A stretch of DNA of 64,000 bases, taken from assembly GCF_001008165.2 (NCBI RefSeq), contig NZ_CP011452.2, positions 1,054,001 through 1,118,000 on the forward strand, read 5' to 3'. The position numbers and the translations under genes are program-made. The DNA comes from Croceibacterium atlanticum. GTDB taxonomy: Bacteria; Pseudomonadota; Alphaproteobacteria; Sphingomonadales; Sphingomonadaceae. Positions 1-64,000 of the stretch are shown here, piece by piece. Numbering within the stretch: the stretch's first letter is position 1; every line of letters begins with the position of its first letter. The notes under the pieces are model-generated. The model saw only the letters and a list, made by a program, of their open reading frames with translations, did no database searches and was not told the DNA's origin.

Positions 1-960
1 GACCGGCAACGGCACGCTCACCCTTACCGGCAGCAACAGCTATACCGGCGGCACCACCATCTCCGGTGGCACGCTCGTGGGCGATACCTCCTCGCTCACC
101 GGCGACATTACGAACAACGCCACGCTGCAAATCGCGCAGACGAGCAACGGCTCCTTCGGCGGCGATATCTCCGGCACCGGCTCGCTGGTGAAGACCGGCA
201 ACGGCACGCTCACCCTTACCGGCAGCAACAGCTATACCGGCGGCACCACCATCTCCGGTGGCACGCTCGTGGGCGATACCTCCTCGCTCACCGGCGACAT
301 TACGAACAACGCCACGCTGCAAATCGCGCAGACGAGCAACGGCTCCTTCGGCGGCGATATCTCCGGCACCGGCTCGCTGGTGAAGACCGGCAACGGCACG
401 CTCACCCTTACCGGCAGCAACAGCTATACCGGCGGCACCACCATCTCCGGTGGCACGCTCGTGGGCGATACCTCCTCGCTCACCGGTGACATTGCCAACA
501 ATGCCACGCTGCAATTCGCGCAGACGAGCAACGGCTCCTTCGGCGGCGATATCTCCGGCACCGGCGCGCTGGTGAAGACCGGCAACGGCACGCTCACCCT
601 TACCGGCAGCAACAGCTATACCGGCGGAACCACGATCTCCGGCGGCACGCTTGTCGGCAATTCCGATACGCTCACCGGCGACATCATCAACAACGCCACG
701 ATACAGTTCGCACAGGCCGAGGACGGCATTTTTGCCGGTGCGATTTCTGGCGCTGGCTCGCTGATCAAGAGCGGCGCCGGCACGCTGACCCTCACCGGGG
801 AACAGAGCTATACCGGGGGCACGACGATCCTGGGTGGCTTGCTGATCGGGTCCACGAATTCGGTCCATGGTGATGTCAACAATGGCGGCACGCTGAACTT
901 CGACCAGGATGGCGACGGCACCTTCGCCAATAACATCACCGGCAGCGGTTCGCTGGTGAA
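1..960 (+). repeat. tandem 192-bp coding repeats in autotransporter passenger
   Basis: The period is 192 bases (64 codons). Units 1–192 and 193–384 appear identical, and 385–576 differs at only a few positions. Units 577–768 and 769–960 are progressively diverged, and a further partial unit follows to about 1050. The array continues beyond the left edge. The gradient from identical to diverged copies is what recent duplication at the 5' side would leave. The period keeps the reading frame, so copy-number change alters stalk length without breaking the gene. Confidence 0.9.
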
Positions 961-2518
961 GAGCGGAACCGGCAGGCTGATCCTGACTGGCCAGAACAAT
1001 TATACCGGCGGCACGGTGGTCCAAGGGGGCACGCTCGTCGTCAACGGCACTATCACGTCCGACGTCGATGTTCGCGGGGGTGCGCGCATGATGGGCGCCG
1101 GGACGATCGGCGGCATGATCGTGCGCAATCAGGGTACACTTGCCCCGGGCAATTCGATCGACACCCTGAACGTCACCGGCTCGGTGCTGTTCGAACAGGG
1201 TTCGCTCTACGAGGTGGAGGTCAATGCCGCTGGCGATGCTGACCGGTTGAATGCCGGCGGCACGGTCACGATCGAAGGCGGCACCGTGGCGGTGCTGGCG
1301 GAGAATGGCGAATATGCGCCCTTCACCACCTATACGATCATCACGGGCGGCGCGATCGACGGCACTTTCGATAATGTCACCTCCGATCTCGCATTCCTCC
1401 TGCCCACGCTGGATTACAGCGCGAACAGCGTCACGCTTGGCCTGCTGCGTAACGATATCGCCTTCAGCGACGTTGCCTCCACGGCCAACCAGCGTGCAGC
1501 CTCCGGCGCGCTGGAAAATGCCTTCGGCGCCGATAGCGCTCTCTATGCCCAACTGGTGCAGCAGACCGCGGAGGATGCCCGTACCGCCTATGACAGCATG
1601 TCGGGCGAAATCCACGCCTCGGCACGGCGCGCAATGGTGCAGGACACGGATCGGTTCCGTCGTTCGATCACCAGCCGCACGGACATGCAGGCATCGCCGC
1701 GGCAGAACCTGTGGCTGCAGGTGGCCGTCGCCGGCGACGATGTGGACCAGGATGGGAACGCGGCAGGATACAAGCGCGACACCATGTCCTATTTCGGCGG
1801 TGCGGAATTCAATGCGGGCGGGATGATGCTTGGCATTGCCGGCGGCTATACCGACGGCGATCTGGATGTTGCCGCCCGCGCATCGCAGGGGAATGTCGAA
1901 GGCACCCATGTTGGTCTGTATGGCAAGGTGAATGCCGCCATTGCCAATGTCAGCTTCGGGGCGACCTATTCCGATTTCGATGTGAATACGGATCGCGGCA
2001 TTTCGGCCGGCTCCATCGCGGAAACGGCGACGGCATCCTATTCGGCGGAAACCACCGAAATCTTCGCCGAGATCGGTCTGCCCCTGCGTGAAGGCGCCAG
2101 CACGATCGAACCCTTCGTCGGCGTGCACCGCATGTGGCTGAGCCAGGATAATTTCGTCGAAACCGGAGCGGATGCGGGCCTTTACGCTCACACGCAGGAA
2201 CGTAGCTGGAGCTGGTCGACCGTGGGTGCCCGCGCTCATGTGCCGCTGGCGGCTGAGGGCAAGCTCGCCCTGAACATGGCGGCGCGCTGGCAACATGCGC
2301 TGGATGGCAAGGCAATCAATGCCGATCTCGCCTTCCTCGAAGGCGGCCAGGCATTCCGGGTCAGCGGCGCGCCGATGGCCGGCGATGTCGGCCTCGTCGA
2401 TGCGGGACTCAGCTTTCAGGCATCGAACGGCGTGCAGATCTCCGTCGATTACAATGGCGAATGGTCGGACGTCAGCCAGTCTCATGGCGGCAAGGCGACC
2501 CTGGGCATCCGCTTCTAA
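2..2518 (+). CDS. autotransporter, repeat-rich passenger with C-terminal beta-barrel (5' end outside window)
   Basis: The frame is open from the first bases, so the N terminus and signal peptide lie upstream of the window. About 838 residues are visible. The first ~345 consist of PATR-like autotransporter repeats carrying the recurring motif [16 protein letters not shown], which should form a parallel beta-helix stalk. A linker leads to a ~270-residue C-terminal barrel that ends in the outer-membrane signature IRF. The family is type V secretion: the barrel inserts in the outer membrane and carries the passenger to the cell surface. The visible repeats are nearly identical at DNA level, so repeat number may vary between strains. 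An adhesin or biofilm role is inferred from family only. A strong intrinsic terminator follows. Confidence 0.88.
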
Positions 2519-2539
2519 GGGCGAATAATCGCACCAACG

Positions 2540-2574
2540 GGCCGGCGGCATCCACGGGTGCCGCCGGCCTTTTT
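2540..2574 (+). terminator. rho-independent terminator of the autotransporter gene
   Basis: An 11-bp perfect GC-rich stem (2540–2550 with 2559–2569, GGCCGGCGGCA arm) closes an 8-base loop and is followed by five T. It starts 21 bases after the autotransporter stop codon. Confidence 0.92.
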
Positions 2575-2643
2575 GCATCTGCGGCGAACCCATTGGCCGC
2601 CCTTTCACTTGATCCGCGCGGCTGCATGAAAGAAGGCGGCCGC

Positions 2644-3390
2644 ATGACCCGTTTCGCGCTGACACTGGAATTCGACGGCGGCCCATTCATGGGGCTGCAG
2701 AGGCAGGACCACGGCCCCAGCGTTCAGCAGGCGGTGGAAGATGCCGCCTTCGCCATCACGGGCGAAAAGGTAACCATGCATTCCGCCGGACGGACCGATA
2801 GCGGCGTGCACGCGCTGGCCATGCGCAGCCATGTGGATATCGAAAAGCCGTTCGATCCATTCCGCCTGATGGAAGCGCTTAACGCCAAAATGCGGCCCGA
2901 TCCGGTGGCAGTTACCGCCTGCGAAGTGGTGGCGGCGGATTGGCACGCCCGCTTTTCCTGCATTGGCAGGCGTTATCAATATCGCATCCGCAACCGCCGG
3001 GCACCGCTCACTCTCACCAAGGGGCAGGAATGGCAGATCGCCCGCCCTCTGGACGAACAGGCGATGCACCGGGCCGCTCAATTCCTTGTCGGGCGGCATG
3101 ACTTCACCACTTTCAGATCCGCCCACTGCCAGGCGAAGGATCCGTTGAAGACGCTGGATCGGCTGGATGTGCGGCGCGAAGGCGATCTCGTGCTGGTGGA
3201 AGCGGATGCGCGCAGCTTCCTGCACCACCAGGTGCGCTCCATGGTGGGAACGCTGGCGCTAGTCGGGCTTGGCCAGTGGCGGGAAGAACAGGTGGCCCAG
3301 GCACTCGCCGCGCGCGACCGGCAGGCGCTGGGCCTCAATGCCCCGGCGGAAGGGCTGTATTTCGTAGAGGCGATCTACCCGGCCGGGTAA
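2644..3390 (+). CDS. truA: tRNA pseudouridine synthase A
   Basis: TruA converts uridines 38–40 of the tRNA anticodon arm to pseudouridine. The 248-residue product matches the family length. It has the catalytic motif [10 protein letters not shown] with the nucleophilic Asp at residue 52, and the [13 protein letters not shown] segment typical of the C-terminal half. The start at 2644 gives the conserved [12 protein letters not shown] opening; an in-frame ATG at 2626 is possible but adds six unconserved residues. It converges on the penicillin-binding protein gene with 8 bases between the stops. Confidence 0.96.
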
Positions 3391-3398
3391 GCCGCCCC

Positions 3399-5573
3399 CT
3401 ACTCGCCCCTTTCCTGCAGGCTGATACCCGTTTCATCGAAGCGGATATCGACCGGAACACCGTCAATCTCCGTCGATATGGTCGCCGTGTCTTCCCCGAT
3501 GCGCAGACGTGTGCCTTGATCGTCGAGCGGGATTTCCTCCAGCCTCAGATCGCCCAGCGGAAGATCGCCGAGATTTGGCACATCCATCGGCTGGACCGGG
3601 CCACTGGGATCGGGCCGGGGCTGCGCGCGTTGCGGGGCAACCTGTTCACCCAGTGCCTGGCGCATGAAATCGCGCCAGATCCGCGCCGGCAGGCCGCCAC
3701 CATGGACGCCGGCCAGCGGGGAATTGTCATCATTGCCCACCCACACGCCGACCACCAGATCTCCGGCATAGCCGACAAACAACGCATCGCGATTGTCCTG
3801 GCTGGTGCCGGTCTTGCCATAATTAGGGACGCGCAACATGGCCGCCCTGCCGGTGCCGCGATTGACCGCGGCACGCAGCATCTTTTCCATTGCCCCATGT
3901 TCGCGGGCAGAAAGGCTGCCGGTCGGGTTCCATATCCAGTCGAACCAGCCCTGTTCTTCCGCACTGAATGCGCGCGGCACGACCGGAAATTCATTCGCGG
4001 CAATGCCTGCATACGCGGCTGTGAGTTCCAGCAGGGTCATGGTCGAAGTGCCCAGCGCCAGGCTGGGATAGCCTTCCGGCAGGGGGGAGGTAACGCCGAA
4101 TTCGCGCGCAACCTCTATCACCTTTTCGCTGCCCACTTCGTTGAACAGGCGCACGGCCGCGACATTGCTGGACCGCGCAAAGGCTTCTTCCAGCGTCAGG
4201 CTGTCGGAATAGTTGCCGCTCGCATTGCGCGGCCGATAGGAACCCTGTTCGATCGCCCGGTTTTCGATCCGGTCATCGGGATTCCACCCGTCTTTCAACG
4301 CGGCAAGATAGACGAAGAGCTTGAAGGTGGATCCAGGCTGGCGATGGGCCTGCGTGGCGCGGTTGAACGGGGATTGCGCATAATCCTTGCCGCCGATCAT
4401 CGCCACGACTTCGCCATTGGGGCGCATGGCCACCAGCGCGACCTGCGCATTGCCCAGCGGCGCCCGTTCGACCGCCCGGCGGGCGGCGTTCTGCAACCGC
4501 GCATCCAGCGTGGTGGTAATGGTCTGCCGGGCATAGCCGATTTCGCTCAGCTTGCGGGCCTCGGGCAGCGCCCAGTCAGCGAAATAGGTGCCGGTCGGCA
4601 GGGTGGAGCCATCCCGCACATCCAGTTTCGGGACCGGCATTGCCGCCGCTTCCGCTTCTGTCAGATATCCCGCTTCGACCATGGCGCCGATCACGGTTCC
4701 CATCCGCTCTTCCGCGAGGGTGAAATTCCGCGTCGGTGCATAGCGCGAAGGCGCCTGGAGCAGACCCGCCAGCATTGCCGCCTGTTCAGGCCGCAACTTT
4801 TCCGGCTGGCGGTAGAAATAATGCAGGGACGCGGCGCGCAGGCCATAGGTATTGTCCCCGAAATAGGCGTTGGAAAGATAGCGTTCGAGGATTTCGTCCT
4901 TGGTCAGCCAGGCTTCCAGCCAGAAGGCGATCAATGCCTCCCGCGCCTTGCGGGTCAGGCTCTGTTCCGGCGTGAGAAATGTGAATTTGGCGAGCTGCTG
5001 GGTAATCGTGCTGCCGCCCTGGGTGCGGCCAGTAGTCAGATTGCTCCATGCCGCACGCGCGATGCCGCGCGGATCGCCCCCCCAGTGATCGTAGAAGCGC
5101 CGGTCCTCTATCGCCAGAAAGGCATCCACGACATGAGGTGGCAGATCGGCGACTTGTACCGGCTGATCCACCACTGCCCCGTTGCGGGCAATCGGGGTGC
5201 CGTCCGCGGCCAGCAAGGTGATCTCGGGCGGGGCGATCGGCTCCAACGATTTGGACAAGGGCGCGGTGACCGCAAGCCAGCCGATCAGCAGGATGAACAG
5301 GAACAGCAGCACGGCAAAGCCGCGGCTTACCCACCACCATCGCGTATGTTTGCGGGGCGGAAGTGGCCCGCCTCCATCTTCCGGATCGGGATAGGGCCAG
5401 TCATGAATACGCCGCCTCTCCGGATCGCCGGGCACGGTATCGTAGAGCGGCGAAAGCGGCCGTTCGTCATCAAGATCGTCAAAAATGGGGCCCGGCCGCT
5501 TCTTGCGCGACCATGGCCAGCGCCGCAAACCGCGCTTACCCCCCGATTGACCAGACAATATGTCCATCGCCAT
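3399..5573 (-). CDS. class A penicillin-binding protein (bifunctional transglycosylase/transpeptidase)
   Basis: This enzyme polymerises lipid II glycan and cross-links stem peptides on the periplasmic side of the inner membrane. The 724-residue protein has a basic, proline-rich cytoplasmic tail (1–80), one membrane anchor (about 82–104), and a GT51 domain with catalytic Glu156 in the motif EDRRFYDHWGGD plus GGSTITQQLAKF. The transpeptidase domain has all three active-site motifs: S415-T-F-K418, SSN 468–470 and KTGT 587–590. A C-terminal extension of about 80 residues carries no recognised domain. The size and motifs fit the PBP1A/1C-like group of sphingomonads; which paralogue is not settled. 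ATG at 5567 is an alternative start. Confidence 0.94.
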   Translation of the reverse strand: MAMDILSGQSGGKRGLRRWPWSRKKRPGPIFDDLDDERPLSPLYDTVPGDPERRRIHDWPYPDPEDGGGPLPPRKHTRWWWVSRGFAVLLFLFILLIGWLAVTAPLSKSLEPIAPPEITLLAADGTPIARNGAVVDQPVQVADLPPHVVDAFLAIEDRRFYDHWGGDPRGIARAAWSNLTTGRTQGGSTITQQLAKFTFLTPEQSLTRKAREALIAFWLEAWLTKDEILERYLSNAYFGDNTYGLRAASLHYFYRQPEKLRPEQAAMLAGLLQAPSRYAPTRNFTLAEERMGTVIGAMVEAGYLTEAEAAAMPVPKLDVRDGSTLPTGTYFADWALPEARKLSEIGYARQTITTTLDARLQNAARRAVERAPLGNAQVALVAMRPNGEVVAMIGGKDYAQSPFNRATQAHRQPGSTFKLFVYLAALKDGWNPDDRIENRAIEQGSYRPRNASGNYSDSLTLEEAFARSSNVAAVRLFNEVGSEKVIEVAREFGVTSPLPEGYPSLALGTSTMTLLELTAAYAGIAANEFPVVPRAFSAEEQGWFDWIWNPTGSLSAREHGAMEKMLRAAVNRGTGRAAMLRVPNYGKTGTSQDNRDALFVGYAGDLVVGVWVGNDDNSPLAGVHGGGLPARIWRDFMRQALGEQVAPQRAQPRPDPSGPVQPMDVPNLGDLPLGDLRLEEIPLDDQGTRLRIGEDTATISTEIDGVPVDIRFDETGISLQERGE

Positions 5574-5734
5574 GCTGTATTAACTGAACAATACAGCTTT
5601 GGCGAGAGGGTAATCCGATAAGGCCTGCTGCCAGCGCTGTCTGCCGCCCTATCTAGGTATGACGATGCGGTCCGTGAAGGACCGGATCATCAGCAAGCAG
5701 CAGGCTGAACGGAAATGGCCCCCTTGGCCGGGGA

Positions 5735-6718
5735 TCAGGCCTTGGCGACGACGCTTTCCGGCAGTTCCTCACCGAAGACGCGCTGGTAATATTCAGCCAC
5801 CAGCATCCGTTCGGATTCATCGCATTTGTTGAGAAAACTCAACCGGAATGCGAATCCGATATCCCCGAATATCTCGGTATTCTGGGCCCAGGTGATGACC
5901 GTGCGAGGGCTCATCACCGTCGAAATATCGCCATTGATGAAGCCCTGCCGCGAAAGATCCGCCACGCGGATCATATTCGCCACGGTCTGCTCGTCCAGCT
6001 TGGTCTTGGTGCTGACGATTTCCCGCTCGGTCTCTTCGGGCAGGTAATTCAGGCCCACCACGATATTCCAGCGGTCCATCTGGCCCTGGTTGATCGCTTG
6101 CGTGCCGTGATAAAGCCCGCTCGTATCGCCGAGGCCGACCGTATTGGCGGTGGCGAACAGGCGGAAAAACGGGTTCGGCCGGATCACGCGGTTCTGATCG
6201 AGCAAGGTCAGCTTGCCTTCGGTTTCCAGCACGCGCTGGATCACGAACATCACGTCCGGACGGCCGGCATCATATTCATCGAATACCAGGGCCACCGGGT
6301 GCTGCAGCGCCCAGGGCAGCAGGCCTTCGCGGAATTCGGTCACCTGCAATCCGTCACGCAGCACGATCGCGTCGCGGCCGACCAGATCGATACGGCTGAT
6401 ATGCGCGTCCAGATTGATGCGCACGCAGGGCCAGTTCAGCCGTGCCGCCACCTGTTCGATATGGGTCGATTTGCCGGTGCCGTGATAGCCCTGCACCATT
6501 ACCCGGCGATTGAAGGCAAATCCGGCCAGGATGGCCAGCGTCGTGTCCGGTTCGAACACATAGCTTTCATCACGATCGGGAACGCGCGCATCAGCCTTGG
6601 AAAAGGCTGGCACTTTCATGTCGATATCGATCCCGAAAGTCTCGCGAACGTCAAGTTCGATGTCGGGCGCGGCCAGGACCGTGCCGGATTCGTCTGGATT
6701 GCTGGTCAGTTCATTCAT
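5735..6718 (-). CDS. cobS: cobaltochelatase subunit CobS (MoxR-type AAA+ ATPase)
   Basis: CobS is the AAA+ motor that, with CobT and CobN, inserts cobalt into hydrogenobyrinate a,c-diamide in aerobic B12 synthesis. The 327-residue product has Walker A GYHGTGKS (77–84), a Walker B region ALVFDEYDA and a FATANT sensor segment. The length fits CobS (~330). The ATG at 6718 was chosen because upstream residues in the open frame look like untranslated leader. No cobT lies downstream: the next gene is the PBP. CobS and CobT are usually adjacent in alphaproteobacteria, so either cobT is elsewhere or this AAA+ protein has another role. Confidence 0.9.
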
Positions 6719-6782
6719 CGCGCAGGGTGCCCTATACGGGCCGCGTAAACCCTGCAACTGGCAATGGCGCCCATGGCGAAGA

Positions 6783-7475
6783 TCATTCGGGTGGAACGAT
6801 CTTTTCCGGGAAGACAAACTTGGAAATGACTGCTTCAGCCAGATAGCGTTCTTTCCCGATTTCCAGCTGGCCCGATTGTTCCAGCATTTCAGGCGGTGCC
6901 TTGCCGTAAAAGGCTCTCAGCAAGGGCAAGGGCAATTCGGCGCGGAAAGTCACCCGCCCCTGCTCCGCATCGCCCCGCCGCACGCTCATGCCCTTTTCCC
7001 CCAGCTCCGCCACGAACTCGCTGCCGGAAACGGCAAAGCCGACCTGGCCGGTGAAATGCTGCCCTGCCTCCGGATCATACATCGCCTTGAGCGACAGCAT
7101 GAGCGCGGTGGGCGATAGATGCAGGGTCGGATCATGCGCGGGTGACCGCACCGACCAGCGGCACAGTTCAAGCATGGCCGGCTGCGCGGCGTAGCCCCAT
7201 TCGGTCAGTTCATAGACCTGCACCGATGCCGGTGGCGGTAACATGCGTTTCTGCAACAGGCCCGATGCCTGCAACCCTTCCAGCCGTTCCGTCAGGACCC
7301 TGGCGCTCAACCCCGGCAGACTGGCGCGCAATTCGGAAAACCGGCGCGGACCCAGCATCATTTCCCGCACGATGAGCAGCGACCATCTTTCTCCAAGTAA
7401 TTCAAAGGCAAAGGCAGCACCGCAAGCATCCTGATACCACTTGCCATGCACCGCAGTTTCTTTTTGTAACTTCAT
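6783..7475 (-). CDS. HxlR-family transcriptional regulator
   Basis: The protein has 230 residues. The N-terminal ~100 form a winged-helix HxlR domain: a single Cys at the usual position (YQDACG), the motif [15 protein letters not shown], and the recognition-helix region [16 protein letters not shown]. The C-terminal half resembles the SCP2-like extension found in some HxlR proteins. HxlR members often sense electrophiles or oxidants through the N-terminal Cys. The gene is divergent from a GST/DUF1428 pair across 88 bases holding an inverted repeat, so autoregulation and control of that pair are inferred. Confidence 0.9.
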
Positions 7476-7492
7476 GGTTGTTTTAAGTAACC
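7476..7492. promoter_or_regulatory. candidate HxlR operator
   Basis: The sequence GGTTGTTTTAAGTAACC is a 17-base imperfect inverted repeat with GGTT/AACC ends. It directly abuts the HxlR start codon, in the space shared with the divergent GST gene. Binding by the adjacent regulator is inferred from position and symmetry only. Confidence 0.4.
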
Positions 7493-7563
7493 TCTTAAGG
7501 CACCAATCTCAAGACAGCGATTCGCAGCATCGGACCGCTGGATTGCAAGCGGAGGAATTGCCG

Positions 7564-8238
7564 ATGGCCGAAACCACCCCTGCGCCCATTATTACTGCCT
7601 TTGACTGGGTGCCCGATTTTGCCCGGGGCCTTGTGCGTGACCTCCGCGTTCGCTGGGCGTTCGAAGAAATCGGCAAGCCATACCGAACGCAGCTGTTCGG
7701 CGCGGCGACGCCCAGACCGGACGATTACCTCGCGTGGCAGCCCTTCGATCAGGTGCCCGCCTTTGCCGATGGCGAACTGCGCTTCTTCGAAAGCGGGGCC
7801 ATCCTCCTGTATCTTGCGGAAGAGGAAGAACAGCTCCTCCCCGCCGATCCCCAGATGCGGTGGAACGCCATCTCCTGGCTGTTTGCGGCCCTGAACAGTG
7901 TCGAACCCGCATTCACCCCCATCGTCAGTTTCGATGTGTTCCAGTCAGATCAGCCCTGGGCCAGGGATGCGCGCGAACCCGCGGCCAAGCTGGCGAGGCA
8001 GAAGCTTTTGCGTGTCAATGACGCGCTCGGAGACAATGAATGGTTGGCGGGCGATTTCTCCATTGCCGACATCGCCATGGTCACAGTGCTCAACGTGCTG
8101 CGGCATACAGACATGGTGGCCGAGTTCCCTCGCCTCGCCGCTTACAGGCAGCGCGGGGAAAGCCGGTCCGCATATCGCCGCGCGCTGGATGCACAACTGG
8201 CTGATTTCACTGCCGAAGCACCGAATTGGGGAGAGTAG
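7564..8238 (+). CDS. glutathione S-transferase family protein
   Basis: The 224-residue product has a thioredoxin-like N-terminal half with the glutathione-binding pattern QVPAFADGELRFFESGAIL, followed by an all-helical C-terminal domain. Such enzymes conjugate or reduce electrophiles with glutathione in the cytosol. ATG at 7564 is preceded by a GGAGG-like site (gcggaggaat). The catalytic Ser/Tyr cannot be assigned confidently. It is followed two bases later by a DUF1428 gene and is divergent from an HxlR regulator, a layout suggesting an inducible detoxification unit. Confidence 0.88.
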   Translation: MAETTPAPIITAFDWVPDFARGLVRDLRVRWAFEEIGKPYRTQLFGAATPRPDDYLAWQPFDQVPAFADGELRFFESGAILLYLAEEEEQLLPADPQMRWNAISWLFAALNSVEPAFTPIVSFDVFQSDQPWARDAREPAAKLARQKLLRVNDALGDNEWLAGDFSIADIAMVTVLNVLRHTDMVAEFPRLAAYRQRGESRSAYRRALDAQLADFTAEAPNWGE

Positions 8239-8240
8239 AA

Positions 8241-8597
8241 ATGTATGTGAACGGATTCATCGTCGCCGTGCCTGAAGAAAACAAGCAGGCCTACAAGCAA
8301 GTGGCGGAAAGCTTCTGGGAAATCGTGAAGGATTACGGCGCGAAATCGCAGGTCGAATGCTGGGAAGTGGACGTACCGGATGGCAAGACCACCGATTTCC
8401 GCCGGGCGGTAAAGGCAAAGGATGGCGAGAAGATCGTCTTCGCCTGGGTTCTCTGGGATGACAAGGAAACCGCGGATGCCAGCCACGAAAAGGTCATGGC
8501 GGACGAACGGATGAAGAATTTCGACAAGGACATGCCCTTCGACGGTGTCCGCATGGTCTATGGCGGCTTCGAACCGCTGGTCTGGAAGGAAGCCTGA
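8241..8597 (+). CDS. DUF1428 family protein (YbaA-like)
   Basis: The 118-residue protein starts MYVNGFIVAVPEENK and ends with GGFEPLV, both typical of DUF1428, a dimeric alpha/beta-barrel family. A molecular function is not established. It lies two bases after the GST stop, with a GGGGAGAG ribosome-binding site inside the GST end, so the pair is one transcript. Co-location with a GST and an HxlR regulator hints at stress or xenobiotic response; this is inference. Confidence 0.88.
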   Translation: MYVNGFIVAVPEENKQAYKQVAESFWEIVKDYGAKSQVECWEVDVPDGKTTDFRRAVKAKDGEKIVFAWVLWDDKETADASHEKVMADERMKNFDKDMPFDGVRMVYGGFEPLVWKEA

Positions 8598-8750
8598 GCC
8601 ACCCGGCACGCGAAGCCTGCGACGCACGAAAAGCGAAAGCTCGTTATCAAGATTCAAGACCGGCCCCCTATCGTCAGGGCCATCGAGCCTTGGGCAAGAT
8701 TGATGGTGGTGTGGCTCTCGAATTCCTAGACCGAAGGGCGTTGGCAGGGC

Positions 8751-9338
8751 TCAGCCGAAAGCGTCTGCCCGGCGCAGGAGCTGATAGGCTTCCACCACGC
8801 GCTGAAGCCGGCCTTCATGGCTTCGGTCCCCGCCATTGCGATCCGGGTGGTATCTGCGCACCAGTTGCGAATATCGGCGGCGCAGCATCGGCCGGTCGGC
8901 CTGCGGGGTCAGGCCCATCACGTTCAGCGCCTCCCGCTCGCGCGGGGTAAAGCGGCTGAATTCGGCATTTCGTCCGGCAGCACGTGCCTTGATGTCCCCC
9001 GCACGCGCACCGATTGCATCCAGCGGATCCGGAAAATCGGCCCAGCGCGGCATCCCGTCCGCACCGGCATCGGACCGAAAGGCGCGGGTTTCGCTGCTCC
9101 AGCCGGAAATGGGGGACTGCGCCTCCAGTATTTCTTCCGCGCTCATGCCTTCAAACCAGTCATAGCCGGCATTGAATTCGCGCACATGTTCCAGGCAGAA
9201 CCAGCGCCAGTCGCCCGGCCCGTCAAAACCATGCCCCCGATTGCCGGGGGCGCGGAATTCACCTGCTTCGCTGCAATGCGGCGCTTCGCATTCGCGCCCT
9301 TCGCCTTCATATCTGCCGTGGAACTTCTCTCTGCGCAT
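8751..9338 (-). CDS. J-domain protein with N-terminal putative zinc site
   Basis: The 195-residue product ends in a J domain with the diagnostic YHPDRNGG loop (HPD), which stimulates Hsp70 (DnaK) ATPase. Upstream of it are two Cys (17, 22) and a C-x2-H pair (48, 51) in the WRWFCLEH segment, suggesting a metal site. The central ~80 residues are hydrophilic. In many sphingomonads this gene neighbours bolA and cobS. Here bolA is divergent next to it, but cobS is separated by the HxlR–GST–DUF1428 group. The client protein is unknown. Confidence 0.87.
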   Translation of the reverse strand: MRREKFHGRYEGEGRECEAPHCSEAGEFRAPGNRGHGFDGPGDWRWFCLEHVREFNAGYDWFEGMSAEEILEAQSPISGWSSETRAFRSDAGADGMPRWADFPDPLDAIGARAGDIKARAAGRNAEFSRFTPREREALNVMGLTPQADRPMLRRRYSQLVRRYHPDRNGGDRSHEGRLQRVVEAYQLLRRADAFG

Positions 9339-9403
9339 TCGCGTAAGGATGGTGATACATCGCCGTGTTGAGAACCCCTGAATTCCAATCGAGAGGACAG
9401 AAA

Positions 9404-9694
9404 ATGGCCGGCCCGCTTCAGCAAGAGATGGAAAAACTGCTGCAGGACGCCTTCGCGCCGGAAAGGCTGGAAGTCATCAATGACAGTGCGAAGCATCACG
9501 GCCATGCCGGGGATGACGGCAGCGGCGAATCGCATTTCACCATTGTGATCGTAAGCCCCGCCTTTTCCGGCATGAGCAGGCTGGAACGGCAGCGCGCGGT
9601 CAATCGCGCCCTGGGCGATATTCCCGGCAACCGCGTGCACGCCGTGGCCATCAGCGCCCACGCCCCGGAAGAAGCAGGAGCACAGGCATCCTGA
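9404..9694 (+). CDS. bolA: BolA family protein
   Basis: The 96-residue BolA-type protein has the signature region around VINDSAKHHGHAG and SHFTIVIVSPAF. BolA proteins pair with monothiol glutaredoxins in iron–sulfur trafficking and some bind DNA. ATG at 9404 follows the site GAGAGGA; the upstream open frame is discarded. The stop codon overlaps the likely CTG start of the following GST gene, so the two should be translationally coupled. It is divergent from the J-domain gene. Confidence 0.93.
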   Translation: MAGPLQQEMEKLLQDAFAPERLEVINDSAKHHGHAGDDGSGESHFTIVIVSPAFSGMSRLERQRAVNRALGDIPGNRVHAVAISAHAPEEAGAQAS

Positions 9695-10398
9695 CTTACG
9701 AGCTCTGGTACTGGCCGGGCATTCAGGGCCGCGGCGAATTCATCCGCCTTGCGCTGGAAGCTGCCGGCGTGGCCTATCGCGACATGGGTAATGAAAAAGG
9801 CGCCGACGCGCTGATGGCGGATATGGCGGCGCGCGATGGCTTCGTGCCCTTCGCCCCGCCCTATATCGTCGCGGGCGACATGGTGATCGGCCAGACAGCC
9901 CATATCCTCGCCTGGCTGGCGGACCGGCATGGTTTTGGCGGGGGCGATCTTGCCACCGATCTGCAACTGATCGAACTGCAACTGACCGTGACCGACATCG
10001 TGGAGGAAATGCATTCGGTGCACCATCCGGTGTCGGGCAATCTCTATTACGAAGACCAGAAAGACGCCGCCGCCCGCAAGGCGGAGGATTTCCGCGAAAG
10101 CCGCATTCCCAAATATTGCGACTATTTCGAAGCGGCTTTGGGTGTGCATCCTGGCCCCTTCGCTCTCGGCGACAGATGGACCCATGTGGACACGTCCCTG
10201 TTCCAGATGATGGAAGGGCTGAATTATGCCTTTCCGCAGCGCATGGCGGCGCTTGGCGGGAACTATCCGCGTCTTTACGCCTTGTGCGAAGCAGTGACGG
10301 GGATCGACGGGATCAAGGCCTATCTGGCTTCCGGTCGCCGGCTCTCCTTCAATGAGGATGGCATCTTCCGCCACTATCCGGAGCTTGACGCGGCATGA
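9691..10398 (+). CDS. glutathione S-transferase family protein, probable CTG start
   Basis: The thioredoxin-fold opening TYELWYWPGIQGRGEFIRL is conserved in this GST group and lies before any in-frame ATG or GTG. The only plausible start is CTG at 9691, which overlaps the bolA stop as CTGA and has an AGGAG site at 9675. That gives 235 residues. A GTG at 9769 would cut the first beta-strand and the N-terminal Tyr. The C-terminal helical domain is complete. The last bases overlap the next gene, pirin, as ATGA. Substrate unknown; grouping with bolA suggests glutathione or redox metabolism. Confidence 0.82.
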   Translation: MTYELWYWPGIQGRGEFIRLALEAAGVAYRDMGNEKGADALMADMAARDGFVPFAPPYIVAGDMVIGQTAHILAWLADRHGFGGGDLATDLQLIELQLTVTDIVEEMHSVHHPVSGNLYYEDQKDAAARKAEDFRESRIPKYCDYFEAALGVHPGPFALGDRWTHVDTSLFQMMEGLNYAFPQRMAALGGNYPRLYALCEAVTGIDGIKAYLASGRRLSFNEDGIFRHYPELDAA

Positions 10399-11279
10399 GC
10401 ATTTTGAAGACGGTCACACCCGTAACCCACGACCTTGGCAATTTCCAGGTGAGACGCGCCGTGCCAAGTGTCGGTTGCCGGATGGTTGGCCCCTTCGTTT
10501 TCATCGACCAGTTCGGGCCTGCCCGGCTCGATCCCGGCCAGGGCATGGATGTCCGCCCGCACCCGCATATCGGGCTGGCCACGGTCACCTGGCTGTTCGA
10601 AGGCGCGATCGAGCATCGCGACAGTCTCGGTACGGATTCCGTCATCCGTCCCGGCACGGTAAACCTGATGACCGCGGGCAAGGGCATCGTCCATTCCGAA
10701 CGCAGTCCGGAGACGGAGCGGAAGGATGGCCCCGCCCTGTATGGCATGCAGACATGGCTGGCCCTGCCCGATGGCAAGGAAGAGATCGAACCGGCATTCG
10801 AAGCGGTCAGCGATCTGCCGGTGATCGAATATAGCGGCGCGCGTGCCCGCATCATCATGGGCACGCTGTGGGGCGAAACAGCACCCACCACGACCTATTG
10901 CGATACGATCAATGCGGAGATCCAGCTTATGCCCGGCGGGATGATTCCGATCGACGCCGAAACGGAAGAACGTGCGCTGATGCTGGTCGGGGGGCAGGCG
11001 ACGCTCGATGGGGAAACCATGCTGCCTTATGATCTGGTGGTGCTGAAACCCGGCGCGGCGATGGAACTGTCCTCCACCGAAGGCGGGCTGATCTTCCTGA
11101 TGGGTGGGGAGGCATTTTCCGCCCAGCGGCATGTCTATTGGAATTTCGTGAGTTCCAGCCGCGACAGGATCGAACAGGCCAAGGAAGACTGGCGGATGCG
11201 CCGGTTCCCGGTTGTGCCTGGCGACGACAAGGAATTTATCCCCCTGCCCAAAACGCCCAAGACAGTATCCTATCCCTGA
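10395..11279 (+). CDS. pirin family protein
   Basis: Pirins are bicupin iron proteins; some act as quercetinase-like dioxygenases, others as redox-sensitive regulators. The 294-residue product has the iron ligands expected in the N-terminal cupin: His56 and His58 (RPHPHIG), His100 and Glu102 (VHSERSP). The C-terminal cupin lacks obvious metal ligands, as usual. It overlaps the upstream GST by 4 bases (ATGA), making a bolA–GST–pirin operon. Confidence 0.93.
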   Translation: MSILKTVTPVTHDLGNFQVRRAVPSVGCRMVGPFVFIDQFGPARLDPGQGMDVRPHPHIGLATVTWLFEGAIEHRDSLGTDSVIRPGTVNLMTAGKGIVHSERSPETERKDGPALYGMQTWLALPDGKEEIEPAFEAVSDLPVIEYSGARARIIMGTLWGETAPTTTYCDTINAEIQLMPGGMIPIDAETEERALMLVGGQATLDGETMLPYDLVVLKPGAAMELSSTEGGLIFLMGGEAFSAQRHVYWNFVSSSRDRIEQAKEDWRMRRFPVVPGDDKEFIPLPKTPKTVSYP

Positions 11280-11280
11280 C

Positions 11281-11318
11281 AAAAAAGGAGCGGCCGGGCC
11301 GATTGGCGCGACCGCTCC
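11281..11318 (-). terminator. rho-independent terminator of the urcA-family gene
   Basis: On the minus strand a stem (arms 11312–11318 and 11287–11293, GGAGCGG) is followed by six T (11286–11281). It lies 23 bases beyond the UrcA-family stop and directly after the convergent pirin stop. Confidence 0.75.
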
Positions 11319-11341
11319 AGGGACTGGCCGGTTTAATTCTG

Positions 11342-11638
11342 TCAGTTGGCCCGAACCGCCACGCCGCTGCGCGACAGCTGCTCCGCAGCCGAATCGAGCG
11401 CCGCATCACGGCAATCCTGCCAGCTGGAAAACTCCTTCAGGCTACGCGAAACCGGGCGTTCGCACACGGCGTTGACGCCAGTGGCAAGGCGGTGGTTGAG
11501 TTCCTTCATGCCTTCGGCGGAATTGATGTCGATATCGCCGAGTTCAATCGTCTGCGTCACGTCCTGGGCCGCGACCGGGGCGATCGTCAGGGCAGAGAGG
11601 GTGGCGACAAGAGCGGCCTTGAGAGCAATGGTCTTCAT
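11342..11638 (-). CDS. UrcA family secreted protein
   Basis: This small 98-residue protein has a clear Sec signal peptide (MKTIALKAALVATLSALTIA…AQ). The mature part resembles the UrcA family of alphaproteobacteria: a short hydrophilic region and two Cys around CERPVSRS and WQDCRDAAL, probably disulfide-bonded. Function unknown. The ATG at 11638 was chosen because it places the signal peptide at the N terminus and has an AAGGAAG site upstream. Confidence 0.75.
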   Translation of the reverse strand: MKTIALKAALVATLSALTIAPVAAQDVTQTIELGDIDINSAEGMKELNHRLATGVNAVCERPVSRSLKEFSSWQDCRDAALDSAAEQLSRSGVAVRAN

Positions 11639-11880
11639 GAGGGCTTCCTTTGCTGAAACTGAATTACGCATCATCGCGTTGAACCCCGGTTTAGGCCCCA
11701 TTCGTCGCACCCGTTTCCCGGCGCTGCCGCAAATTGTCACTTTGTGTAGATCGCGCCGGACGTGCCTTTTCCCCGCAAAGGCAGCTTTTATGCGGCTTGC
11801 GGCGGGCAATCGTGTTTGCGGGCGCGGCCTGGACAGTTACATCTGATACAATTCAGCAAATCTTCGGGCGCCTGCCCTGC

Positions 11881-12945
11881 TCAGCCGCCGTGCCATTCCA
11901 CCCAGGCGCCATGCGGATGTGCCTCTGCCAGCATCACCGCCTCTTCCCCGCCCGGCCAGTAGCGCACGGATAGTTCGTGCCGGAAGGTCTGGCGGTTGGT
12001 TTCCAGCCGGATCCAGGCAAGCGGCTTGTCGGCAGTGGCCTGCGCCCCTGCTTCCTCCATGGCACGGGTGATGGCGTCACGGGTCGCGCCGGGCAGATAT
12101 TGCCACATCACCGAATGGAAGAGGACGCGCGTCACCCCCTTGTCCTGCGGGCGGGCGAGCATTTCCTTCACGAACTCGCCCGCATCCTGCCGCACCAGTT
12201 CAGGCGGCGCGGTTTCCGCCATGGCGATCGCCGTATCCAGCCGCGCCATCCGCTCCGTCGCATCGGCCCAGACATAGGCCTTCAGCCGCAATGCCTGCGC
12301 CGGATCGGCAAGGTCGACCGGGGCGATATCGCAGCCACGGATCGATTCGATCTGCACCTCCGCCGAAGGGGGCGGACCGCCCTTCCATTCCGGCACGATC
12401 TTCATGCGGGACAGGCCCGGCCCGACCTTGACCCCGCCAAGATTGTAGAAATAACGGCCCATCATTGTGTTGACGCCTGCACTGGCGCCTATCTCGTTCA
12501 GTTCGAAACGCGGCCCGAGCCGATCGGACAGCCATAGCAGGCCTGCCATGATGCTGGCCGAACGGCCTGCCTCATTGGTCTGCGGGGGCGAGTCGAGCCA
12601 CGGCATCAGGCGCGCGTCATATTGCCGCGCCAGTTCGGCCACGATGGCGTCCACCGCCCCCTGGTCGGTGGTCAGTCCGGCGTAAACCGGCTCCAGCCGC
12701 CGGTCTTCGCCCGACAGGAACAGATGATGGAGCCCGCCCGCCACGCGCAAGGGCATGGCATCTTCCAGGCTGAGTCCGTGCCAATTGTTCATCCGCCGCG
12801 CGAGGCCGGTATCGGTATCCAGAATGGCCAGTTCCGCACGGATCACCCGCGCCGTCCTGGGCGCGAAGGCGCGTTCCGCATGATCGGCCTGCCAGGCGAT
12901 TGCTTCCCGCACATTGGTAATTTCCATGATCGGCTGATCGGCCAT
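11881..12945 (-). CDS. DUF2332 domain-containing protein
   Basis: The 354-residue cytosolic protein has the conserved [12 protein letters not shown] motif and a C-terminal HGAWVEWH segment found in DUF2332 proteins. The GASAG motif is glycine-rich and reminiscent of nucleotide or SAM binding, but no activity is established for the family. It is divergent from hisG with 42 bases between the starts. Confidence 0.85.
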
Positions 12946-12987
12946 CGCCGTTGCCCTTTCCCTTGCCCGCGCTTACATGCCCGCGCC

Positions 12988-13656
12988 ATGGATGGAATGC
13001 CCACACAACAGCTGACCTTCGCCGTACCCAAGGGGCGAATTCTTGACGAAGCGCTGCCGGTCATGGCGCGCGCAGGCGTGGTGCCGGAAAGCGCGTTCCA
13101 CGACAAGGCCAACCGATCGCTGAGTTTCGCGACCGAACGGGGCGATTTGCGGATAATCCGCGTGCGCGCTTTCGACGTGGCGACTTTCGTTGCCTTTGGC
13201 GCGGCGCAGGCCGGAATCGTGGGTTCTGACGTAATTGAAGAATTCGATTATTCAGAACTGTATGCCCCCGTCGATCTGGATATCGGCCATTGCCGCCTTT
13301 CCGTGGCCGTGCCCGAAGGCGACGGGGCGGATGATCCCGGCAATGCCAGCCATATGCGCGTGGCAACCAAATATCCGAACATCACCAGCCGCTGGTTCGA
13401 ACAGCAGGGCATCCAGGCCGAATGCGTGAAGCTGAACGGTGCCATGGAACTGGCGCCCTCGCTCGGCCTGTCGCGCCGAATCGTGGATCTCGTCTCCACC
13501 GGGCGGACCCTTCAGCAGAACGGATTGGTCGAAACGGAAACCATCATGCCGGTTTCCGCGCGCCTGATCGTCAACCGCGCCGCGTTGAAGACCGATGCAC
13601 GCGTGGCCGAACTGGTCGAGCGTTTTCGCGCAATGTCCAATGAGGAAGCAGCCTGA
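12988..13656 (+). CDS. hisG: ATP phosphoribosyltransferase, short form
   Basis: HisG catalyses the first step of histidine synthesis, joining ATP and PRPP. At about 222 residues this is the short form, which needs the HisRS-like partner HisZ; no hisZ is in the window. Visible motifs include [24 protein letters not shown] and the PRPP-loop region [10 protein letters not shown]. The start is ATG 12988 or 12997 (three residues shorter); neither has a strong ribosome-binding site. hisD follows immediately after the stop. Confidence 0.94.
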
Positions 13657-14942
<1,286 letters not shown>

Positions 14943-14946
<4 letters not shown>

Positions 14947-15395
14947 ACATGTCCGCCCGATCCCGTTCGCGCTCTGCCGCCCGTCTCGCCGCCGTGCAGG
15001 CGCTTTATCAGCGGCAGATGGAATCCATCTCCCTGCCCCGCCTGCTGGATGAATTTCACCAGCACCGGCTGGGCCGGGAAATCGAAGACGCGCAATATGC
15101 CGACGCGGAAGTTGCCTTTTTCGACGATATCGTCAGCGGCGTGGACGCGCGGCTGGAAGAGATCGACACGGTTCTGAGCGAACGCCTTTCCGAAGGCTGG
15201 AGCCTGAAGCGGCTGGACAAGACCATGCTGCAGATCCTGCGCGCCGGGGCTTATGAATTGCTGGCCCGCGCCGATGTGCCGGTGGGCACGGCGATCAGCG
15301 AATATGTCGATGTCGCCCACGCCTTTTTTGACGAGCGCGAGGCGAAATTCGTCAATGGCGTGCTGGATGGCGTGGCCAAGGCAGTGCGCAAATAA
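14943..15395 (+). CDS. nusB: transcription antitermination factor NusB
   Basis: NusB binds boxA RNA with NusE/S10 in ribosomal RNA antitermination. The 150-residue all-helical protein has an Arg/Ser-rich N terminus then AAVQALYQRQME, and the C-terminal signature EYVDVAHAFFDEREAKFVNGVLD. It overlaps hisD by 4 bases. NusB is usually followed by thiL; here an S1/P1 nuclease gene in the opposite orientation stands between them. Confidence 0.95.
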
Positions 15396-15425
15396 GGCGC
15401 ACCGCCCTGACCGCGCGGCTGGCGC

Positions 15426-16253
15426 TCACTCCCCGGCAAAGATCCGGTCGAGATAGGCCGCGATGCGGATACCCGCCTGTTGCAGGCGCAATTCCTCATC
15501 CGGCGTCCAGTCATAATTATACTGCCAGGACAGGACATAGGGGTCTTCCTGCGTGCCGGTCCCGCCACGGCTGTTCTCCGCCGTGGGGTAGATCCTGGCG
15601 CGTAGATCGGCGCTTTCCGCGATCCAGACCTTGGGATCGGTTTCCCACCACTGGATCACCTGTTCCGGCGTCGTCCGCTGCGCCAGCCGTGCGGCATATT
15701 CGCTGTAGCTGAGTTGCTGGCGAGCGATGAAGCCTTCGTCCCACACCCAGTGGAGATTGTTGGGTTCCCCGAACCAGATAACTTTCACATCATTGCCGCC
15801 CCGGTCGTTTCCGTTCCCGGCATGAAGCGGCTGATGCAGATCCCCGGCCAGATGCACGACAAAGCGCAGGGCCAGCGCCTTTTCTTCCCGGCTTACATTG
15901 TCATCGCGCAGAACAGCCGCGAATTTTTCCAGTGCGGTTTCGGCATCACCTTCCGGCGGATGCGGGAACGTATCAGCATCGGTCCCGTCGGGGAGCGTCA
16001 CATAGTGCCAGGCGGACGATTCCTTCTGCCAGAAAGGGGCCGGGTTGGATCGCTGCTCGTCCGGCCAGGTCGATCCTTCGGGAAGGCCCTCCGTCCCCAG
16101 AATCTCCTCGACATGCGCCAGCGTACGGCCGCTGATATTGTCCTGCGCGATCTGTGCAGTGATCCGGTGGCCAATCGGGCCCCAGGCGCCAGCCGGGCTG
16201 GCTGCACACAGGACGAATGCCGTGGTGGCGGCAAATGCGGAAAGAGTTTTCAT
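15426..16253 (-). CDS. secreted S1/P1-type nuclease
   Basis: S1/P1 nucleases are zinc-dependent enzymes that degrade single-stranded nucleic acid. The 275-residue product has a signal peptide cut before Trp24, so the mature protein begins WGPIGH, and the N-terminal Trp and His are zinc ligands in this family. Further ligands sit in HYVTLPDG and HLAGDLHQPLHAG. Export to the periplasm or outside is expected, with a role in nucleotide or phosphate scavenging. It stands alone, divergent from thiL. Confidence 0.92.
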   Translation of the reverse strand: MKTLSAFAATTAFVLCAASPAGAWGPIGHRITAQIAQDNISGRTLAHVEEILGTEGLPEGSTWPDEQRSNPAPFWQKESSAWHYVTLPDGTDADTFPHPPEGDAETALEKFAAVLRDDNVSREEKALALRFVVHLAGDLHQPLHAGNGNDRGGNDVKVIWFGEPNNLHWVWDEGFIARQQLSYSEYAARLAQRTTPEQVIQWWETDPKVWIAESADLRARIYPTAENSRGGTGTQEDPYVLSWQYNYDWTPDEELRLQQAGIRIAAYLDRIFAGE

Positions 16254-16309
16254 GGCCGATGCGATCCTTCGGTTGCGTTTTGCCCTTCGCCTATCGCAAT
16301 GACAGAATG

Positions 16310-17182
16310 ATGGAAGGGGAAACCGACTTTATCCAGATGATGCGCGCACTTGCGCACCATCCCGCCGCGCGCGGATTGTCGGACGATGCTGCCGTGCTGG
16401 AAATCGGCACGGAAACACTCATCCTGACCCATGACATGATGGTCGAAGGCGTGCACTACCTGCCCGATCAGGACATGGCCGATGTCGCCTGGAAACTGGT
16501 CGCCTGCAATGCGTCGGATCTTGCGGCGAAGGGCGCACGCCCGGTCGGCGCGCTGGTGGGGGCCATGCTGGGATCCGGCAATGAAGCCTTTGCGCTGGGC
16601 CTGGGCCAGGCGCTGAACCATTTCGGCCTGCCATTGCTTGGCGGAGATACGGTATCCGGCGGGCCGCCGCGATCCTTCGGGCTGACCGCCATCGGCCGCG
16701 CCACCCATATTCCGGTGCCATCGCGCAGCGGTGCGAAGCCCGGCGATCAGATCTTCGTTACCGGCCCGCTGGGCGCGGCGATGATGGGTTTCGAGGCATT
16801 GCGCGACGGCACCGGCGCGGACAGCACAGCCTATCGCCGCCCGCAAGCACGCTTGGCAGAAGGGCAGGCCCTTGCCCCGTTCGTCAGTGCGATGATGGAC
16901 ATATCGGATGGATTGCTGCTCGATGGCTGGCGCATGGCGAAGGCCAGCGACGTGTCGCTGGCGATAGACAGCGCCGCAGTGCCCATCGCCGCCCCGGAAG
17001 AACGGCGCTGGGACGCCTTGCGCTGGGGCGACGACTACGAATTGCTCTTCACCCTGCCGCCGGAAACGGAACCGCCGGTCCCCGCCGCGCGGATCGGCAC
17101 GGTTGAGCCCGCCGGCTTCGCCTCGCTATTCGTGGATGGGGAACCGGTGACCAATTCCGAAGGGCTCGGCTACCAGCATTAG
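16310..17182 (+). CDS. thiL: thiamine-monophosphate kinase
   Basis: ThiL phosphorylates thiamine monophosphate to the diphosphate cofactor. The ~290-residue product has the family motifs GLSDDAAVLE, THDMMVEGVHY, GGDTVSGG, DISDGLLLDG and GDDYELLF. Two adjacent ATGs (16307, 16310) could start it; the upstream open frame runs into the signal-peptide region of the divergent nuclease gene and is not used. hppA follows 138 bases downstream. Confidence 0.95.
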   Translation: MEGETDFIQMMRALAHHPAARGLSDDAAVLEIGTETLILTHDMMVEGVHYLPDQDMADVAWKLVACNASDLAAKGARPVGALVGAMLGSGNEAFALGLGQALNHFGLPLLGGDTVSGGPPRSFGLTAIGRATHIPVPSRSGAKPGDQIFVTGPLGAAMMGFEALRDGTGADSTAYRRPQARLAEGQALAPFVSAMMDISDGLLLDGWRMAKASDVSLAIDSAAVPIAAPEERRWDALRWGDDYELLFTLPPETEPPVPAARIGTVEPAGFASLFVDGEPVTNSEGLGYQH

Positions 17183-17320
17183 GCACATGACCGTGGCGCC
17201 GGACCGCATCGCCTGCGAATCGATTGCGCTTGCTCCCCCCTCCCCTGAGGGATAGCCCTAGTCATACGTGGACCCGGCAAAAGTTCGGGCCGCGATCATG
17301 GAGAGAGGGGAGGTCAGATC

Positions 17321-19414
17321 ATGGACCTTGTTTTGATAGCAATCGGCCTGGGGCTGCTTGCCGTGCTCTACGGCTTCGTCACCAGCCGCCAGGTGCTCGG
17401 CGCAGCAGCCGGGACGGAAAGAATGCAGGAAATAGCCGGCGCCATTCAGGAAGGCGCCCAGGCCTATCTGAAAAGGCAATATACCACGATCGGCATGGTC
17501 GGCGTGGTCGTGGCAATCGTCGTCGGCATATTTCTGGGGACGACCAGCGCCATCGGTTTCGTGCTCGGCGCGATCCTGTCGGGCGTGGCCGGCTTTATCG
17601 GCATGAATATTTCCGTCCGATCCAATGTCCGTACAGCGGCCGCGGCGCAAACAGGGCTGCAACAGGGCCTGACCCTGGCCTTCCGCGCAGGCGCGATCAC
17701 CGGGATGCTGGTGGCGGGCCTGGCCCTGCTGGCGATTTCGGTATTCTTCTATGTGCTGATCGGGCCGATGGGCCATGCGGCGAATGACCGCATCGTGGTG
17801 GATGCACTGGTCGCGCTGGCATTCGGCGCCTCGCTGATTTCCATTTTCGCGCGGCTTGGCGGCGGCATCTTCACCAAGGCGGCCGATGTCGGCGCGGACC
17901 TTGTCGGCAAGGTGGAAGCAGGCATTCCGGAAGACGATCCGCGCAACCCGGCCGTGATTGCGGATAATGTGGGCGACAATGTCGGCGATTGCGCGGGCAT
18001 GGCCGCCGATCTGTTCGAAACCTATGTCGTTACCGTGGGCGCCACCATGGTGCTGACGGCGCTGCTGGTTAAGGACGTGGGCGGGCTGTTGCTGCCGCTG
18101 ATGGCGCTTCCCCTGCTGATCGGCGGGGCCTGCATCGTCACCAGCATCATCGGCACCTATTTCGTCCGGCTTGGCCGGTCGAACAATGTGATGGGTGCCA
18201 TGTACAAGGGGTTCCTGGTCACGGCGCTGCTGGCGATACCGGCGATATGGCTGGTGACTGCCTATGCGCTGGGCAATATGACGGATCCGATCGGGGATCA
18301 GGGCTTCACAGGCCAGACACTGTTCTATTGCTCGCTTCTGGGGCTCGCCATTACCGGCCTGATCATCTGGATCACCGAATATTACACGGGCACGCAGTTC
18401 CGCCCGGTACGGTCCATCGCCAAGGCTTCGGAAACGGGGCACGGCACCAATGTGATCCAGGGCCTGGCGATCAGCCTGGAAGCAACCGCCCTGCCCACGC
18501 TGGTGATCGTTGCGGGCATCGTCATCGCCTACCAGCTCGCAGGGCTGATCGGTATTGCCTATGCGGCCACTGCCATGCTGGCGCTGGCGGGGATGGTCGT
18601 GGCGCTGGACGCCTATGGCCCGGTGACGGATAATGCCGGCGGCATTGCCGAAATGGCCGGGCTGGATGACAGCGTCCGGGAAAAGACCGATTTGCTGGAT
18701 GCCGTGGGCAACACGACCAAGGCCGTGACCAAGGGCTATGCCATCGGATCGGCGGGCCTTGCCGCGCTGGTTCTCTTTGCGGCCTATACCACCGATCTCA
18801 GGGAGTTCTTCCCGACGCTGGAAGTCAATTTCAGCCTCGAAAATCCCTATGTCATCGTCGGGCTGTTGCTGGGGGCGCTGCTGCCCTATCTCTTCGGCGC
18901 CATGGGCATGACGGCGGTGGGCCGCGCAGCCGGTGACGTGGTGAAGGATGTGCGGGACCAGTTCGCCGCCGATCCGGGCATCATGGCCGGCACCAGCCGC
19001 CCGAACTATGCCAAGACGGTGGATCTGGTGACCAAGGCGGCGATCAAGGAGATGATCGTTCCCTCGCTGCTGCCCGTATTGACGCCAATCGTGGTCTATT
19101 TCGTGATTGCCACGGTGGCCGGGGCCGCAAACGGCTTTGCCGCTCTTGGCGCCCTGCTCCTGGGTGTGATCGTGGGCGGCTTGTTCGTCGCCCTGTCGAT
19201 GACATCCGGCGGCGGCGCATGGGATAATGCCAAGAAATATATCGAAGACGGTAATCACGGCGGCAAGGGAAGCGAAGCCCACAAGGCCGCGGTGACTGGC
19301 GATACGGTTGGCGATCCCTACAAGGACACGGCTGGCCCGGCCGTGAACCCGATGATCAAGATCACCAATATCGTCGCATTGCTGCTGCTGGCAGCTCTCG
19401 CCGCTTCGCACTGA
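17321..19414 (+). CDS. hppA: membrane-bound proton-pumping pyrophosphatase (K+-independent type)
   Basis: HppA couples pyrophosphate hydrolysis to proton pumping across the inner membrane. The 697-residue protein has about 16 membrane spans. The catalytic loop is [19 protein letters not shown] with [21 protein letters not shown]. The cation-specificity motif GNTTKAVT carries Lys467 and Thr470, the pair marking potassium-independent enzymes (potassium-dependent ones have Ala at both). ATG at 17321 follows a strong GGGGAGG site. A terminator follows. Confidence 0.96.
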
Positions 19415-19435
19415 TCGGCATCTGCCACGAACAAG

Positions 19436-19468
19436 GCCCCGCACGGTTTGGCGCCGTGCGGGGCTTTT
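19436..19468 (+). terminator. rho-independent terminator of hppA
   Basis: An 11-bp perfect stem (19436–19446 with 19454–19464, GCCCCGCACGG arm) closes a 7-base loop and is followed by TTTT, 21 bases after the hppA stop. Confidence 0.9.
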
Positions 19469-19532
19469 CACGCCCGGATTAAGCATTTCTTCGCCGGATC
19501 GCGTTACCCGGCAGGCGGCGAAACGCATCGCC

Positions 19533-20729
19533 GTGAAATGCGAAGGTTCCTGTTTTTTGGCCAGCCACGCGCCCCATCAACTCCCCCCCGAAGCGCCCGC
19601 TGCGGCGCGGCCGGTGCGCGCGCCCGCATTGCGCCTGTATCGCGCCGATTGGCGGCAGCTGGAAAATCCGGCGGAACTGGTGCGCTGGGATGCGCTCTCC
19701 CGCTACGCGGTGGAACCCAACCCCTTTTTTGAAAGCTGGTATCTGCTGCCTTCGCTGCGTGCGCTGGACCCCGGCGGATCGGTGGCGATGCTGCTGCTGG
19801 AGGCGGAGGGCCAGCTGGCCGGATTGCTGCCGGTTCAGCGGGCCCGCGATTATTACGGCCACCCCATCCCGCACTGGCGCAACTGGATTCATGCCAATGC
19901 GTTTCTCGGCACGCCGCTTGTCGCCCCCGGTTTCGAAAGGCAGTTCTGGCAGTGCCTGTTCCACTGGGCGGACGAAAACGCCGGAACCGCCCTGTTTTTC
20001 CACATGGCGCAGATGGCGGAAAAGGGCCCGCTGCACCGCGCGCTGGTTCAATACGTGGACGAGGCCGCCCGCCCGGCGGCAACAGTCCTGCGGGAAGAAC
20101 GCGCCGCGCTGATTTCCGACCTGTCGCCGGAAGAATATCTGGAACGATCGCTATCCGGAAAGAAGCGCAAGGAATTGCGGCGGCAGCATCGCCGCCTGTC
20201 CGAAGAAGGCGATCTGACAGTGGAACGCAAGACGGGCGGAGATGCGCTGGCCCAATGGACGGCTGAATTCCTCGATCTCGAACGCTCTGGCTGGAAGGGC
20301 GAGGCGCAATCCGCGCTCGATTGCACGGACCAGACCCGCGCGCTTTTCCGCAATGCACTGCAAGGTGCGGCGGAACATGGCAGGCTTGAACGCATAGCCA
20401 TAAGGCTGGACGGCAAGCCATTGGCGATGCTGGTCAATTTCCTCTGCCCGCCGGGCGCCTTTTCCTACAAGACGGCTTTTGACGAAAGCTTTGCCCGCTA
20501 TTCCCCGGGCGTCTTGCTGCAACGGGAAAATCTTGCCCTGCTGACGCGCTCCGACATTGCCTGGACGGATAGCTGCGCGGCCGCCGATCACCCCATGATC
20601 GATCATTTCTGGCGCGAGAAACGCAATGTCGCCAGCCACAATATCGGCATTGGCGGAAGCTTGCGCCGCATGGCCTTTCGCGTGCTGGCCAGGATCGAAA
20701 CGAACACCTTGCCGAAAGGTATTGCATGA
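19533..20729 (+). CDS. GNAT-type acyltransferase of the CelD/BioF2-like group
   Basis: The ~398-residue protein is related to the CelD/Acetyltransf_6 family, which has a duplicated GNAT fold. The C-terminal half (about 150–330) carries the basic segment SGKKRKELRRQHRRL and RLDGKPLAMLVNF…SYKTAFDESFARYSPGVLL, the characteristic core. Some relatives transfer acyl groups in polysaccharide or capsule synthesis; the substrate here is unknown. The start is probably GTG at 19533; a later TTG is possible. The stop overlaps the next gene by 4 bases, so the acyltransferase and the JmjC-like cupin are co-translated. Confidence 0.8.
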   Translation: MKCEGSCFLASHAPHQLPPEAPAAARPVRAPALRLYRADWRQLENPAELVRWDALSRYAVEPNPFFESWYLLPSLRALDPGGSVAMLLLEAEGQLAGLLPVQRARDYYGHPIPHWRNWIHANAFLGTPLVAPGFERQFWQCLFHWADENAGTALFFHMAQMAEKGPLHRALVQYVDEAARPAATVLREERAALISDLSPEEYLERSLSGKKRKELRRQHRRLSEEGDLTVERKTGGDALAQWTAEFLDLERSGWKGEAQSALDCTDQTRALFRNALQGAAEHGRLERIAIRLDGKPLAMLVNFLCPPGAFSYKTAFDESFARYSPGVLLQRENLALLTRSDIAWTDSCAAADHPMIDHFWREKRNVASHNIGIGGSLRRMAFRVLARIETNTLPKGIA

Positions 20730-21610
20730 CCGAACATCGCCAGTTGCAAGCGGATACGGCCCTGAACGGCGCGATCATCTTCCCGCCGCAATCACGCGCC
20801 TGCTTTGCCGCCTCCTATCCGGAAGAGCCGCATAAGTTACGGCATAATCTGCCCGAACACCCCTTGCTGGCGCTGGATGCGCTGGCCGATCTGGGTGAGA
20901 CGCTGCCGGAAAGTTCCGTCGAATATAATCGCGGCGATCTGCCAATCGGGATCGAGGGCAAGCCCGGCGCGACCGGCCTGACCATTGGCGAGACGATCCG
21001 CAACATAGCGACCAGCAATAGCTGGGCCGTGCTGAAAAATATCGAACAGTCCCCGGCCTATGCAGCCTTGCTGAAGGAATTGCTGGCAGAAATCGAACCC
21101 GATATCGTGCCCAAGACGGGACGGATGCTGACACCGCAGGGCTTCATCTTCGTCTCCAGCCCGGATGCGGTAACGCCTTATCACTTCGATCCGGAACATA
21201 ATATCCTGCTCCAGCTGGTCGGGCAGAAGGCCATGACCATTTTCCCGGCCGGCAATCCGCGCTTTGCCGATGATCGCGTGCACGAAGCCTATCACACGGG
21301 TGGCGGGCGCGAACTCAAATGGGATGATGGGCTCGGCACTGCCGGAAACACCTATCACCTTGCCCCGGGCGAAGCAGTCTATGTGCCTGTGATGGCACCG
21401 CATTTCGTGCGCAATGGCCCGGCCACATCCATTTCGCTGTCGATCACCTGGCGCAGCGAATGGAGCTATGCCGAAGCCGATGTGCGGGCGTTCAACCACT
21501 TGCTGCGCAGGATCGGCCTCAACCCGAAAGCGCCGGGCCGGTGGCCTGCAAGCAACAGGGGCAAGGCAATTACGTGGCGTATCCTGCGCAGAATTCCCGG
21601 GATTAGTTGA
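20726..21610 (+). CDS. JmjC/cupin-8-like protein
   Basis: The 294-residue protein has a double-stranded beta-helix of the JmjC/Cupin_8 type. Metal ligands visible are His153 and Asp155 in TPYHFDPEHN and a later His226 in VMAPHFVRNG, the arrangement of Fe(II)/2-oxoglutarate hydroxylases. A Lys or Arg for 2-oxoglutarate is not obvious to me. The substrate is unknown. It is coupled to the CelD-like acyltransferase (4-base overlap), suggesting sequential modification of one molecule; this is inference. Confidence 0.8.
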   Translation: MTEHRQLQADTALNGAIIFPPQSRACFAASYPEEPHKLRHNLPEHPLLALDALADLGETLPESSVEYNRGDLPIGIEGKPGATGLTIGETIRNIATSNSWAVLKNIEQSPAYAALLKELLAEIEPDIVPKTGRMLTPQGFIFVSSPDAVTPYHFDPEHNILLQLVGQKAMTIFPAGNPRFADDRVHEAYHTGGGRELKWDDGLGTAGNTYHLAPGEAVYVPVMAPHFVRNGPATSISLSITWRSEWSYAEADVRAFNHLLRRIGLNPKAPGRWPASNRGKAITWRILRRIPGIS

Positions 21611-21644
21611 CTGTAGGCGCACAGCCGCGCATTGGGCTTCTACA

Positions 21645-22550
21645 ATGGCGACCATGTCCCCGTACAAGCCCACTCCCGAGGAACTGGTGGCAGAGCTCAC
21701 CCTGTTGCTCGATCTCGAACCGCGTGGCGGCGACCGTTTCATCGGCCGCAAGAACAGGCACGGCATAGGCCGGGTCTTTGGCGGACAGGCCATCGCGCAA
21801 GCCCTCGGGGCCGCGCGGCGGACAGTGCCGCACAGCCGCCACACACATTCGCTCCACGCCTATTTCCTCCGTGGCGGCAGCGATGATCTGCCGATCGAAT
21901 TCCGGGTAAAACGGGATTTCGACGGGCGGAGCTTTTCCAACCGCCGCGTGGTCGCCAGCCAGAATGGCGAACCGATCCTGAACCTGATCACCTCTTTTCA
22001 GGAACCGCAGGTCGGGCTGGAACATCAATTTCCGCAGATGCCGGACGTTCCACAGCCGGAAGATCTGGAATCCGATGCGCTGATGCGGCAACGCGTGGCC
22101 GAACAGCTGCCGGAAGGCCATCTGCGCAACCGCATGTTGCAGGCGCGCGCGATCGATATTCGTTCGGTGGAACCGCGCGACTGGCTCAGCCCGGAAAAGG
22201 CGGAACCCATATCGCATTGCTGGTTTCGCACCGTTTCGGCCCTGCCGGACGATCCGCCCGTGCATCGCGCCGTCCTCGCCTATGCCAGCGATTTCCAGCT
22301 TCTGGCGACGGCGATCCGCCCGCATGGGCTGAGCTTTCATCTCGGCCAGATGAAGGCCGCCAGTCTCGACCATGCGCTGTGGTTTCATGGACCCTTCCGG
22401 GCGGATGACTGGCTGCTTTATGTAACGGAAAGCCCGTGGTCCGGCCTGGCCCGCGGTTTCGGACGCGGCCAGATCTTCACCCGCGATGGCCGCCTGGTGG
22501 CCAGCGTTGCGCAGGAAGGCATGATCCGGGAAGTCCCGCAAAAAGCCTGA
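21645..22550 (+). CDS. tesB: acyl-CoA thioesterase II
   Basis: TesB hydrolyses medium- and long-chain acyl-CoAs. The 301-residue product has a double hot-dog fold: the first half contains GRVFGGQAIAQALGAA and HSLHAYFLRGGS, the second HRAVLAYASDFQLL and SLDHALWFH, with the catalytic Asp in the first of these two. The start is ATG 21645 or 21654. About 230 bases of non-coding DNA follow before a terminator-like hairpin. Confidence 0.94.
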   Translation: MATMSPYKPTPEELVAELTLLLDLEPRGGDRFIGRKNRHGIGRVFGGQAIAQALGAARRTVPHSRHTHSLHAYFLRGGSDDLPIEFRVKRDFDGRSFSNRRVVASQNGEPILNLITSFQEPQVGLEHQFPQMPDVPQPEDLESDALMRQRVAEQLPEGHLRNRMLQARAIDIRSVEPRDWLSPEKAEPISHCWFRTVSALPDDPPVHRAVLAYASDFQLLATAIRPHGLSFHLGQMKAASLDHALWFHGPFRADDWLLYVTESPWSGLARGFGRGQIFTRDGRLVASVAQEGMIREVPQKA

Positions 22551-22785
22551 CGTAAACCGCTGATTCCAGAAATATACCTGCCCTTCTTCCGAGTAATTCT
22601 ACGCAGGGAAAATGCAGGAATATGAACAGGATTGGCCGCTAGAAATCGCCGTGCCTGCCGGGCGATAGGCCGCGTCTCAACCACGTGAGAGTATCATCCG
22701 GCGAGCAAGGGGATCTGCCGGCCGGGCCATCCGGCATTGACCGGCAAATTCCCGGAACATCACTCTTCCGGTGTTCCCGATGATT

Positions 22786-22838
22786 GCTGGCGGCCCTTTG
22801 CCGAACCCTTACCCTTCCGATGGGTCGCCAGCTTTTTT
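22786..22838 (+). terminator. intrinsic terminator downstream of tesB, or end of an unannotated small RNA
   Basis: Arms 22786–22796 and 22822–22832 pair over 11 bp with one G·T pair. The loop is 25 bases and six T follow. It lies 236 bases beyond the tesB stop, so it may end either the tesB transcript or a separate RNA. The rest of 22551–22844 holds no coding frame I can support. Confidence 0.6.
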
Positions 22839-22844
22839 CGCGCC

Positions 22845-24788
22845 CTATCCGCTGGTGTGATAGAAATCGTATATCTTCTGCGCCACGCCTTCGCTGATGC
22901 CGGGCGCGCGTTTCAGATCATCCAGCGCGGCCGCGCGCACTTTCCCGGCCGTGCCGAAATGCAGCAGCAGTGCACGTTTGCGCGAAGGGCCGATGCCGGG
23001 GATCTCGTCCAGCGGAGATGCGGAAATGGCACGGCTGCGTTTCTGCCGATGCGCACCGATGACATAGCGGTGCGATTCGTCCCGCAAACGCTGGAGATAG
23101 AACAGGACCGGCGAATTCACCGGCAGTGTCTTTTCCCTGCCATCCGGGAAATGGAAGATTTCCCGCCCTTCACGCCCATGATGCGGGCCCTTTGCAATGG
23201 CGATCAGCGGAACATCCTCGATCCCCAGTTCCTCCAGCGTATCGCGCACGGAAGACATCTGCCCCTTCCCGCCATCGATCAGGACAAGGTCGGGCCACAA
23301 GCCGCCATCGCGATCCGGATCTTCCTCCAGCGCGCGGCAGAAACGGCGGTGCATCACTTCGCGCATCATGCCGAAATCGTCATTGGACTGCGCCGACTTG
23401 ATGTTGAACTTGCGATAATGGTTTTTCAGGAAGCCTTCCGGTCCCGCCACCACCATCGCGCCCACTGCCTTGGCGCCCTGGATATGGCTGTTATCGTAAA
23501 TCTCGATCCGCGCCGGCACTTCGGGCAGTTCCAGGAACTCGGTCAGTTCCCGCATGATCTTTGCCTGAGTGCCGCTTTCTGCCAGCCTGCGATCCAGCGC
23601 TTCCACCGCATTGCGTTTGGCCTGTTCCATCAACCGGCGGCGATCGCCGCGCTGGGGCACGCTGATTTCGACCTTGTGGCCCGCACTTTCCGCCAGGGCG
23701 ACTTCCAGCAATTCCCGTTCCGGCAAATCGCGATCGACCAATATGGTGCGCGGTGGCGGTACTTCCTCGTAGAATTGCATCAATACGCGGGACAGAACCT
23801 CATCCTTGTCGATATCCTGCGTGTGGCTGGGGAAGAAGGCCCGGTGCCCCCAGTTCTGCCCGCCACGCACGAAGAAGCCCTGAATGCCGATATGCCCGCC
23901 CTTGGCGGCCAGCGCGAAGACATCGGCATCGCCAACGCCGCCCGCATTGATACCCTGGCTTCCCTGGATGAAAGTGGCAGCGCGCAGCCGGTCGCGCAGC
24001 ATCGCCGCCCGCTCGAAATCGAGCGCTTCGGCAGCTTCCTTCATCTGCTCCTCGATCTTTTTCTGCACCGCGCCGGACCGGCCGCCGAGGAAATCCTTCG
24101 CTTCACGGATCAGTTCGGCATAGCCTTCCCGGTCGATGCGGCCCACGCATGGGGCCGAACACCGTTTGATCTGATAAAGCAGGCAGGGCCGATCGCGCCG
24201 GCTGAAAAAACTGTCTGTACAAGACCTTAGGAGAAACAGCTTTTGCAGCGCGTTAATCGTGGTGTTGACTGAACCCGCGCTGGCGAAAGGCCCGTAATAG
24301 CTGCCCTTGGCCTTGCGCGCGCCGCGATGTTTCATGATCCGCGGGAAGTCATGCCCTTCGCGCAACAGGATGAAAGGGAAGCTCTTATCATCGCGCAGCA
24401 ACACATTGTAAGGCGGGCGAAATCTCTTGATCAGCTGCGCTTCCAGCAGCAACGCTTCGGCCTCTGACCCCGTCGTCACGATCTCCATGCCGCGCGTCTG
24501 GCTGACCATCCGTTGCAAGCGGATCGGCAGGCGTTCGACCTGGGTATAGTTGGAAACGCGGTTTTTCAGTGCCCGTGCCTTGCCGACATACAGCACATCG
24601 CCTCGCGCATCCGTCATGCGATAGACGCCGGGTTGCGGCCGCAACGACTTCACGACGTCACGGATCGCCATGACGCCCGCCTCGATATCCGGCTGGGCAT
24701 CGCCGCGCAGCGTATTGGACGCCCGCTCCTCGTTAAAGCGTTCGGCGCCCTTGGGGTGGCTTGGGGTTCCGGCGGGGGTGCGGCTCAT
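22845..24788 (-). CDS. uvrC: excinuclease ABC subunit C
   Basis: UvrC makes both incisions in nucleotide excision repair. The 647-residue protein has an N-terminal GIY-YIG domain (GVYRMTDARGDVLYVGKA), the Cys-rich segment CLLYQIKRCSAPCVG, a UVR helix pair (AAEALDFERAAMLRDRL), an RNase H-like endonuclease domain beginning IEIYDNSH, and C-terminal helix–hairpin–helix motifs (IPGIGPSRKRALL). ATG at 24788 gives the usual length plus a ~50-residue polar N-terminal extension. Confidence 0.96.
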   Translation of the reverse strand: MSRTPAGTPSHPKGAERFNEERASNTLRGDAQPDIEAGVMAIRDVVKSLRPQPGVYRMTDARGDVLYVGKARALKNRVSNYTQVERLPIRLQRMVSQTRGMEIVTTGSEAEALLLEAQLIKRFRPPYNVLLRDDKSFPFILLREGHDFPRIMKHRGARKAKGSYYGPFASAGSVNTTINALQKLFLLRSCTDSFFSRRDRPCLLYQIKRCSAPCVGRIDREGYAELIREAKDFLGGRSGAVQKKIEEQMKEAAEALDFERAAMLRDRLRAATFIQGSQGINAGGVGDADVFALAAKGGHIGIQGFFVRGGQNWGHRAFFPSHTQDIDKDEVLSRVLMQFYEEVPPPRTILVDRDLPERELLEVALAESAGHKVEISVPQRGDRRRLMEQAKRNAVEALDRRLAESGTQAKIMRELTEFLELPEVPARIEIYDNSHIQGAKAVGAMVVAGPEGFLKNHYRKFNIKSAQSNDDFGMMREVMHRRFCRALEEDPDRDGGLWPDLVLIDGGKGQMSSVRDTLEELGIEDVPLIAIAKGPHHGREGREIFHFPDGREKTLPVNSPVLFYLQRLRDESHRYVIGAHRQKRSRAISASPLDEIPGIGPSRKRALLLHFGTAGKVRAAALDDLKRAPGISEGVAQKIYDFYHTSG

Positions 24789-24880
24789 GCCGGTCAGATA
24801 GGCGGCGCGGGCGCGTCTGAAAAGCGCCACGCCTATTCGCCCTTGGCCCGGGCCGCATCAGGCACTACCGCGCTGGTCCA

Positions 24881-26053
24881 ATGTCCGAATTTGATGCGAT
24901 TATCCTCGGCGGCGGCGCGGCCGGCCTGATGTGTGCCCTTACCGCCGGCCAGCGCGGCCGGCGCATACTTGTGCTGGAACGGGCGGATCAAGTCGGCAAG
25001 AAGATCCTGATCTCGGGCGGCGGACGGTGCAATTTCACCAATATCCATACCGCGCCGGACCGCTATCTCTCGGCCAATCCGCATTTCGTGAAATCAGCGC
25101 TCAGCCGTTACACGGCGCGCGATTTTCTCGATCTCGTCGAACGGCATGGCATTGCCTGGCATGAAAAGACGCTGGGGCAATTATTCTGCGATGGGTCGGC
25201 CCGGCAGATCGTGGATCTTCTGCTCGATGAATGCGCGCAGGGCGATGTGCAGATCCGCTGCGGAGAAGACATAACGGCAGTGGACCATGCCGATGGGCGC
25301 TTTGCCGTGCGGACGCAGACCGGCAGCTGGTCCGCGCCAGCGCTGGTGATTGCGACGGGCGGTCCCTCCATCCCGAAGATGGGCGCCACCGGCTTCGCCT
25401 ATGATCTCGCACGGCAATTCGGCCTGAAAGTGGTGGAGCCGCGCCCAGCCCTGGTTCCACTGACACTTGGCGGAGAGGACGTGCTGTTCCGCGAATTGTC
25501 CGGCGTTTCAACCGAAGTGATCGCGCAAGCGGGCAGGAATGCCTTTCGCGAGGCCGCATTGTTCACCCATCGCGGCCTGTCAGGCCCCGCGATCCTGCAA
25601 ATATCTTCCTATTGGCGGCCCGGCGATCCCGTCTTCATCCGTTTCCTGCCGGATCAACCAGATGGCTGGTTGCCCGAGGCAAAACGCGCCAATCCCCGCG
25701 CCAGCATCAAATCCCTGTTGTCCCACGCCCTGCCGGAACGGCTGGCGACTGCGCTGGCCGAAAGGATCGGCCTGCAGGGCGATATCGGCAATCTGCCGGA
25801 CAAGGCGCTGATCGCTGCCGAAAACCGGCTGGCGAAATGGGAATTCCATCCCAATGGCAGCGAAGGCTACGCCAAGGCGGAAGTGACCGTGGGGGGAATA
25901 TCCACCGCGGAACTCTCTTCCAAAACGATGGAAGCCCGCAAGATCCCGGGTCTTTACGCCATTGGCGAGGCGGTGGACGTCACCGGCTGGCTGGGCGGAT
26001 ATAATTTCCAGTGGGCCTGGGCGAGCGGCGCGGCCGCCGGGTCAGCCATCTGA
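24881..26053 (+). CDS. HI0933/YhiN-family flavoprotein (NAD(P)/FAD-dependent oxidoreductase)
   Basis: The 390-residue flavoprotein has the N-terminal dinucleotide-binding motif ILGGGAAGLMCAL, the family signature GKKILISGGGRCNFTN, and the C-terminal FAD segment EAVDVTGWLGGYNFQWAWASG. Relatives include BaiN-type proteins; the physiological substrate of this branch is not established. It converges on the TonB-dependent receptor gene with 19 bases between stops. Confidence 0.9.
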   Translation: MSEFDAIILGGGAAGLMCALTAGQRGRRILVLERADQVGKKILISGGGRCNFTNIHTAPDRYLSANPHFVKSALSRYTARDFLDLVERHGIAWHEKTLGQLFCDGSARQIVDLLLDECAQGDVQIRCGEDITAVDHADGRFAVRTQTGSWSAPALVIATGGPSIPKMGATGFAYDLARQFGLKVVEPRPALVPLTLGGEDVLFRELSGVSTEVIAQAGRNAFREAALFTHRGLSGPAILQISSYWRPGDPVFIRFLPDQPDGWLPEAKRANPRASIKSLLSHALPERLATALAERIGLQGDIGNLPDKALIAAENRLAKWEFHPNGSEGYAKAEVTVGGISTAELSSKTMEARKIPGLYAIGEAVDVTGWLGGYNFQWAWASGAAAGSAI

Positions 26054-26072
26054 CCGGCGGCCGCGCGCTGGA

Positions 26073-28850
26073 TCAGAACAGCTTGCGGAATTCGATCTCG
26101 AAACTGCGCCCGATCGGATCGACCAGATAGGGTTGATAACGGATCGGCGTTGCGCCGCTGGCATCGGTGACCGTCTGCCGCGCGTCGAAGATATTTTCGA
26201 CATCGAAGCTGATGCGGACATTGTCCAGGAACGGAACCTTGCTCACCAGCTTTTCACGCTGGCTGAGATCCACGAAGAAACGGATATCCAGCGTCGCATA
26301 ATCATCGAAGAACAGGTTGGTGCTTCCCGCCTGCCCGCTGCCATCTATGCGTGAAGAGCCGGTATATTGGCCGCTGATGAAAGTGCCATATCCGCGGTAG
26401 AACATGCCGAGACGCATGCTGGCGGTATCGCGCGGCTGACCGCCGCCCGACAAGGCGCCGCCATCAAGCAGATCGATCACGGGGCCGCCATCGGCCACCA
26501 GCGTCCGGTTCTTCAACTCGCGCGTATATTGCAGGTTGAGGAACCAGCGCCCCGCGCCGCCCGGTCCACCCGGAGGGCCAAAGCCCGGCGCGCCGCCACC
26601 ATTGCCGCCAGAACGGCCCTGCGGGCCGCCAGCCGGAGGGCCATCGGAAGAACAGATCCGCTGGCGCATCTGCTCCGCCTGTTCAGGTGTGACCTCCCCA
26701 TTCTGCTGCATCCGCTGAAGCATCATCGGCGGCAGGGTGATTTCCTGCCCGTCAGGCCCGGTAACGCTTTCCCCGCGAGCAAGGCGGAGCGCCACATCCT
26801 GCCCGTTATCCCCACACAGCAATTGCCGCATCGCCTGGAAACGCGCGGGATCGAAATCGCCGCCGCCCCGGGCACCGCCGGCCGGTGGGCCGCCGCGATC
26901 GCCACCAGGACGTCCGCCGAAACCGCCCGACGGGCCGCCCCGTGGCTCGTCCGCCGAGCCGATCTGACCGGAGAGGTTCAGGCCGAATTGCAGCCGTTCA
27001 ACATCCTGTTCCGCGAATGTGACCGGACGCTGATCGAGCTGGATCAGGCGGCCGCTGGCGTCACGCGTCACGCGATCGGGAAAGGCCGCTTCGATCGCCG
27101 GCGTCAGGACCGGGAAGCCGGTGGCGACATCGGTCGAATGGTTGCGAATATAATCGACGGAGAAGTTCGCCCGGTCGAGGATCGGCAGTTCCCAGACCGC
27201 GCCGATTTTCCAGTCGCTCTGGTTCTGGGCAGGCAGGAAGGGATTGCCCCCGGTAATCACCGTCGCCTGCACTGTCTCGTTCCACGAAAGGTCGAAGACA
27301 GAGACATTGGGCGTTTCGATTTCCGGATTGCCCAATTGCGCCAGGCTGGGTGCGCTGTCGCGATTGATATAGGTTGCGTTGACCGTCAGCGTGTCTGTCA
27401 GCCCCCAGGTGACGCCCAGAGACCAGTCATACAAGGTGCCGAAATCGGACAGGTGATCCATCCCGGCGGCCGCGTTCAGGCTGATATCGCCCACCGCGCC
27501 CAGAACATCGTCGCGCCGGCTGGTAATCGGGATGCCGACATTGATGCCCGTCGTCAGATCACCGCGGGTAAGCTGGGTGGAAAGGCCCGGATTGCGCGTG
27601 TCATCGCTGGTGATGCGGTTCCAGTCGAACCCTGCATCCAGCGTTACGCTGACATCGCCCGCAGGCAGGTAAATCGGCATGCCGGTGGCGGTAATCAGCG
27701 CCGCGGCCGTGTCCGTCTTGGTCAGCGCGCGTTCAACGCCCGCTTCGGCAAACGGGCCGAGATCGGCATCGAGAGGCAGCGTACCGGCTGCCGCATCGTC
27801 CTGTAGTGAAGTCAGGTCGAGCCGGCGCGAGATCAGGCTGCGCGAAGTGGAATGGCTGCCATCCAGCGTGCCCGTCACCTGCCAGTCGCCCAGGTTCATG
27901 TTGAGCGTGCTGCCGATTGAATATGTCTCGCTGCGACTGTCCACCGTGAGCGGATCGGCAGCATTGACCGTGCGGAAGACGGAAGCGCCGCCAGGGTCAG
28001 TCAGAACAACCGAATCCAGCCCTTGCAGAGTGAGGTTGTCGCTGCGTTCGAAACTGCCGTTGACGCTCAGCGAATCGCCGACATCGTTGAGCTTGGTCGT
28101 CCAGTTAAGCGTCGCTTCAAAGCCGGCGGAATCGCCAACGAGGCTGCGATAGCGGGCCGGATCGGGATCGCCCGGCAGAGTGGGCGCATTGGCCTGCACC
28201 AGGTCACGCTCCGCCTCGGTCAGCAGGCTGGAATTTTCCCAGGAGAGATTCAGGTTCAGCCGCGACGGCCCGTCGATCCGAAGATAGGTGCCTTCCACCT
28301 CCTGCGTGGAATAGCCGCCTTCCCAGGGCTGGCCATATTCAGCCTCGATCTCGCGGCTGGAGAAGCTGTCTTTCAGAATGAAATTAACGACGCGCTGATC
28401 GGGAGAATAGCCGTAACGCTGGGCCACTTCCTCGGGAAAGACCTCGACCTTCTGGATCGCTTCCGGCGGATAGCTGCGCATCTCGCGGAAAGAGGAGACG
28501 CGCATCCCGTTTACCAGGATTACCGGACGGCCGCCGCTGCCCCGGCCGCGTGAGGAACCGACCTGCGGACCGAGCGCTTCCAGCAATTCCTGGATCGAAC
28601 CGGCGCCATAGGCGGCAATATCTTCTTCCCCCAGCTCCAGAAGCGGGGGTTGCGGCGCATCAACCGTGCCGGTCAGCCGTTCGGCAATGACCAGAATCTC
28701 GTCACCGGTGGTTTCCGGCTCGGCGGGCGTGGCGCTATCGGGCGTGACCGTTTCCTGCTGCGCGGTATCCTCGGCAGCGGCGGCGGGGCTGGCAGCGAAA
28801 AAGATGGCGAGCGAAAGTGCGGTCAGGCTCGTACACGGGGTCAGACGCAA
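26073..28850 (-). CDS. TonB-dependent outer-membrane receptor with Gly/Pro-rich insert (TTG start)
   Basis: This outer-membrane receptor takes up an unknown ligand using TonB energy. The start is placed at TTG 28850, preceded by AAGGA, because that gives a clean signal peptide ([19 protein letters not shown]…AAA). The 925-residue protein has a TonB-box-like [10 protein letters not shown] and a plug with [15 protein letters not shown]. The barrel ends in KLF. Residues ~633–773 form an insert: two Gly/Pro/Arg-rich tracts flank a short folded-looking segment with Cys679 and Cys733. Such an insert is not part of a standard barrel and probably protrudes from the surface. Confidence 0.87.
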
Positions 28851-29066
28851 ATCTATGTTTCCTTGATGGTATTCGATCCAGCCCCCGCAACGGCGCCTAT
28901 TGCTGCGGTGCGGAATTCTCGCAAGGCTTCTCGGGTAATAAAGTGTCGCAATTGTAACGCTGCGCAGATTCAATTGCCGGGGTTGCCGGGCAGGCTTCCC
29001 TTTTTCCGAGTCGGGGGCTATGGCGCGCGGCCAACAGCAACTGCAAAATACGGATACAGGGACTTA

Positions 29067-29312
29067 ATGGCTAAAGAAGAACTCCTCGAGATGCGCGGCA
29101 AGGTGGTGGAATTGCTGCCGAACGCGATGTTCCGGGTGGAGCTCGAAAATGGCCATGAAGTGCTCGGCCACACTGCCGGGCGTATGCGCAAGAACCGCAT
29201 CCGCGTGCTGGTAGGAGACGAAGTTCTCTGCGAACTCACTCCTTACGATCTGACCAAGGCGCGCATCACCTATCGCTTCATGCCCGGCCGGGGCGGCCCG
29301 GGGCCATCCTGA
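29067..29312 (+). CDS. infA: translation initiation factor IF-1
   Basis: IF-1 binds the ribosomal A site during initiation. The 81-residue protein is an S1-like OB fold: [19 protein letters not shown], then [15 protein letters not shown] and [18 protein letters not shown] nine-residue glycine-rich tail makes it longer than the usual 72. It heads the run infA–maf–RNase E/G–yacG–tRNA-Phe. Confidence 0.97.
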
Positions 29313-29334
29313 TCAAGCGGGCGTGACAGCGCCC

Positions 29335-29919
29335 ATGGAAAACGGTGCGCAGCAGGCGCTCACCCTCGCTTCGGCCAGTCCACGGCGGCGTGAATTGCTC
29401 GCCCGGATCGGGATCGAACCCGCGCGCATAGCACCTGCCGATATTGACGAGACGCCGCACAAGGCTGAATTGCCGCGCGTCTATGCCCAGCGCATGGCGC
29501 GGGAAAAGGCGTTGGCCGCCGCCGACCCTTCAGCCCATGTACTCGCCGGAGACACGGCAGTGGCCGTAGGGCGCCGGATCCTGCCCAAGGCGGAGGACGA
29601 GGAAACGGCGAGGCAATGCCTGCGGCTGATGTCCGGCCGCCGCCACCGCGTGTTCTCTTCCATCGCCCTGCTCGCCCCTGACGGGACCCTGCGCGAAAGA
29701 TTGAGCGAGACGCAGGTGCGCTTCAAACGCCTCTCTGACGAGGAAATCGCGGCCTATATCGAGAGCGGTGAATGGCATGGCAAAGCCGGCGGATATGCGA
29801 TCCAGGGCCGTGCTGAAGGCCTGATCGCGTGGATTTCCGGCAGCCATTCGGGCGTGGTCGGCCTGCCTCTGTTCGAAACCCGTGCCTTGCTCCGATCCGC
29901 GGGTTTTCCCATTGGCTGA
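29335..29919 (+). CDS. maf: Maf-like nucleotide pyrophosphatase
   Basis: Maf/YhdE/YceF proteins hydrolyse non-canonical or modified nucleoside triphosphates. The ~194-residue product has the opening LASASPRRRELLARIGI, the catalytic LAGDTAVAVGRRIL, and GYAIQGRAEGLIAWISGS. ATG 29335 is preferred; GTG 29323 would add four residues. The end overlaps the probable TTG start of the RNase gene. Confidence 0.92.
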   Translation: MENGAQQALTLASASPRRRELLARIGIEPARIAPADIDETPHKAELPRVYAQRMAREKALAAADPSAHVLAGDTAVAVGRRILPKAEDEETARQCLRLMSGRRHRVFSSIALLAPDGTLRERLSETQVRFKRLSDEEIAAYIESGEWHGKAGGYAIQGRAEGLIAWISGSHSGVVGLPLFETRALLRSAGFPIG

Positions 29920-30886
29920 ATGGCTTGTCGAGGACGGGATTGCCGAAGAACGCGCGATCCTGCTCCACAATGACGAGATTCTCGCGGCCCGGATAGAATG
30001 GCCCGGCTGCCTGAAAGCAGGCCAGGTGGAAGATGCCGTTCTGCTATCCCGGCGTGCCCAATCCTCTCGCGGCACCGCCCGTTTCGCCAATGGCGAGGAG
30101 GCGCTGGTCAGCCGCCTGCCGGGCTCCGCCCGCGAAGGCGCGCCAATCCGTCTGGAAGTCACTCGTGCGGCAATCGGGGAGAGCGGGCGATTCAAACTCG
30201 CCCAGGCGCGCCCGACCACGCTCGACCCCAGCCCTGCCCCGTCACTGGCGGAGCAATTGCGGCGGCAGGATCTGCCGGTCCGCACCGTGCGCCAGTTCCC
30301 CGGCAATGATTGGGATGAACTCGTGGGCGAAGCATTGGCAGGAGAAGTGGCTTTCCCGGGCGGATCGCTGCTGTTCAGCCCCACCCCGGCCATGCTTCTG
30401 GTCGATATTGACGGCCACCTTCCACCGCGCGAGCTGGCGATTGCCGCCATCGCGCCCCTCGCCCGCAGCCTGCGGCGTTTCGATGTGGGGGGATCGGTCG
30501 GCGTGGATTTTCCGACTCTCTCCGCCAAGGAAGATCGCCGCGCTGTCGATGCTGAACTTGGCAGCGCCCTGGCCGACTGGCCGCATGAACGCACCGCCAT
30601 GAACGGTTTCGGCTTCGTCCAGCTTGTCGCCCGGCTGGAGCGGCCATCCATCCTGCAATTGGCCCGTTTCCGGCGAAAATCCCTTGCCGTGCGCCAATTG
30701 TTGCGCCGCGCCGAAAGGCTGGAAGGTGCAGGCCTTGTTGAATTGCGCGGCCATCCGGCTCTGGAAGCTTATCTCAAGCCGGAATGGCTGCAAGAACTTG
30801 CCCGGCGCACAGGGCGGGAGATCCGCTGGCACGCCGATCCGGGGCTTGCCATCGAAGCGCCCCATTCCCAGCTTGTAACGCCATGA
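29912..30886 (+). CDS. short RNase E/G-family ribonuclease (TTG start)
   Basis: The ~324-residue protein aligns with the catalytic core region of RNase E/G: GGSLLFSPTPAMLLVDIDG and GGSVGVDFPTL hold the two Asp-containing strands. It lacks the Zn-link Cys pair and most of the S1 portion of full-length RNase E (~500 residues). The opening AEWLVEDGIAEERAILL follows TTG 29912, which overlaps the maf stop; GTG 29882 is the alternative. The yacG start overlaps its stop. A role in RNA turnover is inferred. Confidence 0.83.
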   Translation: MAEWLVEDGIAEERAILLHNDEILAARIEWPGCLKAGQVEDAVLLSRRAQSSRGTARFANGEEALVSRLPGSAREGAPIRLEVTRAAIGESGRFKLAQARPTTLDPSPAPSLAEQLRRQDLPVRTVRQFPGNDWDELVGEALAGEVAFPGGSLLFSPTPAMLLVDIDGHLPPRELAIAAIAPLARSLRRFDVGGSVGVDFPTLSAKEDRRAVDAELGSALADWPHERTAMNGFGFVQLVARLERPSILQLARFRRKSLAVRQLLRRAERLEGAGLVELRGHPALEAYLKPEWLQELARRTGREIRWHADPGLAIEAPHSQLVTP

Positions 30887-31047
30887 GCAAACGTCCCTGC
30901 CCGATCTGCAAGAAGCCCCGCAGCGAAGAATTCGCCCCATTCTGTTCCGCCCGCTGCCGCGACCGCGATCTCGCGCAGTGGTTCAATGAAGGTTACTCCG
31001 TGCCGGGCCCGCCCGCCGATCCGGAAGAGATCGTGAGGGATGAGTAA
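30883..31047 (+). CDS. yacG: DNA gyrase inhibitor YacG (zinc-binding)
   Basis: The 54-residue protein has four zinc ligands, Cys6, Cys9, Cys21 and Cys25, in the pattern CPICKK and FCSARCRDRDL. E. coli YacG inhibits gyrase through GyrB. It overlaps the RNase gene by 4 bases (ATGA) and is the last protein gene before tRNA-Phe. Confidence 0.94.
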   Translation: MSKRPCPICKKPRSEEFAPFCSARCRDRDLAQWFNEGYSVPGPPADPEEIVRDE

Positions 31048-31067
31048 ACACTCCTGCCAAATCGGGC

Positions 31068-31096
31068 TTGCAAAGCGCTCTCCGCTTCGCCATAGG
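31068..31096 (+). promoter_or_regulatory. candidate promoter for tRNA-Phe
   Basis: TTGCAA (31068–31073) and CATAGG (31091–31096) are separated by 17 bases, about 50 bases before the tRNA. The -10 match is poor, so this is tentative. Confidence 0.35.
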
Positions 31097-31145
31097 CGCC
31101 CCTCCAACCGCATCGTAGCCCTTCCGGGGCAATGACCGAAGCGAC

Positions 31146-31221
31146 GCCCAGGTAGCTCAGTTGGTAGAGCATGCGACTGAAAATCGCAGTGTCGGTGGTT
31201 CGATTCCGCCCCTGGGCACCA
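31146..31221 (+). tRNA. tRNA-Phe (GAA)
   Basis: A complete cloverleaf is visible: 7-bp acceptor stem GCCCAGG/CCTGGGC, D arm GCTC/GAGC, anticodon stem TGCGA/TCGCA with loop CTGAAAA (anticodon GAA at 31179–31181), T arm GGTGG/CCGCC with TTCGATT, and an encoded ACCA end. No integrase or attachment-site duplication is seen nearby. Confidence 0.98.
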
Positions 31222-31244
31222 CTCCCAAGATCATGACAATCCAG

Positions 31245-31263
31245 ATCAGGCAGACGGCCTGAT
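31245..31263. repeat. inverted repeat between tRNA-Phe and fnrL
   Basis: ATCAGGC (31245–31251) and GCCTGAT (31257–31263) are perfect complements around a 5-base centre. No T run follows, so it may be a weak tRNA terminator or an operator of fnrL. Confidence 0.5.
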
Positions 31264-31335
31264 ATATTGCGCTGCACAATATCCGCGCGTCAGCCGCGAT
31301 TGTCGTAAGCGCCCGGCTCTGCTAGCGGACATTTC

Positions 31336-32031
31336 ATGAGCTCTTGCGATACATGCGTTGTCCGCAACCGGGCAATCTGCGCCGCCCTCGACAACAAGGA
31401 GATCGCGGCGTTGAGCGCGATCGGTCGCCGGCGCAAGCTGGAAGCCGGCGAACCCCTGATCTGGGAAGGCGACGATTCGGTTCTGGTCGCCAATGTGATC
31501 GAAGGCGTGCTCAAACTGTCGACCGGCACGGAAGATGGCCGCGAACAGATCGTCGGCGTCGTCTATCCTTCCGATTTCATCGGCCGGCCTTTTGGCGCAA
31601 CCACGCGCCATTCGGTGACGGCACTGACTGATGCGAATGTCTGCGTATTCTCACGCGCGGATTTCGACGGGTTTGCGAGCGAACATCCTGCGCTTGAGCA
31701 CAAGCTGCTGCAACGCACCCTTTCCGAACTGGATCGCACGCGCCACTGGATGCTGCTTCTCGGCCGCAAGAGCGCGACGGAAAAGCTGGCGACCTTCCTG
31801 CTCGACATGTCCGAACGGCTCGTCCAGCCGGGCTGCGAGAGTGAGAGCGGTGCCCTGGAATCGTTTGAATTGCCCTTTTCGCGCCAGCAGGTCGCGGATC
31901 TTCTCGGGCTGACGATCGAAACGGTAAGCCGGCAGTTCACCCAGCTCAAGCGTGATGGAATTGTCGAACTTCCGTCACGCCGCGCGGTCGTGATACGTGA
32001 CCGCGCGACGCTGGAAGCTCTGGCCGGCTAG
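31336..32031 (+). CDS. fnrL: FNR/FixK-type oxygen-responsive regulator
   Basis: The 231-residue Crp/Fnr protein has a set of Cys suited to a [4Fe-4S] oxygen sensor: Cys4, Cys7 and Cys15 at the N terminus and Cys103 in the effector domain. The C-terminal helix-turn-helix (SRQQVADLLGLTIETVSRQF) has the E-x2-S-R contact residues (Glu195, Ser198, Arg199) that read TTGAT half-sites. Two anaeroboxes sit about 0.8 kb downstream, between ompW and hemN. Under oxygen limitation it should activate haem synthesis and adaptation genes. Its stop is 1 base from the convergent ompW stop. Confidence 0.92.
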   Translation: MSSCDTCVVRNRAICAALDNKEIAALSAIGRRRKLEAGEPLIWEGDDSVLVANVIEGVLKLSTGTEDGREQIVGVVYPSDFIGRPFGATTRHSVTALTDANVCVFSRADFDGFASEHPALEHKLLQRTLSELDRTRHWMLLLGRKSATEKLATFLLDMSERLVQPGCESESGALESFELPFSRQQVADLLGLTIETVSRQFTQLKRDGIVELPSRRAVVIRDRATLEALAG

Positions 32032-32032
32032 C

Positions 32033-32695
32033 TCAGAAGCGGAAACCGACACCGGCACTGAGAACCCACGGGTCCACATTGTGGTCGGTTTCGATCACTT
32101 TCGTACCCGCAGCATACCATGTGGCCGTCGTGCCGATGAAATAACGCTTGGCGTCCAGGCTGACGATAAAGCTGTCATTCACCGGAACGTCGATGCCGGC
32201 CTGAAGCGCCAGGCCCAGCTCGTCCGACATTTTCAGGCGATCGGCGCCAAGATCCACGGCTGCGGCGCCGGGCTTTTCATCGACCCAGATGAAATAGGCC
32301 GGGCCGGCGCCGATATAGGGCGAGATCCCGCCTGCATTCAGGTGATATTTCAGCGTGAAGGTCGCCGGAATCAGCTTCGCATCGGAAACCAGTTCCGCAC
32401 CGGGCACGCCGGCGGTGGCATCCACATCATGCTGCGTGACACAGCAGATCGTTTCCAGCGAGATTTCCGGGGTGAAGAAATATTCGATTGCGACGGTCGG
32501 AACGACATTGTCGTTCGCTTCGGTCTGCAACGTGGACGGAAGGCCGATCTCATCGATCTTCACCTTGTCGATTTCACCATCAGGCAGAACCGCGGTGGCG
32601 AGAACCTTGACCTGCACCTTGCCGTCCTGCGCCAGAGCGGGGGAAGTAAGGCAAGTCGCCGCGGCGATGGCGGCAAGAGCGATGGCTTTGCGCAT
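32033..32695 (-). CDS. OmpW-family outer-membrane protein
   Basis: The 220-residue protein has a signal peptide (MRKAIALAAIAAATCLTSPALAQ) and an 8-strand barrel pattern: VPTVAIEYFFTPEISLE, KYHLNAGGISPYIGAGPAYF, and a C-terminal GVGFRF. OmpW proteins form narrow hydrophobic channels and are often controlled by FNR in response to oxygen. An anaerobox lies 95 bases upstream of the ATG, so control by the adjacent FnrL is likely. A TATCC-AAGGAT type ribosome site precedes the ATG at 32695. Confidence 0.91.
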   Translation of the reverse strand: MRKAIALAAIAAATCLTSPALAQDGKVQVKVLATAVLPDGEIDKVKIDEIGLPSTLQTEANDNVVPTVAIEYFFTPEISLETICCVTQHDVDATAGVPGAELVSDAKLIPATFTLKYHLNAGGISPYIGAGPAYFIWVDEKPGAAAVDLGADRLKMSDELGLALQAGIDVPVNDSFIVSLDAKRYFIGTTATWYAAGTKVIETDHNVDPWVLSAGVGFRF

Positions 32696-32789
32696 TTTTC
32701 TATCCTTCTCGTGCCGCGAGGACTGCCCTCTGCAGACCCTTATTCCTGTGCGGCTGGACGGCAAATGCGCCGGGAAGCGCCATCGCACA

Positions 32790-32803
32790 TTGATCCGGCG
32801 CAA
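32790..32803. promoter_or_regulatory. FNR/FixK-type anaerobox upstream of ompW
   Basis: TTGATCCGGCGCAA matches the rhizobial FixK/FnrL anaerobox form TTGAT-N4-CGCAA. It lies between the divergent ompW and hemN genes. A second box of the same form is 84 bases away. Confidence 0.65.
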
Positions 32804-32873
32804 AGTCCGGGCATCATGATTTAATGCCGTAAATTAATAATTTGTCGGTCTCGGGGCGCGCGTCTGCGCCGGA

Positions 32874-32887
32874 TTGATCGAGCGCAA
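32874..32887. promoter_or_regulatory. FNR/FixK-type anaerobox upstream of hemN
   Basis: TTGATCGAGCGCAA matches TTGAT-N4-CGCAA and ends 34 bases before the hemN ATG. It shares 12 of 14 bases with the box at 32790. Activation by FnrL under low oxygen is inferred. Confidence 0.65.
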
Positions 32888-32921
32888 TGAGTCTTCCGCC
32901 CAGCCCTGCAAATTCGCTCTC

Positions 32922-34235
32922 ATGTGGCCATATCATCCAGAACTGCTTGCAACGCCCGTTCCGCGTTACACCAGCTTCCCGACTGCTGCCGAGTTCGGAC
33001 CCGGCATCACGCCTGAAGATCATGCGCGGGCGCTCGCCAATGCACATGGCGACATATCGCTCTATCTCCACATCCCCTTCTGCGAGAAGATCTGCTGGTA
33101 TTGCGGCTGCAATACCGGCGCGGCCAATCGCAAGCAGAGGCTGGCCAGCTATCTCGATTCGCTGCACACGGAAATTGCGCTGGTTTCCGACATGCTGCCA
33201 CGCGATGCCCGGATTCGCAGGATCGCCTTTGGCGGGGGTAGCCCCAATGCGATCGCCCCGACCGATTTCGCGCGGCTGTTCGATGAATTGCTGCTGCAAC
33301 TCCCGCTCGACAATCCGACCGTTTCCATAGAGCTGGATCCGCGAACGCTGACACGCGAATGGACTGCCGTATTGCGCGCCGTGGGCGCCACGCATGCCAG
33401 CCTGGGCGTGCAGACCTTCGCCCCGCATCTTCAGGAGGCAATCGGCCGGGTCCAGCCACTGCAGATGATCGAACAGAGCGTGGAAATCCTGCGCGCTGGC
33501 GGCGTGAATTCAATGAATTTCGATCTGATGTACGGCCTTCCGGGCCAGAGTGACGAGGATCTGCGCGACTCGCTGGAACGCGCGGCCGGCTTCGAGGCGG
33601 ATCGCATTGCCCTGTTCGGTTATGCCCATGTGCCCCATCTCCTGCCGCGCCAGCGCAAGATCGATGCGAGCGCCCTGCCCGGGCCGGACGAGCGATTCCA
33701 CATGGCTGAAAGCGGGCATGATCAGCTTGTCGATGAAGGCTATGTCGCCGTCGGTTTCGATCACTTCGCCCTGCCCGGCGACCCACTGGCCCAGGCCGCG
33801 ATAGCCGGCCGGCTGCATCGCAATTTCCAGGGCTTCACCGAAGATCCGGCCAAGGTTCTGATCGGTCTGGGCGCATCCGCGATCAGCAGTTTTCCCGAAC
33901 TACTCGTCCAGAATGACAAGAATTCCGGCCGCTATCGCATGTCCCTGTCGCAGAACCGTTTGCCGACCTCCGTCGGCAAGGTCCGCTCGGCAGATGACCA
34001 GCGGCGCGGGGCAATAATCGAGGCGCTGCTCTGCTCCGGCAAGTCGGATGTGGAGCCGGCGATGCTGAATTCGGCGCTGGACCGGCTTCAGCCCTATCTT
34101 GATGCCGGGCTTTGCGTGGCCAGCGATGGCACGCTCGAAATCGTGCCGCGCGGCCTGCCTTATGCGCGCAGCATCGCCGCTTCATTCGATCCCTATCGCC
34201 AGCACTCACTGCGCCGGTTCAGCTCGGCGGTCTAG
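32922..34235 (+). CDS. hemN: oxygen-independent coproporphyrinogen III oxidase
   Basis: HemN is a radical-SAM enzyme that decarboxylates coproporphyrinogen III without oxygen. The 437-residue product has YTSFPTA, the iron–sulfur motif HIPFCEKICWYCGCNT (C-x3-C-x2-C), FGGGSPNAI and LMYGLPGQ. The start is ATG 32922 (MWPYHPELL); the open frame before it contains the anaerobox, so it is not coding. Pairing with an adjacent fnrL is common in alphaproteobacteria. Confidence 0.95.
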   Translation: MWPYHPELLATPVPRYTSFPTAAEFGPGITPEDHARALANAHGDISLYLHIPFCEKICWYCGCNTGAANRKQRLASYLDSLHTEIALVSDMLPRDARIRRIAFGGGSPNAIAPTDFARLFDELLLQLPLDNPTVSIELDPRTLTREWTAVLRAVGATHASLGVQTFAPHLQEAIGRVQPLQMIEQSVEILRAGGVNSMNFDLMYGLPGQSDEDLRDSLERAAGFEADRIALFGYAHVPHLLPRQRKIDASALPGPDERFHMAESGHDQLVDEGYVAVGFDHFALPGDPLAQAAIAGRLHRNFQGFTEDPAKVLIGLGASAISSFPELLVQNDKNSGRYRMSLSQNRLPTSVGKVRSADDQRRGAIIEALLCSGKSDVEPAMLNSALDRLQPYLDAGLCVASDGTLEIVPRGLPYARSIAASFDPYRQHSLRRFSSAV

Positions 34236-34260
34236 GCACCTCGCCCCAACCAGGGATAAG

Positions 34261-34288
34261 AAAACCCCGCTGGCGCAGCGGGGTTTTT
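34261..34288. terminator. bidirectional terminator between hemN and the carotenoid oxygenase gene
   Basis: A 9-bp stem (34263–34271 with 34277–34285, AACCCCGCT arm) closes a 5-base loop. It is flanked by AAAA on the left and TTTTT on the right, so it works for hemN on the plus strand and the dioxygenase gene on the minus strand. Confidence 0.85.
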
Positions 34289-34383
34289 GCTTGCGCACAA
34301 TCGCGCACAGGCCCGCACAATCCGGGCAAAAAGAATGGCGGCGCGCCTTGTGACGCACCGCCGGAGGGAGGGAAGCTTGTCTG

Positions 34384-35841
34384 TCAGGCGGCCAGCTTGT
34401 CTCCGGCCGCCCAATTGCCGTGCAGGCCTTGGCGCAGACGGATGGGCAGCTTGGCCCGTGCAATCGGCCCTTTCGCGACATCCAGCGCATCGAAGATGCA
34501 CAGGTCCGAATAATTGGTGACGTGATTGTCCACCAAGGCGATCAGATAGCCATCGCCTTCCGGCGCATCCGCGCTGCGCGGAATGAAACATGGTTCCTGT
34601 ATCGCGCCATCGGGGCCGCACCACCAGGTCTTTTCTTCACCCGTTTCGTGGTCGTAATGCGTCAGCGAATTTATCACCCCGGCAAAGGGTCCCGGAGGGC
34701 CGTTGTAGGGCTTGTCGAAATCATAAGTGATCATCCAGCCGTGGCGATATTTCTTCCCGGCAAAGCGATCGTCGATACGAGGGAATTCGCCCGGCATCCG
34801 GCCGATCGGTTCGGCGCTGGTGATCTCGTCGCTATTGGCGGCAAGGTCCACGGTGAAGCGCGTCAGGATAGTGACGGCTTCCTCCGGATTGAACGGGCGG
34901 CCATCCTTTTCCGGGAAGAACGGCAGGCTGCCGGTCTTGCTGATCGGCAGGTCGAAATGGATCTTCGTGCCGTCCTGATAGGCATTCATCACGTGGCAGC
35001 CGCAAACGCTCGGCTCCAGCTTGAACCAGCGGATGTCGCTGCCATCCCCGTCACGGCGCAGCACGCCGAGATAGAAGGGCAGTTCGCGGTCGTAATAGAA
35101 ATGCGGCCGGTGTTCTTCCAGCGTCTGCCAGTCCGAATGATAGGGGGAGACATTGAACACCGCATAATCGCCCGCGATGCAGAAATCGTGCAGCATGGTG
35201 TAATACGGCACGGAGAATTCCGCCTTGCGCACCACCTTGCCGGCCGAATCAATTTCAAAATAGTGGCAGGCTTCCGTCAGCGGCCCGTCAATCGCATAGC
35301 CGAAGCCGCAGAAATTGCCGGTTTCATGGTCGATCTTGGGATGGGCGGTGAACGGCTTGTCCCCCAGCACGCCGCCGAAATCGGTATAGCCTTCGGTATC
35401 GAGACCGTTCTTGTCCATCAGCAGGCACGGACTGTCCTCCTTCATGGCGAACAGCTTGCCGGCATGGACCAGGACATTGGTGTTCGCCGTGCCGCGGATC
35501 TTGCCCTTCACGCTGGGATCGTCGGTCAGCGGGTTGCGATACTGGCCGAACAGGCTCTTGCCCGCCTCGTTTTCCAGTTTCCACTTATCCGTCTTCGCAT
35601 AACGCTGACGGAAGGCGATCCTGCCGTCCTTGATGCGAAACATGGAAACCATGCCATCGCCGTTGAAGAACTGGTCATTGCCATATTTCGGCGGAAACTG
35701 CGGATCGGGATGGACGCGGTAGAAGGCCCCGTCCAGCTCTGGCGGCACTTCGCCTTCAATCTCGAGATCGGCGATATCGCCTTCGAGACGGACGAGCCGG
35801 AGCACATCCTTGTATAGCGGTTCTTGCGGAAAATGGACCAT
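34384..35841 (-). CDS. lignostilbene-type dioxygenase (carotenoid oxygenase family)
   Basis: The family cleaves C=C bonds with non-haem iron. The 485-residue protein has four iron-ligand His at 167, 218, 283 and 474 (AHPK, MLHDF, CHVMN, LHGNW), close to the spacing in NOV1/LsdA. Phe59, Tyr101 and Lys134, the residues that recognise the 4-hydroxystilbene ring in bacterial lignostilbene dioxygenases, are all present at those positions. This argues for cleavage of lignostilbene, resveratrol or similar 4-hydroxystilbenes to two aromatic aldehydes, rather than carotenoids. There is no signal peptide. The AAGGAGAG site is just downstream of a perfect palindromic operator. The gene sits next to ligBA but appears to be a separate transcript. 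Confidence 0.93.
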
Positions 35842-35856
35842 GGAGCCTCTCCTTCG

Positions 35857-35868
35857 TAACGATCGTTA
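35857..35868. promoter_or_regulatory. perfect palindromic operator upstream of the dioxygenase gene
   Basis: TAACGATCGTTA is a 12-bp perfect palindrome ending 16 bases before the ATG and overlapping a possible -10 region (TATCAT on the minus strand). Its size and centre resemble TetR-family operators. No TetR gene lies in this window, so the regulator is unknown. Confidence 0.6.
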
Positions 35869-35923
35869 TGATACGAGTCGCACAGGTGAGATTCCTTGAC
35901 CCCGATCAATTGAACCGGGAAAC

Positions 35924-35950
35924 TGCCGGCGGACACATGGCCCGCCGGCA
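35924..35950 (-). terminator. hairpin downstream of ligB
   Basis: Perfect 9-bp arms TGCCGGCGG/CCGCCGGCA (35924–35932, 35942–35950) around a 9-base loop begin 7 bases after the ligB stop. Only GTTT follows on the minus strand, so termination may be partial. Confidence 0.55.
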
Positions 35951-35957
35951 ATGCGCA

Positions 35958-36812
35958 TCACGCGCTGACGGCTTCGCGCGTTTCGACCAGCATGGTCGCC
36001 GCCGCCGTATTGGAAATCGGAATGTGATAATTGCGTGAAATCTCGCGGCAATCATCGCCCAGCGCTGCGCGTGCGGCGATCCAGTTGAGGATTTCAACGC
36101 CCTGGCTACCCGCTAGTTCGACGATTTCCAGCGTGGAATGCTTCAGCAGGGCATCCGGGTCAGACACGAGATTATCCATGCAAAACTTGTCATAATCGAC
36201 ATTCAGATGGCCGGCGCGCTTGCCTTCCAGCTGGTGCGACAGGCCGCCAGTGCCCATCACCACGATCTTTTCATCGCCTTCCCACGCGCGCAGGGCGCGG
36301 CCGACGGCCAGACCCAGATCGCGGCAGCGTTTCGGGCTGGGCAAGGGATGCTGCACGGTATTGATGGCAATCGGCACCAGCTTGACCGGGAAGGCTTCCG
36401 CATCCGGCCAGGCCAGTTCGAAGGGAACGGCCACGGCATGATCCACCAGCATCTTCTGGCACATCACCGGATCAAACTCTGATTCGACCACTTCTTCGAT
36501 AATCTGCCATGAAAGTTCGGGGATGCCCGGATAAGGTTTGGGAAAGGCAATGCCCCAGCCTTCATCTTCGTGTCGATATTCCGGCGCCGCGCCAATGGCG
36601 AAAGTCGGCATCGCGTCGAGGAAGAAGTTCAGGCCATGATCGTTGTAGAACACCACGGCCACGTCCGGCTTCACGCGATCCAGCCAGCGATGGACCGGCT
36701 GAAAACCATCGAAAAAGGGCTTCCAGTAGGGATCCTGCTGCAGGCCCTTGGCAATTGCGTTGCCGATGCCGGGAACGTGGCTGGTAAAAATGCCGCCGCT
36801 GATAGTGCTCAC
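35958..36812 (-). CDS. ligB: class III extradiol dioxygenase, large (beta) subunit, LigB-type
   Basis: LigB carries the active site of protocatechuate 4,5-dioxygenase-type enzymes, which open catecholic rings beside the diol. The 284-residue protein keeps the iron ligands His12, His59 and Glu240 and the catalytic base His193 (GGLSHQLEG), at nearly the positions known for SYK-6 LigB (12, 61, 242, 195). Overall sequence is clearly divergent from SYK-6 LigB and from gallate dioxygenases, so the substrate (protocatechuate, gallate, methylgallate or other) is open. It overlaps ligA by 4 bases. No ligC, ligI, ligJ or ligK is in the window. Confidence 0.9.
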   Translation of the reverse strand: MSTISGGIFTSHVPGIGNAIAKGLQQDPYWKPFFDGFQPVHRWLDRVKPDVAVVFYNDHGLNFFLDAMPTFAIGAAPEYRHEDEGWGIAFPKPYPGIPELSWQIIEEVVESEFDPVMCQKMLVDHAVAVPFELAWPDAEAFPVKLVPIAINTVQHPLPSPKRCRDLGLAVGRALRAWEGDEKIVVMGTGGLSHQLEGKRAGHLNVDYDKFCMDNLVSDPDALLKHSTLEIVELAGSQGVEILNWIAARAALGDDCREISRNYHIPISNTAAATMLVETREAVSA

Positions 36813-37195
36813 GCGAATTCTCCTTCGCGAATGGTGACGCCATGCGAAAGCAGCATGGCCTTGAATTCATCGACCGACATGCCGGTCTGCAATGCGCCGA
36901 GATCCTGCACGTTCAGGCCCAGAATGCCGGCCAGCTTGGCGAGGTAATAAACATTGCCGCCAGCTTCGAGCATGGCCAGCACGTCCCGTTGGCGCACGGC
37001 GTCCTTCTGCTCTTCGGTCAGATTGTATCTGGCCATGTAGGCTTCCTCATCCTGTCGGAAAGCCTCGCGATTTTCGGCATGATTGAACGAATAGCACATG
37101 TCGTTCAGCGCAAAGCCGCGCATGGCGAGATCGCCATCGAACGGGTCGGTCCCCGGTATCAGACGCCTGCGCGCCCCACTGCCCAAAACGGTCAT
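36809..37195 (-). CDS. ligA: class III extradiol dioxygenase, small (alpha) subunit, LigA-type
   Basis: The 128-residue helical subunit covers the active site of LigB. Family features are visible: FNHAENREAFRQDEEAYMARYNLTEEQ, then GGNVYYLAKL and TGMSVDEF. ATG 37195 was chosen over 37207 because GGAGG lies 6 bases before it. The stop overlaps the ligB start, so the subunits are made in equal amounts. It is divergent from the MFS gene across about 130 bases. Confidence 0.9.
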   Translation of the reverse strand: MTVLGSGARRRLIPGTDPFDGDLAMRGFALNDMCYSFNHAENREAFRQDEEAYMARYNLTEEQKDAVRQRDVLAMLEAGGNVYYLAKLAGILGLNVQDLGALQTGMSVDEFKAMLLSHGVTIREGEFA

Positions 37196-37246
37196 GATTG
37201 CCTCCATTTGTCGAGGCTGACATGCTCCGCAGGCAGCGCAAAGTCC

Positions 37247-37260
37247 TTGAGCAAGGTCAA
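37247..37260. promoter_or_regulatory. inverted repeat in the ligA/MFS intergenic region
   Basis: TTGA-N6-TCAA in the divergent control region resembles a degenerate FNR/Crp-type or other dimeric regulator site. The short arms make chance occurrence possible. Confidence 0.3.
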
Positions 37261-37324
37261 AACCGCCCGCCTCTTGCCGCGCGCCGCGGTTTCGGGCCTA
37301 ATGCCCGGCGGAGAGGGGAAAGAG

Positions 37325-38644
37325 ATGACTGGATCGACGGCGGCACTGTCACCGGCGCGTAGCTGGTGGGCGATCTTCGTTTTCATGATCGCGCTGATGT
37401 TCAACTATCTGGACCGGCAATTGCTGACCCTGCTGGTCACGCCGATCAAGGCGGATCTGCAGGTTTCCGACACGCAGATCAGCCTGCTGGTCGGTTTTGC
37501 CTTTGTCCTTTTCTATGTTCTTGCCGGCATTCCGGTGGCGCGCCTTGTCGATCGGGGGCCGCGCAAATGGATCGTCGGCTTCGGCATCTTTTTCTGGAGC
37601 CTGATGACCGCCGTCTGCGGCCTGGCGCACAGTTTCTGGCAACTTGCGCTGGCCCGCATGGGCGTGGGCATCGGTGAAAGCTGCAACGCGCCGGCCACTT
37701 ATTCCATGACATCGGACATGTTCCCGCGCGACCGGCTGGCCCAGCCCATGTCGGTTATCGGCATCGGCGTTGTGGCAGGCAGCGGGATGGCACTGTTGGT
37801 GGGCGGCTGGCTTATCACCTGGCTGACCGAGATCGGACCGCAAAGCTTCCCGCTGGTGGGCACGCTGAAGCCCTGGCAGATGACTTTCATCATCGTTGGC
37901 CTGCCGGGCGTGTTCTGGGCGCTGTTGCTGCTCGCCACCGTTCCTGAACCGCCCCGCCGCGAACTGGCCGGCACGCAGACGCCCGGCTTCACATCGGTGA
38001 TCGGTTATCTCTGGGGCCTGCGCACGACCTATGCGCCGATGTTCCTGGCCAATGGCATCAAGGCCATGCTCAGCTTCGGGATCGCGATATGGAGCCCGGT
38101 CTTCTTCGAACGGAAATTCGGCTTCGCGCCGGGCGAACCGGGCCCGATCCTGGGGATCATATCGCTGATCGTATCCCCGATCGGCCTGTTGCTGGGCGGA
38201 TATATCGCCAATCGCATGGCTCAGGCCGGATACAAGGATGCCAATATGCGCATGGTCTGGCTGGTCACCATACCGCTGATCCCGGTCGCCATCTTCTATC
38301 CACTGGTGGAAAGCGTGACTTTCGCCTTCATCCTTTTCGGCGCGTCCCTGTTCCTCGGCTCGATGGGATCAGGCCCGGCCAATGCCGCCATCCAGGCGAT
38401 CACGCCGGGCCGGATGCGCGGCACGACGACGGCGCTCTATATCGCGATCTACAATGTCATCGGATACGGCCTCGGCCCGCTGATCGTGGGGATGCTGAAT
38501 GACAATGTGTTCGGGGAAAGCGGCGTGGGCTATTCCATGGCGGCGCTGGCCTGCTTTGCCGGGCCGACCGGATTGATCATGGCCTGGCTGGCCCTGAAAC
38601 CCTATCGCCGCGCAATAATAGCAGCAGAAGCAAGGGGGGATTGA
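37325..38644 (+). CDS. MFS transporter (spinster-like)
   Basis: The 439-residue protein has 12 predicted membrane spans. Motifs include FNYLDRQLLTLLVTPIK in the first span, the motif-A variant VARLVDRGPRKW between spans 2 and 3, and ARMGVGIGESCNAPA. The spinster-like branch of MFS is common beside sphingomonad catabolic genes. ATG 37325 follows GGAGAGGGG. Divergence from ligAB and a 3-base gap to the dehydrogenase gene suggest uptake or efflux of the aromatic substrate; this is inference. Confidence 0.87.
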   Translation: MTGSTAALSPARSWWAIFVFMIALMFNYLDRQLLTLLVTPIKADLQVSDTQISLLVGFAFVLFYVLAGIPVARLVDRGPRKWIVGFGIFFWSLMTAVCGLAHSFWQLALARMGVGIGESCNAPATYSMTSDMFPRDRLAQPMSVIGIGVVAGSGMALLVGGWLITWLTEIGPQSFPLVGTLKPWQMTFIIVGLPGVFWALLLLATVPEPPRRELAGTQTPGFTSVIGYLWGLRTTYAPMFLANGIKAMLSFGIAIWSPVFFERKFGFAPGEPGPILGIISLIVSPIGLLLGGYIANRMAQAGYKDANMRMVWLVTIPLIPVAIFYPLVESVTFAFILFGASLFLGSMGSGPANAAIQAITPGRMRGTTTALYIAIYNVIGYGLGPLIVGMLNDNVFGESGVGYSMAALACFAGPTGLIMAWLALKPYRRAIIAAEARGD

Positions 38645-38647
38645 AGC

Positions 38648-39481
38648 ATGGCATCAATCGCGGTGATCGGCGCCGGGGCGATGGGTTCGGGCGTCGCCAA
38701 ACGGCTGCATGACAAGGGATGCGAAGTGCTCACCCTGCTGGGCGGCCGCAGCAACGCGACACGGGAACGCGCCGCCCATGCCGGAATGCAGGACGCAACG
38801 CTGGAGCAGATCGCCAGCGCGGAACTGATCCTGTCCATCGTCCCCCCGGCCCAGGCCGTGGCAGTGGTGGAAGCTCTCGCGCCAGTTTTTGCAGGTGGAA
38901 ACGGGCCGATCTTCTGCGATGCCAATGCCCTGCCACCCGAAGCAAAGAAGGATCTGGCGTCACGGGTGGAAAGGCTCGGCGGCCAGATGGTCGATGGCGG
39001 GATTATCGGCGGCCCGCCAGCCGATGGCTATGACGGGCCGCATCTCCATCTTTGCGGAGAAGGGGCGGAACAGGTTGCGGACATGCTGTGCCGATACGGC
39101 ATCGATGCCCGCGTCCTGCCGGGGCCGATTGGAACCGCCGCAGCGCTGAAAACCTGTTTCGGCGCGATCAACAAGGGAATTATCGGCCTGACCACGGCCA
39201 TGTTGCTGGCTGCCCAGCGGCACGGCGCGGCGGAAGAATTGCGCAAGGAAATGGACTGGATGCTCGGCTGGCTGATCGAAAGGCAGCGTGTGGCCATCCC
39301 GAAAATGTACCCCAAGGCCTATCGGTGGGATTCCGAAATGCACGGCATTTCCGATTTCCTGTCCAGCGAAGATCCCGCGGCGGCCAAAATCTGGGAAGGA
39401 CTGGGCGAATTCTACACCGACCGAGCCCGGGCGCAGGAAGCGGGCGAGGAACTGGAGGCGCTGAAGAAGTTGCTGGCCTAG
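38648..39481 (+). CDS. NAD(P)-dependent oxidoreductase with DUF1932 C-terminal domain
   Basis: The 277-residue protein has an N-terminal Rossmann fold (IAVIGAGAMGSGVAKRL, 6-phosphogluconate/3-hydroxyisobutyrate dehydrogenase type) and a C-terminal DUF1932 helical domain containing the active-site-like segment LKTCFGAINKGI. The substrate is not known. It is 3 bases after the MFS gene and so in the same operon. It could oxidise or reduce an intermediate of the ligAB pathway, but is not the usual LigC dehydrogenase. Confidence 0.87.
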   Translation: MASIAVIGAGAMGSGVAKRLHDKGCEVLTLLGGRSNATRERAAHAGMQDATLEQIASAELILSIVPPAQAVAVVEALAPVFAGGNGPIFCDANALPPEAKKDLASRVERLGGQMVDGGIIGGPPADGYDGPHLHLCGEGAEQVADMLCRYGIDARVLPGPIGTAAALKTCFGAINKGIIGLTTAMLLAAQRHGAAEELRKEMDWMLGWLIERQRVAIPKMYPKAYRWDSEMHGISDFLSSEDPAAAKIWEGLGEFYTDRARAQEAGEELEALKKLLA

Positions 39482-39629
39482 CAGGCCGGCCCCGCCGGGG
39501 TGCAAACGATCCGTGCGGGCCTTCTCCGTTCAGGAACAATATGCCCCCTGTTGTTGCAACTTGGCTGAACTGCGATATGCGGCTTGCCTTGCCTGGCGTC
39601 CGCGAGAATTCCCGGAGACATATCCTCGT

Positions 39630-40454
39630 ATGAGTCTGTTCGAAGCCATCCTGCTGGGACTATTGCAGGGCCTCACCGAATTTCTGCCCATCTCCTCCAG
39701 CGCGCATCTCCGGCTGGCTGGACCATTCCTTGCGTCGGGGGATCCGGGGGCCGCATTCACGGCAGTGGTGCAGATCGGGACGGAGGCGGCCGTGCTGCTC
39801 TATTTCCGCAAGGATATCTGGCGCATCGCCTCCAACTGGCTGATTGCGCTGAAACCCGGCACCAACCCGGATCGCGCATCGGTGCGCATGGGCTGGCTGA
39901 TCATCATCGGCACGATTCCGATCGCCGTGCTGGGCCTGCTGTTCAAGGATGCGATCGAAAGCGTTCTGCGAAATCTCTATCTGACCGCGGCAGCGCTGAT
40001 CGGCTTCGGTATCCTGCTGGGAATTGCGGACAGGTACGGGCCGAAAAAGCGTCCGCTGGATCAGCTTGGCTGGCGCGATGGCCTGCTTCTCGGTTTCGCC
40101 CAGGCAATGGCATTGGTGCCCGGCGTCTCCCGCTCCGGCGGTACGATAACGGCCGGGCTCGCCCTCGGCTTCACGCGCGAGGCGGCAGCGCGTTATTCCT
40201 TCCTGCTGGCAATTCCTGCCGTCCTTGCCTCCGGCTTTTACGAACTGATCCGTTACTGGGGGGATTTCTCGGCCGATATGGCAATGCCGACCATCGTGGC
40301 GACGGCGGTTTCCTTCTTCACGGGCTATGCCGTGATCGTGATGTTCCTGCGGATCGTATCCAGCCACGGCTACATGCTGTTCGTGCTGTACCGCGTCCTG
40401 CTGGGCGGCGGCCTGCTGGCCCTGCTCGCCACTGGCAGGATCGCGCCGTTCTGA
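39630..40454 (+). CDS. uppP: undecaprenyl-diphosphatase
   Basis: UppP (BacA) dephosphorylates undecaprenyl pyrophosphate to recycle the lipid carrier for wall synthesis, and confers bacitracin tolerance. The 274-residue membrane protein has both active-site repeats: LQGLTEFLPISSSAHL near the N terminus and ALVPGVSRSGGTITAGL in the second half. ATG 39630 gives the standard N terminus. A hairpin separates it from the convergent receptor gene. Confidence 0.96.
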   Translation: MSLFEAILLGLLQGLTEFLPISSSAHLRLAGPFLASGDPGAAFTAVVQIGTEAAVLLYFRKDIWRIASNWLIALKPGTNPDRASVRMGWLIIIGTIPIAVLGLLFKDAIESVLRNLYLTAAALIGFGILLGIADRYGPKKRPLDQLGWRDGLLLGFAQAMALVPGVSRSGGTITAGLALGFTREAAARYSFLLAIPAVLASGFYELIRYWGDFSADMAMPTIVATAVSFFTGYAVIVMFLRIVSSHGYMLFVLYRVLLGGGLLALLATGRIAPF

Positions 40455-40462
40455 TGCGGAAC

Positions 40463-40494
40463 GCGATCCGGCGGAGAATAACCGTCCGGATCGC
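40463..40494. terminator. hairpin between uppP and the convergent receptor gene
   Basis: Perfect 9-bp arms GCGATCCGG/CCGGATCGC (40463–40471, 40486–40494) surround a 14-base loop in the 47-base gap between two convergent stops. There is no T run, so the termination role is inferred from position. Confidence 0.5.
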
Positions 40495-40501
40495 TCCGCC
40501 G

Positions 40502-43501
40502 TCAGAATGACTGGCTGACGCCCAGCTTGGCCGTAAAACCGATAGGGTCGGCTGTGAACGGATCGAAATTCTGATCCAGCCGCGCAAATGGCGGTTTCGC
40601 ATCCAGCAGGTTGAACAGGGCGAGCGAGATATGCGTGCGCTCCGCCGGCGACCAGTTCCAGGCCAGGTCCAGGCTGTCGAAAGCGCCGATATGCTTGCCC
40701 CTGGTCAGTGCCGCGCCGCCCAGTGACGCGTCGGGCCCGAAAATGCTTTCGCGCTGATCGGTATAGCCGGACACATGGTTCAGCTGCAGGCGCAGCGTAT
40801 GATCGCCCCATTCGCCTTGCAGCCATGCCCGCCCCTTCAGGCGCGGTATCGGATAGGCGGTCGTCTGGTAATTGAGCTTGCCCGCAGCATCGAAGGCGGA
40901 TTGCACTGCGATGCCTTCCACCGTCACTTCGCCCACTTCATATTCGAAGACATAGCTGCCGGATGCACCGATCTGCATCCACGCATCTCCCAGCGCGAAA
41001 TCATAGCTGGCGCTGGCATCCAGCCCGCTGGTCCTCACATCGGCGGAATTGAAGGCATAGGTGGACAGCCTCTGGACATTGGCGGCCGAACAAATGTCGC
41101 CGGAAAATGTGAAGCGGGCCTCCAGCCCGGCAAAGGCCGGATCGCCGCAATTGGCTGAACCGCTGGCACCGAACATGGCGGCAACCATGCCGCTGACGGG
41201 TTCGCTTTCGATCGGGCCGGAAAATTCATAGCGCCAATAATCCAGGCTTGCCCGGAAGGGCCCGCTATCGGCCACCATTCCCGCATTCCATGTCGTGGCG
41301 CTTTCCGGGTCCAGCTTCGGATTGGCGAGCACATCCACCGCGCGGAAGGCGCCGCCGATAAAGGTCAGGATGACAAGATCGGCCGCGGTATTTTCCGGCG
41401 GCGGCCCGCGGAAGGTGGTGCCCACGCCGCCGCGCAGGGCCAGCCAGTCATTCGCCCGGTAACGGATGCGCAATTGCGGATCGAAGGTGGATCCGACAGA
41501 ACCGCCATAATCTTCATACCGGGCCGAAAGCTGCGCATCCAGCCGGTCCGTTACCGGCAGTTGCAACTCCGCAAATCCAGCCCACACATCGCTTGAAACG
41601 CGCACATCGCGGTTGGAACCGATAAAACCGAGCGCGCCCGTTTCCGGCGTGCAGCTGGCATCTGGATCAAGCACGGAGGCCGGACAGGGATAGAGGTCGA
41701 GATTATTGCCGCCCTCATACGCCCTGGCGTAACGGTCCCGCCGATACTGGCCGCCAAGGGCGAAGTGGATCTCGCCGCCGGGCAGGCTGATGCCGGTTCC
41801 GCCAGCCAGCACCAGATCGCCGACCCATTGCCGCGTATTCGCCACCCGGCCCCACATATTGTAGAAGTCGCCAATGGTGGAAACGTCATTCACCAGCCCT
41901 TCGCCCGGCTGGGTGCTGAGCCCGGCAACCGGGCTGCCATTCCCCGCATAATTCGGGTTTGCCTGCCCCGTCAGTTGGTTGGCGGGTATCGCGGTGGAAA
42001 AGGGATTGAACCAGCTGCAGCCATTGGTGCCGGCCAGCGCCGCCAGTTCCTGATCTGTCAGACCTGCACGGGATGCGGCCGTGGCATAGGCACAATCCGC
42101 GCCGCCAAAGCCTGCCATGGCATTCTGCAGGAGATCGACGAAACTGTCACCGACAACGAAATAGCGATCATATTCGCTATAGGTGACGCCTCCTGTCAGT
42201 TCGAGGCTGCCCCCCAGATCTGCCCGCACCTCCCCGGTAAACTGATATGCGTCGGAATTGCGCGGCAGGCGCGCCGTGTTGCGACCATTGTCGAACAGGG
42301 GGTTGCCGGAAAGCAGCATTGGCCGGAACCGCACCGGATAGGCCAGCGCCGGGGCTTGCGGCGCCCCACTCGCATCGGTCGAACAGCTCGCATCCGCATA
42401 ACGCGCGCAATAATCTATCAGGGCCGGCGCATATTCGGGGATGACGAACAGGCCGCTACCGCCGAAAGCCGCATCGGATGAAGGCGCAATCGTTGGAAGA
42501 AAGCTGGGAGAAGTGCTGAGAACGGTTTTGGTGTGGCCATAAAGGGCGGTGGCGCGCAGTTCGACCCGTTCACCCAGCGGCAGCTCCATATCGGCAAAAA
42601 GCTGGAAACGGTCTTCCGGCTCCACCAGATTGGTGAAACCCAGATAATTGGACAGGCACAGATCATTCGCGGCGAGAAAAGCGCCGGCATCCGCGCATCC
42701 TTCATCGGCGGTGAAGGCAACGCCGTTCTGCGTCGCGTCATAATCGAAATTGCCCGGATTGCCGCCACCGGACCAGCCGCCTTGCGGATTTTCGGCATAG
42801 CGGCGCAGCACGTGATCCCGGTCCCCGGCCTGCAGCTCGTTCCGCCGCTGATATCCGCCCGACAGGAAAATCCGCGCCGGCCCAATATCGCCGCCCCAGG
42901 ACAAGGCCGCCGTCCAGTCTCCGTCCGACCCATCGATATGGCGATAATCGGCGGAGGCCAGGAAACCCTGCTGGTCGGTCCGGGTGATGAAATTGACCAC
43001 ACCGGCGATCGCATCGGAGCCATAAGTTGCCGCCGCGCCATCTTTGAGGATTTCCACCCGCCCGATGGCCGATGACGGCATCAGATTGACATCGACGAGC
43101 GGGATATTGCCCGCCCCGCTTGCCACCATCCGCCGGCCATTCAGCAGAACCAGCGTGCGCTGCGGGCCAAAGCCGCGAAGATTGACCGAGGCGGAACCCT
43201 GATTGAACTGGCTGCGCGGATCGAACTGGCTGGAATCGCCAATCACGCCGGCCGATACTGCCAGCCGCCGGGTGATATCGAGGATGCTGGGCGAGCCTTG
43301 CCGTGCCAGATCCTCTGCGCCGATCACATCGACCGGGGCAATCGCATCCTGCGGCCCGCCCCGGATCAGCGTGCCGGTGACCACGATCGGATCGCCCTTG
43401 TCCGCTACTGCATCCTGGGCAGAAGCGGCCGGACTGTAACCGGCAGCCGCAATAGCCGAAGCCGCGACGCCTGCCGCGCAGATAATTCTGTGCTTTTTCA
43501 T
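40502..43501 (-). CDS. TonB-dependent outer-membrane receptor
   Basis: The 999-residue receptor has a signal peptide (MKKHRIICAAGVAASAIAAA…SAQ), a TonB-box-like DPIVVTGTLI, a plug domain (NLRGFGPQRTLVLLNGRRM, VEILKDGAAATYGSDAIAG) and a large barrel ending SQSF. The pattern is that of sphingomonad oligosaccharide, oligopeptide or siderophore-type receptors, and the ligand cannot be told. Paired Cys in extracellular-loop regions (ADEGCADAGAFLAANDLC, CARYADASC) suggest disulfide-braced loops. A GGGGAG site precedes ATG 43501. Confidence 0.93.
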   Translation of the reverse strand: MKKHRIICAAGVAASAIAAAGYSPAASAQDAVADKGDPIVVTGTLIRGGPQDAIAPVDVIGAEDLARQGSPSILDITRRLAVSAGVIGDSSQFDPRSQFNQGSASVNLRGFGPQRTLVLLNGRRMVASGAGNIPLVDVNLMPSSAIGRVEILKDGAAATYGSDAIAGVVNFITRTDQQGFLASADYRHIDGSDGDWTAALSWGGDIGPARIFLSGGYQRRNELQAGDRDHVLRRYAENPQGGWSGGGNPGNFDYDATQNGVAFTADEGCADAGAFLAANDLCLSNYLGFTNLVEPEDRFQLFADMELPLGERVELRATALYGHTKTVLSTSPSFLPTIAPSSDAAFGGSGLFVIPEYAPALIDYCARYADASCSTDASGAPQAPALAYPVRFRPMLLSGNPLFDNGRNTARLPRNSDAYQFTGEVRADLGGSLELTGGVTYSEYDRYFVVGDSFVDLLQNAMAGFGGADCAYATAASRAGLTDQELAALAGTNGCSWFNPFSTAIPANQLTGQANPNYAGNGSPVAGLSTQPGEGLVNDVSTIGDFYNMWGRVANTRQWVGDLVLAGGTGISLPGGEIHFALGGQYRRDRYARAYEGGNNLDLYPCPASVLDPDASCTPETGALGFIGSNRDVRVSSDVWAGFAELQLPVTDRLDAQLSARYEDYGGSVGSTFDPQLRIRYRANDWLALRGGVGTTFRGPPPENTAADLVILTFIGGAFRAVDVLANPKLDPESATTWNAGMVADSGPFRASLDYWRYEFSGPIESEPVSGMVAAMFGASGSANCGDPAFAGLEARFTFSGDICSAANVQRLSTYAFNSADVRTSGLDASASYDFALGDAWMQIGASGSYVFEYEVGEVTVEGIAVQSAFDAAGKLNYQTTAYPIPRLKGRAWLQGEWGDHTLRLQLNHVSGYTDQRESIFGPDASLGGAALTRGKHIGAFDSLDLAWNWSPAERTHISLALFNLLDAKPPFARLDQNFDPFTADPIGFTAKLGVSQSF

Positions 43502-43573
43502 GGTTCTCCCCGGTGCCGGCCATTGCCTCCACCGGACAAGGCGGTCAACTTCGCCGTAGTGCAAACGGCCATC

Positions 43574-44167
43574 TCAACTGCCGAGCGAGCACATCCAGTA
43601 CTGCATGATCTTGCCCGTTTCCTCTTCCTCGCCCCATTCCTTCCAGGCGAGTTCAGTGGTGAGGTTCGGCACTTTCACATAACCGCGTTTGCGCCAGAAA
43701 CCGTCCAGCGGACTGTAATTGCGCGGCCGTGCCGGATGATCTTCCGGCCGGACAACGGCTGCAAAGGCGGCATGGCTTGCCCCGGCTTCCCGCGCGGCCG
43801 ATTCCCGCTGATCGAAAAAGGCGTGACCGATGCCCTGCCCGCGATATTCCGGCAGCAACACGCTTTCCCCGAAATAGAACAACCGCGCCGTATCGTATCC
43901 GTGCCGTTCGAAGGGATCGCGGAATTCGTCTTTCTGCAATGCCATGGGCGATGCAGTGGCGGCGCCGACCACACGTTCCCCATCCATCGCCGCGATCAGC
44001 ACGCTGCCGGGCGCATCGGCGAATTCGCGCAGATATTCCATCTCATATTCGGGCGTGCCAGCGTAGAGATAGGGAAAATCGGCAAACACCGTGATGCGCA
44101 ATGTGGCGAGATCCGGCAATCGCCGAAAAATATCTCCGCCGGTCAACCTGGCGATAGTGACATTCAT
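43574..44167 (-). CDS. GNAT family N-acetyltransferase
   Basis: The 197-residue GNAT protein has the acetyl-CoA pyrophosphate loop LPEYRGQGIGHAFFD, preceded by the FYFGESVLL strand. The substrate is unknown. ATG 44167 was chosen because it gives the domain start MNVTIARL and the upstream residues look non-coding. It lies 72 bases before the receptor gene on the same strand and is divergent from purC. Confidence 0.87.
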   Translation of the reverse strand: MNVTIARLTGGDIFRRLPDLATLRITVFADFPYLYAGTPEYEMEYLREFADAPGSVLIAAMDGERVVGAATASPMALQKDEFRDPFERHGYDTARLFYFGESVLLPEYRGQGIGHAFFDQRESAAREAGASHAAFAAVVRPEDHPARPRNYSPLDGFWRKRGYVKVPNLTTELAWKEWGEEEETGKIMQYWMCSLGS

Positions 44168-44237
44168 TGCCGGCCGCCCCCGATCTGATGGCCCGATGGT
44201 TAACGGGCTGACTAGTCGCAAGCCTTTCGCGGTGCAA

Positions 44238-44266
44238 TTGCCTTCGGGGTGAATTCCGCCTATATG
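44238..44266 (+). promoter_or_regulatory. candidate sigma-70-type promoter of purC
   Basis: TTGCCT (44238–44243) and TATATG (44261–44266) have exactly 17 bases between them, 94 bases before the purC ATG. Confidence 0.55.
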
Positions 44267-44359
44267 ATCGCACCAACGCCCCGGCCACGCGTTTCATGCT
44301 CTGATAGAGCAAGGATCCGCACCGCCGGGGCGCAGTTTTTTCAAGCAGGATGCATGCGC

Positions 44360-45163
44360 ATGTCACGCCGCCGGCAGATCTACGAAGGCAAGGCCAAGAT
44401 CCTTTACGAAGGCCCCGAACCGGGCACGCTTATCCAGTATTTCAAGGATGATGCGACCGCGTTCAACGCCCAGAAAACCGGGACGATCAACGGCAAGGGC
44501 GTGATCAACAACCGGATATCGGAACATGTCTTCACCAGGCTTTCCCATATCGGCATCCCGACTCACTTCATCCGCCGGCTGAACATGCGGGAACAATTGG
44601 TGCGCCAGGTGGAAATCATTCCGCTGGAAGTGGTGGTGCGCAATGTGGCCGCCGGTTCGATCTCCAAGCGGCTGGGCCTGGAAGAAGGCGAACCGCTGCC
44701 GCACACGCTGATCGAATATTATTACAAGGCGGATGAATTGAACGATCCGCTGGTGGCGGAAGAACATATCGCCTGTTTCGGATGGGCCAATAACGAGGAG
44801 ATGCAGGACATCTCCGCCATGGCGATCCGCATCAATGATTTCATGTGCGGCATGTTTGCGGCGATCGATATCCGGCTGGTCGATTTCAAGCTGGAATTCG
44901 GCCGCATCTGGGATGGCGATTACAGCCGCGTGATTCTGGCCGACGAAATCAGCCCCGACAATTGCCGCCTGTGGGACATGTCGACCGGCGAAAAGCTGGA
45001 CAAGGACCGTTTCCGCCGTGATCTTGGCGGCGAGGAAGAGGCGTATCAGGAAGTCGCAAGGCGGCTGGGCCTGTTGCAGAATGATGATGGCGGTCCGGGC
45101 GAAGTTCTCGATCTGACTGCGCATCGCAGCAAGCTGCGCACCAGTACCAAGCCGAAGAAATAG
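44360..45163 (+). CDS. purC: phosphoribosylaminoimidazole-succinocarboxamide synthase
   Basis: PurC joins CAIR and aspartate in purine synthesis. The 267-residue product has [19 protein letters not shown], the motif [25 protein letters not shown] and [10 protein letters not shown]. The start is ATG 44360, about nine bases after AGCAGGA; ATG 44354 in frame is possible. A long hairpin follows. The other purine genes purS and purQ are 3 kb downstream, past the M16 protease gene. Confidence 0.96.
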
Positions 45164-45179
45164 GCTTCTTTCTGCTTTG

Positions 45180-45212
45180 TTGCGGCGCGGCATTTTAATT
45201 GCCGCGCCGCAA
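45180..45212. terminator. 13-bp perfect hairpin after purC
   Basis: Arms 45180–45192 and 45200–45212 (TTGCGGCGCGGCA) are perfectly complementary around the 7-base loop TTTTAAT, 17 bases after the purC stop. No T run follows on either strand, so termination would be atypical; it could instead be a processing or attenuation site. Confidence 0.6.
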
Positions 45213-45306
45213 ATTCATCCATGCCGCAATGGATACGGCCGATTCCGGCACGTTTCCGCGACAGACCATTGCCCGTTCACAATATGTGGGCCAAGGAATG
45301 GGACAT

Positions 45307-48171
45307 ATGTTCCGTTTCCTGCTTGCCGCATTCCTTGCCATCGCCATTCCGCTTCAGGGGCCGATACTGGCCCGCGAACAGGCGAGCGTGCCCACCGCCC
45401 CGGCACCGGAAACCGGCTGGCCATTTCCCGAAACCGATCTTCCGGTGGATCCTGCCTACCGCTTCGGCGTGCTGGACAACGGGATGCGCTACATCATCCG
45501 CCCGAATGGCACGCCCGCCGGACAGGGCATGGTCCAGTTCTGGGTCCATGGCGGCTCGCTGGATGAAAAGGAGGACGAACTCGGCTTCGCCCATTTCATC
45601 GAACACATGGCCTTCAACGGATCCGCCAATGTCCCCGAAGGGGAGATGATCAGGCTGCTGGAACGCGAAGGGCTGGCCTTTGGCGCCGATACCAATGCCT
45701 CCACGGGTTTCGACACCACGCTCTACAAGCTGGACCTGCCGCGCAATGATCCGGCCCTGCTGGACACGGCGCTGATGCTGATGCGTGAAACAGCCAGCAA
45801 TCTGACCTTCGATCCGGAAGCGGTCGAACGGGAAAAAGGCGTGGTCCTGTCGGAAATGCGCGTGCGCGATACCTATTCGATGCGCAGCACGCTGGATGCG
45901 TTCAAGTTCATTTACCCCGATGCCCGTTTCCCCAACCGCCTGCCCATCGGCACGCAGGAAACACTGGAAAATGCCACGGCAGAGGGGCTGCGCAGCCTCT
46001 GGCGCCGTATCTACCGCCCGGACAATACCGCCGTGATCGTTATCGGCGATTTCGATGCGGATGAGGTGGAAGCCGCGATCCGCGATCATTTTGCCGATTG
46101 GCAGCCCCTGCGCAAAGTGCCCCAGCCCGCCGCCGGCCCGATCGATCCAGACCTGCAGGGGCAGACGCGGATCTATATCGACCCCGCCCTGGCGGAACGC
46201 ATCACCGTGTCGCGCATGGGACCGTGGCAGGAGAAGGTCGATTCCCTTGCCTTCCGCAAGCAGAATGTCCGCCGTCAGCTGGGCTACCAGATCATCAATC
46301 GGCGGCTTCAGCGCCTGACGCGCATGGAAGATCCGCCCTTCCGCAGCGCCAGCCTCGTTACGGGCGAAGCCTTCGAGGCCGGGCGGACGACCAATCTGGT
46401 GGTTGATGCCGGGGACGGGGAATGGCGCCGCGCCCTGGCCGCGGCACAGGCAGAATATCGCCGGGCGCTGGAATTCGGCTTCAGCGACGCGGAAGTGGCC
46501 GAACAATTGGCCAATCTGCGCACCGCACTGGAAAACAACGCCGCCGGCGCCGACACGCGCAACAATGCCAGCTTTGTCATCGCCGCACTGACCCTGCTGG
46601 AAGACGAACAGGTGCCGACCACCCCGGCCAGCGCCCTCGCCCGGTTCGAAGCGCATTTGCCGGAGATTACGCCGGAAAATGTGCTCGCCTCGCTGCAGGA
46701 AGAACTGGTCCCGCTCGATAATCCGATGATCCGTTTTGAAGGCCGGACCCCGCCGGAAGGGAGCGAAGAAGCGTTGCGCGCGGCCTGGAACGAAGGGATG
46801 AAGGCGGAACTCGCGCCGGAAGATGCCGCCGAATTCGCGGATTTCGCCTATGGCGAATTCGGCCCTCCCGGAATGGTTTTGTCGGACGAGCGGGAGGGCC
46901 TGCTCGGCATTCGGAAGATCGTCTTCGCCAATGGGCTGAAACTCAACCTCAAGCCCACCGATTTGCAGAATGACCGGGTTTCCGTGCAATTGAACATCGA
47001 TGGCGGGGAATTGCTGAACACGGCGGAGGACCCGCTGGCCACGGCAATGGTCAATGTCCTGCCGTTGGGAGGCCTTGCCAAACATTCGATAGACGAACTG
47101 CAATCGATCCTGGCCGGCCGCAGCGTTGGCTTTTCCATGATCGCGGACGAGGATCGTTTCCGGCTGTCCGCCACCACAACGCCGCGCGATCTCGATCTCC
47201 AGCTGGAATTGTTCGCCGCGGCGATCAGCGATCCCGGCTATCGCCCGGAAGGCGAAGCGCAATATCAACGCAATATCGCCAATTTCTTCGCCAGGCGCAC
47301 TGCCACGCCGGAAAACGCCCTGTCCAATGAACTGGGCCGAATCATTTCCGATGGCGATCCGCGCTTCACCCTGCAACCGCAGGAGGCCTATCAGGATCTC
47401 AGCTATGCCCGCCTGCGCGATGTCATTACTGACCGGTTGGCCAGTGGCGCAATGGAACTGGCCATTGTCGGCGATTTCCACGAGGACGAGGTGATCGGCA
47501 TGGTTGCCCGCACGCTGGGCGCCCTGCCCCCGCGGGAAGGCGAATTCCGCACCTACGACCAAGCGCGCCAACGCAGCTTCACCGCCGATCGCAGCGAATA
47601 TGTGCTGTATCATGATGGCAAGGCCGACCAGGCAGTTCTGCGCATGACATGGCCGACCACGGATGACCGTGATTTCCGCGAATTGCTGCGCCTCGAATTG
47701 CTGGAGCGGGTTATCCGTCTGGAACTGACCGACAAATTGCGGGAACAATTGGGGCAAACCTATTCCCCCGGCGTCGCTGCCGACCAGTCCCGCACCTATC
47801 CCGGTTACGGCACTTTCGCGATTGCCGCATCGCTGGACGTTGCCGATGTGGACGCTGCCCGGCAGGCGATCCTGGAAACGATCGGGGACATGATTGCTGC
47901 GCCAGTGGACGAAGATGTCATTCTTCGCGCCCGCCAGCCCTTGCTGGAAACCTATGACAATGCGCTGAAGACCAATGCCGGCTGGATGAGCCTGGTCGAT
48001 CGTGCGCAGACCGAACCCGAACGGCTGGAACGATTCCTCAGCGGGAAGGAAACTTTGTCTTCCATCACCGGAGAGGATATTCGCGCGGCGGCCGAACAAT
48101 ATCTTCAACCGCATGAGCGGGTCGAGATCGTTGTGCTGCCTCGTCAAGCCGGGGATAAGACCGCGCAATAG
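45307..48171 (+). CDS. secreted M16-family zinc metallopeptidase (two-domain)
   Basis: The 954-residue protein resembles pitrilysin-type proteases with two M16 units. A signal peptide (MFRFLLAAFLAIAIPLQG) precedes the first unit, which has the inverted zinc motif HFIEH (His96, Glu99, His100). The second unit has lost the motif, as usual, but keeps FANGLKLNLKPTDLQNDRVSV. The start is ATG 45307, with AAGGA nine bases before it; ATG 45298 is an alternative. A periplasmic peptide-degrading role is likely. It lies between purC and purS. Confidence 0.93.
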   Translation: MFRFLLAAFLAIAIPLQGPILAREQASVPTAPAPETGWPFPETDLPVDPAYRFGVLDNGMRYIIRPNGTPAGQGMVQFWVHGGSLDEKEDELGFAHFIEHMAFNGSANVPEGEMIRLLEREGLAFGADTNASTGFDTTLYKLDLPRNDPALLDTALMLMRETASNLTFDPEAVEREKGVVLSEMRVRDTYSMRSTLDAFKFIYPDARFPNRLPIGTQETLENATAEGLRSLWRRIYRPDNTAVIVIGDFDADEVEAAIRDHFADWQPLRKVPQPAAGPIDPDLQGQTRIYIDPALAERITVSRMGPWQEKVDSLAFRKQNVRRQLGYQIINRRLQRLTRMEDPPFRSASLVTGEAFEAGRTTNLVVDAGDGEWRRALAAAQAEYRRALEFGFSDAEVAEQLANLRTALENNAAGADTRNNASFVIAALTLLEDEQVPTTPASALARFEAHLPEITPENVLASLQEELVPLDNPMIRFEGRTPPEGSEEALRAAWNEGMKAELAPEDAAEFADFAYGEFGPPGMVLSDEREGLLGIRKIVFANGLKLNLKPTDLQNDRVSVQLNIDGGELLNTAEDPLATAMVNVLPLGGLAKHSIDELQSILAGRSVGFSMIADEDRFRLSATTTPRDLDLQLELFAAAISDPGYRPEGEAQYQRNIANFFARRTATPENALSNELGRIISDGDPRFTLQPQEAYQDLSYARLRDVITDRLASGAMELAIVGDFHEDEVIGMVARTLGALPPREGEFRTYDQARQRSFTADRSEYVLYHDGKADQAVLRMTWPTTDDRDFRELLRLELLERVIRLELTDKLREQLGQTYSPGVAADQSRTYPGYGTFAIAASLDVADVDAARQAILETIGDMIAAPVDEDVILRARQPLLETYDNALKTNAGWMSLVDRAQTEPERLERFLSGKETLSSITGEDIRAAAEQYLQPHERVEIVVLPRQAGDKTAQ

Positions 48172-48263
48172 ACCGGCCCGAACTGCACCTGCCCCTTGTC
48201 CGCTGCGCCTGCAATCGCCATAGGCTCGGCGGCGTAAGCTTACTCCGTTGAAAGGCCTGCCCG

Positions 48264-48503
48264 ATGAAGGTCCGCATTCATGTCAGCCTCAAGCCCGGCG
48301 TTCTCGATCCGCAGGGCCGCGCCGTGCATCATTCGCTCGAAGGACTCGGCTTTACCGGCGTCGAGGATGTGCGCGTCGGCAGGCTGATCGAACTGGAAGT
48401 TGCCGATGGCACCAGCGATGAAACGCTGGACGATATGTGCCGGAAGCTGCTCGCCAATATGGTGATCGAAAACTACCGCATCGAGAAACTGGAGACGGCC
48501 TGA
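48264..48503 (+). CDS. purS: FGAM synthetase subunit PurS
   Basis: PurS is the small subunit that couples PurQ to PurL in formylglycinamidine synthesis. The 79-residue protein has [16 protein letters not shown] and [11 protein letters not shown], as in the family. Its stop overlaps the purQ ATG by one base. Confidence 0.96.
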
Positions 48504-49183
48504 TGAGCGGTTTCCGCGCGGCGGTGATCACATTTCCCGGATCCAATTGCGATCGGGACATGGCGATGGCGCTGGAACAGGTATCGGGCACTGCGCCGAT
48601 CCGTGTCTGGCATGGCGATGCGGATCTGCCGGAACGGCTGGATTTCATCGCGCTGCCCGGCGGCTTTTCCTATGGGGACTATCTGCGTTCCGGCGCGATG
48701 GCGGCCAACAGCCCCATCATGCGATCCGTGGTGAATGCGGCGGAACGCGGCGTGCCGGTCCTGGGCGTATGCAACGGCTTCCAGGTGCTGACCGAAGCGC
48801 GCCTTCTGCCCGGCGCCCTGATGCGCAATTCGGTGCAGACCTTCATCTGCCGCACTGTCACGCTGACGGTGGAAAACAACCAGTCGCTGTTTACCGGCGG
48901 ATATGAGGCCGGGCAGTCCATCCGCATCCCCGTTGCCCATCACGACGGCAATTATTTCGCTGACGAAGAAACGCTGGACCGGCTTGAGGGCGAAAGCCGC
49001 GTTGCTTTCCGCTATGCGGAAAACTGCAATGGCTCGCGCCGCGACATTGCCGGGATCCTGAACGAAGCGGGTAATGTGCTGGGCATGATGCCGCATCCGG
49101 AAAGGGCGATCGAGCCTGCCCAGGGTGGCACCGATGGCAGGATATTGTTTGAAAGTGCGATCAAGGGGCTGGTCGAAGCCTGA
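48503..49183 (+). CDS. purQ: FGAM synthetase glutaminase subunit PurQ
   Basis: PurQ releases ammonia from glutamine for PurL. The 226-residue class I amidotransferase has [10 protein letters not shown], the nucleophile Cys90 in [11 protein letters not shown], and the His–Glu pair in [11 protein letters not shown]. purL is not next in line: the following gene is a converging GGDEF–EAL protein. So the FGAM synthetase large subunit must be encoded elsewhere. Confidence 0.96.
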
Positions 49184-49198
49184 TCGCCACGCCGCCCA

Positions 49199-51550
49199 TC
49201 AGGCGGCAACGATCCTGCGCTTGCGCACCAGTTCCAGCGCCTCTTCCGCACCGATTGGGCGACCGAAGAAATAGCCCTGTATCTTGTCGCATCCGAGGGA
49301 GCGGACCAGTTCCACTTCTTCCTTCGTTTCCGTGCCTTCGGCGGTCGTGGCCATATCCAGGCTTTGCGCCATGGCCACGACTGCCCGAATGATGGCCAGA
49401 CTTTCCCGGCTGCCCTGCGCGGCCCCTTGCACGAAACTGCGATCGACCTTGATGGTCGAAAAATGCAGCTTGCGCAGATAGCCGAGCGAGGAATAGCCGG
49501 TTCCGAAATCATCCAGGGCGATGGAACAACCCAGCGCCATGATTTCTTCAAGCGCCTGCCGTGCGGTGCGCGCATCGCGCAGGAAGATGCTCTCCGTCAC
49601 TTCCACTTCTAGGCGGTTTGCCGGCAACCCGCTGTCGGCCAGCGCCCGCACCACGCTTTCTGAAAAGCCCGGCTCCAGCAATTGCTCGCCCGAAACATTC
49701 ACGGCGACCTTCATGTCGCTCGGCCATTTTACGGCGTGGCGGCATGCCTCGTGCAGCACCCATTCGCCAATCGGCACGATCAGGCGCGTGTCTTCCGCAA
49801 GTGGGATGAACTTGCCCGGGCTGACAAAGCCATGTTCCGCACTGTTCCAGCGCAGCAAGGCTTCGAAGCTGACGACTTGTTCGTCCTTCGCGCTGACCAC
49901 GGGTTGGAAATTGAGCAATAGCTCATTGCGGCCCACCGCGTGACGCAGAGCCAGTTCAAGCCGACGGCGTTCCTCCGCATCAGCGTGCAGCGAAGGTTCA
50001 TATGTCCGGTATTCGCCGCCGCCGTCATCCTTCGCCCGGTAGAGCGCGAGGTCGGCATTGCGCATCAGCGTTTCCACCGTCGTGCCATCCCGCGGCCCCA
50101 CGGCGGAACCGATACTGGCGCCGATGTAAAGCGTGTGATTATCGACATCGTAAGGCTGGGAAAGAGCCTTGATAACCGTGGTCGCGACCTTTTCGATGCG
50201 ATCCTTGTCCGCAGCGTCACGGATCACGATCGCGAATTCGTCCCCTCCCAGACGGCCGCATTTCTCGTTCTCGGTCATCACTGACTGCAACCGCTTGGAA
50301 ACCTGGGCAAGCAGCCGGTCGCCAATCTGGTGGCCAAGGGAATCATTGACCGATTTGAAGCGATCGAGATCGACCATCAGGAAGGCGCAACTGGTCTTCC
50401 ACTGATCGGCATAGCGCATGGCCTCTCCCAGCGCCTCGGTCAGCATCAGGCGGTTGGGCAGTCCGGTCAGCGTGTCGTAACGGGCAAGATAGGCAATCTT
50501 CTCGTCCGATTCCCGTTGTTCGGTGACATCGGACCCGACCCCGCGAAAACCTGCGAAATTGCCCTTGGAATCGGTAATCGGCGTGCCGGACAATTCCCAC
50601 CAGCGACGCCCGCCGGCGATATCTACCTGCACCAGCATGTTGGAGAAGTTCTCCCGCCGGGTCAGCATTTGCGTCAGTTCGTGCAGGCTGGGGGCGAACT
50701 TGCCGCTTGCCCAGCTTTCGCCGGCAATCAATTCGATCAGGGACTTCCCATTGATCGTATCCGGTTCGCTGCCCAGGGCATAGGCAAAGCGGGGCGAAGC
50801 TGAGCGAACCCGGCGATTGACATCGACCTGCCACAGCCAGTCCGCTTCATTCTCCTGAAATTCACGCAGCAGCAGCGATACGACTTCGTCCTTTTCCGCA
50901 ACGCCGGCCTCGGCAATGCGCGCGGAAAGATAAGTCCTGGCAGCCGTCAGCGTGCCGCCGATCGCCACGGCAAGAAAAGCAATGACCGCAGCGGCAAATT
51001 CAATCTGACCGCGAAAGAGGAAGTTGAGCGCAGCCGCACCGCCCGCCACCGTGGCGAAAGTGATGGCCCCGATCGGCGCGGCAGACATGGTTGCAGTCGA
51101 TCCGGCGATCAGCATGGCAATCAGCGTCCAGAGCGCCAATTGTTCGCCGGAATCCCCGTGTGGTGCAAACAGCGTCAGGGCAAAGGCCCATACAAATGCG
51201 CAGGCGGCAACGCCCAGGGCCTGACGCCGGAAATCTTCCCTGGTCATGGATCGGCGGCCGATATCGGCTAGGCTTCGATCGATGCGATGGCCATTTGCCA
51301 GTGCAAGACCCAGGGTGACCAGCCAGATCAGTATCTGCCAGAGGGGCACATCGCCCATGAAAAGGCCCAGCGCGATGACCGCAGCCAGCAAGTGGGCAAT
51401 GGTCCGCGTCAGGCCCATCTGGTGCAGACCGGCATATTGCAAGGTGCGCAAGCGCGACCAGCCGCCCTCTTCAGGGTCCCGCAGGCCGACAATCTGCAGC
51501 GGCGTCAGCCGCAAAGGCAGGCTCGGCAAGTCGGAATGATTTCCCGCCAC
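49199..51550 (-). CDS. membrane GGDEF–EAL protein with PAS domain
   Basis: The 783-residue c-di-GMP protein has four to six N-terminal membrane spans (about 50–220), a PAS-like domain (about 240–350), GGDEF with intact RLGGDEF, and EAL with FEALLRW, VTESIF, DDFGTGYSSL and AEGTET. Both active sites look complete, so it could make and degrade c-di-GMP. No RxxD inhibitory site sits before GGDEF. The start shown is GTG 51550 with no strong ribosome site; a later start is possible. Confidence 0.9.
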   Translation of the reverse strand: MAGNHSDLPSLPLRLTPLQIVGLRDPEEGGWSRLRTLQYAGLHQMGLTRTIAHLLAAVIALGLFMGDVPLWQILIWLVTLGLALANGHRIDRSLADIGRRSMTREDFRRQALGVAACAFVWAFALTLFAPHGDSGEQLALWTLIAMLIAGSTATMSAAPIGAITFATVAGGAAALNFLFRGQIEFAAAVIAFLAVAIGGTLTAARTYLSARIAEAGVAEKDEVVSLLLREFQENEADWLWQVDVNRRVRSASPRFAYALGSEPDTINGKSLIELIAGESWASGKFAPSLHELTQMLTRRENFSNMLVQVDIAGGRRWWELSGTPITDSKGNFAGFRGVGSDVTEQRESDEKIAYLARYDTLTGLPNRLMLTEALGEAMRYADQWKTSCAFLMVDLDRFKSVNDSLGHQIGDRLLAQVSKRLQSVMTENEKCGRLGGDEFAIVIRDAADKDRIEKVATTVIKALSQPYDVDNHTLYIGASIGSAVGPRDGTTVETLMRNADLALYRAKDDGGGEYRTYEPSLHADAEERRRLELALRHAVGRNELLLNFQPVVSAKDEQVVSFEALLRWNSAEHGFVSPGKFIPLAEDTRLIVPIGEWVLHEACRHAVKWPSDMKVAVNVSGEQLLEPGFSESVVRALADSGLPANRLEVEVTESIFLRDARTARQALEEIMALGCSIALDDFGTGYSSLGYLRKLHFSTIKVDRSFVQGAAQGSRESLAIIRAVVAMAQSLDMATTAEGTETKEEVELVRSLGCDKIQGYFFGRPIGAEEALELVRKRRIVAA

Positions 51551-51599
51551 GGAATCGGCGCTAGTGAAAAATGGTTAGCACCCAGTAAATCCGGCCTGC

Positions 51600-51622
51600 A
51601 CTTTGTTTTGAAACAACAAAGT
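51600..51622. repeat. inverted repeat upstream of the GGDEF–EAL gene
   Basis: ACTTTGTT and AACAAAGT are perfect 8-bp complements around 7 bases in an AT-rich stretch, 50 bases upstream of the likely start. It could be an operator or part of the promoter. The rest of 51551–51733 holds no gene I can support. Confidence 0.45.
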
Positions 51623-51733
51623 AGTTCGGTATCTATCAATCGAAAGTACCGGGGGCGCTGGCGATTATTAGGATTATTGCCCGGTCACCAGCGGCCCATC
51701 ACTTTCCTGCCACATCGGCTGGCGGCCACGGAC

Positions 51734-52117
51734 CTATGCGTCACCCTTCCAGAATGTTGCCCAGCGATCCTTTTCCGGCAGCCCTTCCTGGATATCATCC
51801 GCGGGATTGGGATCAATGTCATGGGTCTGCCTGTGCAGATGCGCCTTCGCGACCATGTTGGCCGTTATCGGCGCCGCGATGAACAGGAAAATGGTTATCA
51901 GCAATTCATGGGCTGAAAACCGCCCCCCGAAGACAGGGAAATAGACCACCGAGGCAAGCAGGATACCGCCCACGCCAAGCGTCGTGGCCTTTGTCGGCCC
52001 ATGGAGCCGCGTCATCAGCGATGGAAGGCGGAACAGCCCCCAGGAACCGATCAGGGCGAATGCCCCGCCCAGCAGGATCAGAAAGGCGACAAGAATTTCG
52101 GCGATGGTTTCCATCAT
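51734..52117 (-). CDS. mnhG: Mrp/Pha cation–proton antiporter subunit G
   Basis: MnhG is a small membrane subunit of the multi-subunit Na+(K+)/H+ antiporter. The 127-residue protein has three membrane spans, with GSWGLFRLPSLMTRLHGPTKATTLGVGG typical of the family. ATG 52117 has GGAG seven bases before it; ATG 52114 is next to it. It is the last gene of the operon, 4 bases after mnhF. Confidence 0.94.
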   Translation of the reverse strand: MMETIAEILVAFLILLGGAFALIGSWGLFRLPSLMTRLHGPTKATTLGVGGILLASVVYFPVFGGRFSAHELLITIFLFIAAPITANMVAKAHLHRQTHDIDPNPADDIQEGLPEKDRWATFWKGDA

Positions 52118-52121
52118 GGCG

Positions 52122-52391
52122 TTACTCCACAATATCGCCGCGCAGCAGGAACTTGGTGTAAGCCACCGTCCCCACGAAGCCGACCATGGCAAGAAGCAGC
52201 GCTGCTTCGAAATAGAAGCCGGTATTTTCATAGATGCCGAACAGGACGATCAATGCGATCGCGTTGATCAACATCGTGTCGAGAGCGAGGATTCGATCCC
52301 CCCTCGACGGGCCGAGGAAAAGACGCAGCGCATTGAGTACGATGGCCAATGCGATCATCAAGGCCCCGGCGCTTATCGCAAAATTGATCAT
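52122..52391 (-). CDS. mnhF: Mrp/Pha cation–proton antiporter subunit F
   Basis: The 89-residue protein has three spans and the family core LFLGPSRGDRILALDTMLINAIALIVL. The subunit is needed for antiporter assembly. It overlaps mnhE by 4 bases. Confidence 0.94.
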   Translation of the reverse strand: MINFAISAGALMIALAIVLNALRLFLGPSRGDRILALDTMLINAIALIVLFGIYENTGFYFEAALLLAMVGFVGTVAYTKFLLRGDIVE

Positions 52392-52879
52392 CGGTAGATT
52401 CTCTTCAATCGGGCTTCGTAGCGGGATTTGATGCGGGCAATGTCCGCCTCCTTGTCTGCCACGTCCAGCGCATGGACGAGCAGCGCCTTGCCATCACCTG
52501 ATACATCGGCCGAAACGGTGCCCGGCGTCAGGCTGATTGTGCCCGCCAGCGCGGTGATCGCCTCCGGCTGGCGCACGTCGAGAGGGATGACCAGCCAGGC
52601 CGAGCGGAGATTCCTGTTGCGTTTGGTCAGGATGATCCAGGCGACCTGGAAATTGGCCACCACGATATCCCACAGCACAATCAGCAAATATTCCAGCATC
52701 GGCCAGCCGAAGCGGAGAACGGGCTTGTCGCGCCAGTAGGATGAAGTGAACAGCGGCACCACTATGCCAACGATGATCGCCATGATCACGGCCCCCCAGG
52801 ACAGGGAATTGGCCAGAAGCACCCAGAAAATCGCCAGCAATCCGCTCAGTGCGGGATGGGGAAAAAGCCGCTTCATCAT
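52388..52879 (-). CDS. mnhE: Mrp/Pha cation–proton antiporter subunit E
   Basis: The 163-residue protein has two or three N-terminal spans and a cytoplasmic tail with the conserved TISLTPGTVSADVSGDG segment. It overlaps mnhD and mnhF by 4 bases each, so the genes are translated in sequence. Confidence 0.94.
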   Translation of the reverse strand: MMKRLFPHPALSGLLAIFWVLLANSLSWGAVIMAIIVGIVVPLFTSSYWRDKPVLRFGWPMLEYLLIVLWDIVVANFQVAWIILTKRNRNLRSAWLVIPLDVRQPEAITALAGTISLTPGTVSADVSGDGKALLVHALDVADKEADIARIKSRYEARLKRIYR

Positions 52880-54393
52880 GACCCGCTCCTGTCCGTGCCA
52901 AGCACCGCATCGATATAGGCGCCCCGGTCATAGATCTGCTGCACCGTGGCTTCGGCATAATCGGATGCCGGGCCGGCAAAAACAGTCAGGGCGGCAAGCA
53001 GGGCAAACAAGCCCCAGGCAGGCACGAAGACGCGGGGCTGCAGGGCTTTTGCCCCCGGGATCATCTCCCCGTCGGCGCTCTTCCAGAACAGCGTGCTGCC
53101 CGCCCTTGCCAGCCCCAGAATGGCGAGGAACGTCCCGCCCAATATTGCCCCCCAGATCCATGGCGCGGCATGGTTGGCGGCCGTGGCGTCAAGGATGAGG
53201 AGCTTGCCGATGAAGCCCGACAGCGGTGGCAGGCCTGCCATCGCGATCGCGGCCAGCAGGAACAGGGCCGAAAGCTGCGCCATCCCCGCGAACGGCGCCC
53301 CCGGACGCAGCCAATCCTCCCCCTCGGACCGGCCGCGGACGATGAGGTCTGTCACCAGGAACAGCATGGCCCCGGCGAGCGTGGAATGCGGCAGGTAATA
53401 GAGGGCCGCCGAGGTGGCAGCAGGTTCGAAGACGCTTACCGCGACGAGCAGCGTTCCCGTTGATCCGATGACCGCGAAGGCCGAAAGCACGCGCATCCTG
53501 CGGGCGGCCAGCACGCCGATGAACCCTGCGGCAATGCTCAGGATCGAGGCGGGAAGCATCCAGCCTGCCGGCGCCCATGCCACCGCGCCTGCATCCTCCC
53601 CGAAGATCAGGATGGTAACGCGCAATATGGAATAGACCCCCACCTTGGTCAGAATGGCGAAGAGAGCGGCAACAGGTGCGCTGGTGCGCGCATATGTCTG
53701 CGGCAACCACAGATGCAGCGGCAGCAATGCCGCCTTGAGCGCGAAGACAGCCATCAGCAATTGCGCGCCTGCCCGGATCAGCGGTTGATCGCCGGGCGAG
53801 GCCTCCGCCACGCGCTGGGCCATGTCCGCCATGTTGAGCGTGCCGGTAACGCCGTAGAGAATGCCCACCGCGATGAGGAAAAGCGTCGAGCCGACAAGAT
53901 TGACCACGACATATTTAACGCCCGCATGGAGCCTTTCCGCCCCCTGCCCGTGCAGCATCAGCCCATAGGAAGCGATCAGCAGCACTTCGAAGAATACGAA
54001 GAGGTTGAACAGATCGCCCGTCAGGAAAGCACCGTTGAGGCCGAGAAGCTGGAACTGGAACAGCGGGTGGAAATGCCAGCCGCGCCGGTCCAGCCCGGTC
54101 ATCACCGCATGGCCGAGCACAGCCAGCGCGAGCAGGCTCGTCAGAAGGACCATCATCGCCGACAGACGGTCCAGCACCATGACGATGCCGAAGGGCGCCG
54201 GCCAGTCCCCCAGTTCATAGGTGCTGATCGTGCCGTCGCGCGCCGAAAGGAACAGCAATAGCGCGCTGATCAGGATGACCAGCGTGGAACCGAGCGACAG
54301 CCTGCGTGCCCAGCGGGACAGGCGGATCGGCCGGAACAGGCACAGGGCGGCGATAATCGCCGGAACCAGAATCGGAACAATCATCAGGTTCAT
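52876..54393 (-). CDS. mnhD: Mrp/Pha cation–proton antiporter subunit D
   Basis: The 505-residue protein has about 14 spans and is homologous to ND2/NuoN-type proton-translocating subunits of complex I. Key segments include FFEVLLIASYGLML (membrane Glu) and ALFALKAALLPLHLWLP-like membrane Lys (FALKAALLPLHLWLPQ). It overlaps mnhC by 4 bases. Function: a proton-path subunit of the antiporter complex. Confidence 0.95.
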   Translation of the reverse strand: MNLMIVPILVPAIIAALCLFRPIRLSRWARRLSLGSTLVILISALLLFLSARDGTISTYELGDWPAPFGIVMVLDRLSAMMVLLTSLLALAVLGHAVMTGLDRRGWHFHPLFQFQLLGLNGAFLTGDLFNLFVFFEVLLIASYGLMLHGQGAERLHAGVKYVVVNLVGSTLFLIAVGILYGVTGTLNMADMAQRVAEASPGDQPLIRAGAQLLMAVFALKAALLPLHLWLPQTYARTSAPVAALFAILTKVGVYSILRVTILIFGEDAGAVAWAPAGWMLPASILSIAAGFIGVLAARRMRVLSAFAVIGSTGTLLVAVSVFEPAATSAALYYLPHSTLAGAMLFLVTDLIVRGRSEGEDWLRPGAPFAGMAQLSALFLLAAIAMAGLPPLSGFIGKLLILDATAANHAAPWIWGAILGGTFLAILGLARAGSTLFWKSADGEMIPGAKALQPRVFVPAWGLFALLAALTVFAGPASDYAEATVQQIYDRGAYIDAVLGTDRSGS

Positions 54394-54773
54394 CGGGCGT
54401 CGCCCTCGCCCTTGTGCCGTCCATCGCGGGGCATGGCCTGATCCTTCGGCTCTGCATCGACATGGTCGGATCCGCTTTCCAGATATGCGCGCAAGGCGAG
54501 CACAACCACGAGCGCGGACATGCCGAAGGAGATCACGATTGCGGTCAGGACCAGTGCCTGCGGCAAGGGATCGGTATAGCCCGCCGCCTCAGGATCGTAG
54601 ATTGGCGGCTGATCGACGACGAGCCGCCCCATGGAAAACAGGAACGCGTTGATCGCATAGGACAACATGGCGATGCCCAGCACCACCGGAAAGGTCCGTC
54701 CGCGCAGCGTCAGATAAATGCCGGCCGCGGTCAGCGCACCGATAGCGCTGGCGACAAGGAATTCGACACTCAT
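54390..54773 (-). CDS. mnhC: Mrp/Pha cation–proton antiporter subunit C
   Basis: The 127-residue NuoK-like protein has three spans and DPLPQALVLTAIVISFG, the conserved third-span motif. It overlaps both neighbours by 4 bases. Confidence 0.95.
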   Translation of the reverse strand: MSVEFLVASAIGALTAAGIYLTLRGRTFPVVLGIAMLSYAINAFLFSMGRLVVDQPPIYDPEAAGYTDPLPQALVLTAIVISFGMSALVVVLALRAYLESGSDHVDAEPKDQAMPRDGRHKGEGDAR

Positions 54774-57619
54774 CGGCCTGCTCCTCCCGGTCGTGAGGGG
54801 TCGATGTCCATGGGGTAATCCGTTCCTTCAAGCTTTTCCGCCCTTTGCGCAGCACCGGAAAGCTGCGCCAGTGCGAGCATGACCGCGCCAACCACGGTCA
54901 GCGCCACGCCGATATCGAACAGCAGCGCCGTGGCCAGTTCGATCTCGCCAATCAGCGGTATGTGGAAATAATCAAAGCCACTGGTCAGGAAGGGCTTGCC
55001 GAAGGCGAGCGCCCCCAGCCCCGTGGCCGCGGCAATCAACACGCCGAAGGAAATCAGCGCGTGCCGTTCCGTACGGCGCCGCCTCTCCGCCCATTCAAAG
55101 CCGGATGCCATGTACTGGATCAGCATGGCGATGGAAAAGACCAGCCCGGCGATGAAGCCCCCGCCCGGCATGTTGTGGCCGCGCAGGAAGATATAGAGCG
55201 CAACCACCATCGCCATCGGCAATATCAGGCGGCTGGCCACGACCAGCATCATCGGATGCCGTTCCGGCGAACGGATGAGATCGGGAATCCAGGCCAGCAG
55301 CCGCTGTCCCGAAGCACCCCATACCGCCGTCTTGAGCAGGGCGTAGATGCCCAGCGCCGCGATACCCAGCACGATGATTTCGCCAAACGTATCGAAACCG
55401 CGGAAATCGACGAGGATCACATTGACGACATTGGTTCCCCCGCCGCCATGCTTTGCCTCTGCCCAATGGAAGGCGGAGATCGGATCGTTCGGCTGGCGCG
55501 TCATCACTGCATAAGCGAGCCAGGCAACCCCCGTGCCCGCCGCCGCCGAAAGCACGCCGTCCCGAACCCGGCGCGGCACCGAACAGGTCGAAGGCGGCGC
55601 CTTCGGCAACAGGTTAAGCGCGAGCAGCAGCAGCAGGATCGTCACCACCTCGACCGAGATCTGCGTCAATGCGAGGTCGGGGGCCGAAAGATAGACGAAG
55701 CAGAGCGAGACCACGAGCCCGATCACGCTGATATAGACCAGGGCGAGAAAGCGATGCCCTTCGGACATGATGACCGCGACTGCACCGGCGAGCAGCGCAA
55801 GCCAGGATATGATCGCCACGGGTGATGCCGCTAACGTGTCACGCGTGCCCGGCATATAGCCGCCCACGCTCATCCCCTCGATACCGAGCAGCAGCGCGGC
55901 CGCAAAGAAGACGAACAGCGTGCGCGGCAGGGAGCCGTTATGGACGATGTCCGTTACCTTGCGGCTGGCCGCGACCAGCAGGGAGATCCCGCTATCGAAC
56001 AGGCGCTTGGCCACCGGCAGGGGCAGGCTGCGCCAGATGCGGGAGACAACGCCATACCGCCAGAGCAGGAATATACCGCCCGCCACCGCGATCGCACTCA
56101 TCAGGAGAGCCGGGGTGAAGCCATGCCACAGGCTGAGATAATAATCGGGCAATTCCTGCCTGGTGACCGCGCCGGAGACGGATCTGACCAGCGCATCCGC
56201 CATCACGGCCGGGAAAAGCCCGATCAGCACCACCAGCACGACCAGCACGGCAGGCGGCCCCCACAGGCCGATCCCCGGATCGTGCGGCTTGCGCGGATAA
56301 TCATCGCGCCGGGGCCCGAAATAGACATGCATCACATAACGGAAGGAATAGGCCGCAGACAGCAATGCGGCGACGGTCACGATGACCGGCAACAGCCACG
56401 CCATGCCCGCCCAGCTTGTGTGGGCAGCCTCTTCCAGCATCATCTCTTTTGAAATGAAGCCGTTGAACGGAGGAAGGCCCGCCATGGAAAGGGCCGCGAT
56501 AGTGCCCAGCGTGGCGGCAATCGGCATCAGGCCCGCAAGCCCGCCCAGGCGCCGCGCATCCCGCGTGCCAACCTCGTGATCGACAATGCCCGCATTCATG
56601 AACAGGGCAGCCTTGAAGGTGGCATGATTGATGATGTGGAACACGCCCACAACCGCCGCCATCGGCGTTCCGAAACCGAACAGCATGGTCAGCAGGCCGA
56701 GATGGCTGACCGTGGAATAGGCAAGCAGCCCCTTCAGATCATTCCTGAACAATGCAATCGCGGCACCGATCAGCATGGTGATGAGCCCGGTCGTCGCCAC
56801 CAGATAGAACCACAGATCCGTCCCCGAAAGCACGGGCCAAAGCCGGGCCATCAGGAAGACGCCGGCCTTCACCATTGTCGCGCTGTGGAGATAGGCGCTG
56901 ACCGGCGTCGGCGCGGCCATGGCGTGCGGCAACCAGAAATGAAACGGAAACTGCGCCGACTTGGTGAAACAGCCCAGCAGGATCAGCACCAGCGCCACGG
57001 GATAGAGCGGCGATGCCTGCACGATCTCGCGCGAGGAGAGTATCTCGGTAAGATTATACGATCCCGCGATATTGCCCAGCAGCACCATGCCGGCAATCAA
57101 TGCCAGCCCCCCGCCTCCGGTAACTGCCAGCGCCATGCGCGCGCCCTGGCGCCCTTCGGGCAGATGCCGCCAGAAACCGATCAGCAGGAAGGAAGACAGG
57201 CTGGTCAGTTCCCAGAACACCAGCAGCAACAGGATATTGTCCGAAATCACGATGCCCAGCATCGCGCCCTGGAACAGCATCAGGAAACTGAAGAAGCGCC
57301 CCGAAGCCTCCGCCGCGGAGAGGTAGAAGGCAGCGTAGATGATTACCAACAGGCCGATACCAAGAATCAGCCCTGCGAACAGCAGCCCCAGCGGATCGAG
57401 GAAATAGCTGGCATCCAGGCCCAGCGCCGGCACCCATGGGAACCGATGGGCAATGACCTCTCCCGCCAGGACAGCGGGCGCCCGCATGAGAACCATGATG
57501 AGCGCCGCGCTCGAAAAGGCGGCCGCGATTGCGGCCTGAATCTTGCGCCCCGCCCGGGATGCAAATCCAACCGCCACGGCCCCCAGGAACGGGAGGAGTG
57601 ATATTGTAACCAAATCCAA
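54770..57619 (-). CDS. mnhA: Mrp/Pha cation–proton antiporter fused subunit A/B (TTG start)
   Basis: The 949-residue protein joins MnhA (NuoL-like, about 1–800; FWELTSLSSFLLIGFW, HSATMVKAGVFLMARLWP) to an MnhB-like C terminus (LRGHNMPGGGFIAGLVFS). A/B fusion makes this a group 2 six-gene operon, as in rhizobial pha. The start is TTG 57619, with GGAG eight bases before it; no better ATG is near. The complex exchanges Na+ or K+ for protons, giving alkali and salt tolerance. Confidence 0.94.
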   Translation of the reverse strand: MDLVTISLLPFLGAVAVGFASRAGRKIQAAIAAAFSSAALIMVLMRAPAVLAGEVIAHRFPWVPALGLDASYFLDPLGLLFAGLILGIGLLVIIYAAFYLSAAEASGRFFSFLMLFQGAMLGIVISDNILLLLVFWELTSLSSFLLIGFWRHLPEGRQGARMALAVTGGGGLALIAGMVLLGNIAGSYNLTEILSSREIVQASPLYPVALVLILLGCFTKSAQFPFHFWLPHAMAAPTPVSAYLHSATMVKAGVFLMARLWPVLSGTDLWFYLVATTGLITMLIGAAIALFRNDLKGLLAYSTVSHLGLLTMLFGFGTPMAAVVGVFHIINHATFKAALFMNAGIVDHEVGTRDARRLGGLAGLMPIAATLGTIAALSMAGLPPFNGFISKEMMLEEAAHTSWAGMAWLLPVIVTVAALLSAAYSFRYVMHVYFGPRRDDYPRKPHDPGIGLWGPPAVLVVLVVLIGLFPAVMADALVRSVSGAVTRQELPDYYLSLWHGFTPALLMSAIAVAGGIFLLWRYGVVSRIWRSLPLPVAKRLFDSGISLLVAASRKVTDIVHNGSLPRTLFVFFAAALLLGIEGMSVGGYMPGTRDTLAASPVAIISWLALLAGAVAVIMSEGHRFLALVYISVIGLVVSLCFVYLSAPDLALTQISVEVVTILLLLLALNLLPKAPPSTCSVPRRVRDGVLSAAAGTGVAWLAYAVMTRQPNDPISAFHWAEAKHGGGGTNVVNVILVDFRGFDTFGEIIVLGIAALGIYALLKTAVWGASGQRLLAWIPDLIRSPERHPMMLVVASRLILPMAMVVALYIFLRGHNMPGGGFIAGLVFSIAMLIQYMASGFEWAERRRRTERHALISFGVLIAAATGLGALAFGKPFLTSGFDYFHIPLIGEIELATALLFDIGVALTVVGAVMLALAQLSGAAQRAEKLEGTDYPMDIDPSRPGGAGR

Positions 57620-57769
57620 AATGCGGCTCCGGGTATCTGGCCGTGCGAATGCCGGCCGACTTATTCTCTTTGGCCTGTCTTGCGCATCAGCGTGCGAGCG
57701 TCAAAGTGAAGTTTGGATTCCCGGTCGGCTGCGTGGCCAGCCTGCCACACCATATGGCCGCTGCGGGGC

Positions 57770-58141
57770 TTATTCCGGCTCTGCGGATCTGACCGTCACG
57801 ACCCTGTAGGGAAGACGGTCGCCGTCCGGTTCGGTCAGGGTTACATAATTGCCCGCCACCAGGGGATGATGTTCGAGATGAAACAAATCCTCGTCATCGG
57901 CATCTCCGGGCCGGTATGAAAATGCCCAGCCATCGCGCTTGTGCAGGATTGCACCGCGCTGCACCCCTTCCCCTGGCCAGATGCGCTGGACTGTCGCCCG
58001 GCCGCGGTTCTGTTCAAAAGCTTCACGGTCGATCAGCCCGTCTTCGCCAAGTGGCAGAACCAGTTCATAGGCATGTTGCGCCGATCCTTCCGGATATTCC
58101 GGGGTGCGGGCCAGGGTCAGTCGGACAATCTTCCAGGTCAT
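57770..58141 (-). CDS. conserved hypothetical protein
   Basis: The 123-residue soluble protein has no signal peptide or membrane span and no domain I recognise. It is rich in acidic residues near DADDEDLFHLEHH and has a strand-rich C terminus (GNYVTLTEPDGDRLPYRVVTV). ATG 58141 follows GGGGAA. It is upstream of the antiporter operon on the same strand with 150 bases between, and divergent from the beta-CASP gene. Confidence 0.7.
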   Translation of the reverse strand: MTWKIVRLTLARTPEYPEGSAQHAYELVLPLGEDGLIDREAFEQNRGRATVQRIWPGEGVQRGAILHKRDGWAFSYRPGDADDEDLFHLEHHPLVAGNYVTLTEPDGDRLPYRVVTVRSAEPE

Positions 58142-58320
58142 TTGCAAATTCCCCCATCTGAATGGCCGCTGCGGCCGCATTTCGGGATGTATTGCATTGG
58201 AATATCACAGCCGTCATCTAGTAAAACCGTGTCGAGGGTGCTTTCCCCCGGATCGCTGGTCCGCCCTACTACTTATCCTGCTGATGCGCATGGTAAGACA
58301 ATGTTCGAGAATGGATTGTC

Positions 58321-59925
58321 ATGAGCTCCAGTTCCCCCCTCACAGTTGCTTTTCACGGCGCCGCGCGAACGGTGACAGGATCATGCATGGAGTTTTCGCA
58401 TCGGGGTAAGTCCATCCTCGTCGATTGCGGCATGTTCCAGGGAAGTCGCTCGCTGGAAAACCTCAATATGGAGGATTTTGCCTTCGCGCCGGGCAAGCTG
58501 GATGCCGTCATCCTCAGCCATGCCCATATCGATCACAGCGGGCTTCTGCCAAAGCTGGTGGCCGAGGGGTACAAGGGGCCGATCTGGTGCACGGGCCCGA
58601 CACGTGACCTGCTCGAATTCATGCTCGCCGATGCCGGGCGCATCCAGGAATCGGAAACCGAACGGCGCAATCGGCGGCGCGACCGCGCGGGGGAAGATCC
58701 GTTCGAACCGATCTATACCGAACAGGATGCGCTGGCGGCCTGGGAACAGTGCAAACCCGTACCGCTGGAAGAATGGTTCGAACCGGCACCGGGCGTTCGC
58801 GCCCGCCTGTGGAATGCCGGACATATTCTCGGCTCCGCCTCGGTCGAACTGGAATGCGAAGGGACAAGGGTGATGTGTTCGGGCGATCTGGGCCCGGAAA
58901 ACAAGGCCTTCCAGCCCGATCCCGAAGGACCATCGGGTTTCGATCACGTGATCTGCGAAACCACATATGGCGACCGGGAGAGGGAACGGATTTCGCTCGA
59001 GCAGAGGCGCAAATTGCTGGAGGTGGAAGTCAATGCGGCGATTGCCCGTGGCGGCAATCTCGTCATCCCAGCCTTCGCCCTTGAACGAGCGCAGGAACTA
59101 CTGCTCGACCTGGCCTTCCTGTTGCAGGAGGGTGCCATTCCCAAGGTGCGGATATTCCTGGATTCACCGCTGGCGAACAGGGTCACTGGCGTATTCGGCC
59201 GCTATGCCCACGAGCTTGAGGACACTGGCGGCAGGAACATCTTTGAACATCCGTCCTTCCACTTCACCACGGATGTGAGCGAATCGATCAAGCTCAATTC
59301 CGTATCCGGCGCAGTCATCATCGCTGCTTCGGGAATGTGCGAGGCCGGGCGCATACGCCACCACCTGAAACACAATCTGCACCGGCGGGAATCGACCGTT
59401 CTATTCGTCGGATATCAGGCAGAGGGAACGCTTGGGCGGGTCATTCTGGAAGGGGCGCAAACCGTGCGCATTTCCGGGGCGGATGTCCGCGTGCGGGCAC
59501 AAATCCGCCGCATCGATTCCTATTCCGCCCATGCCGACAAGGGCGAATTGCTGACATGGATGGAAGAACGCCAGCCGGTGAGCGGGAGCCTGTTCCTCTG
59601 CCATGGCGAGCCCGGCGCGCTGGAAGGGATGCGCCGCGAATTGCAGAAACGGCACCGGGAACAGTCCGTGCGCGTGCCGCAAATCGGGGAAGTCTATTCG
59701 CTGCCCGCCGGCGAACCGGCAAAGCGCCTGGCCACCGGCCGCAGCGATATCCAGGACGTAGTCGGCAGGGACTGGCAGAATGCCTATGCCGAATTCGCCA
59801 CTTCGCTGAAGACAAGGCTTTCTGAAATCCGCGACGAGGAACGCCGGATGGCCGCGCTGAAACAGATGCGCGGCGTGCTGGATTCCTATGCCGAACACCG
59901 GGCAAGGAAGGGCAAGCAGGATTGA
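58321..59925 (+). CDS. metallo-beta-lactamase/beta-CASP RNA-processing enzyme
   Basis: The 534-residue protein is related to CPSF-73/RNase J-like exonucleases. The metallo-beta-lactamase core shows HGAARTVTGSCM, the zinc motif SHAHIDHSG and GSASVELE…CSGDLG. The beta-CASP part has CETTYGDRER, IPAFALERAQELLL and SGMCEAGRIRHHLKHNL, and SYSAHAD closes the site. A C-terminal ~70-residue basic tail may bind RNA. Substrates are unknown; bacterial members process or degrade RNA. Confidence 0.92.
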   Translation: MSSSSPLTVAFHGAARTVTGSCMEFSHRGKSILVDCGMFQGSRSLENLNMEDFAFAPGKLDAVILSHAHIDHSGLLPKLVAEGYKGPIWCTGPTRDLLEFMLADAGRIQESETERRNRRRDRAGEDPFEPIYTEQDALAAWEQCKPVPLEEWFEPAPGVRARLWNAGHILGSASVELECEGTRVMCSGDLGPENKAFQPDPEGPSGFDHVICETTYGDRERERISLEQRRKLLEVEVNAAIARGGNLVIPAFALERAQELLLDLAFLLQEGAIPKVRIFLDSPLANRVTGVFGRYAHELEDTGGRNIFEHPSFHFTTDVSESIKLNSVSGAVIIAASGMCEAGRIRHHLKHNLHRRESTVLFVGYQAEGTLGRVILEGAQTVRISGADVRVRAQIRRIDSYSAHADKGELLTWMEERQPVSGSLFLCHGEPGALEGMRRELQKRHREQSVRVPQIGEVYSLPAGEPAKRLATGRSDIQDVVGRDWQNAYAEFATSLKTRLSEIRDEERRMAALKQMRGVLDSYAEHRARKGKQD

Positions 59926-59962
59926 AGCCAGGCCGCTTCCCGACCCCGGAACAGGGATGCAG

Positions 59963-60565
59963 CTATTTCGCCGCGAAAAGCAGCCGCCCGCTTCCCAGCC
60001 GGTCAAGAACCGTGCCGATCGTCCGCTGTTCCACGGTGAAACAGCCAAGGCTGCGCCCCACCCGGCCGTGCCGGTCCGCCATTGTGCGGTCCACATAGTC
60101 CGCGCCATGGATCACGATCGCACGATCGAAAGCGGCATCGTTCTGCGGTTCCAGCCCGTGCAGGCGGCGCGAACGCCCATGCTTGCCGTAATAGGCCGCT
60201 CCGGTGAGGAATGCCCCTTCGGACGATGCATTGGATCCGGGGCGGTTGGAAAAGCGCTGCACCATCCCGGTATTGGCCGGATCGGATCCGCGGCCATGGG
60301 CGACGAACAGGGATTCCACGATGCGGCCATTGCCGGCATCCACGATGTGAAAGCGCATTTCCCCCGACTTCGCGGCAAAATCCACGATACCGAAAGTATC
60401 GCGATGCTTGATGCGGGAGCCATGCCGATCAAGAGCAGCCATTGCCTGCGACAGATGAGGGGGGCGATTGGCAAGTCTGGGCGCGGCAAAGGCGCGCGGC
60501 GCAGCAACAAGGGAAACACCCGCAGCAAGCGACGCACCGATAAAGCGCCGACGGTCAAAAGTCAT
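59963..60565 (-). CDS. periplasmic L,D-transpeptidase (YkuD_2-like) with Tat-type signal
   Basis: The 200-residue protein begins MTFDRRRFIGASLAAGVSL, a probable twin-arginine signal. The catalytic part has VIHGADYV and GRSLGCFTV, with the Cys nucleophile in the SLGC motif, as in the murein L,D-transpeptidase catalytic-domain family. These enzymes make 3-3 cross-links or anchor proteins to peptidoglycan. It is divergent from a larger L,D-transpeptidase across a 77-base AT-rich gap. Confidence 0.86.
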   Translation of the reverse strand: MTFDRRRFIGASLAAGVSLVAAPRAFAAPRLANRPPHLSQAMAALDRHGSRIKHRDTFGIVDFAAKSGEMRFHIVDAGNGRIVESLFVAHGRGSDPANTGMVQRFSNRPGSNASSEGAFLTGAAYYGKHGRSRRLHGLEPQNDAAFDRAIVIHGADYVDRTMADRHGRVGRSLGCFTVEQRTIGTVLDRLGSGRLLFAAK

Positions 60566-60577
60566 AACACGATCCCG

Positions 60578-60601
60578 ATACTTAGTGTTTTTTATAAGTA
60601 T
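60578..60601. promoter_or_regulatory. inverted repeat in the shared L,D-transpeptidase promoter region
   Basis: ATACTTA (60578–60584) and TAAGTAT (60595–60601) are perfect 7-bp arms around 10 bases, in the 77-base gap between divergent L,D-transpeptidase genes. It is a possible shared operator. Confidence 0.4.
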
Positions 60602-60642
60602 TGAGCAGATAACCCAACGTTACCAAGGTAGGCATCATTCTC

Positions 60643-61788
60643 GTGAAAAAAAGTATATTGATGACTGTCGCCATGACTCTTGCCCTTCTGGCGGCACCGC
60701 TGCAAGCCAGCGCCCCCGCCTGGGGCCACGGGGAAATTGCCACGCTGAAACGCTGGATATCGGCCGCACCGCTGGATGCCCTGCCGGTATTACCCACCGA
60801 TCGTCTCGATGCAGCCACCACCGCGGGGGATGCCGACGCCATGGAAACACAGGCCACTTCACTCGCCCTGCGGTTGGCCCGGATGCATCTTCTCGGCTCC
60901 GCCAGCGTCGCCGAACGTAGCGGCTGGAACATTAATGATACCGACAAGGAAATGGATCTGGAGCCGCTCCTGGCCGCCGCGGTGGAGAATGGCACGCTGG
61001 ATGCGTTCTTCGCCACTTTGCGTCCGCGCCACCAGGAATATTCCGCACTGAAATCGGCCTATGCGAAAGAACCGGACGAGGCGAAGCGCACCACGATCGG
61101 CCGCAATATGGAGCGCTGGCGCTGGCTACCCCGATCGCTGGGCGGCAATTACGTGATGGTCAATCTGCCCAAATTCGAAGCCTATCTCTGGCGCGATGGC
61201 ATGAAGGCCGGAGCCTGGCCGGTCATCGTGGGCAAGACCAGCACGCCCAGCGTCGTTTTCGACACCACGATTACCGGAGTGACGCTCAACCCGTGGTGGG
61301 AAATCCCGGCCAGCATCGTGCGGGAAAGCATCGGCAGCCTGGTCCGGCGCAATCCCGCCCTCGCCCGGTCGCGGGGCTATGTCTGGAACGATGGCCGCTA
61401 TCGCCAGAAGCCGGGGCCCAACAATGCCCTCGGTCAGATGAAGCTCGTCATGCCCAATCCTTACAGCATCTATATGCACGATACGCCGAACAAGAATCTC
61501 TTCGCAGAGGATGTTCGCGCCTTCAGCCATGGCTGCATCCGCACGGGAGACGCCATCGGCTATGCCGCGACATTGCTGCAGGGCGTAAAATCGCGCGAGG
61601 AAGTCGACGCGATCGTGGAATCGGGCGTAACCACGACGCTGGATCTTGCGCGCCCGCTGCCAATCTATGTCGTCTATTTTACCGCTGTGGCCGATGGGCA
61701 AGGCGGCGTGGAAACACTGCGTGATCTCTATAACCGGGACCGCCGCATCTCCGTTCCGCCGCCGGTCACCGGATGCGGGCAGGAATGA
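60643..61788 (+). CDS. L,D-transpeptidase, YcbB/LdtD-like (GTG start)
   Basis: The 381-residue exported protein has a signal peptide (MKKSILMTVAMTLALLAAPLQASA), an N-terminal scaffold region (RHQEYSALKSAYAKEP) and a YkuD catalytic domain with MHDTPNKNLF and FSHGCIRTGD, the nucleophile being Cys298. It is shorter than E. coli YcbB (~600) and lacks a separate peptidoglycan-binding domain. The start is GTG 60643; ATG 60661 would shorten the signal peptide by six residues. Confidence 0.92.
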   Translation: MKKSILMTVAMTLALLAAPLQASAPAWGHGEIATLKRWISAAPLDALPVLPTDRLDAATTAGDADAMETQATSLALRLARMHLLGSASVAERSGWNINDTDKEMDLEPLLAAAVENGTLDAFFATLRPRHQEYSALKSAYAKEPDEAKRTTIGRNMERWRWLPRSLGGNYVMVNLPKFEAYLWRDGMKAGAWPVIVGKTSTPSVVFDTTITGVTLNPWWEIPASIVRESIGSLVRRNPALARSRGYVWNDGRYRQKPGPNNALGQMKLVMPNPYSIYMHDTPNKNLFAEDVRAFSHGCIRTGDAIGYAATLLQGVKSREEVDAIVESGVTTTLDLARPLPIYVVYFTAVADGQGGVETLRDLYNRDRRISVPPPVTGCGQE

Positions 61789-61815
61789 ATATCCGCGCCC
61801 GACTGCAACCGCCGA

Positions 61816-62973
61816 TCACCTGCGTATGGAAATCGGATCCCCATCTTCCAGCGCATTTCCGGGATTTAGGATCACCGTCTCGCCTTCATCCAGGCCGGAA
61901 AGGACTTCGGCGAATTCGTCATTGAGATGGCCAATGACTATTTCCCGTTCGCGCGCCCGGCCACCATCATCGACGAATACCCGCCATTCGCCATCTCCGC
62001 CGCGAAACATGGCCCCTATTGGCAGGCGCAATGCGTCATCGCTGCTCCACAATATGATCGTGGCGTCGATCTGATAGCCATGCCCCAGACGCGCGGCAGC
62101 TGAACGCGATGCTTCGGTGAAGCTGATGATGACATTCACCCGCTGCTCTTCAATACCGAGTGCCGAGATCTTCAGCCGGCCGAACGGTTCGATCCGTTCC
62201 ACCCGCCCCATCAATGGTTCAGCCCCGCCCCATTGCGATATCCGCACCGGATCACCCGGCGAAATGCGCACGGCTTCACGGGATAGCAGATCGACAACGG
62301 CCTCTATCCGATCGGGATCGCCAATCGTCATCAGCTGCGTGCCTTCCAGTATCACGCCTTCGCTCTCATTGATGACCGACATGACAGAGCCGCCCGCGGG
62401 CGAATAAACCGGAACCTGCACTGCGCCCGCGGCGGATGGCTGCCCCATGGCGGCCCTTATCCGCGCTGCTTCTGCCCGGCCCTGGGCCAGCGCGCCCTCC
62501 GCAGTCGCCACGCGCGTTCGCGTTGCCTCAAGTTGCGCGCGGGGCAGGAAGCCGCGCCTTGCCAGCTCCTCCGCCCGGGCCAGGTCGCGCCTCGCCTGGC
62601 CAAGCGTGGCCTCTGCCGAACTGACAGAGGCCCGCGCCGCTGCCAGCGCGCCCCGAAGCTCTTCCGCGCTACGCCGATCGAGCGGCGTTGCCGGGCGCCC
62701 GCGCATGGTGGTGATAAGCGCTCCGGGCTCCACCCGGTCGCCCGCTTCCAGCTCTATTCGGTCGAGATAGCCCGTCACCGGGGCTGAAACGACATAATAT
62801 TCCTCGGCCCGCGTCACCCCGTCATCCGTCACGCCGACATGCATCGCTCCGCGCGAGACAGTGGCAACATCGACGGAAAGGGAGGTAGGCCAGAACGCAT
62901 AGACAAACCCGGCCAGCATGATTGCCGCAATCGAAATGGCCCAGCGCCAGCGTTTGAGGAAGTGAAGCATCAT
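61816..62973 (-). CDS. HlyD-type periplasmic adaptor (membrane fusion protein)
   Basis: The 385-residue protein has one N-terminal membrane anchor (about 11–28), a lipoyl/beta-barrel core (GYLDRIELEAGDRVEPGALI) split by a coiled coil rich in Ala, Arg and Glu (about 100–180), and a C-terminal region with HLNDEFAEVLSGLDEGETVI. The ATG at 62973 overlaps the upstream permease stop (ATGA). It links an ABC permease in the inner membrane to export across the envelope; the substrate is unknown. Confidence 0.92.
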   Translation of the reverse strand: MMLHFLKRWRWAISIAAIMLAGFVYAFWPTSLSVDVATVSRGAMHVGVTDDGVTRAEEYYVVSAPVTGYLDRIELEAGDRVEPGALITTMRGRPATPLDRRSAEELRGALAAARASVSSAEATLGQARRDLARAEELARRGFLPRAQLEATRTRVATAEGALAQGRAEAARIRAAMGQPSAAGAVQVPVYSPAGGSVMSVINESEGVILEGTQLMTIGDPDRIEAVVDLLSREAVRISPGDPVRISQWGGAEPLMGRVERIEPFGRLKISALGIEEQRVNVIISFTEASRSAAARLGHGYQIDATIILWSSDDALRLPIGAMFRGGDGEWRVFVDDGGRAREREIVIGHLNDEFAEVLSGLDEGETVILNPGNALEDGDPISIRR

Positions 62974-64000
62974 TCCCGCGCCTTCAGAACGCGCACCATG
63001 TCCAGCCGCATCACGCGCAACGCCACCAGCGCCGCCGTTGCCAGGGCCGCCAGCAATATGACGACAGTTGCATAGCCAAAGGATGCCCATGTGGGCGCAA
63101 AAGGAAGGCGGAACAATTCGGAACTGAACATCGCGATGGTCAATTGCGCCAGCCAGTAACCGATAACCCCGCCTAGCGGCACGGACGCAAGGACCAGAAT
63201 TGCCAGTTCACCGATCAGGATCAGCCCCACCTCACTACGCTGATAGCCGAGGACGCGCAGAGTGGCGAGTTCGTGCGAACGCTCGGAAAACAGGATCCTG
63301 GCGCTGTTATACACCACCCCCACCGCAATCGCCGAAGCGAAGGCAATGTAGAAGGACATCATCGTGAAGATGTTTTCGTCAATCATCTCCTCGAAAAGAT
63401 CCATCGCCGCGCTCCGTTCGGTCACGCCCAGCACAACCGGCATCTGCCTGAGTTCGGCAAGGATATTGTCGCGCGCGGCCGGATCGATCAGCAGAAGGGC
63501 CGACCCGACCGGCGCCGCATCGCGTGCAAGGGCGAGCAGAGTGCGCTCGGCGGCATAGGCGTTGGCGCCGATGAATTCATCCACCACGCTTGCAACGGGC
63601 AAGCTCATCTCGGTCCGGTGACCACCCAAGACTTCGACATACAGCCTGTCTCCCGTATCGACGGCAAGCTGGTCGGCAAGCTGCCGGCTTAGCATCAGCC
63701 CGGATACTGGCATCGCAATCTCCCCGCCGCCACTATCGATGCGGGCCGTCAGCCATGCCTGCGCAGGAGCGCCCTGTATTGCGGTGCGCTCCGTCCGGTT
63801 TCCGTTGGACAGCCGTACCGGGATATCCCTTCTGCCTTCCACGCGCATCACACCGGGAATCTGCGCAATTTCATACAGGACATCTTCATTGCGCGCTTCG
63901 GTAAAACTCACGGTCAGATCCTGGCGCTGCGCCCGCGAGAAATAGGATTCGAGCATGTAATTCGTGGAATCCATGAACTGCATGGTCGTGAACAGCAGGC
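62970..64000 (-). CDS. FtsX-like ABC transporter permease (5' end outside window)
   Basis: At least 340 residues are visible, reading in from beyond the right edge. A large periplasmic MacB-like region (about 30–200) precedes three membrane spans: MMSFYIAFASAIAVGVVYNSA, VGLILIGELAILVLASVPL and YATVVILLAALATAALV. SERSHELATLRVLGY is the FtsX signature. It is DevC/MacB-like. The ATPase gene is not in the window. Coupled to the HlyD gene by a 4-base overlap. Confidence 0.9.
   Translation of the reverse strand, partial: LLFTTMQFMDSTNYMLESYFSRAQRQDLTVSFTEARNEDVLYEIAQIPGVMRVEGRRDIPVRLSNGNRTERTAIQGAPAQAWLTARIDSGGGEIAMPVSGLMLSRQLADQLAVDTGDRLYVEVLGGHRTEMSLPVASVVDEFIGANAYAAERTLLALARDAAPVGSALLLIDPAARDNILAELRQMPVVLGVTERSAAMDLFEEMIDENIFTMMSFYIAFASAIAVGVVYNSARILFSERSHELATLRVLGYQRSEVGLILIGELAILVLASVPLGGVIGYWLAQLTIAMFSSELFRLPFAPTWASFGYATVVILLAALATAALVALRVMRLDMVRVLKARE

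Follow-up and report, generated by a model that had tools for sequence, protein, structure and literature searches.

The closest described relatives of the gene studied here are the lignostilbene-α,β-dioxygenases LsdA of Sphingomonas paucimobilis TMY1009 and LSD1 of Sphingobium sp. SYK-6, the latter encoded by SLG_37540 (PMC8191317), followed by NOV1 (Saro_0802) of Novosphingobium aromaticivorans and LSD4 of SYK-6. A role at the proximal 4-hydroxy ring has been described for Phe59, Tyr101, and Lys134, and Ser283 of LSD4 contacts the distal ring (PMC8191317). For the ring-cleavage genes alongside, the described counterpart is LigAB2 of N. aromaticivorans (Saro_1233/1234), which slowly opens gallate, protocatechuate, and 3-methylgallate in vitro; cells grow on vanillate or syringate without it, and the authors suggested a different function in vivo (PMC8091115). 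SLG_37520/37530 of SYK-6 have been equated with it. On the regulatory side, experiments in Sphingopyxis granuli yielded the Fnr consensus TTGAc/t-N4-g/aTCAA, with the boxes of ccoN, hemN2, and other genes centred at or near -41.5 (-41.5 and -42.5 for the first two; PMC7713065).

The window, that is, the whole 64,000-nucleotide stretch of Croceibacterium atlanticum DNA that was analyzed, carries the following features around lsd:

31336..32031, plus strand: FnrL/FnrN-like CRP/FNR regulator with an N-terminal CxxC (NF045989, 241 bits, below the cut-off of 300)
32874..34235, plus strand: hemN-like gene, convergent with lsd (product identity from sequence reading and position)
34337..34362, minus strand: terminator-like hairpin and T-run just downstream of lsd (a consensus match only, not above shuffle expectation)
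34384..35841, minus strand: lsd, LsdA/LSD1-type lignostilbene-α,β-dioxygenase of 485 aa, in which C280-x-C282-H283 and L306 are specific to its clade
35857..35868, unstranded: palindrome TAACGATCGTTA in the -10/start-site region of lsd
35868..35873, minus strand: -10-like TATCAT of lsd, 22 nt after the Fnr-type box
35896..35909, minus strand: Fnr-type box TTGATCGGGGTCAA upstream of lsd, with class II spacing
35958..36812, minus strand: ligB2, encoding the catalytic subunit of a class III extradiol dioxygenase of LigAB2 type, with metal ligands H12, H61, E242, and H195 kept
36809..37207, minus strand: ligA2, small-subunit gene sharing 4 bp with the start of ligB2
37136..38644, plus strand: MFS transporter, divergent from ligA2 (true start probably near 37320)
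37247..37260, minus strand: Fnr-type box TTGACCTTGCTCAA upstream of ligA2, match 8/10
38648..39481, plus strand: 6-phosphogluconate-dehydrogenase-like/DUF1932 protein, NAD-binding

The lsd open reading frame is intact (35841 to 34384, minus strand), with an ATG start and a stop codon within its span, and ligB2 and ligA2 lie directly upstream on the same strand, with 116 nt between ligB2 and lsd. It is near certain that this gene encodes a lignostilbene-type dioxygenase of the LsdA/LsdB clade, and the enzyme itself is a further member of a known family. Our best reading, to which we give a probability of roughly 70%, is that the locus constitutes an Fnr-activated (low-oxygen) stilbenoid-cleavage unit of LSD and LigAB2. 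According to this model, the iron(II) LSD, whose actual substrates we infer, would hold a 4-hydroxyphenyl or guaiacyl ring via F59/Y101/K134 and split the interphenyl C=C with O2 into two aromatic aldehydes. LSD and the LigAB2 extradiol dioxygenase would form one conserved unit within one pathway, with the LSD product feeding LigAB2 once oxidised and demethylated. At low oxygen, a regulator of the Fnr family, most probably the product of the adjacent fnrL gene, would bind both promoters and activate lsd and ligA2 via class II boxes, and the TAACGnnCGTTA palindrome, located at the lsd start site, would probably be bound by a second regulator, possibly a repressor. With these two O2-consuming enzymes activated in this way, scavenging of lignin-derived phenols would continue when O2 is scarce.

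The association between the two enzymes recurs among related genomes. Of 13 family genomes that were sampled and encode an LSD of the window clade, 12 had the ligB-lsd pair, and ligA-ligB-lsd with a convergent hemN nearby was found at 10 of the 13 clade loci that came from named genomes. The SYK-6 LSD at 4042825-4044273 also adjoins ligA2-ligB2 (4041391 onward) and carries a perfect Fnr-type box, but in the order lsd-ligA-ligB, which two further genomes share, whereas the window has ligA-ligB-lsd; here, unlike at the LigAB2 loci of N. aromaticivorans and SYK-6, lsd comes after ligB2. Judging by the chromosomal order of the eight SYK-6 homologues and by 99% identity to LsdA, this SYK-6 gene is LSD1; the locus tags SLG_37520/37530 were assigned to its ligA2/ligB2 by position beside it. 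In SYK-6, the strand that carries lsd1-ligA2-ligB2 also holds, downstream of them, a TonB-dependent receptor gene (L182:5018-7171), possibly for outer-membrane substrate uptake, and a large TonB-dependent receptor gene also occurs near the unit in the window (40502-43564) and, likewise, in one close relative. The hemN gene stands beside ligAB2 in relatives both with and without lsd. The MFS and DUF1932 genes adjoin ligAB2 in just a single close relative and were for this reason rejected as a general part of the module; the canonical lig cluster contains a gene whose product is a distant (28%) relative of the DUF1932 protein.

An alternative explanation is that this adjacency is positional only, lsd having landed beside ligAB2 in an fnrL-hemN neighbourhood with no pathway in common. 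Many relatives do carry ligAB2 beside hemN without lsd, lsd frequently has its own promoter, and the earliest-branching window-clade LSD (L009/L195) is encoded away from ligAB2, yet with a perfect Fnr-type box. On the other hand, the pair has been kept in two arrangements, with lsd upstream or downstream of it, and a constraint placing both LSD groups (window and LSD1) in one clade was weakly rejected (p-AU 0.031, for test groups picked after a quick tree had been seen), which makes two separate recruitments to the same ligAB2 locus possible and leaves a single ancestral lsd-ligAB2 operon for both lineages weakly disfavoured. We regard a purely positional association as unlikely.

The earlier note had named the neighbouring pair ligBA and had proposed that side-chain cleavage is thereby connected with ring opening. 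Our analysis upheld this proposal in part: the pair has persisted in two lineages, which differ in the order of the genes, and Fnr-type boxes stand before both lsd and ligA2, but the neighbour is LigAB2 and not the main protocatechuate dioxygenase. The window LigB was best matched by NF009901 (PRK13364; 463.5 bits, cut-off 290), the subfamily to which the LigB of LigAB2 likewise belongs, and stayed below the cut-offs of the other LigB models, including NF009903 (PRK13366; 269.8 bits, cut-off 317). For LigA, the best model was NF009918, itself named protocatechuate 4,5-dioxygenase subunit alpha, and TIGR02792 gave 100 bits, under its cut-off of 108.6. In the LigB tree, the window protein and its SYK-6 homologue beside LSD1 (70% identity) formed a separate clade with support of 100/100, far from SYK-6 LigB. 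H12, H61, E242, H195, and S269 are kept, positions that in LigAB enzymes generally include the metal ligands and the catalytic His. The genome contains six LigB-family genes, among which a full canonical 4,5-cleavage cluster, ligI-U-K-J-A-B-C, is located elsewhere (C1:1983-1991k; the ligI, ligJ, and ligC assignments follow from position and resemblance to the families), together with a gallate dioxygenase gene at 3178k and, at 3346k, a second canonical lig pair, and a role of the window pair as the main protocatechuate 4,5-dioxygenase was accordingly rejected. The cluster holds no aldehyde-oxidation or O-demethylation genes that would bridge stilbene cleavage to a catechol-type substrate; since an LSD releases aldehydes, and vanillin must be both oxidised and demethylated before it can serve any LigAB-type enzyme, a direct hand-over is conjectural.

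The order upstream of lsd is TTGATCGGGGTCAA, 22 nt, TATCAT, and TAACGATCGTTA, which matches the class II Fnr-activated promoters of S. granuli TFA in both box sequence and distance to the -10; the box equals the consensus derived there, and the spacing of such promoters (box about 21-22 nt before the -10) is found at lsd. The ligA2 box of the window fits the consensus less well (8/10). A strict pattern, TTGAY-N4-RTCAA, sought within 150 bp upstream of CCO genes, occurred in 16 of 23 LSD1/LSD2/window-clade genes, SYK-6 LSD1 and LSD2 included, versus 2 of 74 other CCO genes (shuffle expectation, 0.007; Fisher 4e-11, a value that overstates the significance because upstream regions of related genomes are non-independent samples). 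Nearly all of these boxes lie 21-22 nt before a -10-like hexamer, and the box has been kept in the clade while its flanks diverged; of the 18 lsd genes in the window clade, 6 have no strict box in their own upstream regions, and some of these 6 stand directly behind ligB2. Upstream of ligA2, a box with at least 8/10 matches was present at 30 of 33 loci (shuffles: mean 2.0, maximum 6), compared with 0/33 for ligB2 as an internal control and 0/9 for canonical ligA genes. Across the 3.47 Mb of the genome, only four instances of the pattern have class II spacing, and ccoNO is also preceded by a perfect box there. Whereas the published Fnr regulon table of TFA is without stilbene or extradiol dioxygenases (PMC7713065), the boxes described here precede genes for both. 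Collectively, the computational case for Fnr-type regulation of lsd and ligA2 is strong.

A class II Fnr-like pattern at C1:1213015-1213052 (L208) is flanked by genes for a DUF6644 protein and a PQQ dehydrogenase, and small membrane-protein genes resembling those at L208 adjoin ligAB2-hemN at another locus (L188). The TAACGnnCGTTA form of the palindrome is kept in most clade members with their own lsd promoter, and TAACGATCGTTA/TAACGnnCGTTA is a possible repressor operator; as a genome-wide regulon signal, TAACGnnCGTTA was unsupported by counts (9 sites vs 13 for the reversed pattern).

The locus could also serve ordinary lignin-dimer catabolism, in which LSD would convert lignostilbene to vanillin, host enzymes would carry this to protocatechuate, and LigAB2 would be a spare protocatechuate/gallate dioxygenase, the boxes having no oxygen meaning. 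Such a scenario accords with the preference of LSD1 for lignostilbene (PMC8191317), with the in vitro activities of N. aromaticivorans LigAB2 on ring substrates (PMC8091115), and with the presence of pobA, VanA-type genes, and the canonical ring-opening cluster in the genome. It is nevertheless rather unlikely in our view, as the boxes outlast their diverged flanks, keep the class II distance, and hardly occur outside this LSD clade and ligA2, with canonical ligA lacking them.

TTGA-type half sites are common to the CRP/FNR family, and the boxes might instead be bound by another member of that family responding to a signal other than oxygen. More than one Fnr-like protein is possible per sphingomonad (PMC7713065). 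However, ccoNO in the same genome is preceded by the same consensus, and the locus adjoins fnrL-hemN here and hemN in many relatives, which renders a different regulator distinctly unlikely.

The enzyme assignment underlying the proposed Fnr-activated unit is supported by several lines of evidence. The lsd product matched the RPE65/CCO family profile at 416 bits and the NCBIfam equivalog NF053778 ('lignostilbene-alpha,beta-dioxygenase') at 840.9 bits, above the cut-off of 800, and it is 60% identical to LsdA/SYK-6 LSD1 and ~51% identical to NOV1 and LSD4, with which it shares the fold and proximal-ring residues. Alignment to SYK-6 LSD4, LSD1, and NOV1 located the four iron-ligand histidines (167, 218, 283, and 474) and F59, Y101, and K134 exactly where the earlier note had placed them, and N120, T121, E135, E352, and E416 are also conserved, including the second-shell Glu residues of the LSD group (E135, E352, and E416). 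This residue match follows from the 60% overall identity to LsdA and, reflecting homology, provides no independent evidence. Moreover, all eight SYK-6 homologues possess Y101 and K134, even LSD5-8, whose identity to the window protein is 35-39%, so that these two residues mark the wider LSD group and say little on substrate preference; among the three residues, only F59 splits the LSD1-4/NOV1 group from LSD5-7.

Trees comprising all eight SYK-6 LSDs, NOV1, LsdA, the window protein, and the three further CCOs encoded in its genome grouped the window LSD with LSD1-LSD4/NOV1, apart from LSD5-8 and the distant CCO outgroup. Its own clade, which adjoins LSD1 and LSD2 and differs from that of NOV1/LSD4, contains 18 near relatives (identity 72-87%), which come from Altererythrobacter, Altericroceibacterium, and Erythrobacteraceae related to these. 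The structure model (pLDDT 89.7) was closest to LsdA (6ojr; TM 0.96, rmsd 1.6 Å), followed by LSD4 and NOV1, with apocarotenoid oxygenases at TM ~0.8. Placement among the apocarotenoid oxygenases, which the earlier note had named as a refutation, did not occur, and such an identity, for which only the common superfamily fold speaks, is virtually excluded by the tree, HMM, residues, and fold search. The genome's own NOV1-type enzyme is encoded by a separate gene at C1:2892k. Another CCO, LSD5-like, lies at C1:2981501-3001000 (L111) among GMC oxidoreductase, SnoaL-like, SDR-like, and MFS-like genes; this region has two TAACGnnCGTTA palindromes in intergenic regions and resembles a dimer-catabolism cluster.

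In contrast to the fold, iron ligands, and F59/Y101/K134 shared with LsdA/LSD1, the distal pocket of the window clade is distinctive. Cys282 and Leu306 were common to every clade member checked; the former position is Gly in LSD1 and Ser283 in LSD4, and the latter is Phe in LsdA/LSD1 and Phe307 in LSD4. A second cysteine (C280) yields an invariant C-x-C-H at the iron ligand His283. These changes, beside the conserved F59/Y101/K134, indicate a standard proximal ring site and an altered distal site.

Within the literature searched, from which most subscription journals were missing so that absence is no proof of novelty, we found no paper naming SLG_37540/37530/37520, none treating lignostilbene jointly with Altererythrobacter, and no description of a conserved low-oxygen LSD-LigAB2 unit. 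A low-oxygen switch before O2-consuming enzymes is unexpected and directly testable. More tentatively, and on balance doubtfully, LsdA-type LSDs and LigAB2 could represent an Fnr-activated, possibly high-O2-affinity, low-oxygen branch of sphingomonad lignin-phenol catabolism, which might stand to the canonical LSD/LigAB enzymes as cbb3 oxidase does to aa3; in the window clade, the enzyme may be tuned to, or protected in, a low-oxygen redox range by its invariant C-x-C-H next to the iron. SYK-6 possesses eight LSDs, and the adjacency of LSD1 and LigAB2, its recurrence in Erythrobacteraceae, and the boxes lead us to propose, as a physiological role for both, that the two enzymes work jointly when oxygen is limiting. 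If true, this would show how O2-dependent lignin catabolism persists in poorly aerated plant litter and would guide the choice of homologues for low-aeration bioprocesses.
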